A DNA stretch of 64,000 nt from Haladaptatus cibarius D43 (lineage in GTDB: Archaea > Halobacteriota > Halobacteria > Halobacteriales > Haladaptataceae): contig NZ_JDTH01000001.1 in the NCBI RefSeq assembly GCF_000710615.1, forward strand, positions 744,001 to 808,000. Direction: 5' to 3'. Under the pieces are notes generated by a model. It was not told the origin of the DNA and did no database searches. It saw only the letters and a list, made by a program, of their open reading frames with translations. The number at the start of each line of letters is the position of its first letter. Position 1 is the stretch's first letter. Shown here one piece after another: positions 1-64,000 of the stretch. The translations under genes and the position numbers were made by a program.

Positions 1-817
1 TGATGTTCGTGATTTGCACGTCCATGTGGTCTTCCTCGGTGTAGGTGAGCGCGCGAAGCACGTCGGTTTTCGTGACGACGCCGCCCACCACGCGGTCGTC
101 GTCCGGCGTAACCACGAGTCCGGCGTAGTTCATCTCGAACATCTTCTTGACCGCGTCCTCGACCGTCATATCGAGCGAGATGGATTCGACGGGACTGTTC
201 ATCACGTCGTACACCGGCAGGTCTAACATTCGGTCGCTGTCCCCGGTTCGTTCGCCCGTCGTCGGCTTGTCCTCGTTCCGGGTGACGAAATCCACGATGT
301 CGTGGGTCGTGACCATGCCGGTGAGGAAACCGTCATCGTTCACGACCGGGAGACGGGAGACACTATGTTCGCGCATGAGGTTGATGACGCGCCCGAGGGT
401 TGCGTCCTCCGGAATCGTGACGGGGTTCTCGGAGTAAATCTGCTCGACGGTGAGTGCGTCTAAGTTGTCGAGAACGCCGTCGAGAATCATGTCCTCGTCG
501 ATGATCCCCCAGACGGTGTCCCCCTCGAAGATAGGTGCGACCTTGCTCCCGCCTTCGACGAGGGCGCGAGCGACTTCGCGCACGTCGTCGTGCAGGTCGA
601 TTTTCGGCGCGGGTTTCGTCAGCGTCGCCACTTTGGTCTGGTCTTCGATATGTGACTGCAAAAGCTGTTTCTGCGTGATGACGCCATCGTACTCTCCCGC
701 TTCGGTGACCACGATGCCCTTTGGGTTTTCCTCTTCGAATATCGAGCGCGCTTTCCCGAGTCGCTCTTCGGCCTCGATTTCGAAGTAGTCGGTGGTCGCA
801 ATGTCAGAGATATCCAT
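1..817 (-). CDS. CBS-domain protein with four CBS motifs (partial, runs off left edge)
   Basis: The reading frame is open to the window edge, so the C-terminus is missing. The translation shows repeated CBS units: a first pair with GVITQKQLLQS and VAPIFEGDTVWGIIDEDM, and a second pair with VSRLPVVNDDGFLTGMVTT and YAGLVVTPDDDRVVGGV. Tandem CBS pairs bind adenine nucleotides and regulate an enzyme or transporter; no effector domain is visible in the part present, so it is probably a stand-alone regulatory protein. I start it at the ATG giving MDISDIATTDYFEIE; an in-frame ATG at 841 would add eight residues. It is divergent from the lycopene-cyclase-domain gene. The family call is firm, the ligand is unknown. 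Confidence 0.88.
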   Translation of the reverse strand, partial: MDISDIATTDYFEIEAEERLGKARSIFEEENPKGIVVTEAGEYDGVITQKQLLQSHIEDQTKVATLTKPAPKIDLHDDVREVARALVEGGSKVAPIFEGDTVWGIIDEDMILDGVLDNLDALTVEQIYSENPVTIPEDATLGRVINLMREHSVSRLPVVNDDGFLTGMVTTHDIVDFVTRNEDKPTTGERTGDSDRMLDLPVYDVMNSPVESISLDMTVEDAVKKMFEMNYAGLVVTPDDDRVVGGVVTKTDVLRALTYTEEDHMDVQITNI

Positions 818-880
818 CGGCAGTTTCCATGACGCGGTCATTGCTCTTGAACTTTGTCGCAGAACGGGCATTTCTGGTGG

Positions 881-889
881 CTTTTTAGA
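881..889 (+). promoter_or_regulatory. TATA box for the lycopene-cyclase-domain gene
   Basis: CTTTTTAGA lies about 27 bp before the GTG at 913. That spacing is what a leaderless haloarchaeal mRNA needs, and it supports the GTG start. Confidence 0.4.
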
Positions 890-912
890 GATACAACGCG
901 TAGGGATTTCCT

Positions 913-1239
913 GTGTTTCCTGACATTGGCGCGGTGTTCGGTTCGTACACCTATCTCGCCACCGAGGTCGTTTTCGGGTCGGTTGCGCTCTGGTTACTCC
1001 TTCGGGCCGACGCACTGTCCCGTGCAGGCAAGACGATTATCGCGTTGTATCCTCTCGGTTACGTTTGGGACTGGTACACGCTAACCATCGGTGTCTTCTC
1101 CATTCCGCTCCGAACCGGTATCGAGGTGGCTGGGATTCCGATAGAAGAACATCTGTTCATCATTGTAGTGCCCGCACTCGTCATCGGCGTGCACGAAAAT
1201 CTGCACCGGACAACGGAACGGGCGGAAACCGGTCAGTAA
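913..1239 (+). CDS. Lycopene cyclase domain-containing membrane protein
   Basis: A 108-residue integral membrane protein with about three hydrophobic helices. It carries the hallmarks of the CrtYc/CrtYd-type lycopene cyclase repeat: an aromatic-rich YVWDWYTLTIGVFSIP segment around residues 50-65 and the acidic motif GIPIEEHLFFI-like (here GIPIEEHLFIIVV) near residues 75-87. Full archaeal CrtY cyclases contain two such units, so this single-unit protein may act as a dimer or with a partner, in carotenoid ring closure in the membrane; no other carotenoid gene is nearby, so that role is inferred. The start is GTG, supported by a TATA-like box at the leaderless distance. Confidence 0.82.
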   Translation: MFPDIGAVFGSYTYLATEVVFGSVALWLLLRADALSRAGKTIIALYPLGYVWDWYTLTIGVFSIPLRTGIEVAGIPIEEHLFIIVVPALVIGVHENLHRTTERAETGQ

Positions 1240-1388
1240 TCGGTGGTTACCGCCTGAATGCGGCGAGATACGAACGGAATGCTGTCTTTCGTAACCACTC
1301 GTTTACGGCTGGTAAATGGTGAATAACAAAGAACAAACCCGGCAATGTTCCAATCCATGCTGGGTTACGAGCAAGGGGTGGCGAAGTA

Positions 1389-2057
1389 ATGAGCACAATC
1401 GGTGACTCCTCTGGCACGGGGAGCAGCGACACCAATAATCAATCGAGCGAATCGGACTCAACGGTGGCCGAACACGTTTCAGACATACTCGAATCGAATG
1501 GGTCACGGGAGCAACGGGACGCTCCCCTCTCCCGCGATATGGTCTTCGACGTACTGAAAAATCAGCGACGACGGTATGCCCTGCACTATCTGAAGCAGGC
1601 CGAGGAAACCGTCCAGTTGAGCGACCTTGCGGAGCAGGTCGCGGCGTGGGAAAACGATACCACAGTTGATGCCATTTCCGCCGCCGAACGAAAACGAGTC
1701 TACACTGCTCTTTACCAATCCCACCTCCCGAAACTCGATGATGCAGGAATCGTAGATTACAACCAAAACCGGGGAATCGTCGAACTCGCCACTGCCGCCG
1801 ACCAACTCGACCCCTATCTCGAAACCAACACACGGGACGACATCTCGTGGTGCAAACGATACCTCGGAATCGCAGTCGCCGGATTCGCCGTGCTTACCGG
1901 AGCATGGCTCGAACTACCGCTTCTCGCCGGAATCGCCGACATCGCCCTCGCCTTGCTCGTGGTCGTCGCATTCACGCTCGTCGCAGTTGCCCACACCTAC
2001 GACGCCCGACATGCGCCCTCGACAGGCGAACAGGCACCGGATATTTCAGGCGAATAG
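1389..2057 (+). CDS. DUF7344-type haloarchaeal HTH protein with C-terminal membrane anchor
   Basis: 222 residues. After a disordered Ser/Asp-rich N-terminus (about 1-45), residues 50-145 match the haloarchaeal DUF7344 pattern: LSRDMVFDVLKNQRRRYALH, a winged-helix-like core (VQLSDLAEQVAAWE), and AAERKRVYTALYQSHLPKL followed by DDAGIVDYNQNRGIVEL. Two hydrophobic helices follow at about 160-200. Proteins of this family are abundant in haloarchaea and are thought to be transcription regulators, in some cases tethered to the membrane; the target here is unknown. It is a single gene with no obvious operon partner. Confidence 0.8.
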   Translation: MSTIGDSSGTGSSDTNNQSSESDSTVAEHVSDILESNGSREQRDAPLSRDMVFDVLKNQRRRYALHYLKQAEETVQLSDLAEQVAAWENDTTVDAISAAERKRVYTALYQSHLPKLDDAGIVDYNQNRGIVELATAADQLDPYLETNTRDDISWCKRYLGIAVAGFAVLTGAWLELPLLAGIADIALALLVVVAFTLVAVAHTYDARHAPSTGEQAPDISGE

Positions 2058-2432
2058 TTCCGGGAATCTCTTTTTATGAAATCGTGTTCGGAGAGCGGTG
2101 GCTGTCGAGTGAGTGAATCACGGCCTAAACAGCAGCTCGAAAACGGGAACCGCGCCGTAAAATCCTACCCATCGGCGAAAGGTGGCGAGTAGCGAGACCA
2201 GTCGCGAGCTATTGACGGACTGTTCGAATGTGTTGGCGACTCACATCGCTCGTCACGTTACGTCGGCAGAAATTGAGTGGGTTTGGGCAGATTTGAACCA
2301 CGCCGAGACGTTCCTGCTCACTCCGCTTCGCTCCGTTCCGCGGGCGTGCGTCTCGTCTAGTTCAAACTGCCAAACACTCATTTTGGCGATGTGGCTCCTC
2401 GCTTCGCTCGTCAATTAGTAGCGCGGAAAAGT
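2058..2432. other. Gene-free interval before tRNA-Val
   Basis: No credible coding sequence is seen between the DUF7344 gene and tRNA-Val. The only structure is the tRNA-fragment hairpin at 2275-2379; short CGCTTCGCTCG-type runs follow at about 2400-2410. Confidence 0.5.
2275..2379. repeat. Hairpin element containing a copy of the tRNA-Val 3' end
   Basis: Positions 2278-2298 are identical over 21 bases to the 3' end of the tRNA-Val gene (2433-2453). The arm 2275-2298 (GAGTGGGTTTGGGCAGATTTG...) is nearly complementary to 2360-2379, and an inner stem CGAGACG/CGTCTCG pairs within it. The apex contains GTTCCTGCTC and repeated CTTCG units. An element of the same design lies beside tRNA-Gly at 62881-62987. 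Confidence 0.7.
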
Positions 2433-2507
2433 ATGGGTTTGGGCAGATTTGAACTGCCGGCCTCCTCCATGTCAAGGAGGTGTCATAACCAACTAGACCA
2501 CAAACCC
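2433..2507 (-). tRNA. tRNA-Val (GAC)
   Basis: Read on the minus strand, the acceptor arms GGGTTTG and CAAACCC pair, with A as discriminator. The anticodon stem CCTCC/GGAGG closes the loop TTGACAT, so the anticodon is GAC. The T arm ends GGCAGTTCAAATCTGCC. The gene is 75 nt, has no intron and does not encode CCA. Confidence 0.96.
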
Positions 2508-2609
2508 AGTCGGCCTCTGTGCGCATTTCTTCGTTGGCTGCATGGGTAATTGAAGGTTTCGAAATCGAACGCCGTATCCCGGTTTTATTTCGCCCACGGC
2601 TGGCGACAG

Positions 2610-2618
2610 CTTTAAGTG
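2610..2618 (+). promoter_or_regulatory. Possible TATA box of the trp operon
   Basis: CTTTAAGTG precedes the trpD ATG by about 55 bp, which would give a leader of roughly 30 nt. No attenuator-like hairpin is visible in that leader. Confidence 0.35.
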
Positions 2619-2669
2619 ATTGTATGGATTTGTGCATTACAACACGAATCAGTTCATTGGTGTTCCACT

Positions 2670-3674
2670 ATGCAGGACTACATCGAACACGTCACCACCG
2701 GACACGACCTCACACTCACGCAGGCCCGAGACGCGGCGAGCACCGTTTTCGACGGTGCGACCGACGCCCAAATCGGCGCGCTCCTCACCGGACTGCGCGC
2801 GAAAGGGGAGACAGAAACCGAAATCGCGGGCTTCGCGCAGGGCATGCGCGACGCCGCGCGGACGATTTCTCCCGACCGAACGCCGCTGGTGGACACCTGC
2901 GGCACGGGCGGCGACGATTACGACACCATCAACGTCTCCACGACCTCCGCAATCGTCGCCAGCGGCGCGGGCGTCCCGGTGGCCAAACACGGCAACTACT
3001 CGGTTTCTTCCTCCTCCGGCAGTGCCGACGTGCTGGACGAAGTCGGCGTCGTGGTCGATTCGGAACCGCCCGCAGTGGAACGCGCAATCGAACAGCAGGG
3101 AATCGGCTTCATGCTTGCGCCCGTCTTCCACCCCGCGATGAAGGCCGTCATCGGCCCGCGCAAGGAACTCGGCATGCGAACCCTGTTCAACGTCTTGGGA
3201 CCGCTGACGAACCCGGCGGGGGCCGACGCGCAGGTCGTCGGCGTCTACGACCCCGACCTCGTTCCCGTGCTGGCCCGCGCACTCGCCCACATGAACGTTT
3301 CCCACGCTCTCGTAGTTCACGGGTCGGGAATGGACGAAATCGCCATCCACGACGAAACGACGGTCGCGGAAGTCGAGGGCGGTTTCATCGAAGAGTACAC
3401 GCTCACGCCCGAAGACCTCGGCGTCGGTCGCTACGACGTGACAAAAGTCGCGGGTGGTACGCCTCAACAGAACGCCCGTGACCTCCGCGGTATCGTGGAG
3501 GGCACAGTCGGCGGCGCGAAACGGGACATCATTCTGGCGAACGCCGGGGCCGCGGTGTACGTCTCCGGCCGAGCCTCGTCCCTGGAGGACGGCGTTGAGC
3601 AGGCCGAGCAGGCAATCGACTCCGGGAATGCAGAGGAAAAACTCGACTTGATGACGAGGGCCATCTCGGCATGA
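2670..3674 (+). CDS. trpD: Anthranilate phosphoribosyltransferase
   Basis: Transfers the phosphoribosyl group of PRPP to anthranilate, the second step of tryptophan synthesis in the cytoplasm. The 334-residue protein has an N-terminal helical domain and then the PRPP/anthranilate motifs DTCGTGGDDYDTINVST (about 75-91), KHGNYSVSSSSGSAD (106-120) and FLAPVFHPAMK-like MLAPVFHPAMKAV, all typical of TrpD. The ATG at 2670 gives the family N-terminus MQDYIEHVTTG; an upstream in-frame start would add 18 atypical residues. It begins the operon trpD-trpF-trpE-trpG, the haloarchaeal arrangement in which the trpCBA genes lie elsewhere. Its end overlaps trpF by four bases, so translation is probably coupled. 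Confidence 0.97.
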   Translation: MQDYIEHVTTGHDLTLTQARDAASTVFDGATDAQIGALLTGLRAKGETETEIAGFAQGMRDAARTISPDRTPLVDTCGTGGDDYDTINVSTTSAIVASGAGVPVAKHGNYSVSSSSGSADVLDEVGVVVDSEPPAVERAIEQQGIGFMLAPVFHPAMKAVIGPRKELGMRTLFNVLGPLTNPAGADAQVVGVYDPDLVPVLARALAHMNVSHALVVHGSGMDEIAIHDETTVAEVEGGFIEEYTLTPEDLGVGRYDVTKVAGGTPQQNARDLRGIVEGTVGGAKRDIILANAGAAVYVSGRASSLEDGVEQAEQAIDSGNAEEKLDLMTRAISA

Positions 3675-4318
3675 CCCGAGCGAAAATCTGCGGCCTGACG
3701 GCGGAAGACGACCTCCACGCGGCCATCTCAGCAGGCGCGGACGCAATCGGTTTACTCGTGGACGTGCCAGTTGATTCGCCGCGGGAAATCGGCCCACTAC
3801 GGGCCGCCGAACTCGCACGGGAAGTCCCTCCTTTCGTGACGACCGTTCTCGTGACGATGCCCGAAACGCCGGAACAGACGGTCGAAATCGCGGAAATCGT
3901 CGAACCCGACGCCGTGCAGGTTCACGGGATGGGCGTCGGCGACCTCGCCTATCTATCGTCCAGCATCGACGGGAACGTCATTCGAGCCATCGACGCGACG
4001 ACCGAAAGTCCGGAACGCTACGACACGGTTGCCGACGCACTCCTCCTCGACGCCGGGAAAGCGGGCGGAACCGGCGAAACTCACGACTGGGAGCGCGCAC
4101 GGGAGCTCGTGAACTCTCTCGACTCGCCAGTCATCCTCGCGGGAGGACTAAGTCCGGACAACGTCGGCGATGCGGTCGAAGCGGTTGAACCCTTCGCCGT
4201 GGACGTTGCGAGCGGGGTCGAATCGGGCGGCGGACAGAAAGACCACTCCGCGGTCGAATCGTTCATCAGGAACGCGAAAGCACCACACGAGAAATCGGAG
4301 CCAGTTCTACAACGATGA
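3671..4318 (+). CDS. trpF: Phosphoribosylanthranilate isomerase
   Basis: Catalyses the Amadori rearrangement of N-(5-phosphoribosyl)anthranilate to CdRP. At 215 residues it has the usual size of a single TIM barrel. The catalytic cysteine is in the N-terminal KICGL motif (residue 7); the catalytic aspartate is in ALLLDAGKAGGTGETHDW; phosphate-binding loops VILAGGLSPDNV and VDVASGVESGGGQKD are intact. It starts in an ATGA overlap with trpD and ends in another with trpE, so the operon is tightly coupled. TrpF is not fused to TrpC, as it is in many bacteria. Confidence 0.96.
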   Translation: MTRAKICGLTAEDDLHAAISAGADAIGLLVDVPVDSPREIGPLRAAELAREVPPFVTTVLVTMPETPEQTVEIAEIVEPDAVQVHGMGVGDLAYLSSSIDGNVIRAIDATTESPERYDTVADALLLDAGKAGGTGETHDWERARELVNSLDSPVILAGGLSPDNVGDAVEAVEPFAVDVASGVESGGGQKDHSAVESFIRNAKAPHEKSEPVLQR

Positions 4319-5895
4319 AGCGAGACGAGTTCGTTGCCCACGCCGACAGCGATCAGCCAGTCGTGGTTCACGTCGAAACCGAACTGGACGTGGACATCGA
4401 CCCGTTGACCGCCTACTCCGCACTCGGCGGAAACGAGTACGATTTCCTCCTCGAAAGTGCCGACAAGGTCGCGTCCTCCGACCCGGACGGGGCGTTCGAA
4501 CCCGCTGGAACCGCAACCGCCGACCAACGCGCGCGCTACTCCTTCGTCGGCTATGACCCGAAAGCGGTCGTGTCTGTCGAATCGGACGAAACAGAGGTGC
4601 AGGTGCTGGACGACGACTGGAACCATGTGGTAGCCAGCGAACAGGACGCCGAGGGCGATATTCTCGACAAACTCCGGAACTCGCTTCCGGACGTGGAGCG
4701 ACGAGGATTCCCGAACGTGGACGGGTTTTCCGGCGGTCTGGTCGGGTTTCTGGCCTACGACGCGGTGTACGACCTCTGGCTGGAAGAACAGGGAATCGAG
4801 CATCCCGAGACGGAACTTCCCGATGCGCAGTTCGTCCTGAACACCAAGACACTCGTCTTCGACCACGTCGAAAACTCGCTTTCGTTGGTGTGTACGCCGG
4901 TCGTGTCGCCGGAAGACGAGCCGAGTGAGGTGTACGACGAACTGGTCGCGGAAGCGAATCGCATCGCCGAGACGCTCAAATCCGCGGACGAACCGAACTT
5001 CGGCGGATATCGACCGGACGAAGAGATTGCCGGGGCGCAAGACGAGTACGAAGACGCAGTGCGCCGGGCGAAAGAACACGTTTCCGCTGGCGACATCTAT
5101 CAGGGTGTCATCTCTCGAAAGCGAGAGATTCGGGGCGAAATCGACCCGCGGGGGTTGTATTCGGCCTTGCGCGAGGTGAACCCCTCGCCGTACATGTACC
5201 TCCTCGGCTACGAGGACAGAACCATCGTCGGCGCGAGTCCGGAGACGTTGGTGTCGGTTCGGGATGGAAAAATAGTCTCGAACCCAATCGCCGGAACCAG
5301 TTCGCGCGGCGGGAGTCCGATGGAAGACCGGCGATTGGCGGGCGAACTCCTCGCGGATGAAAAGGAGCGATCGGAACACGCGATGCTCGTAGATTTGGCC
5401 CGCAACGACGTTCGCCGGGTTTCACAGTCCGGTAGCATCCGCGTCGAGGAGTTCATGAACGTCATCAAGTACAGCCACGTTCAGCACATCGAAAGCACCG
5501 TCACGGGAACCATGGCAGAAGACTGTGACGCCTTCGACGCAGTGCGGGCGACCTTCCCCGCAGGAACCCTAACCGGCGCGCCGAAAATCCGCGCGATGGA
5601 GATAATCCACGACCTCGAAGAAACTTCACGAGGCGTGTACGGCGGCGGCGTCGGTTATATCTCGTGGACTGGTGACGCCAACTTCGCCATCGTCATCAGA
5701 ACCGCGACGATTGAGCACGGGCAAGCGGGCGAGCGGGATACAGTTACCGTACAGGCGGGCGCGGGAATCGTCGCGGACAGCGACCCGACGTCCGAGTTCG
5801 AGGAAACGGAACAGAAAATGGGTGGTGTGCTGTCGGCGCTGGAGACGATGGAACGTGAACCGGAATCTCAGCAGAAAATGGAGGTGTCCCGATGA
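4315..5895 (+). CDS. trpE: Anthranilate synthase component I
   Basis: Makes anthranilate from chorismate, using ammonia delivered by TrpG. The 526-residue protein has the chorismate-binding fold in its C-terminal half: DIYQGVISRKREI (about 259-271), IVGASPETLVSV, NPIAGTSSRG (about 323-332), DLARNDVRRVS and FPAGTLTGAPKIRAMEII (about 415-432), all conserved in active TrpE. The N-terminal half is expected to bear the tryptophan feedback site, but I cannot identify the allosteric residues with certainty. It overlaps trpF and trpG by four bases on each side. The alternative, a PabB or isochorismate synthase, is less likely because of the trp operon setting. Confidence 0.96.
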   Translation: MKRDEFVAHADSDQPVVVHVETELDVDIDPLTAYSALGGNEYDFLLESADKVASSDPDGAFEPAGTATADQRARYSFVGYDPKAVVSVESDETEVQVLDDDWNHVVASEQDAEGDILDKLRNSLPDVERRGFPNVDGFSGGLVGFLAYDAVYDLWLEEQGIEHPETELPDAQFVLNTKTLVFDHVENSLSLVCTPVVSPEDEPSEVYDELVAEANRIAETLKSADEPNFGGYRPDEEIAGAQDEYEDAVRRAKEHVSAGDIYQGVISRKREIRGEIDPRGLYSALREVNPSPYMYLLGYEDRTIVGASPETLVSVRDGKIVSNPIAGTSSRGGSPMEDRRLAGELLADEKERSEHAMLVDLARNDVRRVSQSGSIRVEEFMNVIKYSHVQHIESTVTGTMAEDCDAFDAVRATFPAGTLTGAPKIRAMEIIHDLEETSRGVYGGGVGYISWTGDANFAIVIRTATIEHGQAGERDTVTVQAGAGIVADSDPTSEFEETEQKMGGVLSALETMEREPESQQKMEVSR

Positions 5896-6527
5896 CTCGC
5901 GTGCTGTTCGTGGACAACTTCGATTCGTTCACCTACAACCTCGTGGAGTACGCCGAAGAAGCGCTCAGGGCGCAAGAATCCGGTGCGGATTCGGTTTCAG
6001 CAGTCGAAACCGAGGTCGTGAAAAACACCGCCTCGCTCGACGAGATTCGGGAGAAAAATCCGGATGTAATCATCATCAGTCCCGGCCCGGGGCATCCGGA
6101 AAACGAACGAGACGTGGGCGTTACGAACGACATTCTGCGCAAACTCTCACCCGAAATCCCGACGCTGGGCGTCTGTCTGGGTTTGGAAGCCGCGGTGTAC
6201 GTCTACGGCGGGACGATTGGACGCGCGCCGGAACCGATTCACGGCAAGGCGTTTCCGGTCGACCACGACGAAACCGGCGCGTTCGACGGCCTTGAACAGG
6301 GTTTTCAGGCGGGCCGGTACCATTCGCTCGTTTCGACTGCGGTTCCGGACTCCTTCGACGTGAGCGCGACGACAACCCACGACGGCGACGAACTGGTGAT
6401 GGGTGTTCGCCACCGCGAACACCCAATCGAATGTGTCCAGTTCCATCCGGAGAGTGTGCTCACTGCGTGTGGGCGGGAGATAATCGAGAACTTCCTTGCG
6501 CGTTACACCAACACGCCCGCCGCGTAG
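5892..6527 (+). CDS. trpG: Anthranilate synthase component II (glutamine amidotransferase)
   Basis: Class I glutamine amidotransferase that supplies ammonia to TrpE. In 211 residues it shows FVDNFDSFTYNLVEY at the N-terminus, the oxyanion loop ISPGPGHPENE, the nucleophile in GVCLGLEAAVYVYGG (Cys about 95) and the His-Glu pair in QFHPESVLT (about 183-185). The residues after CLG are Leu-Glu instead of the common His-Gln; these are not catalytic, so activity is expected. It is the last gene of the trp operon, and its 3' end overlaps a small convergent membrane-protein gene. Confidence 0.95.
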   Translation: MTRVLFVDNFDSFTYNLVEYAEEALRAQESGADSVSAVETEVVKNTASLDEIREKNPDVIIISPGPGHPENERDVGVTNDILRKLSPEIPTLGVCLGLEAAVYVYGGTIGRAPEPIHGKAFPVDHDETGAFDGLEQGFQAGRYHSLVSTAVPDSFDVSATTTHDGDELVMGVRHREHPIECVQFHPESVLTACGREIIENFLARYTNTPAA

Positions 6528-6664
6528 AGCGCGGCGACGACGAGGAGGGCGATAACGCCGAGTCGCCAGATGAGCGCGACGGCGAAGCGAACGGCGACGA
6601 TGAGGAGAATGATTCCGATAACCACAGCGACGATGCCGACTGGTTCGATTGCGAGGGGTAGCAT
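6503..6664 (-). CDS. Small hydrophobic membrane protein (53 aa)
   Basis: On the minus strand an ATG at 6664 opens a 53-codon frame ending at TAA 6503-6505. The product starts MLPLAIEPVGIVAVVIG and is almost wholly hydrophobic, with two predicted membrane helices separated by VRFAVALIWRLG. No function is recognised. Its 3' end overlaps trpG by about 25 bp in convergent orientation. The consistent hydrophobic pattern and clean ATG support it as a real gene, but 53 residues is short and composition alone could mislead. Confidence 0.6.
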   Translation of the reverse strand: MLPLAIEPVGIVAVVIGIILLIVAVRFAVALIWRLGVIALLVVAALYAAGVLV

Positions 6665-6913
6665 ATCCGAAATGACTGCGTACTGAATGGTAAACGTATC
6701 GGTGGTGTCTGGTTCGATTGCGGTGGAAAATCAGATAACGGCGGCCGAGTAAGCACGCCTTACCGTGAGAAATTCAATCATATCGGTCACTTTCGCTCCG
6801 GTCTGAACACTCTTATAGTCCTTGGCGTCTTACTCTGTAACAGGCGAAAAACGGACTCCAGAGGCGTCACTGTACAAACAAACTTGGGATAAAGAAAGTA
6901 AACTTAATTGGGG

Positions 6914-7018
6914 ATGGGTCAAATGGATTCTTCGTTACGAATGAAACGGTTCTACGCACACGACGAGTGGCGAATCGCCACGCAGAGCAGCGAAACAGCG
7001 GTGGTGACGCTCGTATGA
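6914..7018 (+). CDS. Possible 34-residue upstream ORF overlapping the nrdJ start
   Basis: An ATG at 6914 (in-frame ATGs also at 6923 and 6941) opens a frame beginning MGQMDSSLRMKRFYAHDEW and ending at a TGA that overlaps the nrdJ ATG as ATGA. Coupling of this kind is used by real gene pairs in this window. I recognise no family. It may be a short coupled peptide, a regulatory upstream frame, or chance. Confidence 0.3.
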   Translation: MGQMDSSLRMKRFYAHDEWRIATQSSETAVVTLV

Positions 7019-10000
7019 GCGGCGCGCACGAGACGGACGCCGACGAAGTCACCCTCCCGGTCAAGCGAACCAAGGGCGACACCCTCGAAGACCGAATGAC
7101 GGGCAACGCCTACCAGAACATCCTCCCGGCGCGCTATCTCCGCAAGGACGCCGACGGCAATCTCGTCGAGTCACAGGAAGACCTGTTCCCGCGCGTTGCG
7201 AAAAACATCGCGCTCGCGGAAGCGGTCTACGAGGCCGAAAAGCAGGGCACCGAAATCACGGTTACGCCCGAGCAGCTGAAACCCGACCACCCTCGCCGCG
7301 ACGAACTCGCCGCCGAAGTGTTCGGCAAGGGAACGACCACCGAGGACGACGCGGAAACGACGCTTTCGGTCTACAACGTCAACAAGTTCGCCTACGACAC
7401 GGTCGTTCCGGAGATCCCCGAGGACATCGCGGAACACGTCGAATCCGTCCGCGACGAGTTCGACGACCTGATGGAAGGCCTGTCGTTCATCCCGAACTCG
7501 CCGACGCTGATGAACGCTGGCGACGAACTCCAGCAGTTGTCCGCCTGTTTCGTTGACTCGCCGGGCGACGACATCACGGACATCCACCAGACCGCGAAGG
7601 AGGCCGCGGAGGTCTTCCAGTCCGGCGGTGGCATGGGCTATGCATTCTGGAAACTCCGACCGTACGGTGACGCAGTCGGTTCGACGGGCGGCATCGCCTC
7701 CGGCCCGATTACGTTCATGCGCACCTACGACCAGATGTGCGAAACCATTGCGCAGGGCGGTGCCCGGCGCGGCGCACAGATGGGCGTCATGCGCGTTTCA
7801 CACCCGGACGTCATCCAGTTCATCCACGCGAAAAACAAGGACGTGAGCCTCGCCAACTCGCTCCGATTGAACGACCCCGACGACTACACGCACACGTCGT
7901 TCAAGGACGCGCTCAAAGAGGCCCGCGAACTCATCGATGACGACGGACGCGTCCCAAAACACCTCCGAAACGCCGCCGAGGGACATCTCTCTAACTTCAA
8001 CATCTCCGTCGGCGTCACGGACGACTTCATGGACGCGCTCTACAACGACGAGGAGTTCGTCTTCACCAACCCGCGAACGGAAGAACCGCACGTCGCCACC
8101 GAACACACCGAGGAGATGTACGACATGTTCGGCCTCGGCGACTACGTCACGCCGGGCGAAGTGCTGTCGATTCCCGCCGACGTTCTCTGGAATCGCATCG
8201 TGGAGGGTGCGTGGGAGAACGGCGAACCCGGCGTCATCTACCTCGAACGGGTGAACAAGGAACACTCCTTCGATGTGGAAGAACACCCAGACCACCGGAT
8301 TCTGGCGACGAATCCGTGCGGCGAACAGCCGCTCGAAGAGTACGAGGCCTGCAACCTCGGCCACATCAACCTCTCGACGCTGGCCGACACGGACGCCCCG
8401 GACTGGCGCGTCTGGTACGAACAGAACGGCGACAGTTACGGGTCGCTGTCGGAAGCCGTGAACGCCTTCCTCCGCGACGCCATCGATTGGGACGAGTTCG
8501 ATTACCGCATCGACTACGGGACTCGATTCCTCGAAAACGTCGTCACGATGTCCGACTTCCCGGTCGAGAAAATCGAGCAGAAAGTTCGGGACATGCGGAA
8601 AATCGGACTGGGCATCATGGGACTCGCCCAGTTGTACATCCAACTCGGCGTTCGCTACGGAAGCGACGAGGGCAACGAAATCGCCCAGCAGTTGATGACC
8701 CACATCAATCACGAGTCGAAATGGGCCTCCCACGAACTCGCCGAGGAACGCGACTCGTTCAACGACTGGTCGGATTCGAAGTACGCGAACCCGACGGAGT
8801 ACCCCGAATGGTTCGAAAAGCAGACCGGACTCAATCCGGAAAAGTGGAAGGACGGCTTCTCGGTTCGGAACCACAACACGACCACCATCGCGCCAACGGG
8901 GACCACCTCGATGGTCGGCAACACCACGGGCGGCTGTGAGCCGATTTACAACGTCGCCTACTACAAGAACGTCTCCGACGACGTGCAGGGCGACGAGATG
9001 CTCGTGGAGTTCGACGACTACTTCCTCCGCACGCTGGAGGCCAACGATATCGAAGTGGCTGCAGTTAAGCAGGAAGCCCAAGAGCAGATGGCGAACAATC
9101 AGTTCGCTGGCGTCGAAGGACTCGAAACCGTCCCGGACGCCATCGGCGAACTGTTCGTCGTGACGGGCGACCTCACCGGCAAACAGCACGCCGCGGTGCA
9201 GTGTGCCTGCCAGCAGGGCGTCGACTCGGCAATCTCGAAGACCTGTAACTTCCCGAACTCCGCCAGCAAGGAGGACATGGACGAGGTGTACCGCTACATC
9301 TACGACCACGGCGGAAAAGGCGTCACGGTGTACCGCGACGGCACGCGCTCGAAACAGGTTCTCACCACGCGCGCCGACAACGCCGAGTTCGCCGACGAGG
9401 ACGAGGCTGCGGAAACCATCGCCGAACAAATCGAGGCGGTCTTCGGCGGTATCGAAGGCTTCATCGAGAACGAAGAAGTGCAGGCCGCACTCGGCGACGA
9501 ACTGTCCAGTCTGACCGAAGGCGGTGTGACCGGCGGTGCCTACGCCAAAGAGCGTCCGCGTCCGGACGTGCTCCACGGCGTCACTCAGCGCATCGACACC
9601 GGCTACGGCAAGATGTACGTGAACATCAACGAGGACGAATCCGGCGAACCGTTCGAACTGTTCGCCACCATCGGCAACTCCGGTGGGTTCACCAACTCCT
9701 TCACGGAAGCGTTGGCGAAGGTCATCAGCTACGCCCTCCGAAGCGGCGTTGACCCGAACGAAATCGCGTCCGACTTGCAGGGCATTCGCAGTCCGAAAGT
9801 CGCGTGGGACAAGGGCGAACAGATCAACTCCATTCCTGACGCAATCGGCGTGGCGATGCGACGCTACCTCGACGGCGAAATCGAGCGAACGGGCATCCCA
9901 CAGCAGAAGACGCTCGAAGAGACGGCTGACGAGGGCGAAACCGACGGCGGCGCGGTCGAGACCGAAAAAGACGCCTCCCAGTCGCTCATCGACGCGGGTG

Positions 10001-10095
10001 AGAGTCCGGAATGTCCGGAATGTGGTTCGCTCTCGCTTTACTTCTCCGAAGGCTGTAAGACCTGCGAATCCTGTGGCTGGAGCGAGTGCTCGTAA
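7015..10095 (+). CDS. nrdJ: Adenosylcobalamin-dependent (class II) ribonucleotide reductase
   Basis: Reduces ribonucleotides to deoxyribonucleotides with a B12-derived radical. From MSGAHETDADEVTLPVKRTKGD the protein has 1026 residues. Visible are LSACFVDSPGDD (substrate-reducible Cys about 178), the active-site segment NPCGEQPLEEYEACN (about 433-447) with the radical Cys and Glu, TTGGCEPIYNVAY near 640, a TSCPD-type domain around 855-930 (GYGKMYVNINEDESGE) and a C-terminal cysteine ribbon (CPECGSLSLYF, CKTCESCGWSEC), which in this family relays reducing power. A GTG at 6967 is an alternative upstream start, but the ATG at 7015 gives the usual haloarchaeal N-terminus. No inteins are present. 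T-rich sequence follows the stop. Confidence 0.96.
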   Translation: MSGAHETDADEVTLPVKRTKGDTLEDRMTGNAYQNILPARYLRKDADGNLVESQEDLFPRVAKNIALAEAVYEAEKQGTEITVTPEQLKPDHPRRDELAAEVFGKGTTTEDDAETTLSVYNVNKFAYDTVVPEIPEDIAEHVESVRDEFDDLMEGLSFIPNSPTLMNAGDELQQLSACFVDSPGDDITDIHQTAKEAAEVFQSGGGMGYAFWKLRPYGDAVGSTGGIASGPITFMRTYDQMCETIAQGGARRGAQMGVMRVSHPDVIQFIHAKNKDVSLANSLRLNDPDDYTHTSFKDALKEARELIDDDGRVPKHLRNAAEGHLSNFNISVGVTDDFMDALYNDEEFVFTNPRTEEPHVATEHTEEMYDMFGLGDYVTPGEVLSIPADVLWNRIVEGAWENGEPGVIYLERVNKEHSFDVEEHPDHRILATNPCGEQPLEEYEACNLGHINLSTLADTDAPDWRVWYEQNGDSYGSLSEAVNAFLRDAIDWDEFDYRIDYGTRFLENVVTMSDFPVEKIEQKVRDMRKIGLGIMGLAQLYIQLGVRYGSDEGNEIAQQLMTHINHESKWASHELAEERDSFNDWSDSKYANPTEYPEWFEKQTGLNPEKWKDGFSVRNHNTTTIAPTGTTSMVGNTTGGCEPIYNVAYYKNVSDDVQGDEMLVEFDDYFLRTLEANDIEVAAVKQEAQEQMANNQFAGVEGLETVPDAIGELFVVTGDLTGKQHAAVQCACQQGVDSAISKTCNFPNSASKEDMDEVYRYIYDHGGKGVTVYRDGTRSKQVLTTRADNAEFADEDEAAETIAEQIEAVFGGIEGFIENEEVQAALGDELSSLTEGGVTGGAYAKERPRPDVLHGVTQRIDTGYGKMYVNINEDESGEPFELFATIGNSGGFTNSFTEALAKVISYALRSGVDPNEIASDLQGIRSPKVAWDKGEQINSIPDAIGVAMRRYLDGEIERTGIPQQKTLEETADEGETDGGAVETEKDASQSLIDAGESPECPECGSLSLYFSEGCKTCESCGWSECS

Positions 10096-10140
10096 ACGGC
10101 GTGTAACGTCTTTCTAACCGATTTCGAGTTTTCTGCTGTC

Positions 10141-10160
10141 TTTTCATTTTTTATGTTTTT
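10141..10160 (+). terminator. T-rich terminator candidate after nrdJ
   Basis: The run TTTTCATTTTTTATGTTTTT follows the nrdJ stop by about 45 bp. U-rich tracts without a hairpin end transcription in archaea. Confidence 0.45.
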
Positions 10161-10306
10161 GGGATTTTCCGGTTCACGCGTGTCCGAGACGGCCGGAATC
10201 CACAAGTGTAGAGACACTGTCTAAAAGAGAGTTACACGGGGGGACGAATGCAGGGGAACGGAGTGGATGGTATCTCGAAGGCGGTGTCAGAAGCGAGGAC
10301 TGTGGA

Positions 10307-11572
10307 ATGAAATTTCGGAGTGATTTCCGGGATGGCCTCTTTCTCGTGGTATTCGGCGTTCTACTCGTCGGATTGGCGTTCGGGGCGAGTTGGGCACTCG
10401 CCCCGAACACGAGCGTACCGACGTCCGATTCGAACGCGACGACGACCACACTCGTCGGCGTGCAGGGGCCGGGATGGGGCGGAAGTGTAGTCGAACTCGA
10501 CAGCAACGGAACGGCCATGTGGCGAATCGGGAACGCCATCAGCTATCAGGACGTGTCGATGCTCGACAACGGAACCGTGCTGGCGACCCACGCGGACGGC
10601 AACTACCAGCGGTGCGGTCAGTTTCCCGCACCCTGCAAACGAACCGGCGTCAGGTTCATCGACCCAGACCCAAATCCGAAAATCGTCGGCGAGTGGAGCT
10701 ACCCGGTTCGAACCCGGAAAGACAGCGAGATTCACGACGCGGAGATGACTCCATCGGGTGAACTGCTCGTCGCGGATATGGAGTACGAAAGCATCTACAC
10801 GTACAACTTCTCGACCGGAGAGCGGTCGTGGACGTGGAACGCCAGTCAGTACTACGACGAACCGCCCGACCCGACCAGAACCGACTGGCTCCACATCAAC
10901 GACGTGGATAGAATCGGCGACGGTCGCTACCTCGTCTCGGTTCGGAACACGAACCAACTGCTCGTCATCGAACGCGGAGAGGGCGTGGTCGAAGTGATAA
11001 ACGAAGACCGCGACCCGGACGTGCTGAACGAACAGCACAATCCACAGTGGCTTTCGGAGCGTGCCGTCCTCGTCGCCGACTCGGAAAACGACCGCGTAGT
11101 CGAACTCCACAAAAACGAGTCCACGGGGCGGTGGAACGTCGCGTGGACGGTGTACGCGGCGCAGGGAGTCGCTCTCGATTGGCCCCGCGATGCTGACCGG
11201 TTGCCGAACGGGAACACGCTCATCACGGACAGTCGGAACAATCGCGTGGTCGAGATAACGCAAAACGGGAGTTTGGTCGCTAGCTATCAAGTAGCGGCAC
11301 TCCCCTACGAAGCAGACCGTGTGCCATTTGGCGAGTCTGCCGGACAGCCCTACGATGGAAACGACATCCTCGGTCACGGTGGAACCGATATTCCGCTCCT
11401 CACCGCACTGCTCACGGGGGCGTACCACGTCGTCCCGCTCCCGTTTTGGGTGACCGAACTGCACGTCCTCGCCATCCTCGTGGCGGTTGGGTGCTGGATT
11501 GTCGGCGGCGTGTTACTGCTAAAAAGCCGATTTACGGGCGAACAAAACAGTCAAATCAGTCGAATCCGATAG
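10307..11572 (+). CDS. Arylsulfotransferase (ASST)-like beta-propeller membrane protein
   Basis: 421 residues with an N-terminal membrane helix (LFLVVFGVLLVGLAFGAS, about 10-27), a large extracytoplasmic domain and a second helix near the C-terminus (LAILVAVGCWIVGGVLLL). The middle consists of propeller-like repeats (EIHDAEMTPSGELLVADME, HINDVDRIGDGRYLVSVRN, NPQWLSERAVLVADSENDRV, WPRDADRLPNGNTLITDS), as in the arylsulfotransferase family found in many haloarchaea. In bacteria such enzymes move sulfate between phenols; whether the haloarchaeal members do so is not shown, and I cannot point to the catalytic histidine with certainty. It is followed by a small zinc-finger gene after seven bases. 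Confidence 0.78.
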   Translation: MKFRSDFRDGLFLVVFGVLLVGLAFGASWALAPNTSVPTSDSNATTTTLVGVQGPGWGGSVVELDSNGTAMWRIGNAISYQDVSMLDNGTVLATHADGNYQRCGQFPAPCKRTGVRFIDPDPNPKIVGEWSYPVRTRKDSEIHDAEMTPSGELLVADMEYESIYTYNFSTGERSWTWNASQYYDEPPDPTRTDWLHINDVDRIGDGRYLVSVRNTNQLLVIERGEGVVEVINEDRDPDVLNEQHNPQWLSERAVLVADSENDRVVELHKNESTGRWNVAWTVYAAQGVALDWPRDADRLPNGNTLITDSRNNRVVEITQNGSLVASYQVAALPYEADRVPFGESAGQPYDGNDILGHGGTDIPLLTALLTGAYHVVPLPFWVTELHVLAILVAVGCWIVGGVLLLKSRFTGEQNSQISRIR

Positions 11573-11579
11573 TTTTTCT

Positions 11580-11702
11580 ATGGCAGAAAAAACGAACGGG
11601 CGACCCTGCCCGCTCTGTGGCGAGTCGATGTTCCACCGCCACTGTAAGTACGTCTGTCCGCAACACGGCGTCGTCTACGACTGCTCTGATACGTTCTACT
11701 GA
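11580..11702 (+). CDS. Zinc-finger microprotein (40 aa), HVO_2523-like
   Basis: A 40-codon gene starting ATG 11580, seven bases after the arylsulfotransferase-like gene. The product holds four cysteines and several histidines in a zinc-binding spacing: CPLCGESMFHRHCKYVCPQH. This layout matches the small haloarchaeal zinc-finger proteins of the HVO_2523 kind. Such proteins are too short for most gene finders; some are linked to biofilm, stress or swarming traits in Haloferax, but no role can be assigned here. Alternatively it is a zinc-ribbon accessory to the upstream gene. Confidence 0.72.
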   Translation: MAEKTNGRPCPLCGESMFHRHCKYVCPQHGVVYDCSDTFY

Positions 11703-11736
11703 TTTCACTGTTCTACGGCGTTCATCCAGTATCTCT

Positions 11737-12381
11737 TCAGTTATCCTTGAAATGCCGGTATGCTGGCCCGGCCAACAGGAGAAGCGCGACGAGTCCCAGC
11801 GCCGCGATGAGGGGCCAGTTCTTTCCGAGTTCGTTCACCGAAAGCGAATCCAACGAACTCCCGGCGAGCACCGCCGCGACCATCCACGGCGCTTCGCCGA
11901 TTGTCGTCCCGATGATGAACGCCCGCGGGGAAACGTTGGACAAGCCCGCTGTCGCCGAGATGGCGTCGGCGGGCACCGGAGAGAGTCGGGAAACGATTAT
12001 CCCGCGCAGGTCGCCGGTCGTCTCGAAAAAGCGGCCGCCGGACTCGCCGATACGTCCGAACATGCCGCCCTCGATGCCGAAGTACCGCGCGCCAGCGAAC
12101 GGAACGCAGGAACTCATGGTCGCGCCAGCGAGCGCGACCGGAATCCCGACGACTGGCCCGTAGACGTAGCCCACCGCCGCCGCGACCGCGGTCGTCGGCC
12201 ACGCGAAAAACGGGCGGATGAGGTAGACGACGAGAAAGAACCCGCCAGCGAGAAACGGATTTGCGGTCACGCGCTCGACCTGCTCGAAGACGACCGTCGG
12301 CGAGAGGGAAACGCCAGCCAGAACCACCAGCCCGACGACTGCGAATGCAGTGAGATGCCGACGACTCTTCATAAACGCCAT
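11737..12381 (-). CDS. TVP38/TMEM64 (DedA-superfamily) membrane protein
   Basis: 214 residues with about five to six hydrophobic segments and the VTT/DedA core: RPFFAWPTTAVAAAVGYVYG, the glycine-rich re-entrant part AGATMSSCVPFAGARYFG, and SRLSPVPADAISATAGLSNV ahead of the final helices. Proteins of this superfamily have roles in lipid scrambling and membrane homeostasis. A second in-frame ATG lies three codons downstream (MKSRRHL). It is convergent with the zinc-finger gene, 34 bp apart, and divergent from the DUF5830-type gene. Confidence 0.87.
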   Translation of the reverse strand: MAFMKSRRHLTAFAVVGLVVLAGVSLSPTVVFEQVERVTANPFLAGGFFLVVYLIRPFFAWPTTAVAAAVGYVYGPVVGIPVALAGATMSSCVPFAGARYFGIEGGMFGRIGESGGRFFETTGDLRGIIVSRLSPVPADAISATAGLSNVSPRAFIIGTTIGEAPWMVAAVLAGSSLDSLSVNELGKNWPLIAALGLVALLLLAGPAYRHFKDN

Positions 12382-12435
12382 TTCCCCGTAGGTAGCGGGG
12401 GAGAGGGCTAAGTTCTTTCCACCCGAGCGCGCAAC

Positions 12436-12442
12436 GTTTAAT
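12436..12442 (+). promoter_or_regulatory. TATA box of the DUF5830-type gene
   Basis: GTTTAAT lies about 28 bp before the ATG at 12468, the spacing of a leaderless transcript. Confidence 0.5.
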
Positions 12443-12467
12443 CCGCTTCGTGTGGGATTCGTAATCG

Positions 12468-12824
12468 ATGGACGAGGACACCGTCGCGCTGGGGGTGGAA
12501 CTGTTGAGCAAACTGGAACATCCCGAACTGTCCGTCGCGGAGGCGGTAGACCGTATCGAGACGGTAACTACCAATCCCGCCCTGACCCGGACGATTTTGG
12601 ACGAGGCCGAAAAACGCGGCGTCATCGAGCGCGAAAACGGAATCATCCGACCGCAGGGTGGTGGCTATCTCCGGTTCGAAAGTGACGTGGTGACCAAGGA
12701 AGGTGACTTTTCCTGTCGGCGCTGTGGCACCGGGATTTCGACGGGCTATTTCATGAAACTCGATGCGGGCGAACACGGGCCGTTCGGCTCGTCCTGTATT
12801 CGAAAGGTGACGGGGCGAGAGTGA
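12468..12824 (+). CDS. DUF5830-type haloarchaeal protein (winged helix plus zinc site)
   Basis: 118 residues. The first two thirds look like a small helical DNA-binding domain (ELLSKLEHPELSVAEAVDRI, LDEAEKRGVIERENGIIRPQ). The last part holds CRRCGTGISTGYFMKL and GPFGSSCIRKVTGRE, which can form a three-cysteine zinc site of the kind seen in single-strand-binding or ribosomal zinc ribbons. The pattern fits the conserved haloarchaeal family DUF5830, function unknown. It is convergent with the next gene, 20 bp between the stops. Confidence 0.75.
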   Translation: MDEDTVALGVELLSKLEHPELSVAEAVDRIETVTTNPALTRTILDEAEKRGVIERENGIIRPQGGGYLRFESDVVTKEGDFSCRRCGTGISTGYFMKLDAGEHGPFGSSCIRKVTGRE

Positions 12825-12844
12825 GTTCCGGGCGCAAAGAACCG

Positions 12845-14023
12845 CTATCGACCGTGAGACAGTTCCTCGATGAGTTGCTCGATGGTGCGCTGTTGCTGTT
12901 CGAGCAGTTCGTTCTGTCGCTCGACTACTTCGGTGAGCGCGGTTAGTTGTGCCTCCACCGGGTCGTCCAACCGCTCGCTCGCGGATTCGAAGCCGGAGTC
13001 GGCAAAACCGGTCGTGGCTTCGGATTCCTGTGCGGTGGTTCCGACGGATGTGGATTCCTGCGTTTGGGCTTCTCGTTGTTCGATTTTTCGTGGCTCGGGT
13101 TCCGGTTCGGCAACCGAATCGGTCGCCGAACCGGAGGAAACAGGTCGTGATTCTGCCGTCGCTCCCCCCGATGGGGCTGTGGATTCGGTCGTCGCGTGGT
13201 CTGTGTCTTCCAATTCAGCAGAAACACGTTCTGCTTCGTCCTCGCCGAGCGGGTCTTCGACGATTTTCCCGCTGTCGTCGAGTTCGGGTGGATTCGCGTT
13301 GAGCGGTTCGACACCGCTTCCGAACACGTCGTCGTCCTCGGTGAACGAGACGTTTTCGTCGGCTTCCGGTTCGGGTTCCTCGGCGGGTGCAACCGTCTCC
13401 TCGAACTCGGCGTAACTGCCGACGTCGTGGTAGGCGAGAAGCGACTGTTCGAGACGCTCGCGGACTTCTCGGGTTCGGTCGCTCGGGGTTTTGATTCGCT
13501 GTGGGCGACCGTTCGCTTCGATGATGATTTGGGAGGAGACGGTTCCTTCTTCGACATCGAGGCTGGTCACGTCGGCGAAGTGGAACTGCTCGAAATCTTG
13601 GTCCCAAATCGCTTCTCCGACGTGTTTGACGACGCGCGCGCTAGTGAGGACGAGGGTAAGTTCGCTGAACTGGTAAGTCTGGGTGACTTGCTCGTTCGCG
13701 TCGGTGATGCCCGCACCGTTCAAGACGCCCGCGATAACGGGGTGAAGTGCATCGTGAAGGCGTTTCGACGGGATTTTGAAGGAATCTTCGCCGTCGATAC
13801 CGTAATCGAGGGTGATGGTGGATTTCCGTCGTCCCTCGGACACGGAAATCCGCTCTGCATCGTGTGGATACTCTTCGACCGATTCGTCGCTCAACAGACC
13901 GTCGGCGCGGTAGATGAGTGTTCGAGAGGGCGTGACGAAGAGGGTGTCCTCCCCGCCAAGTGGTACTTTTGCGGCGACGTGTTCGTCTCCGAGACTGGAC
14001 TGGACGATTCCCGGTACGCTCAT
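12845..14023 (-). CDS. DUF7115-type haloarchaeal protein with C-terminal coiled coil
   Basis: 392 residues. The N-terminal 190 residues form two similar PH-like beta-rich segments (LFVTPSRTLIYRADGLLSDE; YQFSELTLVLTSARVVKHV), of the kind found in haloarchaeal DUF7115 proteins. Residues about 200-340 are an acidic, Ser/Thr/Glu-rich linker of low complexity. The C-terminus (EAQLTALTEVVERQNELL and following heptads) is a short coiled coil that suggests oligomerisation. No catalytic motif is seen. It is divergent from tRNA-Met. The family call is from memory of the pattern, and the function is unknown. Confidence 0.7.
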   Translation of the reverse strand: MSVPGIVQSSLGDEHVAAKVPLGGEDTLFVTPSRTLIYRADGLLSDESVEEYPHDAERISVSEGRRKSTITLDYGIDGEDSFKIPSKRLHDALHPVIAGVLNGAGITDANEQVTQTYQFSELTLVLTSARVVKHVGEAIWDQDFEQFHFADVTSLDVEEGTVSSQIIIEANGRPQRIKTPSDRTREVRERLEQSLLAYHDVGSYAEFEETVAPAEEPEPEADENVSFTEDDDVFGSGVEPLNANPPELDDSGKIVEDPLGEDEAERVSAELEDTDHATTESTAPSGGATAESRPVSSGSATDSVAEPEPEPRKIEQREAQTQESTSVGTTAQESEATTGFADSGFESASERLDDPVEAQLTALTEVVERQNELLEQQQRTIEQLIEELSHGR

Positions 14024-14106
14024 GCAGGAAACTGGTCAGGCCCGTATCTTAAAACCGCCGGGTGAACACGACACAGACAAAACCAGTAAGAAATCCATCA
14101 CCGAAC

Positions 14107-14151
14107 GGGATGCAAGTCGGGAGACGGCGTCGCCGTCGTAGCGTGCATCCC
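14107..14151. other. Two-tier hairpin with internal loop between the DUF7115-type gene and tRNA-Met
   Basis: The lower stem GGGATGCA/TGCATCCC (14107-14114 with 14144-14151) is followed by an asymmetric internal loop and an upper stem GACGGC/GCCGTC with triloop GTC. The layout resembles a guide-RNA pocket, but no ACA box follows the lower stem on either strand. Confidence 0.4.
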
Positions 14152-14178
14152 CGTGGCATTCATCGGGCAAGATGAGAA

Positions 14179-14186
14179 CTTTAAAG
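14179..14186 (+). promoter_or_regulatory. TATA box of tRNA-Met
   Basis: CTTTAAAG lies 27 to 34 bp before the first base of the tRNA, which suits transcription starting at or just before the mature 5' end. Confidence 0.55.
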
Positions 14187-14212
14187 AGTGGGACATGCCT
14201 ACCCGTAGTTGA

Positions 14213-14364
14213 GCCCGGGTGGCTTAGCTGGACATAGCGCCGCACTCATAGGGTTCTGAGATTTGGCGCTCAGGCCTTGGAAGCCTCCCATGCGCCCGTG
14301 AGGCCCCGCCAGGCCTCGAACCTGGGACATGCGGAGATCGAGGGTTCGGAGCCCTCCCCGGGCA
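14213..14364 (+). tRNA. Elongator tRNA-Met (CAT) with 78-nt intron
   Basis: Exon 1 is 14213-14250 and exon 2 is 14329-14364. Acceptor arms GCCCGGG and CCCGGGC pair, with A as discriminator. The anticodon stem CCGCA/TGCGG closes the loop CTCATAA, giving anticodon CAT. The intron 14251-14328 sits at the canonical position between nucleotides 37 and 38, where the archaeal splicing endonuclease cuts a bulge-helix-bulge. The sequence differs from haloarchaeal initiator tRNA, so this is the elongator. Introns of similar size occur in this tRNA in other haloarchaea. Confidence 0.93.
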
Positions 14365-14813
14365 TTTTCCGTTCATTCATCTCGATAGCAACGCCTGTAG
14401 TTGGACGCTCGGCGAACGAACTGAGCCGAAGGCAAGACGGAACAGTCCCCGTGGTTGGAACTGTCACCTGTTTCCACTCCGACGGCGCGACTCTGTTTGT
14501 ATCGAAGCCCGTGTCGAAACACAAACTATGTCGAAGAGCGCGAACAGACAACTGAATGGCTAAAGCGAAAACTCCTCGATAATCTGAAATTGAAATCTAG
14601 ATTTCTACGCTATGGTGTGTCGTCGGACACGTTCGAAGCATCAACATGGGAAAAAGACCTCAAAATAGCTCGTAAAAGGTCTAATCGTTTCTAAGGGATT
14701 TATGAAATGTCGGCAAACAGAATTGGAGTGGTAAAATCGCGTGAATTTCACTGTATACTCTCCCCGTTATATGACCCCTCCAGTCGTAGCGAGAGATACA
14801 TCCCAGAATAATC
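14365..14813. other. Interval between tRNA-Met and the first small membrane protein
   Basis: Apart from the suspected coding remnant at 14527-14694, I see no gene. I found no second copy of the tRNA-Met 3' end here, so an att site is not demonstrated. Confidence 0.45.
14527..14694 (+). pseudogene. Possible remnant of a coding region, C-terminal fragment
   Basis: From about 14527 to a TAA at 14692-14694 one frame reads like a real, charged, helical protein end (VEEREQTTEWLKRKLLDNL, STWEKDLKIARKRSNRF). Upstream in the same frame the sequence turns arginine/proline-rich and loses coding character, and no start or family is recognisable. It is AT-richer than its neighbours and lies 160 bp after the tRNA-Met 3' end, a frequent landing site for integrating elements. 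It may be what is left of such an element. Confidence 0.35.
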
Positions 14814-15074
14814 ATGTCGAGTCCTCCAACGATACAGAACGACCGCGCATCGGATTTCGAACTTCCAGTCCCCCGCAACGCCGTCGAAAGTACGGCCCGA
14901 AAGCTGTTCACCCCGGTTCAGTTCCTGAGCTTCTGGACTGCGGTGGCGCTCCCGTTCGCCTACCCACCACTGCTGTACCACGGCTACGTGTCCGCGACGA
15001 CCGTGACGTTCGCCCTGCTCCTCGCCCTGAATATGGTCGCTATCGTCGTCGGTCACGGCTACAACCTCGACTGA
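14814..15074 (+). CDS. Small membrane protein, paralogue of the 16258-16533 product
   Basis: 86 residues: a polar N-terminus of about 30 residues, then two hydrophobic helices. The segment FTPVQFLSFWTAVALPFAYP and the ending VAIVVGHGYNLD closely resemble TPLQFVSFWSAVVLPFLYVP and VALFAGHSYGQE of the product at 16258, so the two are paralogues of one small family with a conserved Phe-Trp-Pro core. No function is known to me. The pair flanks a ZIP metal transporter, which suggests a link to metal uptake, but this is only positional. Confidence 0.72.
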   Translation: MSSPPTIQNDRASDFELPVPRNAVESTARKLFTPVQFLSFWTAVALPFAYPPLLYHGYVSATTVTFALLLALNMVAIVVGHGYNLD

Positions 15075-15220
15075 GTCCCCCTCCTCGACGACGAGCGTCG
15101 AACGAACGTCGCCCTGAATCTCCAAAATTCGTTTGCTGGAACCCGCGTTTCGTTTTTAGGCACGCCAAAATAGTTGGTGTTGTGATAAGAACTATCCTCG
15201 CGTACACCCAACGACGATAT

Positions 15221-16033
15221 ATGGGCGTCCTCGGAAATCTCTCGCTGGTCTTTGTCGCTGGTCTTATTACGGCTCTCGCAACCGGAATCGGTGCTCTCCC
15301 CTTCTTTCTCGTCAACGACGTGAGCGACCGCTGGAACGTCGTCCTCTGGGGACTCGCGTCAGGAATCATGCTCTCCGCGTCAGTTTTCGGTCTGATATTC
15401 GAGGGCATTTCGAACGCGAACGGTGGCAGTTTCGTCGGTGTCGGAGTTGGCTTACTGGTCGGCGCTGGACTCGTCGTCGTGAGTCACCACGTCCTCTCCG
15501 GCATGGAAGTCAGTCCGCGAAAGTACGAAGAAGCGGATTTCAAGAAACTGGTGCTTATCCTCGGTATTCTCACCGTCCACAGTTTTCCGGAAGGCGTGGC
15601 AATCGGTGTCTCGTTCGCCGATTTGAACCTCGGAACCATCGACGGAATCGCATTCCTCGGGTTTTCGATACCACTCCTCGCCATCTTCATGACCGTCGCC
15701 ATCTCGATTCACAACGTTCCGGAGGGTGTCGCCATCTCGATTCCACTTCGTTCGATGGGGGTGAGCAACTGGCGCATGGTTTGGTGGTCTGTTTTTTCGA
15801 GCTTGCCCCAGCCAATCGGTGCAGTCATCGCGTTCTATTTCGTTCGAACCGCACGGGAGCTTCTTCCTATCGGGTTCGGCTTTGCAGCAGGAGCCATGAT
15901 ATATCTCGTCACCTCTGAGTTCATTCCGGAAGCGCTCGAAGTCGGCAAGGGATTGCCGGGTGGTGGCTACCGCGAACTCGTCTCGGGACTTTCCGCCGGG
16001 ATTCTCCTGATGGTTCCGCTCGCATTCGTCTGA
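15221..16033 (+). CDS. ZIP-family metal transporter
   Basis: 270 residues and about eight membrane helices. The two metal-binding helices of ZIP proteins are plain: VHSFPEGVAIGVSFADLN (about 125-142) and SIHNVPEGVAISIPL (about 165-179), each with the HxxPEG motif. A His-rich loop is absent; a short His-containing helix (VVSHHVLSG) precedes them. It should import zinc or another divalent metal across the cytoplasmic membrane. The ATG at 15221 gives the expected hydrophobic start MGVLGNLSLVFVAGL; the frame is open further upstream but without coding character. Paralogous small membrane proteins lie on both sides. Confidence 0.92.
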   Translation: MGVLGNLSLVFVAGLITALATGIGALPFFLVNDVSDRWNVVLWGLASGIMLSASVFGLIFEGISNANGGSFVGVGVGLLVGAGLVVVSHHVLSGMEVSPRKYEEADFKKLVLILGILTVHSFPEGVAIGVSFADLNLGTIDGIAFLGFSIPLLAIFMTVAISIHNVPEGVAISIPLRSMGVSNWRMVWWSVFSSLPQPIGAVIAFYFVRTARELLPIGFGFAAGAMIYLVTSEFIPEALEVGKGLPGGGYRELVSGLSAGILLMVPLAFV

Positions 16034-16149
16034 ATTTCACCTTCTGAGCCTACTCTGAATTTATCCCGTATTTCGAAGAACCGATTTCAGTTAGACGGAC
16101 TCAAAAACGATTTTGAATCGTTTTGATGGTTTTTAGCCAGTTGTGACCG

Positions 16150-16169
16150 AATGAACAGGTCTGTTCATT
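16150..16169. promoter_or_regulatory. Inverted repeat, candidate operator
   Basis: AATGAACAGGTCTGTTCATT has 8-bp arms around a 4-bp centre. It lies about 40 bp before the TATA box at 16209, where an activator or repressor would bind. A second dyad, AAAACGATT-TTG-AATCGTTTT, sits about 45 bp further upstream. Confidence 0.4.
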
Positions 16170-16208
16170 GTCCGTAAACGGTGTGAATTCATCCCAACGC
16201 TCCTTACG

Positions 16209-16216
16209 GTATAAGA
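16209..16216 (+). promoter_or_regulatory. TATA box of the second small membrane protein
   Basis: GTATAAGA is a good haloarchaeal TATA element; transcription would begin about 20 nt before the ATG at 16258. Confidence 0.45.
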
Positions 16217-16257
16217 TTGCCCCTGTCTACGACTTAGTCGGGCACGGGTGTGCTACA

Positions 16258-16533
16258 ATGTCGGGAACCACTCCATTCGAAAACGACGGCGACGATATCA
16301 GTCGCACCGCTGTTGGACGCGAGAAACTCACTGCACTCCACGCGAAATATCGAGAACACGCGCTGACGACACCGCTCCAGTTCGTCAGTTTCTGGTCGGC
16401 AGTCGTACTGCCGTTTCTCTACGTTCCACTTCTGATGGACGGTCTCGCTGGCGCAGAAATCACGGTTTTCCTCTCCCTGCTCGCCTGTCACGTCGTCGCC
16501 CTCTTCGCCGGACACTCCTACGGACAGGAGTAG
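16258..16533 (+). CDS. Small membrane protein, paralogue of the 14814-15074 product
   Basis: 91 residues from the ATG at 16258 (MSGTTPFENDGDD), chosen over upstream starts because the TATA box at 16209 would leave them untranscribed. A polar N-terminus is followed by two membrane helices with the family core TPLQFVSFWSAVVLPFLYVP. It is a clear paralogue of the 86-residue protein on the other side of the ZIP transporter gene. The conserved Ser-Phe-Trp and Pro-Phe positions suggest a specific fold rather than mere hydrophobicity. Function unknown. Confidence 0.75.
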   Translation: MSGTTPFENDGDDISRTAVGREKLTALHAKYREHALTTPLQFVSFWSAVVLPFLYVPLLMDGLAGAEITVFLSLLACHVVALFAGHSYGQE

Positions 16534-16587
16534 TCGCTCCACTTCGATACCTTTTGCCTTCCCGCAGATTTTCGGTTCTCTTCGGTC

Positions 16588-16596
16588 GATTTAACC
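16588..16596 (+). promoter_or_regulatory. TATA box of the aldo/keto reductase gene
   Basis: GATTTAACC stands about 27 bp before the ATG at 16619, consistent with a leaderless mRNA. Confidence 0.5.
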
Positions 16597-16618
16597 TCTT
16601 CCTCGAAAACGAGTACAT

Positions 16619-17578
16619 ATGGGACTCGAAACGGTGTCGCTCGGCAGTACCGGCACGAAAGTGAGCCAAATCGCGTTCGGAACGTGGCGATTCGGCCGGG
16701 AAAACGACGAAGGCAACGTCGAAATCGGCGAGAAACGCGCCCACGAACTGCTTTCCGCCTACGCCGACGCTGGCGGCAACTTCATCGACACCGCCGACAT
16801 GTACGGTGACGGTGAGAGCGAACGCTACATCGGCAACTGGCTCGCAGACCGCGACCGCGAGGATTTCGTCATCGCGTCCAAAATCTACTGGCCGACCCGA
16901 AAGGACGACCCGAACGGACGCGGCCTCTCGCGCAAACACCTGCGCAGGCAGATGAACCTCATTCTCGACCGTCTCGGCACCGACTATCTCGACCTGCTCT
17001 ACATCCACCGCTGGGACGACGAGACGCCCGCAGAGGAGTTCATGCGTACGCTCGACGGCTTCGTCCGAGACGGCAAGGTGAACTACATCGGCACCTCGAC
17101 GCTCGACCCGAACGCGTGGAAGGTCGTGAAGGCGAACGAGATGGAGTACGAACCGTTTCGCCTCGCCCAACCGCGATACAATCTCGTCAACCGCGAAATC
17201 GAATCCAACTACCTGCCGATGTGCGAAGAGTACGACATCGGACTCATCCCGTGGTCGCCGCTGGCTGGCGGCTTCCTGACGGGCAAATACTCCCGAGACG
17301 AAAAACCGCCGAAGGGAACTCGTGGCGCGAACGACCAGCAGTTCCGCGATTCCTACCTGACCGAGGAGAACTTCGACGTGTTGGAAGAAGTCGAAGCCGT
17401 CGCGGAGGAAGTCGGAACCACTCCTGCAAAGGTCAGTCTCGCATGGTTGCTGAAACACGACGCGGTGACGGCACCGATTGTTGGCGCGCGCACCGTCGAG
17501 CAGTTAGAAGAGAACCTCGCCGCAACCGCCGTTTCGCTTACCAACGAGCAGTTCGAGCGACTGGCCGACGCGAAGTAA
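16619..17578 (+). CDS. Aldo/keto reductase
   Basis: NAD(P)H-dependent oxidoreductase of the AKR superfamily, 319 residues, single TIM barrel. The catalytic tetrad is present: Asp and Tyr in FIDTADMYGDGESE (about 55-68), Lys in VIASKIYWP (about 84) and His in LLYIHRWDD (about 125). The cofactor-binding end is seen in LIPWSPLAGGFLTGKYS and APIVGARTVEQLEENL. The substrate cannot be predicted; the sequence resembles the potassium-channel beta-subunit/YajO branch found widely in haloarchaea. A TATA box at the leaderless distance supports the start. Confidence 0.93.
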   Translation: MGLETVSLGSTGTKVSQIAFGTWRFGRENDEGNVEIGEKRAHELLSAYADAGGNFIDTADMYGDGESERYIGNWLADRDREDFVIASKIYWPTRKDDPNGRGLSRKHLRRQMNLILDRLGTDYLDLLYIHRWDDETPAEEFMRTLDGFVRDGKVNYIGTSTLDPNAWKVVKANEMEYEPFRLAQPRYNLVNREIESNYLPMCEEYDIGLIPWSPLAGGFLTGKYSRDEKPPKGTRGANDQQFRDSYLTEENFDVLEEVEAVAEEVGTTPAKVSLAWLLKHDAVTAPIVGARTVEQLEENLAATAVSLTNEQFERLADAK

Positions 17579-17642
17579 ACGACGGCTTCGAATTTTCGCC
17601 GCCGAGCCAAGCGTTTTTGACGGATTGCGAACAACCTCCTGC

Positions 17643-18023
17643 ATGGACGAAATTTCACTCGTGGTTCCGGAGGCTATCGTCAATTCGCTTCCCGAAGATG
17701 GCGACAGCGCGGCGCACGACATGCAAGAGGCTGTCGCCGGGTGGGAAGCGCGACTGAATAGACTCGTCGAGGAAGAGTCGGACGAGGACGTTGCCAGCGC
17801 CGCGGTTGACGTTATCGAGCGATTCGAAACCCGCTGGGAGCAGTACGACGATTTCGTCGCCGAACTGCGCGCGTGGGGCCAATCGCCCATCTACGCGATG
17901 GCGTGGCGCGACCTCCACGCCGCGCTCGTCCAGCAGTTGTACGACAACGACGACCTCTCCGCGCATATCGACCGAGAGCGAAACGCCCGCATCGTCAACG
18001 ACGGCATTCGATTCGGGAGATGA
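17643..18023 (+). CDS. Conserved haloarchaeal protein of unknown function (126 aa)
   Basis: 126 acidic, mostly helical residues (MDEISLVVPEAIVNSLPEDG; FETRWEQYDDFVAELRAWGQ; WRDLHAALVQQLYDNDDL). There is no membrane segment, cysteine motif or recognisable catalytic signature. The ATG at 17643 is the natural start; a TTG 18 bases upstream is less likely. It overlaps the next gene by four bases (ATGA), so both are probably translated together and stand at the head of a cluster that contains the SAMP/MoaD modifier. Confidence 0.75.
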   Translation: MDEISLVVPEAIVNSLPEDGDSAAHDMQEAVAGWEARLNRLVEEESDEDVASAAVDVIERFETRWEQYDDFVAELRAWGQSPIYAMAWRDLHAALVQQLYDNDDLSAHIDRERNARIVNDGIRFGR

Positions 18024-18496
18024 GCGGCGACGACCCGCCACTGTCCCGCGTTCGACGGGCGAAAAGTCAGCAGTCGGCCACCTCCCGCATCGACGGCGGC
18101 GCGATTGCGGTCGGAATGGTCGTCACGCTCGGTGCCCATCTCCTCCCGGCCCTGCTGTTGCTCCTCGAAACGTCGGCATCTCTCGTCCGTCTGGCCGCAC
18201 TTGCCAGCACGATTGTGTTTCCGTTCGGGAGTTACATGGCCGGACGCTACGCCGGAACCGACTGGGAACGCGGCGGACTTCACGGCGTGTTTTCGGCGGG
18301 CGCATCCCTCATCGCGCTCGGGGCGTCTGCAGTCGTCCTCGTCGGAACAGACCGGGCAGTGGCCGAGTTCAGTCGAATGCTAGTCGGCGCACCCGAGGAG
18401 GGATTCGGACTGGTCGCCGGTTCGCCCGTGCTCGCGGGAGCCATCGTTTTCCTCCTGTTCGCCGGAATCGTCGGCGGGGCGTCCGGGGCGAACTGA
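18020..18496 (+). CDS. Four-helix membrane protein of unknown function
   Basis: 158 residues: a basic-polar N-terminus (to about 25), then four hydrophobic helices (IAVGMVVTLGAHLLPALLL; LAALASTIVFPFGSYMAGRY; a helix around ALGASAVVLVGTDRA; and GAIVFLLFAGIVGGASGAN). Glycine-rich helix ends and the YMAGRYAG turn recall haloarchaeal DUF5518-like proteins, but I am not certain of that family. It starts in an ATGA overlap with the 126-residue gene. Confidence 0.72.
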   Translation: MSGDDPPLSRVRRAKSQQSATSRIDGGAIAVGMVVTLGAHLLPALLLLLETSASLVRLAALASTIVFPFGSYMAGRYAGTDWERGGLHGVFSAGASLIALGASAVVLVGTDRAVAEFSRMLVGAPEEGFGLVAGSPVLAGAIVFLLFAGIVGGASGAN

Positions 18497-18526
18497 ACAC
18501 GTCGAAAAGCGTTCCGCAGTCTGAGC

Positions 18527-18535
18527 GTTTATAAT
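18527..18535 (+). promoter_or_regulatory. TATA box of the SAMP/MoaD gene
   Basis: GTTTATAAT is 22 to 30 bp before the ATG at 18557, so the modifier gene likely has its own leaderless promoter. Confidence 0.55.
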
Positions 18536-18556
18536 CACAGCGGGCTATCTTCGCGT

Positions 18557-18826
18557 ATGGAACTCACGCTCCGATTCTTTGCAAATTTCCGCGAAGACGT
18601 CGGGCAGAAGGAACTCGAACGAGAGTTTTCGTCCGGGGCGAACGTTGGCGAGGTGTTAGAATCCCTCTCTGAGGAGTACGGAATCGACGTGTTCGAGGAC
18701 GGAGAGTTGCGACCGCACGTCTCCATCATGAAGAACGGGAAAGACGTCGTCCATCTCGACGGCACGAAAACCACGCTCGCGGCAGGCGACAGGCTCAGCA
18801 TCTTCCCGCCGGTCGCAGGAGGATAG
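18557..18826 (+). CDS. Ubiquitin-like small archaeal modifier / MoaD-family protein (SAMP3-like)
   Basis: 89 residues with a beta-grasp pattern beginning MELTLRFFANFREDVGQKEL and ending FPPVAGG. The C-terminal Gly-Gly is what an E1-like enzyme (UbaA in Haloferax) adenylates, either to conjugate the protein to lysines or to carry sulfur for molybdopterin. HVSIMKNGKDVVHLDG and the MELxLRFFA start resemble SAMP3 more than SAMP1, from memory of those sequences. The following gene starts directly after this stop codon and also ends in Gly-Gly. A TATA box at the leaderless distance supports independent expression. Confidence 0.9.
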   Translation: MELTLRFFANFREDVGQKELEREFSSGANVGEVLESLSEEYGIDVFEDGELRPHVSIMKNGKDVVHLDGTKTTLAAGDRLSIFPPVAGG

Positions 18827-19081
18827 ATGCGGCGCGAAAAATCCTTCCGGGGCATCAACGAACGACTCGCGCGCGTCTACCTCGAAAACCTCGGCGGCGA
18901 GGTAGAAGAAGACGGCGACGTGTCGGGAGACGGGTGGGAAGCCTCACTGTCCTCCGAAAAAGTCAGCATCGGGCCGACGGTCGAACTAACAGAAATCACC
19001 GTCGTCTTCGAGGGTGACGAGGAAACCCTCGATTCGCTCGTGGACGAGTTCTCGCAGAAGGCGATGCGTGCGGGTGGATGA
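18827..19081 (+). CDS. MoaD-related C-terminal-domain-like protein ending in Gly-Gly
   Basis: 84 residues starting with ATG immediately after the stop of the modifier gene. The pattern (VYLENLGGEVEEDGDVSG; VELTEITVVFEGDEETLDSL) resembles the small alpha/beta domain (DUF1952 / MoaD-related C-terminal) that elsewhere is fused to MoaD. Here it is a separate protein, co-transcribed with the MoaD-like one, so the two may form one unit. It ends MRAGG, so it too carries a terminal diglycine; whether that is used is unknown. It overlaps the next gene by four bases. Confidence 0.68.
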   Translation: MRREKSFRGINERLARVYLENLGGEVEEDGDVSGDGWEASLSSEKVSIGPTVELTEITVVFEGDEETLDSLVDEFSQKAMRAGG

Positions 19082-19488
19082 AGTTGGGGCGAGAGAACAG
19101 GAGAACCGATGCAATGACCGACGACGAACCCACCCATCCCATCGAAGGACAAATCGTACTGATGGCGGGCGCAAAGGCTAGCGTGCCCCTCGAACATCTG
19201 TCCGAACTGCTCACCGAGACGCAGGCCGACCTCGGCGGGCGGTTTGACGAGTACCGACAGCGATACGAGTGCATCCACGAAACGCCCGATGAAAGCGTCT
19301 TTCTCGTCGAGGAGGGTCACTGGGAAACCGTCGGCAACCGGCTTGGATTTGGGCGGCGGGAGTGGGACGGGCTTCGGCGCGCGCACGAACAACAACTGTT
19401 CCGAATCGGGCGGCGAGAACGTCGCCGGTCGGAGTTCGATAGCGCGCTTGAGATTCGGGAATCCGTCGTGATTGGGACCCGAAAGTAG
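19078..19488 (+). CDS. Conserved haloarchaeal protein of unknown function (136 aa)
   Basis: 136 residues from an ATG overlapping the previous stop (ATGA); an internal ATG at 19114 (MTDDEPTHPIEG) gives a more typical haloarchaeal N-terminus and may be the true start. The body is helical and charged (VPLEHLSELLTETQADLGG; RFDEYRQRYECIHETPDE) with a C-terminal basic stretch (FRIGRRERRRSEF). No catalytic or binding motif is recognised. It is the last gene of the modifier cluster. Confidence 0.72.
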   Translation: MKLGRENRRTDAMTDDEPTHPIEGQIVLMAGAKASVPLEHLSELLTETQADLGGRFDEYRQRYECIHETPDESVFLVEEGHWETVGNRLGFGRREWDGLRRAHEQQLFRIGRRERRRSEFDSALEIRESVVIGTRK

Positions 19489-19639
19489 CGTGTGAGTGGT
19501 GCGGTTATCGAGGTTTTTGTAGTGGGTCGTATGTCAACGCCTGTCGGATAGAGACTGCTGTCTCGGCATCATTTCTAATAAAGAAAACCACTAATCTTTA
19601 CAAATAATACAATTTATGAAGCTGTCTCTCTAAGAGTAA

Positions 19640-19882
19640 TTATTCTATTTTTTCTCGGAGACGGACTTCTTTATCTGTTACCGTTTCAATCGCATCAGCA
19701 GGAACGGAAAGGTCATCTTCATCAGCACTACTCCACCCAAACACCTCAAGCCAAGCCTCGGCGATGTTCGGATCCGGGTCAACAAACGCCGTGTCTCCCT
19801 CGACTTCACTCACGATTCCCAACTGCTCTCCTTCAGCGTCCATCAGAAACTTTCCTTCGTCTTCATCACTCAGGCTTGCCAT
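19640..19882 (-). CDS. PRC-barrel-like small protein
   Basis: 80 residues from the ATG at 19882 (MASLSDEDEGKFLMDAEGEQ). An in-frame upstream start would add 20 residues of non-acidic sequence and is unlikely. The pattern GKFLMDAEGEQLGIVSEVEG, TAFVDPDPN, and the ending IETVTDKEVRLREK matches haloarchaeal PRC-barrel proteins, small beta domains linked to RNA processing or regulation. It stands alone, flanked on both sides by AT-rich non-coding DNA. Confidence 0.8.
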   Translation of the reverse strand: MASLSDEDEGKFLMDAEGEQLGIVSEVEGDTAFVDPDPNIAEAWLEVFGWSSADEDDLSVPADAIETVTDKEVRLREKIE

Positions 19883-20256
19883 ATGGGGAGACTCCTTCCC
19901 AATGATATTTGTTTTTTGGCCAATTAGATATTCAAAGCACAATTTAACTCGTGCTGATGAATAGGATTCCGTATGCTCGACGACGAAATTGTGGCCAACA
20001 TATTATAAATTAGAGTGGACGAACTCATCGCTCTGGCGGTGTCGGCGTGCGCCTCCGAGCAGGGTGTCTTCAGGCCTGTGACAGCGCGTGCCACCGTGTT
20101 TGCGAAAGGTCGCGTGATACTACCTCAGTTTGAATCGTGCCAGTTCGAATCGCGTATCACTGGTTTCATGATTGCGGTTTAGTGGTGTCGGAACTTGCAA
20201 ACAGTAGGGGATAGTAGCTAAAAAACAGCGCCTGAACAGTCGTCTCCTCCCGTTCG
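19883..20256. other. Gene-free interval, AT-rich then GC-rich
   Basis: No supported gene. A short stretch at 20078-20120 (TTCAGGCCTG..., ...GCGCGTGCCAC...) weakly resembles 23790-23830 in the next large gap. An 11-codon frame at 19973 (MLDDEIVANIL) could be a broken gene start but is too short to claim. Confidence 0.4.
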
Positions 20257-21471
20257 CTACTCCAAACTCTCGAACGCGGATTCCAAGTCGGCGAGCAAAT
20301 CCCGCGGATGTTCCACACCTACCGAAACTCGCAAGAGGGAATCGGAAATCCCGATTTCCTCGCGCTCTTCGGGCGTAAGCGGCGAGTGAGTCATGCTCGC
20401 TGGATGCTCGATGAGCGACTCCACGCCGCCCAGACTGACCGCGAGTGCGAAATGGTCGAGTTCGGCGACGAATCGCTCCACGGCTTCCAGTTCCCCGTCG
20501 AGTTCGAAGGAAACGAGGCCGCCTCCGCCGTCCATCTGACGCTTGGCGAGGTCGTACTGCGGGTGCGATTCGAGGCCGGGGTAGTACACGGTAGCAACAT
20601 CCTCGTGTTCGTCCAGATAGGCCGCGACTTCGGCGGCGTTGGTCTCGTGCTGACGCATCCGCAGTGGGAGCGTCTTCAGACCGCGAAGGGTCAGGAAGGC
20701 GTCGAACGGCGCGAGCATGTTGCCCATGCCGACCTGCTGGAGAAAGCCGATTTCGTTCGCCAGTTCCTCGTCGCTGGTGACTGCCGCGCCGCCGATGGAG
20801 TCGCTGTGGCCGTTCAGATACTTCGTCGTGCTGTGGACGACCACGTCCGCGCCGAGTTCGAGCGGTTGCTGGAAGTAGGGCGAGAGGAAGGTGTTGTCCA
20901 CGCCGAGGGTCGCGCCGACCGATTCCGCGACGGAGGCGATTGCCTCGATGTCACAGAGTCGGAGGAGCGGATTCGTCGGCGTCTCCATCCAGATGAGGGC
21001 GGTATCGTCGCGGACGGCATCAGACACGGCGTCGGTGTCGCGGGCGTCAACGAAATCCACGGCCACGTCCAGTCGCTCGCGGAACAGTTCCTTGAGCATC
21101 GTTTGTGTCCCGCCGTAGAGGTCGTCGAAGGCGACGACGTGGTCGCCGGGTGAAACGGAGGCGGTGATTGTCGCCACGATTGCGGAGGTTCCGGAGGCGA
21201 AGGCCATCCCGTAGTCGCCGCCTTCGAGCGCCGCGAGTCGCTTTTCGAGAGCGTGTCTGGTCGGGTTCGAAAGCCGCGAGTAGAGATACTGGTTTTTGTC
21301 GGGGTCTAACTCTTCGAGGGAAATATCGGGGTCGATGCCGCCGACCTCGTAGGTGGATGCGAGGTGAATCGGCATCGTCACGTCGCCCGTTCGGTCGTCG
21401 TGCGATGGTTGCTCCGCGTGGGTCACGGCCATCGTTTCGAATTTGTCTGTGTCGCCGGGGCGGTCAGTCAT
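20257..21471 (-). CDS. metB: Cystathionine gamma-synthase/lyase-type PLP enzyme
   Basis: 404-residue member of the Cys/Met metabolism PLP family. Landmarks: YLYSRLSNPTRHALEKRLA (about 64-82), the cofactor-stacking region FASGTSAIVATI, DLYGGTQTMLKEL, WMETPTNPLLRL and the PLP lysine in VVHSTTKYLNGHSD (Lys about 210). The C-terminal SLGGVESLIEHPASMTHS is conserved. It should join or cleave cystathionine, linking cysteine and methionine synthesis. Synthase, gamma-lyase and homoserine sulfhydrylase activities cannot be separated from sequence alone, so the gene name is provisional. Monocistronic by context. Confidence 0.88.
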   Translation of the reverse strand: MTDRPGDTDKFETMAVTHAEQPSHDDRTGDVTMPIHLASTYEVGGIDPDISLEELDPDKNQYLYSRLSNPTRHALEKRLAALEGGDYGMAFASGTSAIVATITASVSPGDHVVAFDDLYGGTQTMLKELFRERLDVAVDFVDARDTDAVSDAVRDDTALIWMETPTNPLLRLCDIEAIASVAESVGATLGVDNTFLSPYFQQPLELGADVVVHSTTKYLNGHSDSIGGAAVTSDEELANEIGFLQQVGMGNMLAPFDAFLTLRGLKTLPLRMRQHETNAAEVAAYLDEHEDVATVYYPGLESHPQYDLAKRQMDGGGGLVSFELDGELEAVERFVAELDHFALAVSLGGVESLIEHPASMTHSPLTPEEREEIGISDSLLRVSVGVEHPRDLLADLESAFESLE

Positions 21472-21788
21472 GCCATCTTCACGTTCGATGAGGATAGTTA
21501 GAAACTTTCGATGCGGCAGGCGTTGCCATGCGCCGAAAGAATGGTGTTCGGCGGGAAATTATTGTGAAGCATCCGAATGAAATTTTTCAAACGTGTTTTG
21601 GCTAAACTCAGGACGGTGACGATGGGTATTGGACGCTGTTTCGCTCGCGCGCGGAGCAGAAAGGGGCGATCGAATGGAACTAGTGTAGTTTGAATGATAA
21701 CAAATATCAGACTAGGAAAATAGTATCTGATATTATTAAACTTCATCCAGCAAAAAATATTTTTATAAACTGTTGAAATCACATCCCG
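21472..21788. other. Divergent intergenic region
   Basis: No gene seen. It separates the PLP enzyme from the beta-helix protein; the right half is AT-rich and holds the TATA box at 21762. Confidence 0.45.
21762..21769 (+). promoter_or_regulatory. TATA box of the beta-helix protein
   Basis: TTTATAAA lies 20 to 27 bp before the ATG at 21789, a strong leaderless promoter. Confidence 0.55.
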
Positions 21789-23525
21789 ATGTCGCAACAG
21801 AATCGAAATGAGATGGCCGATGAGTCGGCAAAAAACACTACGAAAAGCAAAGTCAGTCGGCGAGCGTGGCTGAAAGCCAGTGCGATGGGCGTTGTGGGTG
21901 CATCGACACTCGGGACGGGTGCGCTTTCGGAAACAACGCAAGCCGCATCCACCGATCCCGGTGACCCGTCACCAGCACGGTCGGAAGTCGGCGGGGGCGA
22001 ATCATACACCAACAAAGTGACGCGAAGCGACGCGAACCGCTACGTCACGTCGAGTGACCCGGTAACGGCCGGAAACGAACTCGAAAATCACATCGACAAC
22101 GCATCTCCCTCCGACATCATCTGGATAGACTCCGGCGTGACCGCCGACATCACCGACGTGTACGCCAAAAACGTTCCCGCGGGTGTGACGATTGCCAGCG
22201 ACCGCGGACGGGATGGTTCTCGCGGTGGGAAGATTCTGATTGGCGCAGAAACATCTGCGGTCGGCGTCCTCCAAGCGCTGGACAACGTGCGCATCACCGG
22301 CGTCCAGTTCGAAGGGCCGTCCATCGAGCATTATAGCCCGAACGACCTCTGGACGGACGCAGTCGTCGGCGTGTTCGTCGAGGGAACCGGCGTCGAAATC
22401 GACAACTGCGAGTTTTGGGGATTCACGAACGCGGGCGTTCGCGTCGGCCACCTCAACAACGAAGTACGGACGGTGAACACGCACATCCATCACTGCTCGT
22501 TCCACCACAACGCGATGCAACAACTCGGCTACGGCGTCGTCGTCGGGTGGGCCACCGTCAACACCGATTTGTCGAGCTATCACGGCAGGGTCGGCTGTCT
22601 CATCGAGTACAACTACTTCAACCGAAACCGCCACTCCATCGCGGGCAACGGCAGTGCGAAGTCGAACTACACCGCCTGCTACAACATTCAAGGCCCGGAT
22701 AACTATCTGTACACCTTCGACATGCACGGAACCGGTTCCGGCGGAACGGGCGGTACCGCCGGTGGCACCCTCAGAATCCACAACAACACCTTCAAATACG
22801 TCTATCGGGACAAGGACGGCGAGCGTTCTTCGTCCATCGGCATCCGCGGCATGCCCGAATACGACTGTGACATTCATCACAACTGGTTCCACAACGATTA
22901 CACGGCCGAGGACAGCAGTCACACGACCGGAGAACAGGGAACCGCCATCAATCAAGTGACGGCGGACTGGGGAACGACCGACGTGTACGACAACCACTAC
23001 GGCCAGTCGGAACCGCCAGCAGGCGTCGGCGCGCCGAGCGACGGCAGCAACCTTAGTTATGATGGTAATGCGACCGCCGTGGATGCCTCGGTCGATTCAA
23101 ATGGGGAACAGTCAGCAATCGAGTTCAGCGTGACTAACGATTACGGCGTCACCCTGAACATCACGGACGTGACCATCGAAACGGCGAATCCGGCCATCAA
23201 CGAACTCTCCGACCACACGATGGAGGAGGGGAAATGGAAGAGTGAACTGTACGTCGATGCCGACCTCCAAGACAGCGCGGTGGACGTAAACGACGGCCTC
23301 ACTCTGCCGGGTTCCATCGACCTGAAAAACGACGGCCACTCCGAGAGCGACAAACGTTGGGCCGTCCTTTCCTCCGGAACGACCGCGTGGGTCTACCTCT
23401 ACCAGTTCGAGGACGACGGTGTCGCCGTGGACATGGTTGATGAAGGTGTGACGTTCGTCGTCGATTACTATCTGGACGACGGTGAGGGGACGACCGGTAC
23501 GAAGCGATTCACACTCGCGCCATAG
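21789..23525 (+). CDS. Tat-exported right-handed beta-helix protein (pectate-lyase-like)
   Basis: 578 residues. The N-terminus has a twin-arginine signal (VSRRAWLKASAMGVVGAST, about 23-41) followed by an Ala-Ser-rich region. Residues about 90-420 alternate short beta strands with Asn/His turns (GVTIASDRGRDGSRGGKILI, NCEFWGFTNAGVRVGHLNN, HIHHCSFHHNAMQQLGYGV, EYNYFNRNRHSIAGNG, IHNNTFKYVYRDKDGE), as in pectate-lyase-type helices. The last 140 residues form a separate beta-rich domain. It is probably a secreted or surface polysaccharide-binding or -degrading protein; catalytic residues cannot be assigned with confidence. Confidence 0.82.
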   Translation: MSQQNRNEMADESAKNTTKSKVSRRAWLKASAMGVVGASTLGTGALSETTQAASTDPGDPSPARSEVGGGESYTNKVTRSDANRYVTSSDPVTAGNELENHIDNASPSDIIWIDSGVTADITDVYAKNVPAGVTIASDRGRDGSRGGKILIGAETSAVGVLQALDNVRITGVQFEGPSIEHYSPNDLWTDAVVGVFVEGTGVEIDNCEFWGFTNAGVRVGHLNNEVRTVNTHIHHCSFHHNAMQQLGYGVVVGWATVNTDLSSYHGRVGCLIEYNYFNRNRHSIAGNGSAKSNYTACYNIQGPDNYLYTFDMHGTGSGGTGGTAGGTLRIHNNTFKYVYRDKDGERSSSIGIRGMPEYDCDIHHNWFHNDYTAEDSSHTTGEQGTAINQVTADWGTTDVYDNHYGQSEPPAGVGAPSDGSNLSYDGNATAVDASVDSNGEQSAIEFSVTNDYGVTLNITDVTIETANPAINELSDHTMEEGKWKSELYVDADLQDSAVDVNDGLTLPGSIDLKNDGHSESDKRWAVLSSGTTAWVYLYQFEDDGVAVDMVDEGVTFVVDYYLDDGEGTTGTKRFTLAP

Positions 23526-24096
23526 ACGCTTTTTGCGGATCGTTTTTCGAATCGGCTTTGAACATGAGAGCTTTGTTCGGTTCTCGACTTTTGGTGTTCC
23601 TATGAGATTATTTCAGTAGCCGATCCCAATGAACCCGCCACCGCTCGGCATGCTCGCGGTTGCACCGCTCGCAATCGAGATTTCTCTGAAATCTCGTACC
23701 CGCCCACACACCTCCCCAGCCGATTCCTTCGCGCCTATTGGCGCTCAGTCATCCCTCGCGTGATACTCAGCAGGCCTTCGGGACGCCCTCAGGCCTGCCA
23801 ACGCACGCGCCGGAGCGTTTGTGTCTGTTCACGAACCTGAATTAGGAATGTAACGCGTGCTGACACAAGCCAAAGGGCATCTCGCCCGGAGGCTTGTCGG
23901 TGAAGCGCGCGAGGGGCGACCGACACGAGCGCCAGTGAGTGGGGGAGTCGGTTGGGGTGGCGTGTGGGCGGTGGCGGTCATGTGTTGTCGGAAGTATCTA
24001 GCAGTACTGTTGAACATACTCAAGCCTCTCTACAACTGTCCACAAATTCTCGCAGCCCCCACCGAAAAATACGAAACGCAACCGCGAAACGCTAGC
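23526..24096. other. Gene-free GC-rich interval with haloarchaeal-style non-coding sequence
   Basis: No credible gene. Positions 23640-23990 form an arginine/proline-type composition in every frame, with CCTCCCCAGCCGATTCC, CTCAGGCCTGCCAACGC and GGCATCTCGCCCGGAGGC blocks. Such blocks look like a dispersed non-coding repeat rather than a protein. It separates the convergent beta-helix and oxidoreductase genes. Confidence 0.4.
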
Positions 24097-26028
<1,932 letters not shown>

Positions 26029-26318
26029 GGTAAGTTCCAACGTTTATATTAGGTCGCTATCGTGTTAGCCGTTGCCACAAAGATGTAACTTATTTTGGTT
26101 ACGTAAGTGGAATCAGCACGGTTCGCCAAAAAATCGAAAGAGGACGCTACCGAGTTCGGCCGAACGACTGCACGTTGTTTCCGCTTCCAGAGTAAATAGT
26201 TCCATCATCGCCTGCTGGAGCGTATCGCATCGGCCATTATTGGCATGTGTCGAATAGTAATAATGCTTCGGAATGGGCTGCTTGTCGCCGCGCTCCGCAA
26301 AAAACGAGCTTTGACGAC

Positions 26319-27500
26319 CTACTCGTCACGGTCGAACTTGTGAACGTAGCCGTCTCTCGTGTTTTGATAGAGTGCGTTGTCGGTGACGACGGGTGCACCG
26401 TAGGCGTCACCAGTTGTCTGCCACGTTTTCCGTTTGGTACCAGTAGCGCCATCGAAGGCAGTGACCTGCGAACCGTGTCCGGCGTACACGACTCCGTCTT
26501 TGGCGGTCGATTCTGGCACGAAGTTGCCGTCCTCGGCTCTGAACTCCCATTCTTCGTGTGCGTCGTGCGTCCTGATTGCGGTGAGATAGAAACTCCCATC
26601 GGAGTACATACTGGCGAAGAGGTGGTCGTCGGTCGCAGTCACGTGTTGGGCATTCTCGTGGTAGCCTATCGGTTCACACCAAAGGGTGTCTCCATCTTCG
26701 GTGTCGAGCGCGAGGATGTTCGGCGATTCGGGGTCGGTTTCATCGCGTGACAGGCCGACGTAAAGGATATCGTTGTGAGCCGAGAGGTCGCTGATGGCTG
26801 AATAGTTGGTGTCTTCGTACGACCACTGCACGTCACCGGTTTCCGCGTCGAGTGACCAAATCGTCCGATCTTGAGCGATGAAGATGTGACCATCTTTTTC
26901 CGCGATAGCTTTGGTTGCGCCGGTGCCACAGTCCTCGCCACTAAATGTCCATTTCGTCTCACCCGTTTCAGTATCGACAGCGTACAGGATTGTCGGCGAG
27001 GCTTGATTCTCGGTCGGGTAATAGGCGGTTCCGTCGGCGACAACCGGTGTCTGTACCGGTTCGTTTTGAACTAGCTTCTGGTTATCGAGTTCGCCGGTTT
27101 CACCCATGTAACTGGACAGTCGGAACTCGTCATCGTCGTATTCTCCACCGACGTACACGGAGCCGTCCGAGTAGGTAAGACCGAGATGGTCTTTTGTTCC
27201 GGCGGAATCGTTCTCCCATGTGAGGGTTCCGGTCGAACAGTCGATAGCACGGAGTGTACCATCGTCCGGCCCGATGTAGACCAGTCCATCGCTGACCGCT
27301 GGAGAGGAACTCATTCTCCCGACCGGTCCGAATGTCCAGCCAGTTGCGTGTGTTTCCACGGAATCCGTGTCCGCAACTTCGTTTTGTACTGCGTGAGGTT
27401 CGTCACGGTTTTTCGTGGCCGTGGTCGCACCGACGACACCAGCGGTACCGACCGCGAGGCCGACCGTCTTCAGGAACGTTCTGCGTGTATTCTTCGACAT
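26319..27500 (-). CDS. Tat-exported PQQ-like beta-propeller protein
   Basis: 393 residues. A twin-arginine signal, NTRRTFLKTVGLAVGTAG, starts the protein. Eight or so propeller repeats follow, each with the Trp-docking style YxxDxxTGxxxW (AIDCSTGTLTWENDS, AVDTETGETKWTFSGED, SLDAETGDVQWSYED, ALDTEDGDTLWCEPIG). Such domains bind ligands or scaffold complexes outside the cell; real PQQ binding would need calcium- and disulfide-site residues that I do not see. Its divergent neighbour is VanZ, separated by 306 bp of AT-rich DNA. Confidence 0.86.
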   Translation of the reverse strand: MSKNTRRTFLKTVGLAVGTAGVVGATTATKNRDEPHAVQNEVADTDSVETHATGWTFGPVGRMSSSPAVSDGLVYIGPDDGTLRAIDCSTGTLTWENDSAGTKDHLGLTYSDGSVYVGGEYDDDEFRLSSYMGETGELDNQKLVQNEPVQTPVVADGTAYYPTENQASPTILYAVDTETGETKWTFSGEDCGTGATKAIAEKDGHIFIAQDRTIWSLDAETGDVQWSYEDTNYSAISDLSAHNDILYVGLSRDETDPESPNILALDTEDGDTLWCEPIGYHENAQHVTATDDHLFASMYSDGSFYLTAIRTHDAHEEWEFRAEDGNFVPESTAKDGVVYAGHGSQVTAFDGATGTKRKTWQTTGDAYGAPVVTDNALYQNTRDGYVHKFDRDE

Positions 27501-27806
27501 GCAGAAGGAAAATGTGACACAGTTATATTCACTATCGGCTTCATAACATTCTTTTCAGTCGTTTTTCGTGATTTTATAGGTAAGAAATACTACATCACGT
27601 CCAATCGACCAATATCGCTATAGCAACCCCCGAAGATGGATTTCAGACCTCTATTTATCAGATAATAAATCAATTAATGAGTAGATTCTGTACTGTATTT
27701 CGTAGAATTATATTCGGTCGGAAAGATTCATGATACTGCATATACCGTCTATCAAACAATCGGTAATCGTCGTCCTTTACACTGCCTGTTACTATTTGGC
27801 GAACGA
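27501..27806. other. AT-rich divergent intergenic region
   Basis: No gene seen. TTCATAACATTCTT at about 27550 also occurs upstream of the PGF-CTERM protein (about 50220), in opposite orientation relative to the genes. Confidence 0.4.
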
Positions 27807-28235
27807 ATGTCCGCTCCCCTCGACAAACCGACCATGCGAAACTGGGCCGCCGTCCTCGCCTTCGCGGTCGGTATCTGTTACTTTTCGGTATTCTCGACTC
27901 CCGACGCTGGTGTTTCCTCTTTCGCCCCGCTCGGACTCGTCGGAATGGACAAGTGGTATCACGGGATTGGCTACGGCGTTTTCGGCGTGTTGCTCGCAAT
28001 CGCGCTGTCGAGTGGGGACGGGGAGGCCGATAAAGCCACCAGCGCGATCGTAATCGCGCTGGTGGCCATCGCAGGAGCGACCGGTTTCGGAATCCTAATG
28101 GAAATCGCCCAGACGTTTGTTCCGGTTCGCCACGGCGGAATCGGGGACGCGACTGCGAACGCATTCGGGGCAACGGTTGGGGTCACGACGTGGCGGCTCG
28201 TCGCCGGACGAGACGAAGGCGATTTACGCGCGTAA
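27807..28235 (+). CDS. VanZ-family membrane protein
   Basis: 142 residues, four hydrophobic helices. The VanZ core is visible as GMDKWYHGIGYGVFGVLLA (about 46-64), GATGFGILMEIAQTFVP and VRHGGIGDATANAFGATVG, with the conserved His, Glu and Asp positions of the family. In bacteria VanZ proteins confer low-level teicoplanin resistance; the role in archaea, which lack peptidoglycan, is unknown. The archaeosine radical-SAM gene follows after 15 bp, so they may share a transcript. Confidence 0.85.
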   Translation: MSAPLDKPTMRNWAAVLAFAVGICYFSVFSTPDAGVSSFAPLGLVGMDKWYHGIGYGVFGVLLAIALSSGDGEADKATSAIVIALVAIAGATGFGILMEIAQTFVPVRHGGIGDATANAFGATVGVTTWRLVAGRDEGDLRA

Positions 28236-28250
28236 CCGCTCTTCTCGATA

Positions 28251-29321
28251 ATGAGTACGCCGACTCCCGAGAGCTACGAACAGGGCAAGGGGATGGATGC
28301 CCACAACTCCGTGATGCGCGATATTCGCGCGAAAAAGGAGAAGCATTACGACCCACACGAACCGACGCGTGTGTGGTTGGACGAGGATAACACGCCGGAT
28401 GGCGTCTACCAGAGTCTCACGATCATTCTCAACACGGGTGGCTGTCGCTGGGCGCGGGCCGGTGGCTGTACGATGTGTGGCTACGTCGCCGAATCCGTCG
28501 AGGGTGGAAGCGTCGCCCACGAGGCCCTGATGGACCAAATCGAGGTCTGTCTCGACCACGAGCGCGAGAACGCAGAGGAAACGAGCGGCCTCATCAAAAT
28601 CTACACCTCCGGGTCGTTTTTGGACGAGCGCGAAGTCGGTGCCGAAACCCGACGAGCCATCGCAGAGACGTTTTCCGACCGTGACCGAATCGTCGTCGAG
28701 AGCCTGCCGGATTTCGTGGAACAGGAAAAGTTGGAGGACTTCACCGGCGTCGGTCTGGAAACCGACGTGGCAATCGGACTTGAGACGGCGAACGACCGCG
28801 TTCGAAAGGACTGCGTGAACAAATACTTCGACTTCGAGCAGTTCATCGAAGCCAGCGAACACGCCGAATCGGTCGGCGCGGGCATCAAAGCCTACCTGCT
28901 GATGAAACCGCCGTTCCTCTCGGAGGCCGATGCGGTGCAGGACATGAAGGAGTCGATTCGGAAGTGCGCCGAGTACGCCCACACGGTGTCGATGAACCCG
29001 ACGAACGTTCAGCGATACACCATGGTAGACGACCTCTACTTCCGAAACGGCTACCGACCGCCGTGGCTCTGGAGCGTCTGTGAAGTGCTACAGGAGACGG
29101 CTGACGCGCCTGCAATCGTCATTTCCGACCCGGTCGGCCACGGCTCCGACCGCGGCGCGCACAACTGCGGCGACTGCGACGACCTCGCCCAGAAGGCCAT
29201 CAAGGATTTCGACCTCCGGCAAGACCCCTCCGTGTTCGACGAAGTGACCTGCGAGTGCGAGCACACGTGGGAAGCCGTCATGGAGCGTGAGAAGAGCTAT
29301 AGTCTCCCACTGGCGCGGTAG
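28251..29321 (+). CDS. raSEA: Archaeosine biosynthesis radical SAM protein RaSEA
   Basis: 356-residue radical-SAM enzyme. The cluster motif is in TGGCRWARAGGCTMCGYVAE (about 64-83), with cysteines spaced CX7CX2C, the non-standard spacing of this family. KIYTSGSFLDEREVG, VGLETDVAIGLETANDRVRK and TNVQRYTMVDDLYFRNGYR follow, and a Cys-rich end (HNCGDCDDLAQ, CECEHTWE). Together with ArcS it turns preQ0-derived lysine adducts at G15 of tRNA into archaeosine. arcS is encoded 1.9 kb away on the other strand, in keeping with a common function. Confidence is high because the Cys pattern and length are specific. Confidence 0.93.
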   Translation: MSTPTPESYEQGKGMDAHNSVMRDIRAKKEKHYDPHEPTRVWLDEDNTPDGVYQSLTIILNTGGCRWARAGGCTMCGYVAESVEGGSVAHEALMDQIEVCLDHERENAEETSGLIKIYTSGSFLDEREVGAETRRAIAETFSDRDRIVVESLPDFVEQEKLEDFTGVGLETDVAIGLETANDRVRKDCVNKYFDFEQFIEASEHAESVGAGIKAYLLMKPPFLSEADAVQDMKESIRKCAEYAHTVSMNPTNVQRYTMVDDLYFRNGYRPPWLWSVCEVLQETADAPAIVISDPVGHGSDRGAHNCGDCDDLAQKAIKDFDLRQDPSVFDEVTCECEHTWEAVMEREKSYSLPLAR

Positions 29322-29418
29322 TCAGGCCGGTCTTATTCCGGCTACGGCGCGGATAACTAAGGACGCATCTAGCAATCGGACTGGTGAGGTGAATGGACAC
29401 GGACGACCGTCCCGAGTG

Positions 29419-29541
29419 ATGACGAACGCACGGGGGCAGTGCGAGACGATACTCTGTCCGAATGGGTGGGTCGAACTCCGGAATCCGGAGCGTACAGACC
29501 AGTGGATTGCCATCGACGCGCCGACAGAGGTGCGTCGATGA
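29419..29541 (+). CDS. Possible 40-residue protein, coupled to the next small gene
   Basis: MTNARGQCETILCPNGWVEL begins a 40-codon frame ending in an ATGA overlap with the next frame. CETILCPNGWVEL followed by a TDQWIAID segment resembles very small haloarchaeal cytoplasmic proteins, but I cannot name the family. The overlap and sensible amino-acid use favour a real gene. Confidence 0.45.
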   Translation: MTNARGQCETILCPNGWVELRNPERTDQWIAIDAPTEVRR

Positions 29542-29684
29542 CTATCGCGGGAAAACTGGCAGTCGTCGCACCGATTGCGGTTGCTGGCCCGGTCGTCCTC
29601 TGGCCGCTTCTCTTGTTGTTTCTCGGCGGCTTGCTGCTGAACGCGATGTGGTCGCTAATTCGCGGACGACGTGGAAGGGAGTGA
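29538..29684 (+). CDS. Small membrane protein (48 aa)
   Basis: The frame starts ATG 29538 within the stop of the preceding 40-codon frame and gives MTIAGKLAVVAPIAVAGPVV, a continuous hydrophobic stretch to about residue 40, then WSLIRGRRGRE. The basic C-terminal tail after a hydrophobic hairpin fits an inside-facing end. Function unknown. Confidence 0.5.
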   Translation: MTIAGKLAVVAPIAVAGPVVLWPLLLLFLGGLLLNAMWSLIRGRRGRE

Positions 29685-30269
29685 CGAAGGGGGTTTTTGG
29701 TCGAGGATGTTACTCTGATTCCGGTTGCCGACTCCACGTCACGGCCGAAACCGCCAGTCAGCACGTCCCAGAAATCGGTTTCGGCGGAAAAGATACGAAA
29801 AATGGCTTTATTGAAGATATTACAAATCGACAAGAATGGCGTGCTGAACGGAGAAGGTGTATTCACCACCCTCATCAGTTACGAAATTCCAGATCGATAG
29901 ACGTGCGAACCTCACGCTCTCGGTTCGGTATCTTCTGGTTATGAAATAGCAGTCGCTCGTCGTTGTTATAGAGACGGGGTAGGCCAGCCAGCGGTAACTA
30001 CACGTGGAAACCACGTGAGTTGAAAGGTAGCTGCCTGACCATGCCGTCTTCTTCCTCTTTCTGCTATCGCTATAAAACGTCTCCGGTACTCAGATATGGT
30101 GCATATCGAAATAGTTGAGAAATATCAATCTGTGAGCTACGTCTTTTAGACCGGACAAATTTTGCCTCAGTCCGTGATCGATACGCGCCCGGTATTCAGC
30201 ACGGTTTTATCAAACGATCGCTATGATACTGATTCGCAGGCCCAGAAAATCAAACCTCAAACCCTCCCG
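29685..30269. other. Long gene-poor interval
   Basis: No convincing gene. A 32-codon frame at 29802 (MALLKILQIDKNGVLNG) is weakly protein-like. At 30001-30017 there is a perfect hairpin CACGTGG-AAA-CCACGTG. The right half is AT-rich. Confidence 0.4.
30001..30017. repeat. Perfect 7-bp inverted repeat with AAA loop
   Basis: CACGTGGAAACCACGTG, a compact dyad in a gene-free interval; it could be an operator or an RNA hairpin. No adjacent promoter is convincing. Confidence 0.45.
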
Positions 30270-31073
30270 TTAGAGCTTTCGAGCCATCATCACTTCGTCA
30301 ACGAACTCGTCGCTGACGAGATAGTGGTCGTTTCGCACCGCTTCGGTTTCCCAACTGAAATCTTCGAGGAGGTCGATTGCTGTCTCGTTCGTCGCGGGAA
30401 GGCTCTGGTATACTTTCTGGTATCCGGCGTCGTTCGCCCACGCCATCGCGCGTTCCAGCAGTCGGCTTCCGATGCCGTGTTTGCGGTACGGGCCGCGGAC
30501 GCCCACGGTCAGTTCGGCGGTGTGGCGCAGTTTGTCGAGTTCCGGTGCATCGAGGTGAACCCATCCGACGACTTCCCCCTCGTTCTCGCCACTGCTCACG
30601 GTTGCCACGTAGAACATCCGCGAACGTCGGTCGTTGTTGCGGAGCAGGGCCCCCTCGTCGTCGATGTCGGCGGCGACTCGCTCCGCGGAAATCGACGCCC
30701 CCTCGTCGGCGACTTCACGAATCGCGGTTTCGATGCCCCGGCGGTCGAACTGGTGGGCTTGCCGAATTCGGTACGAAAGCCCCTCTTCTTCGTACTCCTC
30801 CACGTCGTTGTCGAGCGCGAGGTGGAGTTCTCCTTCTTCTTCGATGAGGTGCCCCGCGTCCAACAGCGCGGAGACGTACTGCTGGAACTCTTCCGGCGGA
30901 ATCCGGACTTGCGGTTCCGCGGTTCCTGAGCGGGCCGGTTTCGACCCGGACGGTGAGTCGATTCTGACTTGGTCGCGAACTTCCTCGACGGAGACGGAAC
31001 CGTTGCGTTCGACTTCGTCGTAGATGCGTTGTTGAATCGCGTCGTCGAACTCGATGGTAGCGGGTACTCCCAT
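30270..31073 (-). CDS. GNAT-family N-acetyltransferase with N-terminal HTH-like domain
   Basis: 267 residues from MGVPATIEFDDAIQQRIYDE; a TTG-type start five codons upstream is unlikely. Residues 1-105 look like a winged-helix-type module (RIYDEVERNGSVSVEEVRDQV; FQQYVSALLDAGHLIEEEGE). The acetyltransferase follows: EGLSYRIRQAHQFDRRGIET, GEVVGWVHLD and the acetyl-CoA motif LTVGVRGPYRKHGIGSRLLE (about 195-214). The arrangement is the one of haloarchaeal protein or small-molecule acetyltransferases. It lies 105 bp from the end of arcS on the same strand. Confidence 0.85.
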   Translation of the reverse strand: MGVPATIEFDDAIQQRIYDEVERNGSVSVEEVRDQVRIDSPSGSKPARSGTAEPQVRIPPEEFQQYVSALLDAGHLIEEEGELHLALDNDVEEYEEEGLSYRIRQAHQFDRRGIETAIREVADEGASISAERVAADIDDEGALLRNNDRRSRMFYVATVSSGENEGEVVGWVHLDAPELDKLRHTAELTVGVRGPYRKHGIGSRLLERAMAWANDAGYQKVYQSLPATNETAIDLLEDFSWETEAVRNDHYLVSDEFVDEVMMARKL

Positions 31074-31177
31074 ACTGGAGTCTACCAACGCGGAGAAGGT
31101 TATTATTTATCGCCTAATTTCGCCCCACGGCAGAGCGACTGCGGATTTCGAATTTATCGGGTGGGTAATTCAGCAGA

Positions 31178-32929
31178 TCACTTCTCTTCGACGTGTCGCA
31201 CGTCCGCGGAGACGCCGCGCGTCGATTCCACCATCTCCGGGCCGGACATCTCGGCGCGGCCGATGGCGAACGCTTTCGGCCCTTCGATGACGACTTCGTC
31301 GCCGACGCGGATGTCGTCGTCCGCGTCCACGATACCCGGCGCGAGGACGCTTCCGTGCGGCGCGAAGGCGTCGATTTCGATTCGTTTTTCGGGTACGTCA
31401 CTTTCGACCCACTGGCGCGCCCCGGCGAGGGTGAGCGAGAGCATCCCGTACTGCGGAACCATCGCGGCCAACTGCTCGCCGTCATCGTCGTGAACCCGGA
31501 GTTTCGGGTAGCGACTCTCAATGTTGATGGATGAAAAGAGGTCGTTGCCCGCACCCTCGCCGAACTGGTAGTCAGCGATGCCGCGAACCGTGTTGTGCTG
31601 ACGCTCACGCTTGCCGTATTTCAGTTCGCCCGAGAGCGTGCTGGCGAGGTTGGCGAGCGATTCCGTGCTGGTCGGGTGTCCTTCCACGGTGTACTCGAAC
31701 TCCATGTCGAGGGCGTCCTCGACTCGTTCGCACACGTCGCGGTAGCCTTCCTCCGGAACGTGTGCGATGACGCGGGGATACTCGTTTCGCTCCAGATACC
31801 GCCGGAGAACTTCGGCGACGAACTGCTTTTCGTCCTCGCTCCAGCGACCCGTGACGACGGAATCGTAATGCTGGGCGGGATAGGTCAGTTCGAGTTCCTG
31901 CGGTACGACGCCGATGGGACTCGTCATCGATACCTTGTGCGCGCGGAACTGAATCGCGTCGTGATATTGGCCGTGGCTTTGGGATTCGCTGTAGGGCTTT
32001 TTCGCGGAGCAGGGAAGCAGAACCAATGGATTGTCGAACCGACCTTGATAGCGCGTGGTCACGCGGTCTGCGAACCGCTGAATCTCGACCCTGCGCAGGG
32101 AGTCGGAAGTTGCGGCGGCAAGTTCCGTGTTCCGGAGAACCGGCGTTCGTTCCGCCACGTAACTCCACTGTTGGTCGAACTCGCGGAACGCGGCGGTAAG
32201 CCACTGTTCGTGGCGGGTCTGTCCCTCGATGTAATCCCGAAGTCGGCCCGCACGGATTCGTTGGCGGACGACTGCCAATTCGGCCCGGAGTGCGTTCACG
32301 TTGTGGGCAACGCAGTCCTCGCGGGTGAACTTCTCCACTGGACGCTGGCAGGCCGGACAGGAACACGGGAGTTCCTGGAGGTCTTCGAGATAGTATTCTC
32401 CCTCGGTGGTCAGGTATTTTCCTTGCGTTCCCTTGACGACGGCGCAGTCTGCGTCCACGAGGTCAACCCCCGAATAAACGAGCGTAGCGACGTTTTTCGG
32501 CGTGGCGACACCGGACAAAAAGAGCGCGCTGTCGGACGGAATCGCCTCGCGCGTTTCGATGATTGCCTCTTTGAACCCCGCTCCGTGGCCGACGACGCCT
32601 TGCGCGCCAGAAAGGATGTAGGCGTCGGTGCCGAAATCCTCCGCTGTTTCGGGTGCGATTACGGCAGCACTCGGGAACTCCACGTCGGGATAGTCCACCG
32701 CAAAGGATTCCATCACTTCTTCGTCGGTGCCGCGCGGAAATGCGCGATGGGGGAGAACGGTCAACTGCGACTCGTCACCCGCGGGCATCTCGCGCTCTTT
32801 GAACCAGAGGCTTCCCGCGTCGGAGACGACATCGCCAGCGAGTCCGGGCGTGGTCACGGATTCGGAAAGGCGGAGTTCCCCAATTCGGGCCGCCCCATCC
32901 CGGTCGTGAACCTCGAAATAGTCGGTCAT
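31178..32929 (-). CDS. arcS: Archaeosine synthase subunit alpha ArcS (TGT-like with PUA domain)
   Basis: 583 residues from MTDYFEVHDRDGAARIGELR. The N-terminal part is a degenerate tRNA-guanine transglycosylase barrel; the zinc ligands appear as CSCPACQRP plus a His near EDCVAHN. The family-specific segment is LLPCSAKKPYSESQSHGQYH (about 326-345), where lysine is attached to preQ0-modified G15 in the ArcS reaction. The C-terminus (about 505-583) is a PUA RNA-binding domain (FAPHGSVLAPGIVDADDDIR, VGDEVVIEGPKAFAIGRAEM). RaSEA is encoded close by, and the two form archaeosine synthase in organisms of this type. It is distinct from TgtA, which has no PCSAKKPY segment. Confidence 0.94.
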   Translation of the reverse strand: MTDYFEVHDRDGAARIGELRLSESVTTPGLAGDVVSDAGSLWFKEREMPAGDESQLTVLPHRAFPRGTDEEVMESFAVDYPDVEFPSAAVIAPETAEDFGTDAYILSGAQGVVGHGAGFKEAIIETREAIPSDSALFLSGVATPKNVATLVYSGVDLVDADCAVVKGTQGKYLTTEGEYYLEDLQELPCSCPACQRPVEKFTREDCVAHNVNALRAELAVVRQRIRAGRLRDYIEGQTRHEQWLTAAFREFDQQWSYVAERTPVLRNTELAAATSDSLRRVEIQRFADRVTTRYQGRFDNPLVLLPCSAKKPYSESQSHGQYHDAIQFRAHKVSMTSPIGVVPQELELTYPAQHYDSVVTGRWSEDEKQFVAEVLRRYLERNEYPRVIAHVPEEGYRDVCERVEDALDMEFEYTVEGHPTSTESLANLASTLSGELKYGKRERQHNTVRGIADYQFGEGAGNDLFSSINIESRYPKLRVHDDDGEQLAAMVPQYGMLSLTLAGARQWVESDVPEKRIEIDAFAPHGSVLAPGIVDADDDIRVGDEVVIEGPKAFAIGRAEMSGPEMVESTRGVSADVRHVEEK

Positions 32930-33017
32930 ACCCGTGTTTCGGGGGAGCGGATTCAACTATCTTGCGTAACTCCGTGAGTTTCGAACTGGAGAATGGGACA
33001 TCGTTGCGAACTCGGAG

Positions 33018-33044
33018 GCGGGCGAGTGCGGTGCACTCGCCCGC
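33018..33044. repeat. Perfect 12-bp hairpin with GGT loop
   Basis: GCGGGCGAGTGC pairs exactly with GCACTCGCCCGC around a GGT triloop. It lies between the radB stop and the arcS start, so it could mark the radB 3' end. Confidence 0.6.
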
Positions 33045-33132
33045 AAAGTGATTGTACAACAATCGTCGTTCGAGAACACAGCACAGCAGTCACAGCAATT
33101 CCGAACCGAAAAATGAATCCCTAAATTCACCC

Positions 33133-33831
33133 TCAAACCGTCTCTTCCATGCCTTCCAATCCGGAGTCCGTAATTCGGAACTGGGCGCGTTCTCCGGCGG
33201 ATTTCGACCGGTGTTTTTCGAGGGTCGCCCGGCGGTTACCGCCGCGGAATCGGTCTACCCGGAGGACGACGCCAGTCCAGTGTTCCAGCGTGTGTCCGCC
33301 GAGGGGTCGGGTGCCGTCCGAATCCGGGTCGGTGTACACCTGATTCGTCAGGAGAACGCCGAGGTCGTGCTTTCGCGCCAACGAAAGTAGATGGGTTACT
33401 TGCCGGGCCACGCTTCTGAGTGCTTCCCCGCCCTTCGTGTCCTCGCTTCGTTCGAGGCGATAAAATCCGGTCGCGCTGTCGAGGACGACGAGGTCAGCGC
33501 GGTCGGCGAACTCGCTCACGTCCTTGACTGCGGCCTCCTGTTCCGCGAAATCGAGGGCTTCCTTGATGATGATTCGGGACGCGACCTCGTCCACGTCGCT
33601 CACCCTCGCCTCGGCGACTTGCTCGAATCGCTCGACTGAGAGGCCCTCGGTGTCGATGTAGACGACGGTGCCGCCGTCCCGCGCGGTTTCGACTGCGGTT
33701 CCAAGCGCAACGTTCGTCTTTCCTGCCGCGGGCGGCCCGTACACCTGCGTCACGGTTCCTCGTTCAACTCCCCCTCCGAGTAGGTCGTCCACGGGCGGAC
33801 ACCCGGTCGTCAGTTTCTCGGCGTCGGTCAC
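33133..33831 (-). CDS. radB: DNA repair and recombination protein RadB
   Basis: 232-residue RecA/RadA paralogue. Walker A is GPPAAGKTNVALGTA (about 31-45); Walker B is in ADLVVLDSATGFYRL (about 112-126); the core ends with LLTNQVYTDPDSDGTRPLGG. It lacks the N-terminal helix-hairpin-helix domain that RadA has, as expected. RadB modulates recombination in haloarchaea. It is divergent from the RuvC-like gene; the gap is about 100 bp, so they may share a control region. Confidence 0.95.
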   Translation of the reverse strand: MTDAEKLTTGCPPVDDLLGGGVERGTVTQVYGPPAAGKTNVALGTAVETARDGGTVVYIDTEGLSVERFEQVAEARVSDVDEVASRIIIKEALDFAEQEAAVKDVSEFADRADLVVLDSATGFYRLERSEDTKGGEALRSVARQVTHLLSLARKHDLGVLLTNQVYTDPDSDGTRPLGGHTLEHWTGVVLRVDRFRGGNRRATLEKHRSKSAGERAQFRITDSGLEGMEETV

Positions 33832-33933
33832 ATGCGGTCTTGGCCCTTCTCACGCAAAAAGTTCCGGTTTTAGCCCGACTGTGATGCGTTTTCGACCGTG
33901 GCGATTTTGTTCCACCCCTGCGAAGGGAACACA

Positions 33934-34668
33934 GTGACAGTCGTCGTTGCGACAGCGGATTTCGAAGTGTATCACGACGTGGTGAACGAACTGCGCGACA
34001 GGGGCGTCCGGTTCACGACTATCGAACCGGGCGACGACCTTCCGGAACACGCCCGAATCTGCATTCGGGGAGAAGGGGACGACATCAATCCGGAGGCCGA
34101 CCTTCCCGTCGTCGTCGCGGATTCGGAACATCCTCGAAAAGCGGTCGAGGAGGCGCTCGCCATCCTTCGCGGTGAATCTGGGAGAACCATTATTGGCATC
34201 GACCCCGGAACCCGCCCCGGTATCGCGGTTCTCTCGGGTGACTTCGTCATCTCTGCGTTTCACGTCCCACTTGCCGACGCCGCCGAAGTCGTCCGCGAGG
34301 AGGTCGAAGACGCCATCGACCCCGTGGTTCGAATCGGTGACGGCGCGCGCTTACAAGGCGCACATCTCATCCGCGAACTCGAAGACGTACTGATTGAACT
34401 CGTGGACGAAACCGGAACGACGCCCTACCTCGGCACCGGCGCACGCGGCATGGGCGACGTGCTCGCGGCGGTCAACATCGCGCGACTGGAGGGCGAAGTC
34501 GTAGAAGAACGCGACATTGAACCGACGCAGGGCGAACTCGGCGTCATCAAACGTCGGTCGCGCGAGCGGTCGGAAGACAATCGCGAAATCGACGAGGAAC
34601 TCGCCCGCCGTGTCGCGGCGGGCGAGTTGACCATCGAGGAGGCGCTCGCTGAACATCGTGAGGAGTAG
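33934..34668 (+). CDS. RuvC-like (RNase H-fold) protein
   Basis: 244 residues from a GTG start (VTVVVATADFEVYHDVVNEL). The first 85 residues form a small alpha/beta domain. Then comes GRTIIGIDPGTRPGIAVLSG (about 88-107), the first strand of an RNase H-like fold with its catalytic-type Asp, and later DPVVRIGDGARLQGAHLIRE and GTGARGMGDVLAAVNIARLE, where the second Asp sits in a RuvC-like position. The charged C-terminus (KRRSRERSEDNREIDEE) may bind nucleic acid. It is divergent from radB, which supports a recombination role, but activity is inferred. A GTG 12 codons upstream is an alternative start. Confidence 0.72.
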   Translation: MTVVVATADFEVYHDVVNELRDRGVRFTTIEPGDDLPEHARICIRGEGDDINPEADLPVVVADSEHPRKAVEEALAILRGESGRTIIGIDPGTRPGIAVLSGDFVISAFHVPLADAAEVVREEVEDAIDPVVRIGDGARLQGAHLIRELEDVLIELVDETGTTPYLGTGARGMGDVLAAVNIARLEGEVVEERDIEPTQGELGVIKRRSRERSEDNREIDEELARRVAAGELTIEEALAEHREE

Positions 34669-34689
34669 GACACAGCGGCGATTGCCCGG

Positions 34690-34914
34690 CTACAGTTCGA
34701 CCAGCACGGTGTACTGGTGCATCTCGTCCACTGGGCACTGGAGATGTTCTTCCTTGACAATCGACCCGGTCATCAGTTGTTTGCCGACTTTCTGAAATTT
34801 ATCGAGTTCGACGTACCCCTTCTCGCGGGCGACGATTTCGCCCTCGGGGTCGGTTTCGAACTCACCCATTCCGTCACAGCCGTCGAAGGGGCATTGAACG
34901 CGGACGAGAACCAT
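34690..34914 (-). CDS. Small conserved haloarchaeal protein (74 aa)
   Basis: 74 residues, starting MVLVRVQCPFDGCDGMGEFE and ending HLQCPVDEMHQYTVLVEL. The CPFDGC at the front and CPVDEMHQY at the end could together hold a metal ion in a beta-ribbon, which is why I keep it despite its size. No function is known. It is convergent with the RuvC-like gene (21 bp between the stops) and 24 bp upstream of the larC start on neither strand conflict. Confidence 0.68.
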   Translation of the reverse strand: MVLVRVQCPFDGCDGMGEFETDPEGEIVAREKGYVELDKFQKVGKQLMTGSIVKEEHLQCPVDEMHQYTVLVEL

Positions 34915-34938
34915 ATTTCTCCTACGATTTGTCGATAG

Positions 34939-36273
34939 TTATAGATTTTCGTGTATCGTCCTTTCCGCCCGCCGCATCACCTCACGAACCGCAATCCCGG
35001 TTTCCTGTGCCACAGCAAGTGCGTCGTCAAATTCGGTACTCACATCGTACGCCGACCCGGAGTCGTCGCTCGCAATCTTGACGGTCACGTCGTACTCCGA
35101 TTCATCGATTTCCAGCGTCACCGTCTCGAACTCCCGACGGGCAATCCAACGATGACTCGCGCCCGACGTGCGAACGCCGAGGGTTCCGGTTTCCTCGGCC
35201 AATTTCCGGGCGACTCGCTCCGCATCCTCCGGTTTCGTGATGACCTTCACAAGATGGCCCGGACGCGATTTCTTCATCGTCGCCGGAAGAATCGTCACGT
35301 CTCTCGCGCCCGCATCCGCGAGAGTATCCTGAAGGCCGCCGAGAACTTCCGGCGGCGCGTCGTCCAGATTCGTTTCGAGAACCGTGATGTCGTCGCGGAT
35401 AAGACCGCCGCCCTCCCCAGATTCGCCAGCAAGGACGCGGAGAACGTTCGGATGTTCGGGGAAGTCGAATCCTCCTGCGCCGTAGCCCAATTGTTCGACG
35501 TTCAGCGTTGGAACCGTTTCGACCCCGTCTGCGAAGTGTGCGAGAATCGCGGCTCCCGTCGGTGTTAGCAGTTCGGCCTCGATAGGCCCACCAGCGAGCG
35601 ACCAGTCGGCCTGCGTCGCAACTTCGACCACGGCGGGGGCCGGAATCGGGTAGGTTCCGTGGCTCATCTCGACCTGTCCGCCGCCGGTTGCGAGTGGGGT
35701 CGTCACGACTCGTTTTGCCTCCAAGTCGGCGAACAGCAGGCAGGAACCGACCACGTCCGCGATGGCGTCGTCCGCGCCGACTTCGTGGAAATGCGTCGAA
35801 TCGAGGTCGGTGTCGTGGACGCTCGCCTCCGCTTCGCCCAGAATCCGGAAGACGGCTTTCGCGTCGGATTCGACCGCGGTGTCGAGTTCCAACGACTCCA
35901 GCAGGTCGATTACTTCTCGGTAGGTTCGCGCCGGGCCGGAACCTTCCGCGTGCTGATGGGCATGAGAATGGTCGTGGTGGTGTTTGTGCTCGTGATCGTG
36001 TTGATGTCCATGTTCGTGAGCATGTTCGTGACCGTCTTCGTCATCGTGGTGATGATCGTCTTCGTCCCCGTCGTCCGACGAATCGCCGGTCAACAGCACG
36101 CGAACCCGCGCCGCAGAAATACCGTTTTTCACCGCTTCTTCGACCGAATACTCCACGTCGAGCGCGCTTTCCACTGGTTCGAGCGCGCTTCGGTCTGCTC
36201 CGGCATCGAGCAGTGCCCCGAGAATCATATCGCCGCTGGCCCCCATTCGTCCGTCGAACGCAAGCGTCCTCAT
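34939..36273 (-). CDS. larC: LarC-type nickel insertion protein with His-rich loop
   Basis: 444 residues from MRTLAFDGRMGASGDMILGA. LarC inserts nickel into the pyridinium pincer cofactor of lactate-racemase-like enzymes. Landmarks: DSTHFHEVGADDAIADVVGS, TPLATGGGQVEMSHGTYPIP, LLTPTGAAILAHF, VLETNLDDAPPEVLGG and ATMKKSRPGHLVKVI. A histidine/aspartate-rich loop at about 70-110 (DDHHHDDEDGHEHAHEHGHQ) is a metal store. In Lactobacillus LarC needs a programmed frameshift to join its two parts; here it is one frame. No larA, larB or larE is in this window. An ATG three codons upstream is an alternative start. Confidence 0.92.
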   Translation of the reverse strand: MRTLAFDGRMGASGDMILGALLDAGADRSALEPVESALDVEYSVEEAVKNGISAARVRVLLTGDSSDDGDEDDHHHDDEDGHEHAHEHGHQHDHEHKHHHDHSHAHQHAEGSGPARTYREVIDLLESLELDTAVESDAKAVFRILGEAEASVHDTDLDSTHFHEVGADDAIADVVGSCLLFADLEAKRVVTTPLATGGGQVEMSHGTYPIPAPAVVEVATQADWSLAGGPIEAELLTPTGAAILAHFADGVETVPTLNVEQLGYGAGGFDFPEHPNVLRVLAGESGEGGGLIRDDITVLETNLDDAPPEVLGGLQDTLADAGARDVTILPATMKKSRPGHLVKVITKPEDAERVARKLAEETGTLGVRTSGASHRWIARREFETVTLEIDESEYDVTVKIASDDSGSAYDVSTEFDDALAVAQETGIAVREVMRRAERTIHENL

Positions 36274-36476
36274 ACGTCCCAAGGAGGGCCGGAACGCGAA
36301 AATCCCACCGGTCGTGTCGGCACCACTATCCCTTTGTACTGTTATCCCGTAGTGTCAACCATCGCACGCGGGCACCGCCCTACAATATCGGCAGACAGCG
36401 TGGCCGAAAACCCCGGTAGCAAAGGACTTATGCCCCGCGAACTATCACCCATAACCATCCCCGTGACTGAACAATC

Positions 36477-38699
36477 ATGAACGAAGTGCAACTGGAGGTC
36501 GCGAAAGCGTATCCGAACGATTCGGGACGCGGCATCGCCCGTCTCGACCCGGACACGCTCTTGCATCTGAAGCTGAGCCCCGGAGACATCATCGAAATCG
36601 AAGGCGGCGACACGACGGCGGCGAAAGTCTGGCGCGCCGATCGGCAGGACTGGAACACCGATACAGTCCGCATCGACGGTTTCACGCGCCAGAACGCCGA
36701 TGTCGGCATCGGCGAACGCGTCGAAATCCGCAAGGCCGAAGCCGAAAAGGCCGACAAACTGGTGCTCGCTCCCCCCGAGGAGGCGAGCGTCCAGTTCGGA
36801 AGCGACGCCGCAGGAATGGTCAAGCGCCAGATTCTGAAACGTCCCGTGGTCGAGCGCGACATCGTGCCCGTCATGTCGAGTACGAACCATCCGTTCATGC
36901 GTTCGCCCGGACAGGCAATCCCGCTGATTGCGGTGGAGACGGATCCGCAAGGCGTCTGTCTCATCACCGAGGATACGGAAGTCGAACTGCGCGAGGAGCC
37001 GATTTCCGGCTTCGAGAAGACCGGCGGCGGAATCACCTACGAGGACATCGGCGGTCTGCAGAACGAAATCCAGCGCGTGCGGGAGATGGTCGAACTCCCA
37101 ATGAAGCATCCACAAATCTTCCAAAAACTCGGCATCGAGCCGCCACAAGGGGTGCTTCTGCACGGGCCGCCGGGTACCGGAAAAACCTTACTGGCGAAGG
37201 CAGTCGCCAACGAAACCAGCGCAAGTTTCTTCTCCATCGCTGGCCCGGAGATTATCTCGAAATACTACGGCGAGTCCGAACAGCAACTCCGTGAAATCTT
37301 CGAGGACGCCGCCGAGGAGTCGCCATCTATCATCTTCATCGACGAACTCGACTCCATTGCGCCCAAACGCGAGGACGTAACCGGCGAAGTCGAGCGCCGC
37401 GTCGTCGCGCAACTGCTGACGATGATGGACGGCCTCGAAGCGCGCGGACAGGTCATCGTCATCGCGGCGACGAATCGTGTCGATTCGGTTGACCCCGCGC
37501 TTCGACGCCCCGGACGGTTCGACCGCGAAATCGAAATCGGTGTGCCGGACGAGGAAGGCCGCACGGAGATCCTCCAGATTCACACCCGCGGAATGCCGCT
37601 TTCGGACGACGTGAACCTGCCGAACCTGTCGAACGACACCCACGGCTTCGTCGGGGCAGACATCGAGAGTCTGACCAAGGAGGCCGCGATGAAGGCACTC
37701 CGGCGCTACCTGCCGGAAATCGACTTGGACGAGGAGTCCATCCCGCCGTCGCTCATCGACCGGATGATTGTGAAGCGGAAGGACTTCAAGGGTGCGCTGA
37801 ACGAGGTCGAACCCTCGGCCATGCGCGAGGTGCTTGTCGAACTGCCGAAGATTTCGTGGGACGATGTCGGTGGCCTCGAAGACCCCAAAAGTCAGGTCAA
37901 AGAGAGCGTCGAATGGCCGCTTACCTCCCCCGAGAAGTTCGACCGAATGGGTATCGACCCGCCGTCCGGCGTCCTGCTCTACGGCCCGCCCGGAACCGGG
38001 AAGACGCTGATGGCGAAGGCAGTCGCCAACGAGACGAACGCCAACTTCATCAGCGTTCGCGGCCCGCAACTGCTGTCGAAGTGGGTCGGCGAATCCGAGA
38101 AGGCCATCCGTCAGACCTTCCGCAAAGCGCGGCAGGTCAGTCCGACGGTCATCTTCTTCGACGAGTTGGACAGCCTCGCCCCCGGCCGAAGTCAGGAGGT
38201 CGGCAGCAACGTCTCCGAGCGCGTAGTCAACCAACTGCTCACGGAACTCGATGGTCTCGAAGAAAAGGGCGACGTGATGGTCATCGGCGCGACCAACCGC
38301 CCCGACATGATAGACCCGGCGCTCATCCGCTCGGGTCGCTTCGACCGCCTCGTCATGATCGGCCAACCCGACGAGGAAGGCCGCGAGCAAATCCTCAAAA
38401 TCCACACCGAGGAAACTCCGCTCGCGCCCGACGTGAGCTTGCGCGAACTCGCGGAGATGACCGACGGCTACGTCGGCAGCGACTTGGAATCCATCGCACG
38501 CGAGGCCGCAATCGAGGCCCTGCGCGAGGACGACGACGCAGAAGAGGTCGAGATGCGCCACTTCCGCGCGGCGATGGAGGGCGTGCGCGCCACCATCACC
38601 GAAGACCTGCTCGACTACTACACGCAAATCGAACAGGACTTCAAGGGTGGGTCGTCCGGCCCACAGCGCCAGACTGGCGGCAGAATCGGTTTCCAATAG
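36477..38699 (+). CDS. cdc48: CDC48/VAT-type AAA+ ATPase
   Basis: 740 residues: N-terminal double-psi barrel domain ([20 protein letters not shown], 1 to about 180), then two AAA modules. Walker A occurs twice as [19 protein letters not shown] (about 226-244) and [19 protein letters not shown] (about 502-520); Walker B occurs as [15 protein letters not shown] and [15 protein letters not shown]; arginine fingers are in [10 protein letters not shown] and [10 protein letters not shown]. It is an unfoldase that feeds proteins to the proteasome and acts in quality control; substrates in archaea include ubiquitin-like SAMP conjugates by proposal. It is followed by a long structured non-coding stretch. 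Confidence 0.96.
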
Positions 38700-38712
38700 A
38701 ACGTTTTAGCTA

Positions 38713-38841
38713 CCAGCTTTTACGACGGTCGCAGGCAAGCGAGATGACGGCAGCCGTCGTCTCGTTTGCTGGCTTCTTCACGGGCGTCGCCCGTGAAGGA
38801 ACGAGATAGCTTCGCTATCTCGCATTCCCTGTAAAAGCTGG
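38713..38841. ncRNA. Candidate structured element, domain I (three hairpins closed by an 11-bp stem)
   Basis: CCAGCTTTTAC (38713-38723) pairs exactly with GTAAAAGCTGG (38831-38841). Inside are three hairpins: a 16-bp stem at 38735-38769 with two G-T pairs and loop CAG, a 12-bp stem at 38774-38800 with loop GTC, and a 9-bp stem at 38802-38822 with loop TTC. Non-Watson-Crick G-T pairs preserved in stems favour RNA over DNA palindromes. The strand is unknown. It could instead be a miniature transposon with terminal inverted repeats. Confidence 0.45.
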
Positions 38842-39210
38842 ACCAAAAGCACCGTCAGAGGCAAGCTCTGACGAGCCATTCGTTCGCGGAGGGTGTGCTT
38901 GTCGCTGTGAAAAGTAGGCCTGCCTATCGCTCCCGATGGTCGCTTATGAGAGCTTCGGTCACTAGCGTAGGATAGCGAGCAACCCGAGCGATAGGCCGGT
39001 GACACAACCGGCAAAAATCAGCAAACTACACAACCGCTGGCGGCCAGTTTACTCTCCGGAAAATCTCCGATTTTCCGGGCCAAGAAACCTTCGACGGAGC
39101 AAGAAAACGAGCACCGCGAGTTTTCGACGCGACGGAGGGGGTGACGCAGTGCTTTTGGTGCAGATTTTTCCAGGGAGGTAGGCCGAGACGAACGCCGCGC
39201 GGCGTTCGTC
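38842..39210. ncRNA. Candidate structured element, domain II and end hairpin
   Basis: ACCAAAAGCAC (38842-38852) is complementary to GTGCTTTTGGT (39149-39159), directly adjoining domain I. Enclosed are hairpins at 38853-38873, 38922-38996 (GCCTATCGCTC/GAGCGATAGGC) and 39056-39078 (CCGGAAAATC-TCC-GATTTTCCGG). A 24-base perfect palindrome at 39187-39210 follows and may end the element. No open frame in the interval looks coding. RNase P and SRP signatures were looked for and are absent. Confidence 0.4.
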
Positions 39211-39236
39211 CCGGCTCCCGACCGCAGAAAAAGGTG

Positions 39237-39914
39237 CTAGTAAATAAGTTCGTCGTCGTTCTCGACCATGTAGAACGTGCGGGCGGCGATGTTGACTGCG
39301 TGGTCGCCGATACGCTCCAAGTCGCGGATGGTGAGCAGCAGGCGGGAAACGTCTTGGAGCAGACGCTCGATTTCCTGTTCCGTGTTCTCTTCGAGTTCTG
39401 TCTCGATGAGGTCGCGGACGACGAGCGCGCTGGCGCGCTCACAGAGGTCGTCCAAATCGTCGTCTTGGTCGGCGACGGCGTAACAGGCGTCGGTGTCGTC
39501 CTCGTCGTAGGCGTCCATTGTCTCCTCCAGCATGTCGAGAGTGACGTTTCCGAGTTCTTGAATATCGACTTCGGGGAACACGTCGTGGTCGGCTTGGAGC
39601 GTGTACTCGCCGAGATTCACCGCGAGGTCGCCGATTCGTTCGAGGTCGGTGATAATTTTGAACGACGCGGCAATCATCCGGAGGTCGCTTGCGACCGGTT
39701 GCTGGAGCGCAAGCAGGTCGATGCAGTCCTGTTCTAAGTCGAGGTACAGTTCGTTCACCTCGTCGTCGCCCTCGATGACTTCGTTGGCGAGTTCGCGGTC
39801 TTTCTGTTCGAGTGCGTTGAGTCCGAGACGAAGTCGCTCCATCACGACTTCGCTCATGTAAAGAACGTTCTCACGGAGGTCGGCCAACTGTTGTTGGTAA
39901 CTTTTGCGTGCCAT
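39237..39914 (-). CDS. phoU: Phosphate signalling/uptake regulator PhoU
   Basis: 225 residues, two three-helix PhoU bundles. The metal-binding repeats are typical: MERLRLGLNALEQKDRELA... and SFKIITDLERIGDLAVNLGE (about 84-103), then TIRDLERIGDHAVNIAARTF near the C-terminus. It links phosphate status to the Pst transporter and is the last gene of the pstS-pstC-pstA-pstB-phoU cluster. pstB ends 48 bp upstream of its start. A second PhoU-domain protein, with an added AbrB DNA-binding domain, is divergently encoded at 44880. Confidence 0.94.
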   Translation of the reverse strand: MARKSYQQQLADLRENVLYMSEVVMERLRLGLNALEQKDRELANEVIEGDDEVNELYLDLEQDCIDLLALQQPVASDLRMIAASFKIITDLERIGDLAVNLGEYTLQADHDVFPEVDIQELGNVTLDMLEETMDAYDEDDTDACYAVADQDDDLDDLCERASALVVRDLIETELEENTEQEIERLLQDVSRLLLTIRDLERIGDHAVNIAARTFYMVENDDELIY

Positions 39915-39962
39915 AAGTTGAATCTGAGGTAGTTGTGTGTTCGAGAGTCGTCGGTATGAATC

Positions 39963-40844
39963 TTATCCGAACTTGCCGGTGATGTAATCTTCGACGCGTT
40001 CGTGTTCGGGATTCTCGAAGATTTTCTGCGTGTCGTCGAACTCCACGAGTTCGCCGCCCGTCAGAAAGACGGCGGTTTTGTCGCTGATACGCGCCGCCTG
40101 CTGCATGTTGTGGGTGACGATGACGACGGTGTAATCTTCCGCCAGTTCGGCGATGAGGTCTTCGACCTTCGAGGTTGCGACGGGGTCGAGCGCGCTCGCG
40201 GGTTCGTCCATCAACAGGACTTCCGGGTCGGGTGCGATGGCGCGGGCGATGCAGAGACGCTGTTGTTGTCCGCCGGAGAGTTCGAGGCCGGATTCGTCCA
40301 GTCGGTCTTTTACCTCGTCCCACAGCGCGGCGCGCTTCAGCGACTCTTCGACGATTTCGTCGTAATCGCCGTCTTTGTCCTGAATGTTGAGTCCGTAGGC
40401 GACGTTGTCGTAGATGCTCTTCGGGAACGGATTCGGCTTCTGGAACACCATTCCGACGCGGCGACGGAGCGCCACCGGGTCAACGTCGTTGTCGTAGACG
40501 TTCTTCCCGCGCAGGGAGAGTTCGCCTTCGACAGTTGCGGCATCGATGAGGTCGTTCATCCGGTTGATACACCGGAGGAACGTGGATTTCCCGCAACCAG
40601 ACGGGCCAATCATCGCGGTGACGCGGTTTTTCGGAATCTCCATGTCGATTCCTTGGAGTGCTTGGTCGCCGTCGTACCAGACCTTCACGTCCTTCGACGT
40701 GATGATTGGTTGCGTGTCTGCACGATTGACGCTTCCCGAATCGACGTCGGTGTCGATTACCATGTCGTCTGACATCGAATTTGATGGCTCTTCCGCATGC
40801 GCTCTGTCACTCGTTTCCTCGTTCTGCATGTTTTCTTGACTCAT
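39963..40844 (-). CDS. pstB: Phosphate ABC transporter ATP-binding protein
   Basis: 293 residues; the first 45 are an acidic low-complexity extension ([20 protein letters not shown]) not seen in most bacterial PstB. Walker A is [18 protein letters not shown] (about 78-95), the signature is [20 protein letters not shown], Walker B is [16 protein letters not shown], and the switch His is in [14 protein letters not shown]. It powers phosphate import through PstC-PstA. The gap to pstA is three bases. Confidence 0.97.
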
Positions 40845-40847
40845 AGT

Positions 40848-42530
40848 TTATCCCTCCTTCTGATACTTGTTCCGCAGTGCAATCGCCACCGAGTTCATCG
40901 CCAGCATGGCGACGAGCAGGACGATGACACCCGCCGGAACGACTCGGTTGAAGAACTCCGGCGTGGCGAACTCCCCTGCCCACACGTAGATTTGCATCGG
41001 CATTGCGGCGACGACCGACTCGAACGTGCGCGGGACAGGGGCGATGGCCGCCGCACCAATCATGATGAGGGGTGCAGTTTCACCGACTGCACGTCCCAGT
41101 CCGAGAATCGTTCCGGTGAGGATGCCGGGGAACGCTCGGGGCAGAACGACGTTTTTCACCGTTTGCCACTGGGTCGCTCCCATACCGTACGACGCCTGTC
41201 GCATGTTGTTCGGCACCGCTCGAATCGCCTCCTGCGACGAGATGATGATGATGGGAAGGATGAGTAGCGAGAGCGCCAATCCCCCCACGACGATTGTTCC
41301 GGAACCGAACAGGTTCCCGGCGACGTATATCGGTGTAAGACCGAGCGGGTTCGCAATCGCTGGGGGAAGCACTGGAATACCGGGGCCAAGATACGTGACG
41401 AAGACACCCGCGCCGAGTAGGCCGTATACGACACTTGGAACGCCCGCCAGATTCGAGACGTTGATTGTGACGATTCTCGTTAGCTTATTATCCGGGGCGT
41501 ACTCTTCGAGGTACACCGCGGCACCGACGCCGAGCGGGAACGATACGAGGGAGACTACGAACATCAACAGCACCGAACCGACGATTGCGGGATATAAACC
41601 CGCGTCTGCGGCAGTGCTTGAACTGTTGCCCGTGACGAATCCCCAATCGAGCCACGACTGCGGCCCGGCGAACGAAAGCACGTCAACGAGGAACGCCCCG
41701 AGGAGCGCACCGCCGATGATGGCGACTGGTAATGCGAGCCCGACATTGTTTTCCGGTCGATGAGCGACCGTGTCGGCGACGTAGAGTCCGACCGGGACAA
41801 GGGCCATTGTCGTCAGAATCGGTGCGGGAACCGCCCCAATGCCGGTGAAAGCACCGACAAACGGCGACAGTATCGTCACGAGGAGGATGATTCCGGCCGC
41901 GATATTCGCGGTTCGTTCCTCGTCCCACCGTTTGCTAACGTAGCTTCTTCCGGCGAGTGCAGCCACCGAACCGAAGGTGAGTGCAATCGACATGCCGTTC
42001 GTCGGGATGTAGAGCAGACGAAGGATGCCGTATGGCACGAGTACCAACGATGCGCCAAAGGTGAGCACCGTGATACCTAACCAGCCGAGGAACGGGATTT
42101 CGAAATCGCTTCTGCTCAATCCGATGGCGAACGCGATGGGGACGGCGAACGCGACGAAGTACGCGAACCACATGAGCGGGTACACCACGTCGATGAAGAC
42201 GGTCGAGATACCCGCCGCGAATATCGTCCCGACGAGGAGCATCCCGATTGTGGTTATCCCCGTCGAAAATGCGACTCCGCTAGTTTGGTTCAGATACCAA
42301 CCGACGGCGACGGTGGGCAGGACGAAGGTTGCGAAGAAGACGAGATACCAGCCCGGGTCGGCGGTGAGCGGTTGGATGGCGTCGTTCGCCACGTACAACA
42401 GTAGGATGCCGAGCGCGACGATTCCGACGAGGGTTCCGGCCAACAGAGTGTACTTGAATATCGTTCCAGTGGTTCGGCTAATCCGTGAAAACTGCTCCGT
42501 CGATTCGAGTCCGCCGGTGTCTGTTGCCAT
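40848..42530 (-). CDS. pstA: Phosphate ABC transporter permease PstA with long N-terminal membrane extension
   Basis: 560 residues, about twice the length of bacterial PstA. The C-terminal half (about 285-560) is the usual permease: TGNSSSTAADAGLYPAIVGS, PLGVGAAVYLEEYAPDNKLT, NVSNLAGVPSVVYGLLGAGV (EAA-like loop region), and QASYGMGATQWQTVKNVVLP. The N-terminal half adds about eight extra helices with no recognised domain (LVGIVALGILLLYVANDAIQ, FFATFVLPTVAVGWYLNQ). It starts one base after the pstC stop and is followed closely by pstB. Confidence 0.93.
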   Translation of the reverse strand: MATDTGGLESTEQFSRISRTTGTIFKYTLLAGTLVGIVALGILLLYVANDAIQPLTADPGWYLVFFATFVLPTVAVGWYLNQTSGVAFSTGITTIGMLLVGTIFAAGISTVFIDVVYPLMWFAYFVAFAVPIAFAIGLSRSDFEIPFLGWLGITVLTFGASLVLVPYGILRLLYIPTNGMSIALTFGSVAALAGRSYVSKRWDEERTANIAAGIILLVTILSPFVGAFTGIGAVPAPILTTMALVPVGLYVADTVAHRPENNVGLALPVAIIGGALLGAFLVDVLSFAGPQSWLDWGFVTGNSSSTAADAGLYPAIVGSVLLMFVVSLVSFPLGVGAAVYLEEYAPDNKLTRIVTINVSNLAGVPSVVYGLLGAGVFVTYLGPGIPVLPPAIANPLGLTPIYVAGNLFGSGTIVVGGLALSLLILPIIIISSQEAIRAVPNNMRQASYGMGATQWQTVKNVVLPRAFPGILTGTILGLGRAVGETAPLIMIGAAAIAPVPRTFESVVAAMPMQIYVWAGEFATPEFFNRVVPAGVIVLLVAMLAMNSVAIALRNKYQKEG

Positions 42531-42531
42531 C

Positions 42532-43488
42532 TTAGTATTCCTCCCGGTAGTGTTCCGCGATGAGGTCGCTGATGACGTTCATCACGAGCGTGATGACGAA
42601 CAAGGTAAGACCGAGGGCGAACGCGCTCCGGTATGCGAGTCCGCCACCGGCGAAGTCACCTGTGAGATTGTTCACGATTGCCGCCGTCATCGGCATGTTT
42701 GCATTGGTGTACTCCATTGGGTTGAGTGGGTTCCGTAGGAACGCCACGCTCCCTGCCGCGATAGTCACCGCCATCGTTTCACCGATTGCACGCGACAGTG
42801 CGAGGATGAACGACGAGAAAATCCCCGAAATCGCCGCAGGAATGACGATGCCGACAGAAACGTCGAACTTCGTCGCACCCATGCCGTATCCTGCCTGACG
42901 GAGTTCGTCGGGAACAGCACTCATCGCGTCCTCACTGATAGACGCGACCATCGGGATAATCATGATACCGACGACGATGCTTGCCGACATCATGTTGAAA
43001 AACTGCATGTCGATGAAGATGTCGAGGAACGGTGTGATGTAGATGAGTGCGAAAAACCCGTACACGATGGTCGGCACTCCTGCGAGGATTTCGAGTGCTG
43101 GCTTCAACACTGACCGCGTGCGCGAACTCGCGTACTCGCTGAGATAGAGTGCGGTTGCGACGCCGAGTGGTAACGCAATGATTGCCGACCCAATCGTCAC
43201 CATGAGCGTCCCGGTCAGCGGTGCCAAAACGCCGAACTCGCCGTTGCTGGGCCGCCATGTCGTATGAGTGAAGAAGTCAAGAATAGACGCTGTTTCCCCG
43301 CTGACCCCCAACAGTCCTGCTGTTTCGCTGAAAAACCGTAGCGATTCGTTGACTAATAACAGTATGATACCGACGGTCGTCATTATCGACAGGAGCGCGC
43401 ACGTGAAGAAGAATAGACGCGCTAACAGCTCCCGCGACGAATTGCCTGTTCGTCTTGTAAGATTTTGTGTTATCCGATCAGTACTCAT
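42532..43488 (-). CDS. pstC: Phosphate ABC transporter permease PstC
   Basis: 318 residues, about six membrane helices. Typical segments: GTLMVTIGSAIIALPLGVAT, LEILAGVPTIVYGFFALIYI and ISEDAMSAVPDELRQAGYGM, followed by GATKFDVSVGIVIPAAISGI. With PstA it forms the membrane channel. It is the second gene of the operon, 55 bp after pstS, and its end abuts the pstA start. Confidence 0.96.
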   Translation of the reverse strand: MSTDRITQNLTRRTGNSSRELLARLFFFTCALLSIMTTVGIILLLVNESLRFFSETAGLLGVSGETASILDFFTHTTWRPSNGEFGVLAPLTGTLMVTIGSAIIALPLGVATALYLSEYASSRTRSVLKPALEILAGVPTIVYGFFALIYITPFLDIFIDMQFFNMMSASIVVGIMIIPMVASISEDAMSAVPDELRQAGYGMGATKFDVSVGIVIPAAISGIFSSFILALSRAIGETMAVTIAAGSVAFLRNPLNPMEYTNANMPMTAAIVNNLTGDFAGGGLAYRSAFALGLTLFVITLVMNVISDLIAEHYREEY

Positions 43489-43543
43489 TGTTCGTATTCC
43501 TCAGTCGTATTCGAAAAGGCCTTCGTTTACCGATTCAGTCGCT

Positions 43544-44563
43544 TCAGTTACCGTTCGCCTTCTCGATGGCTTCTTCGAGTGTGTTCATCTGCTCTTCTTT
43601 CTGCGAATCGTCAAGTGGGACGTATCCGACGCGGTTCGCCACGAGTTCCTTGCTCGTGGTGCTTTCTACCCAGAACTTCGCAAATTCGGCGACATGGTCT
43701 TCGCTCAACGCCGACTGTGCCGGATAGGTGAACAGCGGCCGCGAAAGCGGTTTGTACTCGCCGGATTTGGCGGTTTCGAGCGACGGCTTGACACAGCCGT
43801 TGCCGTTGTCGATGCCCAGTGCTTTTACCTCGTCTGTGGATTCGCTGTAGTAGGAGAAGCCGAGGTATCCGAGCGCGAACTTGCTATCCTTGACACCGTT
43901 GATGATATTCTGGTCTTTCTCGCTCGCCTGATGATCCATCCGGTGTTCGTTGTCCTCGCCGACGACGGCCTCATGCATGTAATCGAGCGTTCCGGAGGCT
44001 TCCGTTGGGCCGTAGAGCTGAATTTTCTCGTCCGGCCAGTCGGAGTTCACATCGCTCCAGTTGGTGACTTTGTCGCTGCCACCCTGCCAAATCTGTTTGA
44101 GTTCATCGACGGTCATGCAGTCGACGAAGTCATTGTTGTTATTGACGACGACTGTAACCGCGTCCGTCGCCACTTGTAGTTCGACGGGTGTGATGTCGTT
44201 GTTCTCACACGCCGCCACCTCCTCCTCCCGTATCGGTCGAGACGCGTTGTTGAAATCGGTTTTGCCCGGACAGAAGTGGTTTGCAAACCCGCCACCGCTT
44301 CCGGTCGATTTGATGGGAATGCTCACGTCCTCGTATTCTTTATTGAATTCCTCTTGAATCGCCTGCGCCAGCGGGAACACCGTCGAACTACCGGAGATGC
44401 TAATCGACCCGCTCAGTCCACCGCCATCGCCGCCGCCACCTCCGGAACCGCCACCCGCCGCGGGATTCTTCGTACAACCCGCGAGCGCGATTGCTCCCGA
44501 TGTACCTGCTCCCATGAGGAATTTCCGCCGCGAAACGCCGCTTGACGACTTACCAGACATCAT
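43544..44563 (-). CDS. pstS: Phosphate-binding lipoprotein
   Basis: 339 residues from one of three in-frame starts (ATGs at 44563 and 44560). The signal SGVSRRKFLMGAGTSGAI carries twin arginines followed by the lipobox LAGC, so it is a Tat lipoprotein anchored outside the membrane. A glycine-rich linker follows (PAAGGGSGGGGGDGG), then the binding domain: ISISGSSTVFPLAQAIQEEF, IPIKSTGSGGGF, NNNNDFVDCMTVDELKQIW, YGPTEASGTLDYMHE. These residues bind phosphate in PstS homologues. It heads the operon and is divergent from the AbrB-PhoU gene. Confidence 0.96.
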   Translation of the reverse strand: MMSGKSSSGVSRRKFLMGAGTSGAIALAGCTKNPAAGGGSGGGGGDGGGLSGSISISGSSTVFPLAQAIQEEFNKEYEDVSIPIKSTGSGGGFANHFCPGKTDFNNASRPIREEEVAACENNDITPVELQVATDAVTVVVNNNNDFVDCMTVDELKQIWQGGSDKVTNWSDVNSDWPDEKIQLYGPTEASGTLDYMHEAVVGEDNEHRMDHQASEKDQNIINGVKDSKFALGYLGFSYYSESTDEVKALGIDNGNGCVKPSLETAKSGEYKPLSRPLFTYPAQSALSEDHVAEFAKFWVESTTSKELVANRVGYVPLDDSQKEEQMNTLEEAIEKANGN

Positions 44564-44879
44564 CAAATTCGAGGGACAGAACGTAATAATACGTTGCTAT
44601 TATTTCTATATATTCCTAAATATGCTATTGTTCTACGTTTGGTCATGTGTGGCATCCGGTGTTTGTACGGCGCTAAATATCCTCTGTAGCGGAGCTGGGG
44701 CGATACGCTTCAATTTATCCGACGTATTCTCCGCCTAATTTCCCCCTTTCTCGAAGCCATATTTTGCATCTCCATCGCTCATATGAGCGAGAACCATACT
44801 ATCCGCGAGGATAGTGGTTTTCACGAAAACGTATATAGAGATAGGTGGATTTATAGTATAATCGGAACCATACGAACAC
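44564..44879. promoter_or_regulatory. Divergent control region of the phosphate genes
   Basis: 316 bp without a gene separates pstS from the AbrB-PhoU regulator. Both outer parts are AT-rich; AATATATAGAAAT (minus strand, about 44605-44617) could serve pstS. The middle has no clear repeat. Any phosphate-responsive operator should be here. Confidence 0.5.
44850..44858 (+). promoter_or_regulatory. TATA box of the AbrB-PhoU gene
   Basis: TTTATAGTA is 22 to 30 bp before the ATG at 44880, so the mRNA is probably leaderless. Confidence 0.55.
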
Positions 44880-45878
44880 ATGGAGACGCGCAAGGTGCAG
44901 GTCACTGGCGGTTCGACGTACACCGTTTCGCTCCCGAAAACGTGGGCAACCGACAACGGCATCGAAGCCGGAAGCGTCGTCGAATTTTATCCGGAATCGG
45001 ATTCGCTACTACTCACCCCGAAGGACGAACGCGACCAACTGGAAGGAACGCTCGACATCCGCGACCTACAGGATGAGGAGTTGAATCGCGCGGTCATGAC
45101 GATGTACGTGAGCGGATTCGACATCATCACGCTCGAAGCCAATCGCATCACGACCGAACAGCGAAGAACCATCAGTTCGGCGACGCAAGGGCTGGTCGGA
45201 CTCGAAGTGTTGGAAGAAACCGGAAACAAGGTCGTCATCCAAGACCTCCTCGACTCCTCCGAGTTGTCGATTCACAACGCGGTCACGCGCATGCGCCTCA
45301 TCGCGCTCTCGATGCTGGACGACGCAATCACCGCCCTCGCCGAGAACGACGAGGACATCGCGCGCGACGTTATCACCCGCGACGAGGACGTTGATCGTCT
45401 GTGGTACGTCGTCTCCCGAATCTTCCGGGCCGCACTTCGCACCGCGAAAGCGACGGAAGAACTCGGCATGTCCCGCGAGGTGTGTTTCGACTACCACTCC
45501 AGTGCGCGCCAACTCGAACGCATCGCCGACCACGCCGCCAAAATCGGTCGGCTCACGCTTCAGACGTCGTCGGCACCTCCCGAGGCAGTGATGGAGAGCC
45601 TCGAAGAACTCCACGACGACGCCACCGACGTTATCGACACCTCGATGGATGCCCTCTTTTCCGCCGACAACGACGAAGCGACCGAACTCGCAAACGAAGC
45701 ACGGCAGGCGATTTTAGAAATCGACGAACACGCGCGTTCCATCGACAAGTTGCTCCGCGAACAAGACCCACAGCAGGCCCAGTCGCTCGGCCTCGTCGTT
45801 GACTCGCTCTCCCGATGTGCCGACTACGGCGGCAACATCGCCGAGACAGCGCTCCAGAAGGCCGCACCGCGACCCTGA
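44880..45878 (+). CDS. phoU: AbrB/SpoVT domain plus PhoU-domain phosphate regulator
   Basis: 332 residues. The first 45 form an AbrB/SpoVT swapped-hairpin DNA-binding domain (METRKVQVTGGSTYTVSLPK, GIEAGSVVEFYPESDSLLL). Residues about 110-325 are PhoU bundles (RIFRAALRTAKATEELGM, YHSSARQLERIADHAAKIGR, SLSRCADYGGNIAETAL). It is thought to read phosphate status with its PhoU part and act on promoters directly; it is divergent from pstS and hence the best candidate for controlling that operon. This is a second PhoU gene in the cluster, differing from the classical one at 39237. Confidence 0.9.
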   Translation: METRKVQVTGGSTYTVSLPKTWATDNGIEAGSVVEFYPESDSLLLTPKDERDQLEGTLDIRDLQDEELNRAVMTMYVSGFDIITLEANRITTEQRRTISSATQGLVGLEVLEETGNKVVIQDLLDSSELSIHNAVTRMRLIALSMLDDAITALAENDEDIARDVITRDEDVDRLWYVVSRIFRAALRTAKATEELGMSREVCFDYHSSARQLERIADHAAKIGRLTLQTSSAPPEAVMESLEELHDDATDVIDTSMDALFSADNDEATELANEARQAILEIDEHARSIDKLLREQDPQQAQSLGLVVDSLSRCADYGGNIAETALQKAAPRP

Positions 45879-45897
45879 AACCGAACGAACCGATTTT

Positions 45898-46314
45898 TCA
45901 CTTGCTGTCGGGTTCGCTGACGCTTGCGCATCGGCCGCGTTGCCAGACGTAGAGCAGTGCCGACGCTGGCGCCCCGACGAGGATTCCCAACAAACCGAAC
46001 GGCGTTCGTCCCAACAGCGGGCCAAAAATCTCCCATCCGACTACTGAAATCGGGACGACGAGTGCGTACGACCACGCCAGCGGGACACCACTGCCGTGTC
46101 GGTCGAGCGTCCGGCTGTCGAGTTCGTACACGACGCCGAGCGAAAGCATCATGAGCGTGCCGACGGCAACCATCTCGTGCGAAGACGACAGCAGGGAGAG
46201 CGAATTCCATCCGTAACTCAGTGCCGGGGCCGCACCCCAACAGGCACCGAGGGCGAGGATGCTTCGTCTGTATCCGACATCGTGGAGGGAGGTTTGGGCG
46301 GACTTCTCTGACAT
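45898..46314 (-). CDS. Four-helix membrane protein of unknown function
   Basis: 138 residues with hydrophobic helices around LALGACWGAAPALSYGW, MVAVGTLMMLSLGVVYEL, LAWSYALVVPISVVGWEIFG and GLLGILVGAPASALLYVW. Polar ends on both sides (MSEKSAQTSLHDVGYRR; RCASVSEPDSK). It resembles multi-helix haloarchaeal proteins without assigned roles. It is convergent with the AbrB-PhoU gene, with 19 bp between the stops. Confidence 0.7.
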   Translation of the reverse strand: MSEKSAQTSLHDVGYRRSILALGACWGAAPALSYGWNSLSLLSSSHEMVAVGTLMMLSLGVVYELDSRTLDRHGSGVPLAWSYALVVPISVVGWEIFGPLLGRTPFGLLGILVGAPASALLYVWQRGRCASVSEPDSK

Positions 46315-46387
46315 ATATTAAAAAATATGAATTTGTCTGATAAGCTTGTCGCTCCGCAAAATCGGCGAATCGAAAATCGAGATTCGA

Positions 46388-46765
46388 TTATTCGTCGTCC
46401 ACGAGGACGGCGTTGACCTGACCGGTCTGACCCGGACGGGAGGTCACGCGCGCTTTGCCTTCGGTCGTGACGATGACCGCGCCCTTCGTGATGATGTTTC
46501 GGCGGGCGTAGTTCGGGTTCGCGCCGTTTTCGAGCACGTCCTGAATCGTCGCGCTGACGGTTTCGTCGCCCGTCGTCACGTTGGCGGCGTCGGTGGTGAG
46601 CGCGCGAATCTTCGCGTTGCGGCCACGGGCGTCCGTGGTGCGGAAGCGCGGTTCGCCGACCTGCGTTTCGGTCGGTTGACGGCCGAGTTCGTGCTTCTTT
46701 TTCTTTCGGAGGGGCTTCAGTCGGCCGCCGGTTCGCTTTCGGGTGGAGCGTCCTTGGTCTTTCAT
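46388..46765 (-). CDS. rps8e: 30S ribosomal protein S8e
   Basis: 125 basic residues from MKDQGRSTRKRTGGRLKPLR. GRQPTETQVGEPRFRTTDAR, RGRNAKIRALTTDAANV and the ending YARRNIITKGAVIVTTEGKA match archaeal S8e, a small-subunit protein shared with eukaryotes. The ATG at 46765 gives the family N-terminus; upstream in-frame codons are not ribosomal in character. It is divergent from the DUF2240 gene, which is often its neighbour in haloarchaea. Confidence 0.96.
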   Translation of the reverse strand: MKDQGRSTRKRTGGRLKPLRKKKKHELGRQPTETQVGEPRFRTTDARGRNAKIRALTTDAANVTTGDETVSATIQDVLENGANPNYARRNIITKGAVIVTTEGKARVTSRPGQTGQVNAVLVDDE

Positions 46766-46856
46766 ATCGTGAGGGTCGCCCACGAAATACTTCAATGGCT
46801 CGATTCGTGGTTCGACATCGGCAGATTTAGGCCGCCACATCCAGTTCTGCTTGACC

Positions 46857-47303
46857 ATGAGTTTGCGGATAGCCGTCGCCGCGCCGTTCCAGCAAAACGG
46901 ACGCGAGAGAATGCGTGAAAGCGAGTTCGTCGTCGCGCTCTCGCTCGACCGAGACTGGTTTTCCCCCGACCAAGCGAAGCGCCTCGTCGATGTCGCCAGC
47001 GGACAGGGACTCCTCTCGCACGAAGACGAAACGCTCGTTGCGGAGTTCGACCCCGCCACCATCGAAATTCCGGACGAGTTCCAACCGGACGAAAGTCTAC
47101 TACAGGAGCAATCGACGTTCGAGAAGGTGCTCGACAAACTGGTCGCGCACGGCACGACGAAACAGACCGCGGTCGCCGAAATCAACGAACTGCAACAGGA
47201 GGCGGGTATCTCCGTCGAAGCCGCCGCCATCGTCTACGCGCGCCGGAAGGGAATCGACGTGAGCGGTGAAGCCGAGGAAGCACTCGAAGACCTCAAAGCG
47301 TAA
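46857..47303 (+). CDS. DUF2240 family protein
   Basis: 148 residues from MSLRIAVAAPFQQNGRERMR. The N-terminal segment ESEFVVALSLDRDWFSPDQA and VDVASGQGLLSHEDETLVAE suggest a winged helix; the C-terminal helices contain VLDKLVAHGTTKQTAVAEIN and AAAIVYARRKGIDVSGEA, the pattern of archaeal DUF2240 proteins. Function unknown; its common position beside S8e suggests translation. A TTG two codons upstream is possible but unneeded. Confidence 0.85.
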   Translation: MSLRIAVAAPFQQNGRERMRESEFVVALSLDRDWFSPDQAKRLVDVASGQGLLSHEDETLVAEFDPATIEIPDEFQPDESLLQEQSTFEKVLDKLVAHGTTKQTAVAEINELQQEAGISVEAAAIVYARRKGIDVSGEAEEALEDLKA

Positions 47304-47328
47304 ACCCGCGCTTCGCCAAAATCCGGAT

Positions 47329-47718
47329 ATGGTCGAGGACAGAACCACCGACGGCGTGCGCATCGCACAACTTCTCTCTTCGGAACTCGACGGGCGCGAA
47401 GACCCGCCGCTCGATTCGCTTGCCGTGATAAATGCGAACCGCGACGTAGAACCCAGCGAAGACGGGACGCTGGCCTACGAAGTCGAGCGGAGTGAGCAGG
47501 GGGGCAATGAGCGAGTGGCGAGCGTGTTCGTCCACCCCGACCGAATTCGGATGGAACTCACGGAGGGAATCGAATCGGCGGAAAAAACCGCTCGCAAAGC
47601 TGATTTGCTTGTTCGCCCGAAAGCGGTCGAACCGCCCCGCGTTCTCATTTTCGTGGAGCAGGGTGCACACGTCAAACGCGCCGTTGACGCGCTGATTGCC
47701 GGACTCGACAGCAGTTAG
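47329..47718 (+). CDS. Conserved haloarchaeal protein of unknown function (129 aa)
   Basis: 129 residues from MVEDRTTDGVRIAQLLSSEL. The protein is acidic, alpha/beta, with LAVINANRDVEPSEDGTLAY, VASVFVHPDRIRMELTEGI and PPRVLIFVEQGAHVKRAVDA. The last segment looks like a strand-helix pair that closes a small domain. No active site is recognisable. The start lies 25 bp after DUF2240, so the two are probably co-transcribed. Confidence 0.75.
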   Translation: MVEDRTTDGVRIAQLLSSELDGREDPPLDSLAVINANRDVEPSEDGTLAYEVERSEQGGNERVASVFVHPDRIRMELTEGIESAEKTARKADLLVRPKAVEPPRVLIFVEQGAHVKRAVDALIAGLDSS

Positions 47719-47722
47719 ACGG

Positions 47723-48379
47723 TTACAGTGAGGAAATCAAATCGGGAAGCCCTAACACGAGTTCGTCGCGGTCGATGTAGGCGTCGGCCACCGGTTCCGG
47801 TTCCGGGCCGTCGGGATACAGGACTTGCACGGTCATCATTCCAGCATTGTTCGCACCCAAAACGTCCATTTCGGGCTTGTCGCCGACGTAGACGGTTTCT
47901 TCCGGTGGCGATCCGAGTTCGGAGCAGAGTGCGTCGAACGCCCGACTGTCGGGTTTGCCCGCGTCGAGTTCGCCCGTGACGATGGTCGTATCGAAATACG
48001 GTTCCCAACCGAGTTGTGCGATTTTTCCGCGCTGGGCGACGACCGGGCCGTTCGTGAGCAGGCCGACGCGGTAGTTTTGCCGGAGCGTATCGAGCATGTT
48101 CGGGATACCAGTGAGCGGCGTAAGCGCGTCGAGAATCGCGTTCCGGTAGGCTTCCGTCAGCGTCTCGGACGAAATTTCGCTCTCCTCCGGAAGCAAGTCC
48201 GCGAAAATCGGCTCCCGCGTTTCGGTTGCGAGATGCCGACTGTGGGCAGCGAGATAGTCTTCGCGCGAGAGCGACGGGGCGCTCACCGCTTCTGTCGCGT
48301 CCGAGAGAAGCGTCGCTCGCGGTCGGTCAGTCACCGCAAGCGTATCGTCGAGGTCAAAACCCACAGCGGTCACGCGCAT
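47723..48379 (-). CDS. HAD-superfamily hydrolase
   Basis: 218 residues. Motif I is VGFDLDDTLAVTD (about 6-18) with both aspartates, motif II is the Thr in VGLLTNGPV, motif III Lys in ELDAGKPDSRAFDAL, motif IV in VYVGDKPEMDVLGANNAGM. A helical cap sits between motifs I and II (SREDYLAAHSRHLATETREP). It is a small-molecule phosphatase of unknown substrate, of the phosphoglycolate/haloacid type. Convergent with the 129-residue gene, four bases apart. Compare the interrupted HAD gene at 56944. Confidence 0.9.
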   Translation of the reverse strand: MRVTAVGFDLDDTLAVTDRPRATLLSDATEAVSAPSLSREDYLAAHSRHLATETREPIFADLLPEESEISSETLTEAYRNAILDALTPLTGIPNMLDTLRQNYRVGLLTNGPVVAQRGKIAQLGWEPYFDTTIVTGELDAGKPDSRAFDALCSELGSPPEETVYVGDKPEMDVLGANNAGMMTVQVLYPDGPEPEPVADAYIDRDELVLGLPDLISSL

Positions 48380-48451
48380 TTGATACGTCTACGAGCCGAG
48401 TGCTCTTTATCAGTTCGATACATCCATGACCCACCGCGAAAAGTTCGCAGT

Positions 48452-49249
48452 ATGAACTTCTTCGACCGCCTCGGGGAACGAATCGCGGCCATCGACAGCA
48501 TCGTCTCGGTCGGACTCGACGCCGACGTAGACCGAATCCCCGACCACCTCCACGACCACGATTTGCCCCGTTGGGCGTTCAACCGCCGAATCATCGACGC
48601 GACCCACGAACACGCCGCGGCGTACAAGCCGAACGTCGCGTTTTACGAGGACGGGGACGGCTGGGCTGCGCTCAAAGAAACCATCGCGTATGCGCACGGA
48701 AAGGATGTCCCCGTCTTACTGGACGCGAAGCGAGGCGACATCGGCAACACGGCCCGGAAGTACGCGAACCTACTCGACATGGCCGACGCGATTACCGTCA
48801 ATCCGTACATGGGTCGCGATTCGCTCGACCCGTTCCTCTCGCGCGAGGACAAGGGCGTGTTCGTCCTCTGTCGAACCTCGAACCCCGGCGGCACCGACAT
48901 CCAAGACCTCGAACTCGCTTCCGGCGAATCGCTGTACGAGTGGGTCGCTTCGCTCGCAGACCTCTGGAACGCGAACGAAAACGTCGGACTGGTGGTCGGC
49001 GCGACGACGCCCGACGAACTGGAGGAAGTCCGTGAGCGCGTCCCCGACCTCCCGTTCCTCGTTCCCGGCGTCGGCGCACAGGGTGGCGACGCGGAAGCGG
49101 CGGCGACCTACGCCACCGCGCGCGGTGCCGGTCTGGTCAACTCCTCGCGGGGAATCATCTTCGCGGGCGAGGATGCTGGCGAGGATTTCCACAAAGCCTC
49201 CGGACAGGCGGCGAAGCAACTGAAAAAGCAGTTGAATCAGTATCTGTAG
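48452..49249 (+). CDS. pyrF: Orotidine 5'-phosphate decarboxylase
   Basis: 265 residues from MNFFDRLGERIAAIDSIVSV. It decarboxylates OMP to UMP, the last step of pyrimidine synthesis. The family-2-like motifs are SVGLDADVDRIPDHL, YKPNVAFYEDGDGWAAL and the catalytic VPVLLDAKRGDIGNTARKYA (about 88-107, Lys-Asp charge network). The phosphate-binding end is LVPGVGAQGGDAEAAATY and GLVNSSRGIIFAGED. It forms a TIM barrel and stands alone here. Confidence 0.96.
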   Translation: MNFFDRLGERIAAIDSIVSVGLDADVDRIPDHLHDHDLPRWAFNRRIIDATHEHAAAYKPNVAFYEDGDGWAALKETIAYAHGKDVPVLLDAKRGDIGNTARKYANLLDMADAITVNPYMGRDSLDPFLSREDKGVFVLCRTSNPGGTDIQDLELASGESLYEWVASLADLWNANENVGLVVGATTPDELEEVRERVPDLPFLVPGVGAQGGDAEAAATYATARGAGLVNSSRGIIFAGEDAGEDFHKASGQAAKQLKKQLNQYL

Positions 49250-49280
49250 GGCGAAATCGTTCCCAGAAAGCGGTCGCCGT

Positions 49281-49511
49281 CTACAACTGATGCGTCTCGT
49301 CGTCGGTGTCCGGCGGTCGAATGTCCTCGCTTCCCGGGCCCTCCGGCGTTCGTTTTCCGTCGCCGCTCCCGCCACCGATTTCCGCCGCACATTCGACGCA
49401 GAAACCGGTGTCCCGATTCCAGTCGTCGTCACAGACGAGGGCACCACAGCGGTCGCAGTCGTGCGTCGCTTTCGCCGTCTCACAGATTTGACACAGGCCA
49501 GTGACGCTCAT
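49281..49511 (-). CDS. Small zinc-finger protein (76 aa)
   Basis: 76 residues from MSVTGLCQICETAKATHDCD. Cysteines and one histidine are spaced CX2C...HXCX2C...C...CX2C (CQICETAKATHDCDRCGAL, TGFCVECAAEI), a B-box/HIT-like pattern that can bind two zinc ions. The remainder is an acidic, disordered tail ending DDETHQL. It is an example of the numerous small haloarchaeal zinc fingers; role unknown. It is convergent with pyrF and divergent from the DnaJ-domain gene. Confidence 0.78.
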   Translation of the reverse strand: MSVTGLCQICETAKATHDCDRCGALVCDDDWNRDTGFCVECAAEIGGGSGDGKRTPEGPGSEDIRPPDTDDETHQL

Positions 49512-49589
49512 GTCTTCTCGTTTATCGCCGACGGCTATCAGTCTGTGGGCGGCGAGAGGCTTAACACCCATCCTCCCGTAGCGCAGAAC

Positions 49590-50153
49590 GTGCTCAGGTC
49601 GCGCCTCTTGCTCGGTCTTTCCGCGGTTTTCGCCGGGATTACGGTTTCCCTCACCATTCTCGGGCTCTGGTACAACCTGTTTTTGGTGATCTTTGCGATA
49701 CCGTTCGGTATCACGACGGCTATCCTCTGGTACCACGCGACGGGCCGACTCCAGAAGAAAGTCGAGCGAGAGGCCGCCTACCGCGACCCGAATCGTGGGT
49801 TCGGGTCGCCTCGCGGTGGGAGCCGACGGCGGACGCGACAGCGAACCCGCGGTCAGTCACGCTCGGGAACGAGTTCCCGCGCCCGGGAACGAGCGCGATG
49901 GCAGGCGCGCGAACAGGCCCGGTGGGACGCGCGGGAGGGCGACCGCAGACGGGCGACCGTCAACGGTTCGTCAGGCCCGAGTCCGGCGGAAGCCTACCGA
50001 ATCCTCGGCCTCGATGCCGGTGCTGACGACGAGGCGGTTCGGGAGGCGTACCGCGAAAAGGTAAAAGACGTTCACCCAGACCGGGCCAACGGAAACGAAG
50101 AGGCGTTCAAGCGCGTCAATCGCGCATACGAACGGGTTCGGAGCGACCGCTGA
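49590..50153 (+). CDS. Membrane-anchored DnaJ-domain protein
   Basis: 187 residues from a GTG start. Two hydrophobic helices come first (LLLGLSAVFAGITVSLTILG and YNLFLVIFAIPFGITTAILW), then a basic disordered linker rich in Arg, Ser and Gln (about 80-130). The C-terminal J domain is SPAEAYRILGLDAGADDEAV through EAYREKVKDVHPDRANGNEE and KRVNRAYERVRSDR, with the HPD motif that stimulates DnaK. It should recruit the Hsp70 system to the membrane. The start is uncertain: no ATG is available after the divergent zinc-finger start, and the GTG gives the shortest signal-like head. Confidence 0.8.
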   Translation: MLRSRLLLGLSAVFAGITVSLTILGLWYNLFLVIFAIPFGITTAILWYHATGRLQKKVEREAAYRDPNRGFGSPRGGSRRRTRQRTRGQSRSGTSSRARERARWQAREQARWDAREGDRRRATVNGSSGPSPAEAYRILGLDAGADDEAVREAYREKVKDVHPDRANGNEEAFKRVNRAYERVRSDR

Positions 50154-50342
50154 ATTTCGATTCCGACTCTGACTCCGATTATCAGTCGCGGTACTGACGG
50201 ACGAATTTATTACAGTCGGTTCATAACATTCTTCTTAGTAACTCATGCCGACAGTATCGCCCCCGGCTATCGACGCCCAGATAGTGCGGAATATTCGGTT
50301 TCAGGAATCGGTCTCCCAATACTATCAGAAATGTGTCAATCA

Positions 50343-51776
50343 ATGAGACGTGGTAGGAAATCGACCGTGGTATTCGTTGTGATTCTCCTCTGTTCGACCG
50401 TTGCCACGCCGATTATTTCGGGAGGTATCGCAAGCGGAAAGAGTGCATCGTTCGAGGATGCGACGGTGAGCGACCACCGCGGCGACATTATCGAGATAAC
50501 GGTGACAACGAACGACGCCGCGACGGTCAACATCGGGTCGGAAGCCAACGGATTCTGGGTGCAGGCGAACGTGACGAAAGGAACGACGACCCTCGCCGTC
50601 AACACCTACCGGGCCGACGAGAACGACTCGGTTTCGCTGGCCGAGGGAAGTCTCAGAGGTACTCCAAACGCAATCGTGCCGTCGAAAACCGGCCCGCTCC
50701 AAACCGGCGAGTACGAGATGAACGTCACGGTCGATGGCGTCAGGCAGGACGTGGGGACGTTCACGGTGAAAGAGCGCGAGACGCGCGATGCACGCACGAT
50801 GGTTCTTCCCGCCGACACTGACCTTTCGGAAATCCAATCGGCGGACGACCCGGCGGCCGACCTGCGGGAGGCCGCGTCGATGACCGACGCCAACGGAACG
50901 ATTGCGCGCGGCGACCAGTTCGTCTTCGCACTCAACGCCTCCGGACTCGGCGGGTTTGTCGAAAACGCAAATCTGGCTGATGGAGCCGAGGACGTATCCG
51001 TCACGTTCCGGGAGTCGAACAACGGCCGGAACACGACCCCGAAGGAGTTCACCGGCGAGGACGTAACTGCAAGCAGTGCAGACCGTCTACTGCTTGACGA
51101 AGAGACTGATACGCTCTATCTAATTTCTGACACGGCGAGCCACGACATCGAAGTCGGCGAGGAGTACGACGTGACGTTCGAAATCGGCGCGGACAACCCG
51201 ATGGTTTCGAAATCCGAAATCGCGGAAACGAGCCTTTCGGTGGTCGAACGACGGGTGTCTGTCGATTACACCGGCGACGTGATGGTCGTGGCAAACGAGA
51301 CGACCATCGGGAGCGACACGACGCTCGCGCCGGGCACGACCATCAACGTGAGCGTGTTCGACAAAGGAACGAACCCGTTCATCTGGCACGCAGACCCCGC
51401 GCCGGTCGTCACGGACAACCGAACGTTCAGCGCGACGTTCGATTTCAGCGACCTCGCGTCGGGCACCGAGTTCATGGTCGAACTCCGTGACCAAGAAAAG
51501 GAGATTCGCGGCATCGTCGCGCCGACGCTTGAACCGGAGAGGCCGGAGACGACGACAACCACCACGACCACGACGACAACCACCACGACGACAACCACCA
51601 CGACGACAACCACCACGACAACGACGACCACCACAGCACCGCCGACACCGATTCCGACCGAACAGCCGATTTCAGCGCAGACCGTCTCGGAGGGTGGTCT
51701 GCCCGGGTTCAACGTAATCGTCGCGCTCGTGGCGCTTCTCGCCACCGCGCTCCTCGTCGCCCGCCGCTCACGATGA
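50343..51776 (+). CDS. Surface glycoprotein-like protein with PGF-CTERM anchor
   Basis: 477 residues from MRRGRKSTVVFVVILLCSTV, a Sec-type signal (an in-frame ATG four codons earlier also exists). The body holds two or more beta-rich domains of the BGTF/S-layer-like kind (FEDATVSDHRGDIIEITVTT, QTGEYEMNVTVDGVRQDVG, SVVERRVSVDYTGDVMVVAN). A run of 29 threonines then precedes PPTPIPTEQP, a likely O-glycosylated spacer. The C-terminus, GLPGFNVIVALVALLATALL plus VARRSR, is the PGF-CTERM signal cut by archaeosortase A, which attaches the protein to a membrane lipid. Confidence 0.86.
   Translation: MRRGRKSTVVFVVILLCSTVATPIISGGIASGKSASFEDATVSDHRGDIIEITVTTNDAATVNIGSEANGFWVQANVTKGTTTLAVNTYRADENDSVSLAEGSLRGTPNAIVPSKTGPLQTGEYEMNVTVDGVRQDVGTFTVKERETRDARTMVLPADTDLSEIQSADDPAADLREAASMTDANGTIARGDQFVFALNASGLGGFVENANLADGAEDVSVTFRESNNGRNTTPKEFTGEDVTASSADRLLLDEETDTLYLISDTASHDIEVGEEYDVTFEIGADNPMVSKSEIAETSLSVVERRVSVDYTGDVMVVANETTIGSDTTLAPGTTINVSVFDKGTNPFIWHADPAPVVTDNRTFSATFDFSDLASGTEFMVELRDQEKEIRGIVAPTLEPERPETTTTTTTTTTTTTTTTTTTTTTTTTTTTTAPPTPIPTEQPISAQTVSEGGLPGFNVIVALVALLATALLVARRSR
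51549..51635 (+). repeat. Threonine-codon repeat tract
   Basis: 29 consecutive ACN codons; within it the 15-base unit ACGACGACAACCACC occurs three times in tandem at 51570-51614. The tract can change length by slippage in steps that keep the frame. Confidence 0.85.
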
Positions 51777-51861
51777 ATATGTGCGATAATTTTTATAGGA
51801 TGAGTGAAGATACCAGCACGAACGGATCGCCCTCTCCCCCACACAGACCATGATACGAAAA

Positions 51862-52878
51862 ATGGAACAGTCCCAGTTCGCCGAGTTCGTCGCCGCCCTT
51901 TGGACGAAACAGGGTTGGCAAACGCAGGTGACGACGAAGAAAGGAAAATCGTTTGTTACGCTTCAGCGAGAGGGCGCGGAGGGCTTAATTTGGGCGCGAC
52001 CAGCGACGGGTGAGGGCGTCAGCGGCAAGGAACTCCAGCAGTTCGTCATGCTGTGCAAGCAGTACGGCGTCGGCGAGGGCGCAGTCGTCACCTCGGGGAC
52101 GTTCTCCGAGGACGCGGCAAAAATCGGTTCGCAGGCGGGCGTGCAGGTGGTCGATGGCGAGAAACTAAAAACCATCATCGAAGCGCGCGAACTCCACGAC
52201 CTCGTCGGGCAGTACGCGAATGGCGACGGCGATGGGGATGGAACGGCCGCGTCGGAATCGGTCGATTCCGACGAAGACGGCTTTTCCCTCCCGTTTTCGC
52301 TTCCGGATTCAGTGCCGGACTCGCTTCCCGTCCAGCCGAAACTCGTGGCCGGTGTCGTCGTGCTCCTTCTCGGACTCGTCGGGGCGGCCGTGGTCGCGCC
52401 GATGATTCTCGGAACCGGCGGGCAGGTCGAAACGCAGGACTGGAACGTGACCGCACAGTCCACGGCCGCAAACAATTCCACCGACTCGCTGGCAGTGCAA
52501 TGGAACGCAAAGCGCATTTCGAAACTCGACTCGGATTCGCTCGACTCCGGCGACCCCGGCGTGTACAAACCGGACGAGGGCAAACAGTTCCTCCTCGTTA
52601 CGATGAACGTCACGAACGAGGGCAACGATTCGGTCGGACTCAAACCAGAGGATTTCGGCGTTCGCTCGAACGGAACGCTCTACGGCTATCAACCGCTGAC
52701 TAACGTGACCGATTTCAGCCCGATGGTCATCGAAGAGGGCCAGACGGAAAGCTTCAGTACGCTGGTTTCGATCGATGCTGACGCCACCGACGCAACTCTC
52801 GTCGTGAGTGACCGCGCGAAACACGGCGGGATTTCGATGACGTTCGAGAAGGATTCAAATTTGGTCGTCGAACCGTAA
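51862..52878 (+). CDS. Membrane protein with Mrr-like restriction-endonuclease-fold domain and DUF4352-like outer domain
   Basis: 338 residues from MEQSQFAEFVAALWTKQGWQ; an in-frame ATG at 51850 adds four. Residues 1-110 resemble the Mrr/RecB-like endonuclease fold (FAEFVAALWTKQGWQTQVTT, GLIWARPATGEGVSGKELQQ, AVVTSGTFSEDAAKIGSQAG, QVVDGEKLKTIIE), but the catalytic D-(E/Q)xK set is not clear: the motif reads WARPATG where many have a Gln-x-Lys. A helix at about 165-185 (LVAGVVVLLLGLVGAAVVAP) spans the membrane. The outer part is a DUF4352-like beta sandwich (GKQFLLVTMNVTNEGNDSVG). It may sense rather than cut nucleic acid. Confidence 0.76.
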   Translation: MEQSQFAEFVAALWTKQGWQTQVTTKKGKSFVTLQREGAEGLIWARPATGEGVSGKELQQFVMLCKQYGVGEGAVVTSGTFSEDAAKIGSQAGVQVVDGEKLKTIIEARELHDLVGQYANGDGDGDGTAASESVDSDEDGFSLPFSLPDSVPDSLPVQPKLVAGVVVLLLGLVGAAVVAPMILGTGGQVETQDWNVTAQSTAANNSTDSLAVQWNAKRISKLDSDSLDSGDPGVYKPDEGKQFLLVTMNVTNEGNDSVGLKPEDFGVRSNGTLYGYQPLTNVTDFSPMVIEEGQTESFSTLVSIDADATDATLVVSDRAKHGGISMTFEKDSNLVVEP

Positions 52879-52968
52879 ATAGTAGTCCGGAGATCACTAT
52901 ACCTGACCGCTATTAACAGTCTTGTAACGCGGGCAAACCTTTTGACTGACCGTCCCTAACTCGCGTTT

Positions 52969-54612
52969 ATGAGCGCTGACCGCGCCGCCTTACAGCAGGC
53001 TCTCGACCGGGGAGAGCAGGAAGGCGGTAGCGTGGAGTTCAAGGAACGACTGACGAAGGAAATCCACCTTGCCGAAGGGCGAATGGAGAGTCTGGCCGCG
53101 CAGTTACGCCACCGTGTCCTCTCGGGGGACGGCGAGGCGACCTATGTGGTCGGCGTCACCGACGACGGCGGACTGGCGGGAATCAACCCCGAACTCTTTT
53201 CGGAATCGATGGACGTACTTTCGTTTCTCGCCGAGGAAGCAGGCGCGCACATCGAAGACGTACAGACGTGGGGTATCGACGCCACGGAGACGAGCACGCG
53301 CGCTTCGACCCGAAACGGAAACGGCGGCATCGTCGGCGTCGCCACCATCCGCGAGGGTGCCGTCCTCGAAACCGACAGCGAACACATCGTCGTCGGAACC
53401 GCGGGACACGTAGACCACGGAAAGAGCACGCTCGTCGGCAGTCTCGTCACCGGCCAGTCTGACGACGGCGAAGGCGGAACCCGGGGCTATCTGGACGTGC
53501 AACCGCACGAGGTTCAGCGCGGCCTCAGCGCTGACCTCTCCTACGCAGTGTACGGGTTCGACGACGACGGCCCGGTTCACATGGACAACCCCCATCGAAA
53601 GACCGACCGGGCGCGAATCGTGGAGGAGAGCGACCGACTCGTCTCCTTTGTGGACACCGTCGGTCACGAACCGTGGCTTCGGACGACGATTCGCGGCCTC
53701 GTCGGGCAGAAACTCGACTACGGCCTGCTGACCGTCGCCGCGGACGACGGCCCGACGAGGACGACGCGCGAACACCTCGGCATCCTGCTGGCCACCGAAC
53801 TGCCGACTATCGTCGCCATTACGAAAACCGATATGGTGGACGAAGCGCGCGCGATGGAGGTCGAACGCGAAGTCGAGCAACTGCTCCGCGAAGTCGGCAA
53901 GACACCGCTCCGGGTCGAACGCCACGGCGTCGAAGTTGCCATCGAAGAGGTGGACACGAACGTCGTCCCCATCCTCATGACCAGCGCGGTCACGATGGAA
54001 GGGCTGGACGCTTTGGACACGATGTTCGAGCAGTTGCCAAAAACGACCGCTGACAGCGGCGAGTTCCGGATGTACATCGACCGCAGTTACAGCGTGACTG
54101 GCGTCGGCCCAGTCGCCAGCGGGACGATAAATTCGGGCGAGGTGGAGGCCGGCGACGACCTCCTCCTCGGGCCGATGCCGGACGGCGAGTTCCGCGAGGT
54201 GGAGGTTCGCTCCATCGAGATGCATTATCACCGCGTCGATGAGGCGAAGGCGGGCCGAATCGTCGGCATCGCGCTGAAGGGTGTTCGAGAGGCAGACATC
54301 GAACGCGGGATGGTTCTGGTTCCACCGGGAGCAGAACCGAACGCGGTCTGGGAGTTCGACGCCGAAGTGATGGTGTTGAACCATCCGACCAACATCGGCA
54401 CCGGCTACGAACCCGTCGTTCACCTCGAAACCATCAGCGAAACCGCCGTCTTCGAACCCGAGGGAGGCCGTCTCCTGCCCGGCGACAAGGGGACGACGAG
54501 TGTCAGGTTCAAGTTCCGACCCTACCTCGTCGAAGAAGGTCAGCGATTCGTCTTCCGCGAGGGCCAGAGCAAGGGCGTCGGCACCGTGACCGCGGTACGG
54601 CGAGTCGAGTAG
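52969..54612 (+). CDS. GTPBP1-like translational-type GTPase
   Basis: 547 residues. The N-terminal 130 are a regulatory region (EGGSVEFKERLTKEIHLAEG). The G domain follows: G1 VGTAGHVDHGKSTLVGSL (about 143-160), G3 FVDTVGHEPWL, G4 AITKTDMVDEAR. Beta-barrel domains II and III resemble EF-Tu (YIDRSYSVTGVGPVASGTIN; GYEPVVHLETISETAVFEPE; PGDKGTTSVRFKFRPYLVEE). In eukaryotes GTPBP1 acts in mRNA decay and ribosome rescue; in haloarchaea the role is open. The last 22 codons (54547-54612) are duplicated at 56416-56481, see the repeat entry. Confidence 0.9.
   Translation: MSADRAALQQALDRGEQEGGSVEFKERLTKEIHLAEGRMESLAAQLRHRVLSGDGEATYVVGVTDDGGLAGINPELFSESMDVLSFLAEEAGAHIEDVQTWGIDATETSTRASTRNGNGGIVGVATIREGAVLETDSEHIVVGTAGHVDHGKSTLVGSLVTGQSDDGEGGTRGYLDVQPHEVQRGLSADLSYAVYGFDDDGPVHMDNPHRKTDRARIVEESDRLVSFVDTVGHEPWLRTTIRGLVGQKLDYGLLTVAADDGPTRTTREHLGILLATELPTIVAITKTDMVDEARAMEVEREVEQLLREVGKTPLRVERHGVEVAIEEVDTNVVPILMTSAVTMEGLDALDTMFEQLPKTTADSGEFRMYIDRSYSVTGVGPVASGTINSGEVEAGDDLLLGPMPDGEFREVEVRSIEMHYHRVDEAKAGRIVGIALKGVREADIERGMVLVPPGAEPNAVWEFDAEVMVLNHPTNIGTGYEPVVHLETISETAVFEPEGGRLLPGDKGTTSVRFKFRPYLVEEGQRFVFREGQSKGVGTVTAVRRVE
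54547..54612 (+). repeat. Left copy of a 66-bp direct repeat (GTPase 3' end)
   Basis: TTCGTCTTCCGCGAGGGCCA begins 41 bases identical to 56416-56456. The last 25 bases differ at eight positions, all near the end of the frame, yet both copies end AGTCGAGTAG at equal distance. This copy is the present in-frame end of the GTPase gene (ending GTVTAVRRVE). Confidence 0.92.
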
Positions 54613-54615
54613 CAC

Positions 54616-55017
54616 TCATACAGCCGAAACGCGAAGATAATAGAATCTGTCGTTATACTCAACAACTTTCATTCTGTCTTCATCGTTGAATCTGAATACA
54701 TCTTGGTTCACGTTGCAGTCACATTGGAGTGCTTTAGTAAATACCTCCGTTTGCTTCTCAGAAAGATTCCCAAATGAGATCCGTCTGCTTTCATTATATT
54801 TTGAAGCTGTATCTGCACTAATCTTAGAGACGGACAGGAGGTCTGCCCCTTTCTGTGTGGTTTCCTGACTGCTAGTTGATGTTGTTTGCTGTGCCGTACT
54901 ATCTGGGACTGTTGTCTCCTTCGGTGTGCTAGAGTTGCCATTATCAGACTGCATACTCGCACACCCAGAAATCGCTACCATTAGTACCAGTAGTATACTA
55001 ATGACTTTCACTCTCAT
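54616..55017 (-). CDS. Lipoprotein with a conserved C-terminal domain shared with 55751-56326
   Basis: 133 residues from MRVKVISILLVLMVAISGCA, a Sec signal with lipobox ISGC; upstream in-frame codons would place a cytoplasmic tail and are unlikely. A Ser/Thr-rich linker (NGNSSTPKETTVPDSTAQQT) precedes a 65-residue domain: YNESRRISFGNLSEKQTEVF, TKALQCDCNVNQDVF and DRMKVVEYNDRFYYL. The same Y..L....Q..F..AL...F.F.DR..V...D..YYL pattern occurs in the Tat-exported protein at 55751. The stop is four bases from the GTPase stop, so the two genes meet end to end. Function unknown. Confidence 0.66.
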   Translation of the reverse strand: MRVKVISILLVLMVAISGCASMQSDNGNSSTPKETTVPDSTAQQTTSTSSQETTQKGADLLSVSKISADTASKYNESRRISFGNLSEKQTEVFTKALQCDCNVNQDVFRFNDEDRMKVVEYNDRFYYLRVSAV

Positions 55018-55109
55018 TGTTCCTTCCTTGATGAATGGGATGTTAAATACTTTCTGAATATGCGGATTTAAAAAACATTTACAACCGGCCTGCAAAAATA
55101 TATATTGTA

Positions 55110-55745
55110 ATGACTGTAAAGATAAAAATATGGTGTGAGTATTCGTACACAGAAGCCACTAGTGATTGGCAAGATAGTATGGTGGCAGTTCGAAATCACA
55201 TTGAACAAGCATTAGATGACGCAAGTATGTCACATGATGTGAGTATAATCACGAGTGAGATACCGGATATGCCTAAACCCATCAACTTGTACGATAGCGA
55301 AAACTCTGATGCGTGGGATAAGTGGCTCAATGACAACAACGCATATGTCGAAGATTCAAACATTCTTCTTATGTTTGATAAAGGTGGAGTAACATTTGGA
55401 AGTGGTCGTAACCCAAATACAACGACTGACGGTTGCATGACTCTTCTCGGTGCCGAAGACCTGCTTGGAATCCAAGGTACTCAAACCGAAGGGAAGTCGG
55501 AACACTATCACGATATTTACAACGGACTGCACGAACTAAGCCACGCCCTTGATGCACCGACTGGGTCTTCTTGCATCGGTCAGTATTGGGAGGACAATAA
55601 CAACGAATACCATCGAACACCTGCGCAGACGAAATACGGTTCAACGACAGTGTGTGGCCTATGGCACAACGGTTCATATCAGGGCAATACATGGTGGGAT
55701 CTGACGTACTACGGCTGCGCACAGGGATACCTTACGGATCAGTGA
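55110..55745 (+). CDS. Putative zinc metallopeptidase (HELSH motif)
   Basis: 211 residues from MTVKIKIWCEYSYTEATSDW. No signal peptide is apparent. The HExxH zinc motif occurs in DIYNGLHELSHALDAPTGSS (His-Glu-Leu-Ser-His around 147-151), followed by a Cys and an Asn/His-rich region (CIGQYWEDNNNEYHRTP). SNILLMFDKGGVTFGSG precedes it. Codon use and AT content differ from most neighbours, as expected of acquired DNA. I know no exact family; protease activity is inferred from the motif alone. It is followed after five bases by the Tat-exported protein and is likely co-transcribed with it. Confidence 0.62.
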   Translation: MTVKIKIWCEYSYTEATSDWQDSMVAVRNHIEQALDDASMSHDVSIITSEIPDMPKPINLYDSENSDAWDKWLNDNNAYVEDSNILLMFDKGGVTFGSGRNPNTTTDGCMTLLGAEDLLGIQGTQTEGKSEHYHDIYNGLHELSHALDAPTGSSCIGQYWEDNNNEYHRTPAQTKYGSTTVCGLWHNGSYQGNTWWDLTYYGCAQGYLTDQ

Positions 55746-55750
55746 TCATA

Positions 55751-56326
55751 ATGTATAAAAAACATATAAATGCAGAACTCAACCGAAGAAAAGTATTGCA
55801 ATCACTAGGCCTGTCGGTATCGCTGTTCGGATTCGGAGCTACGCGCGTGAGCGCAGCCTCCTCGTCTGAACCGCGAGAAGAAAATACTGTAAATACCTCT
55901 GAACTCTCCGAGAAGTCAAAGAACATCCTCGAAACTTCGTTGTTGCAGGGTTCATACACCCAGCGACGGTCACTTCCAAAACCACTCCGCACAAATCAAT
56001 ATGTACAATCTGGTGGGGAGATATACGCACTCAACTTCGAGTACCGTGATATTCACAAAAACCGCATTCGCCCGATGGAGATCCAGACCGAGGGTGACAT
56101 CGAATCCGATGCTGTCTCGTCGTATAGCCGACTACCAGCAGTTGCGCAACAGATCTTCGATTATGCGCTTGAAAATGGATCCTTTGAGTTAACTGGTGGC
56201 AATCTATGGGAATTTGACTTTGGTGACCGGTATGTAGAGAGAGATGGTACTTACTATCTACTACAATTTACACATATGGACATCCCACAGTATTCACTCT
56301 CCCCCAGCAAAGTGGATAAGGCATAA
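55751..56326 (+). CDS. Tat-exported protein of unknown function
   Basis: 191 residues from MYKKHINAELNRRKVLQSLG. The signal has twin arginines and a hydrophobic stretch (NRRKVLQSLGLSVSLFGFG) ending near an AASSS cleavage region. The mature part has two similar-looking segments, the second (SYSRLPAVAQQIFDYALENG... FEFDFGDRYVERDGTYYLLQ-like) matching the C-terminal domain of the lipoprotein on the opposite strand. The earlier segment (KSKNILETSLLQGSYTQRRS ... YVQSGGEIYALNF) looks like a diverged copy of it. The protein would act outside the cell with the lipoprotein. A GTPase 3' end copy follows 90 bp later. Confidence 0.62.
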   Translation: MYKKHINAELNRRKVLQSLGLSVSLFGFGATRVSAASSSEPREENTVNTSELSEKSKNILETSLLQGSYTQRRSLPKPLRTNQYVQSGGEIYALNFEYRDIHKNRIRPMEIQTEGDIESDAVSSYSRLPAVAQQIFDYALENGSFELTGGNLWEFDFGDRYVERDGTYYLLQFTHMDIPQYSLSPSKVDKA

Positions 56327-56415
56327 GTCAATGCCGATTCACCAGGTCTGTTTATTGCTGTGTGTTTAGAATAGTAGTACAATTACTCACAATCGACACC
56401 GATCGCTTCCCTCGG

Positions 56416-56481
56416 TTCGTCTTCCGCGAGGGCCAGAGCAAGGGCGTCGGCACCGTCACCGACGCAACGTCAGTCGAGTAG
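56416..56481 (+). repeat. Right copy of the 66-bp direct repeat (orphan GTPase 3' end)
   Basis: It encodes FVFREGQSKGVGTVT then DATSVE and a stop, in the frame of the GTPase, but has no gene body in front. The stop is directly followed by the TATA box of the next gene, suggesting that this was the original end of the GTPase gene before insertion. Confidence 0.9.
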
Positions 56482-56489
56482 GTTTATTT
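56482..56489 (+). promoter_or_regulatory. TATA box of the 56513 gene
   Basis: GTTTATTT is 24 to 31 bp before the ATG at 56513, at the leaderless distance. Confidence 0.5.
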
Positions 56490-56512
56490 TCCCCTCGCCC
56501 GCAGTTTCGCCC

Positions 56513-56857
56513 ATGTCGAAACTGCGATTCGATGCGACCACCGGGACGAAGGCGTTCACCGCGCTTCTTCTGCTGGTCGCACTCGTCTCGGTCGTTAGGT
56601 TGGTTTTCGAACAAGGAGTTGGTGGATTGCTGGAAGGCCTTGCTATCCTGTACCTCGTCGGCGTCCTCTTTATCGGCGTCTTCCGCGATATTACGCAAAC
56701 TGCTCGGTGGAGAGTGGCGTTTTTCAGTGGTATCGTCGTCTGGTCGCTGACGAACTACTTCCTTGCTGGTGGCGACCAGTTTTCCCTGATGCTGGGCGTA
56801 GCAGGGTCGGTGATGCTCGTTCTCCAAGGGTATCAGTACATGCAGGCAGGAGAGTGA
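56513..56857 (+). CDS. Four-helix membrane protein of unknown function
   Basis: 114 residues from MSKLRFDATTGTKAFTALLL. Hydrophobic helices lie at about 14-33, 38-58, 68-84 and 90-106 (VLFIGVFRDITQTARWRVAF, SGIVVWSLTNYFLAGGD, LMLGVAGSVMLVLQGYQYMQ). It has no known domain. Its position directly after the orphan GTPase end suggests that it was once immediately downstream of the GTPase gene. Confidence 0.75.
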   Translation: MSKLRFDATTGTKAFTALLLLVALVSVVRLVFEQGVGGLLEGLAILYLVGVLFIGVFRDITQTARWRVAFFSGIVVWSLTNYFLAGGDQFSLMLGVAGSVMLVLQGYQYMQAGE

Positions 56858-56943
56858 GCGGAAACGCAGGCTACAAGCCAGCGAGCAATCGAAGCGACGA
56901 GTTCACGCATCGCACCGAACTTGCTTCCTTTTGACGTATGAAT

Positions 56944-57504
56944 CTACGCGCTCGGCCACGGACGCTCGGCGAGCGGATGGAGTGTTTCGAAGGCGAAATC
57001 CGGGGCCGGGTCGGGCGTGATTTCGGGATTTGCGGGCACTCACACCGCACCGAGTCCCGCGGCCTTCGCGCCGGGAATGTCCGTGGTGAGCGAATTACCG
57101 ACGTGAACTGCCCTGTCTGCTGTCGAATCGAGTTCCGCCAGTACCGATTCGAACGGTTCCGGATGTGGTTTGGCGCGCGCGAGGGCTTCGAGCGTCGCGG
57201 ATGCGCCCGGAAGGTAGCGCACCCGCGACTGGTCACGAATCTCGGCGAAGGCCTCTGCGACCGTCCGACCTACGTTCGGGTCGTACTCTGTGTCGCGTGC
57301 AATCGCCGCAAAGCAGTTCGACCGCTGTTCGTCCACGCTTTTTCCGCGCTCCAGAAACTCGTCGTATCGGGCGTGGTACGCCGGGATGTCGAAGAACGGT
57401 TCGACGCCGACCCGGTCGAACGATGACGAAAGCACGTCCCGCGAATCCTGTTCGTACTCCAAGAGTGTGTCGTCCAAGTCGAAGAGAACCGTGTCGATAT
57501 CCAT
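56944..57504 (-). pseudogene. HAD-superfamily hydrolase interrupted by an in-frame TGA
   Basis: From MDIDTVLFDLDDTLLEYEQD the frame carries the HAD motifs: DLDDTLL (about 9-15), HPEPFESVLAEL with a Lys before it, and AVHVGNSLTTDIPGAKAAG. After GLGAV comes TGA (57042-57040), then the same frame continues VPANPEITPDPAPDFAFETL HPLAERPWPSA to a TAG at 56944-56946. Homologues normally have Trp at this spot (GxxSVWV), so TGG to TGA is the likely change. The product would lose 37 residues, including the closing strand and helix of the Rossmann core. It could be nonfunctional, a sequencing error, or read through. Confidence 0.75.
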
Positions 57505-57637
57505 CGCACAAAAAAGAGTTGTGCTGACAAAAATCATGCGTCGGTGAGCGTTTATATTCGAAGATAGAACCAATTCGGTTCGATGCGCTCCACCACTCCG
57601 ACCGGTCGGCGAAACCGATCGGTCGTACCTGACAGTA

Positions 57638-58123
57638 CTACACCCGCCGATAATCGCCATCCACCTGCTCCGCCAAGCCCAACAGCACCGCCCAGTCCAG
57701 CATATTTTCGACTCGCTCACGCCACACGTCCTCGACCCTGCTCGGGTCTTTGTGGCGCTCCCACGTTGGAATCTCTTCGCGGAACTTCTCGAACACGGCC
57801 TGCTCTGAAAGCGGGCCGTGTTCGTCCAGCACGGACAGGACAATCGAAACGCCGTACACCCGCGATTCGAACGATTTGGCCAGTTCGTCCCGGTTCGGGT
57901 CACGACGCAGTCGGGCGAATCCCGACTGCGTCTCTTCGGCCAGTTCGAGCGCCCGGAGGAAGGTGAGCCACGTCCGGGCGACATCCCGACTCTGAAAGCC
58001 GAGTCGGGTCATCAGGCGGGCACAGCAGTCGTCCTCCGTGCCGGGAACCAGCGGCACCGCTTTCTGTGCGTCCGCCACGAAATCGAACTCCGCGGGCGCT
58101 TCGGGAACGAGTTTGAATTTCAC
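57638..58123 (-). CDS. Conserved haloarchaeal protein, HTH-like, coupled to mch
   Basis: 161 residues from a GTG that overlaps the mch stop as GTGA (V/MKFKLVPEAPAEFDFVADAQ). Helices with short basic stretches (TRLGFQSRDVARTWLTFLRA, LEDEHGPLSEQAVF-like LDEHGPLSEQAVFEKFREEI) suggest a two-module winged-helix protein. It has no clear family name known to me. The coupling with mch suggests joint expression, although a link in function is not shown. Confidence 0.7.
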   Translation of the reverse strand: MKFKLVPEAPAEFDFVADAQKAVPLVPGTEDDCCARLMTRLGFQSRDVARTWLTFLRALELAEETQSGFARLRRDPNRDELAKSFESRVYGVSIVLSVLDEHGPLSEQAVFEKFREEIPTWERHKDPSRVEDVWRERVENMLDWAVLLGLAEQVDGDYRRV

Positions 58124-59052
58124 AGGTCGAAACTGTCCGCCAGTAGGTCGTGATTCGTCTCGCCGAGGACGTGCGTCGGGCCGTCTACGACATCAACGGT
58201 CACCTGCGCCGGAGCGAAGACGCTCTCGGGAATCGCCTCGAAATCCCACTCCGCGTCGTCGAAGAACGTCTGGAACGTCGTCCCGTACTCGTCGCTCGCG
58301 GTCGATGGGAGCTCGTCGAATCGGTCGAACTCCTCGCGGACGGTGAGATGCACCCGACCGCCGTAGGCCAGCGCGTCGTTCGTCCGCCCGATGGCGGTCG
58401 CTTCGTCGTGACTGACCGGCGCAACCGGGGCCGACCCTCTTACGGAGAGGATGTCTAACGGGTCGTATCCGAGTTCGCTGAGTCGGAAAACGGCGAGTTC
58501 GGCGGCGCGTGATGCGACGCTGACACTGCCGGTGACGCTTCCCGTGGCGAACGTCGGCAGGAACACCGCGTTCGGTTCGACGCCCGCGAGGTCGGCGACG
58601 TGTTCCGTGACCTTCTCGTCCGGAAGTCGGTCGGATTCGACGGCGAGGACGGCGAACTCGAACGAGTCGGCGTAGCCGATGCGCTGGTATTCGTCTTCCT
58701 CCGCGACCAGCGCGCGCGCAGGGCCGCTTCCCAGTCCGTCGAACTCATCGACGGTGAGTTCCCACCCCGCTTTTTGCGAACAGAGAAGCGCGAGCGCGGG
58801 TTGGTCGGTCGATAGTTCGACGTAAGGAAACGGTGCGCCCGCAACGTCGCCCATCTTGGTCTGTACCGTGGCTAATCCGGCGGTCTGGAGTTCCACGAGG
58901 AGGAGTCCGGCCTCCGTTCCGCCGTCCGCGTTGATACCGAAATCGAGGACGGTCGCCTCGTTGTCCAGTTCGTAGGCGGCGACGTTCAGTTCCCCCGCGA
59001 AGTCGATGGCCTCGTCCACGAGTTCGAGTGCCATTCGATTGAGACTGTCCAT
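58120..59052 (-). CDS. mch: Methenyltetrahydromethanopterin cyclohydrolase
   Basis: 310 residues from MDSLNRMALELVDEAIDFAG. The enzyme interconverts methenyl and formyl forms of a pterin C1 carrier. Recognised segments: DNEATVLDFGINADGGTEAG, GAPFPYVELSTDQPALALLC, LGSGPARALVAEEDEYQRIG, NAVFLPTFATGSVTGSVSVA and RTNDALAYGGRVHLTV. The gene comes from the methanogen C1 route, kept in haloarchaea for folate-type one-carbon metabolism. The following gene overlaps by four bases. Confidence 0.95.
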   Translation of the reverse strand: MDSLNRMALELVDEAIDFAGELNVAAYELDNEATVLDFGINADGGTEAGLLLVELQTAGLATVQTKMGDVAGAPFPYVELSTDQPALALLCSQKAGWELTVDEFDGLGSGPARALVAEEDEYQRIGYADSFEFAVLAVESDRLPDEKVTEHVADLAGVEPNAVFLPTFATGSVTGSVSVASRAAELAVFRLSELGYDPLDILSVRGSAPVAPVSHDEATAIGRTNDALAYGGRVHLTVREEFDRFDELPSTASDEYGTTFQTFFDDAEWDFEAIPESVFAPAQVTVDVVDGPTHVLGETNHDLLADSFDL

Positions 59053-59157
59053 GCCTCCGAGTTGGTCGGCATCCGGTAAACCGTTTATCGGTTCTCCGCC
59101 CGCTCGCTTGAACGCATCTCGGATTGTTTTTCATGCTGGGTTGATAACGCGAACTCG

Positions 59158-60657
59158 ATGGTACGGGTGCGGGTCGATTGGCGATCGAGTTGCAGTTTCG
59201 TCGGAACGATACTGAAATGGTTGTCCGTGCCGCTCTGTCTTCCCGCCGTCGTCGCGCTATTGTACGCTGAATCGCTCGTTCCGTTCTTGCTCGCTATTGG
59301 GGTCACGTTCGTTCTCGGCATTGGACTCGAAAACCTCACCGAGGAGCGAACACTCGGCCACCGGGAAGCGTTTCTGATGGTCGCGTTGACGTGGTTTTCC
59401 ATCGCGCTCATCGGGGCGATTCCGTTCATCGCGGCGGGTGAAGGCGCGCTCGCCAACCCGGTGAACGCGCTGTTCGAGAGTACCAGCGGAATTACGACGA
59501 CGGGAGCGACGGTTATCACCGACTTCGAGATTCACGCACAGTCGATTATGCTCTGGCGGCAACTCATCCAGTGGCTCGGCGGATTGGGAATCCTCGTCCT
59601 TGCGACTGCGGTGCTGTCCGAACTCGGCGTCGGTGGCGCACAGTTGATGGAAACCGAGACGCGAACCCGCGACGTTCACAAACTGACCCCTCGAATCGAG
59701 GAAACCGCCCGACTGCTGTCGTCGCTGTACGTCGGACTGACCGTCCTTCAGATGGCGCTCTTTTACGGCCTCCACATCGTCGGTCTCGCACCCGACATGA
59801 CGCTTTTCGACGCGGTCGCCCATCCGCTGACGACGGTATCTACGAGCGGATTTTCGCCGCAACCGCTGAGTATTGGCGCGTTTTCACCAGTGATTCAGTG
59901 GGTGACGATTCCGTTCATGGCGCTCGGTGCGACCAGTTTCATTCTGCTGTATTTCACCCTACAGGGCGATACTAGCCGTCTCCGCCAAAGCGAGGAGTTC
60001 CGATTTTACGTTTTCTTGCTCGGCCTCTTCACCGTGGTCGTTAGTGTCTTGCTCGTCAACGACCCCGACTTCGACGGTACTATCGAAGCAACACTTCGCC
60101 ACGCCGCGTTTCAGGTCGTCTCCATCATGACCACGACGGGATACGCGACGGTGGATTTCAACGTGTGGTCTGCCGCCGCGAAACACATGCTGTTCATCTG
60201 TATGTTCATCGGCGGGATGGCCGGGAGCACTACCTGTTCCATCAAGACGTTGCGCTGGCTAGTCGTGATAAAGGCATTTCGACGGGACTTGTTCACCGCG
60301 ACGCATCCATCCGTGATTCGTCCCGTATGGCTCAGCGGCGATGCAGTTGACGAGGAGACCGTTCGCAGTATCTACGCCTACACGCTCATTTCTCTCGTCA
60401 TCTTCGCCGCCGCGACGGTTTTCTTGGTGCTGGACGCATCCCGCGTCGGCCCCGACATCGGCGAGTTCGACGCGATGGGTGCGGCGGCAGCCACCTTCCT
60501 CAACATCGGCCCCGGATTCGGTGTCGCCGGGCCGTTCGGGAGTTACGAGCCGTTCTCGGATTCCGCAAAACTCGTGATGGTCGTGTTGATGTGGGTCGGG
60601 CGAATCGAGATACTTCCGGTGCTCGTCCTGCTCACCCCTGCCTACTGGCGAACGTGA
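59158..60657 (+). CDS. trkH: TrkH-family potassium uptake protein
   Basis: 499 residues, four pore repeats in a membrane protein of about ten helices. The four selectivity-filter-like loops are ESTSGITTTGATVITD, LTTVSTSGFSPQPLSIGAFS, IMTTTGYATVDFNVWSAAAK and ATFLNIGPGFGVAGPFGSYE. MFIGGMAGSTTCSIKTLRWL and VMWVGRIEILPVLVLL (as LMWVGRIEILPVLVLL) are conserved near the end. It admits K+ and normally needs a TrkA partner, which is not in the window. High K+ inside the cell is the basis of salt-in adaptation. Confidence 0.94.
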   Translation: MVRVRVDWRSSCSFVGTILKWLSVPLCLPAVVALLYAESLVPFLLAIGVTFVLGIGLENLTEERTLGHREAFLMVALTWFSIALIGAIPFIAAGEGALANPVNALFESTSGITTTGATVITDFEIHAQSIMLWRQLIQWLGGLGILVLATAVLSELGVGGAQLMETETRTRDVHKLTPRIEETARLLSSLYVGLTVLQMALFYGLHIVGLAPDMTLFDAVAHPLTTVSTSGFSPQPLSIGAFSPVIQWVTIPFMALGATSFILLYFTLQGDTSRLRQSEEFRFYVFLLGLFTVVVSVLLVNDPDFDGTIEATLRHAAFQVVSIMTTTGYATVDFNVWSAAAKHMLFICMFIGGMAGSTTCSIKTLRWLVVIKAFRRDLFTATHPSVIRPVWLSGDAVDEETVRSIYAYTLISLVIFAAATVFLVLDASRVGPDIGEFDAMGAAAATFLNIGPGFGVAGPFGSYEPFSDSAKLVMVVLMWVGRIEILPVLVLLTPAYWRT

Positions 60658-60762
60658 AGACGGTCGGTTGGGTCGGGTGAGTCGGTTGTCGCAGACACCC
60701 GACTACTCGGGCCGATTGTCACAGGTTGGCCCTCACAGACGGCCGAACCGATCCGTCTCCGC

Positions 60763-61074
60763 TCACTGCTCGCGTTTCGCTTCCCGCCCCAGTACGTCCT
60801 CGACGGCATCGACTTTTTCCTGCGCGCGCTGGTTGCTCGTGCGCTTGTCGTCGATTTTCAACACCGTACTCACCCGGTCGCCATCGACCGCCTCGTGTGC
60901 GGCCTGTGCGGCGGCGAACAGTTCGTCGGTGGAATCGGCTTCGATGACCGTCCCCATCGGATTCGTCTCGTAGGACACGTCGAACTCGTCCAGTGCTTCC
61001 ACCGCCTTTGCGACTTCGCCCGCCATGCTGTCCTCGGTGACCGGCGCGACTGAAAGGAGCGCGATTACTGTCAT
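60763..61074 (-). CDS. MTH1187-family thiamine-binding protein
   Basis: 103 residues, ferredoxin-like fold. MTVIALLSVAPVTEDSMAGE and VSYETNPMGTVIEADSTDEL followed by AAQAAHEAVDGDRVSTVLKI match the DUF77/MTH1187 family, which binds thiamine or related compounds. It stands alone, convergent with trkH about 105 bp away. Confidence 0.92.
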   Translation of the reverse strand: MTVIALLSVAPVTEDSMAGEVAKAVEALDEFDVSYETNPMGTVIEADSTDELFAAAQAAHEAVDGDRVSTVLKIDDKRTSNQRAQEKVDAVEDVLGREAKREQ

Positions 61075-61128
61075 ACTCTCCTCGTCGGTTGTCGGTTACC
61101 TAAGCGTGGGTGGTTTCTGTCGGATTGT

Positions 61129-61797
61129 TCACTGCTGTCGCGTCGGCGTCGTCCCCTGTTGATACCGTTGCGGTCGTTCGCCGTGGTTCTGTGTCGTCTC
61201 TCTTTCCGACCTGCCGCCGCGCTCCTCGGCCGCGGGTTGAATCGGCTCCCGCTGGAGGTGCGCTTCGAGGAACCAGAGGTACTGGTCTACTTCGCGGGAT
61301 AACTCCGTGAGCAGGTCGGCCGTGTCTTGGTCGTTGTGTGTCTCCGCGGCGTCGATGCCCCCACGCAGGTTCGCGGCGTGAATCGACACGTTGTTGGCCA
61401 GCGCTTCGACGTACTGCGGGCTGATGACCACGTCGGTTCGAATCTCGGGAATCCGGGAGTTCGCGGACGACATCCGAACCGTTCCCCGCGCTTCGCCGCC
61501 GAGTGCGGCCACTCGTTCGCCGAGTTCGTCGCCGTGTTCGAACAGCACGTCTGCGAACTCGTCGAACAGCAGATGCAGTTGGTAAAACTGCATCCCCTTG
61601 ACGTTCCAATGTGCGTACTTCGTCTGGGTCAGCAAGTCGGTCGTATCCGCGAGTTCCTGATTCAGTAGTTCTACGAGTGCCCGTCTGTCGTCGTCGGGAA
61701 CGTCGTTCTGCGTAAAAAACATCCGGGCAGTCTGGTTGTCTGCTCGATTCTCGCGTCGATTCGATCTTCTCTCCGGTCGGTTTTCTGGTCGGCTCAT
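61129..61797 (-). CDS. dps: Dps-family DNA-protection ferritin
   Basis: 222 residues from MSRPENRPERRSNRRENRAD; upstream frame is not coding. After a basic arginine-rich head, which could bind DNA, comes the four-helix ferritin core: LNQELADTTDLLTQTKYAHW (His of ferroxidase), NVKGMQFYQLHLLFDEFADV and HGDELGERVAALGG, then SIHAANLRGGIDAAETHNDQ and DQYLWFLEAHLQREP. The C-terminal 35 residues are Gln/Arg/Thr-rich and disordered. It oxidises and stores iron and protects DNA under oxidative stress. Confidence 0.93.
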   Translation of the reverse strand: MSRPENRPERRSNRRENRADNQTARMFFTQNDVPDDDRRALVELLNQELADTTDLLTQTKYAHWNVKGMQFYQLHLLFDEFADVLFEHGDELGERVAALGGEARGTVRMSSANSRIPEIRTDVVISPQYVEALANNVSIHAANLRGGIDAAETHNDQDTADLLTELSREVDQYLWFLEAHLQREPIQPAAEERGGRSERETTQNHGERPQRYQQGTTPTRQQ

Positions 61798-61990
61798 TCT
61801 CCCCACCTCATGCTCTGGACGGCGGATTCCGGCAAGAGGATTTCGGCGGACGAACCACATCGTCACCCTCGTTGTCGTCCTTCGTCGCGCAAGAAGCCAT
61901 AATTCGCGGTCAACACGAATGCGGGCGGCAGTCCCGACAAGTCACGGGCGGGTCGTGGGGGACGTGGATACGCGTAACTGCCACCACAAT

Positions 61991-62440
61991 TCAGTCGTTC
62001 GACTGCACTTCCTTCCGGCCACTCAGTTCGTCCGGAACGAGTCGAAAATGCCGAAATGGAACGTCCTCCGGCGGTTGGTCGAATATATCCACCACCGGAA
62101 TTTGAACACCCCATAGCCGCTGTGCGGCGGCGGAGTCGTATGGCAACTCGTCTACCAATTCGAGTTGGCCACTCGCCACGACGCTCCGATAGCCTGCGTC
62201 CGTTTTTTCGTGGACGACAAACGAAATCGGGTCGTCGAGCAGGGCTTCCTTCCCGCTTCCCTCCGGAAACGCGAGTCGGAAGTAGAAACTGCTCGTGTCC
62301 TCGTAGTAGCCATACGACACCGGGAGCGTAAACGGCGGGTCGTCTGCGGGCGTCGAAAACGAGATGACGCCCGTGCCGCCGTCGCCGAGAAAGTCGTTCA
62401 CCGCTTCGTCCGTCATCTGCACCCACCGAAGCCCCTGCAT
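61991..62440 (-). CDS. Pyridoxamine 5'-phosphate oxidase family (FMN-binding split barrel)
   Basis: 149 residues starting MQGLRWVQMTDEAVNDFLGD. The split-barrel pattern is GTGVISFSTPADDPPFTLPV, FYFRLAFPEGSGKEALLDDP, SFVVHEKTDAGYRSVVASG and PFRHFRLVPDELSGRKEVQ. Proteins like this bind FMN or F420 and reduce or oxidise small molecules. The start could also be MTDEAVNDFLG eight codons in. Isolated gene. Confidence 0.88.
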   Translation of the reverse strand: MQGLRWVQMTDEAVNDFLGDGGTGVISFSTPADDPPFTLPVSYGYYEDTSSFYFRLAFPEGSGKEALLDDPISFVVHEKTDAGYRSVVASGQLELVDELPYDSAAAQRLWGVQIPVVDIFDQPPEDVPFRHFRLVPDELSGRKEVQSND

Positions 62441-62533
62441 AAATGGCTGTACGACGCGCCGATAGAAAACGAATCGGTGCGTTTCAGGATGTGTTCTGGA
62501 TGATGTTGGGTGATTTTCGTGGCGAAAAACCGT

Positions 62534-62567
62534 TTCGTGAGCGACGCAGACCGGCGTCGCTCACGAA
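62534..62567. repeat. 14-bp perfect hairpin beside tRNA-Gly
   Basis: TTCGTGAGCGACGC pairs with GCGTCGCTCACGAA around AGACCG. It is 64 bp on the 3' side of the first tRNA-Gly gene, between it and the split-barrel gene, and may terminate transcription. Confidence 0.6.
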
Positions 62568-62630
62568 CTTGTCCCGTTGAGAAATGCGCACAGACAACTC
62601 GCTTCGCTCGCCGTTGTGAGTTCGCAAAAA

Positions 62631-62701
62631 TGCGCTGGCTGGGATTTGAACCCAGGTTGTGACCATGGCAAGGTCACGTGATACCACTACACTACCAGCG
62701 C
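62631..62701 (-). tRNA. tRNA-Gly (GCC), copy 1
   Basis: Minus-strand acceptor arms GCGCTGG and CCAGCGC pair, with A as discriminator. Stem GTGACC/GGTCAC closes the loop TTGCCAT, giving anticodon GCC. The T arm is CTGGGTTCAAATCCCAG. The gene is 71 nt, without intron or encoded CCA, and identical to the copy at 63047. Confidence 0.96.
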
Positions 62702-63046
62702 GTGGTGTTTTTCGACAATACAATCTTGCCACGGCTGGGTATAAATGTATTACGCAAGCGGGGTGGCGAGAGCAAGCCGAGAATAAATTTAATTGTTCTC
62801 GCGCGCGGGTGACTGTAGGATGATTATCACACGAAGTCGAGCGACGGTCAGCCGTCGCTCAACGGTTTATGTTCGGGAAAAGTGCGCTGGCAGGGATTTG
62901 AACTCGTCAAGACATTCCTGCTCGGCTCACTTCGTTCGCCTGCGCGGGCTGTGACTTGTCTGCTCAAATCCACAGGACGATTTCCACTGACGCGAGTAGC
63001 GAACGACACTTAGCGGCGTCGCTCATGAGTTTGCGTCAGTGAGAAA
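62702..63046. other. Interval between the two tRNA-Gly genes
   Basis: No protein gene. It contains the hairpin GAGCGACGG-TCAG-CCGTCGCTC at 62839-62860, the tRNA-fragment element at 62881-62987, and an inverted repeat CACTGACGC (about 62985)/GCGTCAGTG (about 63033) next to the second tRNA. Confidence 0.55.
62881..62987. repeat. Hairpin element containing a copy of the tRNA-Gly 3' end
   Basis: GCGCTGGCAGGGATTTGAAC (62884-62903) differs by one base from the tRNA-Gly 3' end. It is followed by a loop with ATTCCTGCTC and CTTCG units and by GCTCAAATCC, nearly complementary to GGATTTGAAC. Its design is that of the element beside tRNA-Val at 2275-2379. It is 60 bp on the 3' side of tRNA-Gly copy 2. 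Confidence 0.7.
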
Positions 63047-63117
63047 TGCGCTGGCTGGGATTTGAACCCAGGTTGTGACCATGGCAAGGTCACGTGATAC
63101 CACTACACTACCAGCGC
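63047..63117 (-). tRNA. tRNA-Gly (GCC), copy 2
   Basis: Identical to the copy at 62631 over 71 nt, including acceptor arms GCGCTGG/CCAGCGC and anticodon GCC in loop TTGCCAT. The two genes share GAGAAATGCGC at the 3' side, suggesting a tandem duplication. Confidence 0.96.
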
Positions 63118-63328
63118 AGGTTGCTTGCACTTCCTCGTATTCCCGACTACAGTATAAGACTTGCGAGTCAGAATGCCTTCGTGTGGGAATCACTCTCTCA
63201 CTTCTCTTGATTCGGAGGGTTTCAGGCGTGTGAATACGTCACGCTCCCGAATCGGAAGCGTCACCCTTTTAACCATCACTGAGAAAATTTCGCTACAGTC
63301 TAGTGATGAGGCGTCGAAGCGTCACGGT

Positions 63329-64000
63329 ATGACCGTCAATATACTCGTCCCGTCGTCCCTCGTCCGGGAAGCCGAAGACAAACGCGAGGCAACTCGCAAA
63401 ATCGGCTACGTCGCCCGCGCGGCGACCATCTTCCGGGCAGATAACCTCATCGTCTTCCCCGATTCGGAAGGCGAGCGAAAATGGGGCGGCGGATTCGTCG
63501 AAACCGTACTCCGGTACGCCGCAACCCCGCCATACCTCCGAAAGGAGGCGTTCGGGAAGCAAGACGAGTTGGAGTATGTTGGCGTCCTACCGCCGCTCCG
63601 CGCACCATCGCAGACCGGCTCCGAATCCGACGATTCGGGGTCGTTAAGACAGGGAATCGTGACCGAGGTCGGACCTGAAGGGCGCGTCCGGGTCAATTGC
63701 GGATTGCAACACCCGATTTCGCTCGTCGTCCCGTCGCAAATGACGGTCGGCGAGGGGGAGCGCGTTACCGTCAGGATCTCTTCGAGAAGACCGGTTCGTG
63801 CGAAGCTCGTGGACGCCCCGCAGTCGGGCTACACAGTGATGCGCATGAACCTCTCGGCGGCCCTCGACCGCGACGATGCTGGCGTTCGAATCGCCACGTC
63901 TCGCTTCGGAGAATCGCTCTCCGTGGCGCGACTCGACGAAATCGTTGCGCAAACCGAACGCGACGGCATGACCGTCGTGTTCGGCTCGCCCGGTCGGGGA
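63329..64000 (+). CDS. Putative SPOUT-type RNA methyltransferase (partial, runs off right edge)
   Basis: At least 224 residues from MTVNILVPSSLVREAEDKRE; the frame is open at the window end. The sequence shows TRKIGYVARAATIFRADNLI and RYAATPPYLRKEAFGKQDEL, an inserted beta-barrel region (GPEGRVRVNCGLQHPISLVV, VTVRISSRRPVRAKLVDAPQ), and the knotted domain's start, as in the archaeal DUF171/RNA uridine N3-methyltransferase family. Such genes often precede the L3-L4-L23 ribosomal operon in haloarchaea, so ribosomal genes may follow beyond the window. The target RNA is unproven. Confidence 0.85.
   Translation, partial: MTVNILVPSSLVREAEDKREATRKIGYVARAATIFRADNLIVFPDSEGERKWGGGFVETVLRYAATPPYLRKEAFGKQDELEYVGVLPPLRAPSQTGSESDDSGSLRQGIVTEVGPEGRVRVNCGLQHPISLVVPSQMTVGEGERVTVRISSRRPVRAKLVDAPQSGYTVMRMNLSAALDRDDAGVRIATSRFGESLSVARLDEIVAQTERDGMTVVFGSPGRG

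What the first reader, a model, noticed from the sequence alone, without database searches (positions are those of the whole stretch)
54547..56481. Element inserted in the 3' end of a GTPBP1-like GTPase gene, with gene restoration
Two 66-bp direct repeats, identical over the first 41 bases, carry the end of the GTPase frame and its stop codon. The left copy completes the present gene; the right copy is orphaned and sits directly before the TATA box and start of the native neighbour. Between them is a 1.8-kb AT-rich insert with a lipoprotein, an HExxH protein and a Tat-exported protein. Differences between the copies are confined to the last codons and never break the frame. This is how tRNA-targeted islands restore their target; I know of no described case at this gene family. 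No integrase is visible, so the element may be mobilised in trans or be a decayed remnant. Alternatives: gene duplication followed by deletion, or recombination between homologous genes.
Basis: partly seen in the sequence, partly recalled or inferred. Interest (0 to 1): 0.9.

Follow-up and report, generated by a model that had tools for sequence, protein, structure and literature searches.

The report
Mobile element inserted at GTPase gene end
In this salt-loving archaeon a small foreign DNA element has slotted into the very end of a conserved GTPase gene and carries a replacement gene end so the gene stays intact; unrelated elements have done the same thing at the same spot in three other haloarchaeal genomes, none of them with a visible integrase.

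Summary
Two copies of the last ~66 bp of a GTPBP1-like GTPase gene (54544-54612 and 56413-56481; 41 nt identical) flank a 1.8-kb insert with 44% GC. Related Haladaptatus genomes (H. litoreus, H. pallidirubidus, a third species) have the empty site: one gene end joined directly to the 56513 gene. The right copy continues the native sequence and the left copy carries a different, element-borne tail that rebuilds the frame, as in attL/attR of an integrated element. The same structure, with unrelated cargo, occurs in three more of 552 haloarchaeal genomes: two Halorhabdus (1.7 and 3.1 kb apart) and one Halovivax (7.1 kb). One Halorhabdus case has a clean empty site in a sister genome with ~94% identical flanks. 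In all four the repeat starts within 7 nt of the same codon and ends at the stop codon. In 80 other species nothing comparable lies within 10 kb. No integrase was seen in any of the four. Most likely this is an integrase-less remnant or satellite (CIME-like) inserted by a site-specific recombinase acting elsewhere or since lost. The kind is known; the target gene and its repeated use appear undescribed in the papers searched.

The parts
52969..54612 (+). GTPBP1-like GTPase gene (547 aa), the integration target, with its 3' end rebuilt by the left repeat
   Evidence: Pfam GTP_EFTU, D2, D3; the homologous plasmid gene is annotated 'GTPBP1 family GTP-binding protein'; 98% aa identical to Haladaptatus litoreus
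54544..54612 (+). left repeat = attL-like; native upstream part, identical 41-nt core 54547-54587, element-borne tail ...TVTAVRRVE*
   Evidence: the tail differs from the native TVTDVTSVE* of H. litoreus and is followed by insert DNA
54613..56412 (.). 1.8-kb AT-rich insert (44% GC), absent from empty-site relatives
54616..55017 (-). cargo: 133-aa lipoprotein; homologues are chromosomal in other Haladaptataceae
   Evidence: lipobox VAISGC in the sequence; homologues up to 46% id
55110..55745 (+). cargo: 211-aa HExxH (HELSH) putative metalloprotease, no Pfam family
   Evidence: remote Halorussus homologues keep HExxH and two Cys
55751..56326 (+). cargo: 191-aa protein with twin-arginine (NRRKVLQSLG) signal
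   Evidence: sequence; 27% id homologue on a Haloferax larsenii plasmid
56413..56481 (+). right repeat = attR-like; orphaned native gene end ...TVTDATSVE* running into native intergenic DNA
   Evidence: tail and following GTTTATTTTCCCC match H. litoreus, H. pallidirubidus and G008 empty sites
56513..56857 (+). native neighbour (114-aa membrane protein), directly downstream of the GTPase in relatives
   Evidence: tblastn 72-87% id, about 32 bp after the GTPase stop in L003-L005

Best explanation
54613-56412 is the body of an integrated mobile element. It entered by recombination between a chromosomal site (attB) in the last ~20 codons of the GTPBP1-like GTPase gene and a matching site on the incoming DNA (attP) that carries a working copy of the same gene end. 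The crossover left attL (54544-54612: native front, element-borne tail that closes the gene) and attR (56413-56481: orphaned native tail). Shown: the repeats, empty sites in relatives, which tail is native, and three further independent elements with unrelated cargo at the same position. Inferred: catalysis by a site-specific (probably tyrosine) recombinase, which is not encoded in the element. It either acted in trans from another replicon or was lost later, leaving a CIME-like remnant that keeps both att sites.
For: Empty sites in same-genus genomes 89-98% identical in the GTPase. The right tail and flank match the native sequence; the left tail does not. The same anatomy occurs in two Halorhabdus and one Halovivax genome, with copies 1,711, 3,059 and 7,083 bp apart. 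For the 1.7-kb Halorhabdus case a sister genome has both flanks (95% over 1.56 kb and 93.6% over 4.0 kb) with a 64-bp overlap and no insert. In all four, repeats start within 7 nt of the same codon and end at the stop codon, so only coding gene end is duplicated. Cargo is unrelated between elements. Background is far lower. The FREG(Q/R/S)SKGVGTVT end is nearly invariant while the last residues vary freely, as expected of a good restorable target.
Against: No integrase gene was seen in any of the four elements, and none of 552 genomes scanned shows an integrase-bearing element at this site, so the catalyst is inferred. No excised circle was seen. No common arm-type motif was found inside the element ends. 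No plasmid, phage or IMG/VR viral contig carries the attP-like sequence, apart from one full gene copy on a plasmid.
Confidence: 0.82

Rival explanations
1. Homologous recombination: foreign DNA that happened to include a GTPase gene end from a related archaeon integrated by a single RecA/RadA-type crossover, without a site-specific recombinase.
For: No integrase is present. In the Halorhabdus and Halovivax elements the tails match the host genus (TVTDVTGVE, TDVSPVE), so attP is host-like.
Against: The shared segment is only ~63-69 nt in all four and has the same two limits each time; captured gene ends should have random and usually longer limits and run on into native intergenic DNA. Four independent hits at one gene end in 552 genomes are unexpected.
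Confidence: 0.1
2. Tandem duplication of the GTPase gene followed by deletion of most of one copy and filling of the gap with foreign genes.
For: It would also leave a gene-end repeat.
Against: The left tail in the window is not the native one. It needs the same two deletion limits four times. Sister genomes show no intermediates, only clean empty sites.
Confidence: 0.04
3. A transposon, casposon or IS-type insertion with a target-site duplication at the gene end.
For: Casposons are known to target the 3' end of the EF-2 GTPase gene in Thaumarchaeota (PMC6563490).
Against: No transposase or Cas1 in the window element; no terminal inverted repeats at its ends. The repeat is ~66 bp, ends at the stop codon, and its copies differ in a native/foreign pattern rather than as an exact duplication.
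Confidence: 0.04

Closest known systems
CIME (cis-mobilizable element) and decayed ICE/IME at 3' ends of housekeeping genes (review PMC5704250)
   Same: attL and attR retained, integration and transfer genes absent, target gene not disrupted because one repeat carries its end
   Different: archaeal host, GTPBP1-like target, no parent ICE/IME known, very small (1.7-1.9 kb for two of the four)
Cryptic integrated elements in 3' ends of protein-coding genes of Thaumarchaeota (PMC6563490)
   Same: archaeal, 3'-distal protein-coding target, frame rebuilt by element-borne sequence, verified by empty sites, unrelated elements reusing orthologous targets
   Different: ~66-bp repeats (thaumarchaeal ones are generally short; crenarchaeal 29-69 bp), no integrase, different target gene (none of the listed targets is GTPBP1-like)
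Casposons inserting at the EF-2 gene
   Same: 3' end of a translation-type GTPase gene in archaea
   Different: no Cas1, no terminal inverted repeats, long gene-end repeat instead of a short duplication
tRNA-targeted haloarchaeal proviruses and plasmids with tyrosine integrases (review PMC8371274)
   Same: attP carries the gene end and restores the target
   Different: protein gene instead of tRNA, and no integrase

Membership tests
Element integrated by site-specific recombination (attL/attR) | direct repeats flanking foreign DNA, single copy at the empty site | tested here: met
   Halorhabdus case
Element integrated by site-specific recombination (attL/attR) | target gene restored by element-borne sequence | tested here: met
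   left tail foreign, right tail native, frame of 547 aa kept
Element integrated by site-specific recombination (attL/attR) | the same site reused by independent elements with the same limits | tested here: met
   four elements in three families
Autonomous integrative element (ICE, provirus, integrative plasmid) | encodes an integrase | tested here: not met
   judged from ORF lists and family scans of the main ORFs
CIME | lost integration and transfer genes but keeps attL and attR | tested here: met
   that they were 'lost' rather than never present is not shown
CIME | can be mobilised by another element using the same att site | not testable with these tools
   no autonomous partner found in 552 genomes, viral contigs, plasmids or phages
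Casposon | Cas1 integrase and terminal inverted repeats | tested here: not met
   no Cas1-like ORF; no inverted repeat at the insert ends
Insertion sequence or MITE | terminal inverted repeats, short exact target duplication | tested here: not met
   repeat of 69 nt at 87% with native/foreign tails

The most novel reading that the evidence does not exclude
The 3' end of the GTPBP1-like gene is a haloarchaeal insertion site for a class of small cassettes that carry only cargo plus a gene-end att site, and are moved entirely in trans by an unidentified recombinase, much as integron cassettes or phage satellites are, rather than being decayed larger elements.
Probability: 0.25. Interest if true: 0.75.

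Novelty: new member of a known kind. Interest (0 to 1): 0.48.

Why it matters
It adds a well-conserved, nearly universal haloarchaeal protein gene to the list of integration targets. It gives a simple sequence signature (a second FREGxSKGVGTVT gene end) with which to find islands that tRNA-based searches miss. It also poses a testable question: which recombinase acts at a site where all four known occupants lack one. The 41-nt core could become an integration site for haloarchaeal genetics if the enzyme is found.

Tried and rejected
(1) Chance or ordinary gene-end repeats: rejected by 80 other species and 4,882 ORF ends. (2) Extra hits in G342, G382, G047, G076, G549 are 3-mismatch chance matches away from the gene. 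G471 is a redundant contig in a metagenome assembly, 99.2% identical. G413 has a second copy on another contig; its coordinates agree with a Natronorubrum bangense plasmid record. (3) A 16-nt match 3 kb downstream in Haladaptatus sp. DYF46 lies in a region coding for a conserved gene: coincidence. (4) Lipoprotein homologues elsewhere are not flanked by gene-end repeats. (5) The viral-contig hit to the HExxH protein is a DNA polymerase: spurious. (6) AlphaFold model of the HExxH protein failed (pLDDT 38.5), so no fold search was run. (7) Shared arm motif in element ends: one shared 8-mer, null mean 0.1 and maximum 3: nothing convincing. (9) Rfam: nothing at 54400-56700.

Full report
Observation. 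The window is haloarchaeal; the nearest named genomes are Haladaptatus litoreus (GTPase 98% aa identical) and H. pallidirubidus (95%). The GTPase gene 52969-54612 (547 aa) has EF-Tu-type domains 1-3; a homologue on a Natronorubrum bangense plasmid is annotated as GTPBP1 family. Its last 69 nt (54544-54612) recur at 56413-56481 with 87% identity and an identical 41-nt stretch. The intervening DNA is 44% GC against 60-65% around it and codes for a lipoprotein (complement of 54616-55017), an HELSH protein (55110-55745) and a twin-arginine protein (55751-56326). In the whole window only two other direct-repeat families exist at this seed length.

Empty sites. In L003 (H. litoreus), L004 (H. pallidirubidus) and L005 (G008, unnamed) the GTPase stop codon is followed after about 32 bp by the orthologue of the 56513 gene, and no second gene end exists. 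H. halobius (L007) has the same order with a more distant neighbour gene. The right copy in the window (ACCGTCACCGACGCAACGTCAGTCGAGTAG then GTTTATTTTCCCC) continues the native sequence of these genomes. The left tail (ACCGTGACCGCGGTACGGCGAGTCGAGTAG then CACTC) does not. So the right copy is the original gene end and the left tail came with the insert.

Recurrence. A degenerate 35-nt pattern of the gene end (FREGxSKGVGTV) was searched in haloarchaeal genomes, one per species, with up to 3 mismatches: 392 across the order, and then the fuller families of G379 (125), G153 (146) and G342 (170). Handles run from G000 to G551, i.e. 552 different genomes. Nearly all have it exactly once. Genuine nearby doubles exist only in G000 (this window), G153 and G133 (one genus) and G379. 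G379 is Halovivax, because G146's contig length of 460,303 equals that of H. asiaticus. Copies are 1,711, 3,059 and 7,083 bp apart. The inserts differ. G153: an M48 peptidase and an M54 (archaemetzincin)-like protein. G133: a protein with a twin-arginine-like start, a transposase-like protein of the UPF0236 family (weak matches to Mutator and IS66 models) and an unknown protein. G379: a TrkA protein, an amino-acid permease with Usp domains, an AsnC-TrkA_C regulator and a Usp protein. GC of the inserts is 44-56%. For G153 the sister genome G096 matches 1.56 kb left (95%) and 4.0 kb right (93.6%) with a 64-bp overlap and no insert, an independent empty-site proof. For G379 the left flank matches G263 and its right flank resumes later with gaps; for G133 the right flank is not shared with the other Halorhabdus loci beyond the gene end.

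Limits of the repeats. In all four elements the repeat begins within 7 nt of the same codon (...TTCGTC|TTCCG...) and ends at the stop codon. The left limit is not explained by coding selection, because the left part of the right copy is orphaned. The right limit is expected if only the coding end must be rebuilt. This common geometry is the main argument for site-specific recombination over random capture.

Background. In 80 named species, 10 kb downstream of the GTPase gene contains at best 27 of 41 matches to the gene end; the window has 41 of 41. In a scan of 4,882 ORF ends in 1.7 Mb, repeats at 36 of 45 or better were 17, four of them the elements described here; most others look like duplicated tRNA genes or tandem paralogues.

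Mechanism. Shown: insertion, empty site, native and foreign tails, repeated use of the site. Inferred: a site-specific recombinase, probably of the tyrosine type given the long gene-end repeat (PMC6563490 quotes 29-69 bp for crenarchaeal elements). No integrase is seen in any of the four, and no autonomous element at this site was found in viral contigs, plasmids, phages or the 552 genomes. The element is therefore either mobilised in trans or a CIME-type remnant (definition: PMC5704250); I cannot separate the two. The pattern search would miss shorter or decayed sites, so four in 552 is a lower bound.

Cargo. The lipoprotein family is chromosomal in several Haladaptataceae. The HExxH protein has remote Halorussus relatives (23-24% over the alignment) that keep HExxH and two cysteines, and a putative metalloprotease role is inferred from that motif only. 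The Tat protein has one distant plasmid homologue. Their functions are not established here.

Novelty. Protein-gene 3'-end integration with frame restoration is known in bacteria and archaea. A search for GTPBP1 with integrase and archaea found no paper. I file this as a new member of a known kind at a newly seen, repeatedly used target.

Noticed in passing
L067:4799-5443 (Halorhabdus G153 element): The element-borne M54 archaemetzincin-like protein has lost the HExxH residues (NEVIKLMGQMLG where relatives have KEVVHEIGHTFG) but keeps the cysteines, so it looks like a catalytically dead metalloprotease beside an M48 peptidase with HELGH intact.
   Followed up: partly
G413:C2:281828 (position agrees with the hit in NZ_CP031306, Natronorubrum bangense plasmid): A second GTPBP1-like gene end, identical in the 35-nt pattern, lies on another contig; the plasmid record is annotated with a GTPBP1 family gene there, so this is probably a full gene copy on a plasmid.
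   Followed up: no
Halorussus loci L013, L015, L018, L021, L022: The 114-aa membrane protein downstream of the GTPase is present as two tandem paralogues in several Halorussus genomes.
   Followed up: no
L110, L111 (Haladaptatus G002 and Halorussus G026): Homologues of the cargo lipoprotein sit in a conserved chromosomal group with an ABCE1-like ATPase and, about 2 kb away, an intact archaemetzincin gene.
   Followed up: no
L109 (Halorussus G015), about 4100-7130 with the locus turned so that the lipoprotein gene is on the minus strand: A lipoprotein homologue borders an AT-rich segment (40-50% GC) next to what looks like a tRNA-derived ORF, possibly another integrated element.
   Followed up: no
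L168:14831-17233 (Halobellus clavatus): The last 45 nt of an 800-aa ORF recur identically 3.1 kb downstream, probably tandem surface proteins sharing a C-terminal anchor.
   Followed up: no
window 62628-62710 and 63044-63126: Two near-identical tRNA-Gly(GCC) genes 416 bp apart.
   Followed up: no
window 47715-47816: ARAGORN calls a 102-nt tRNA-Val with anticodon AAC, unusual for archaea and perhaps a false positive.
   Followed up: no
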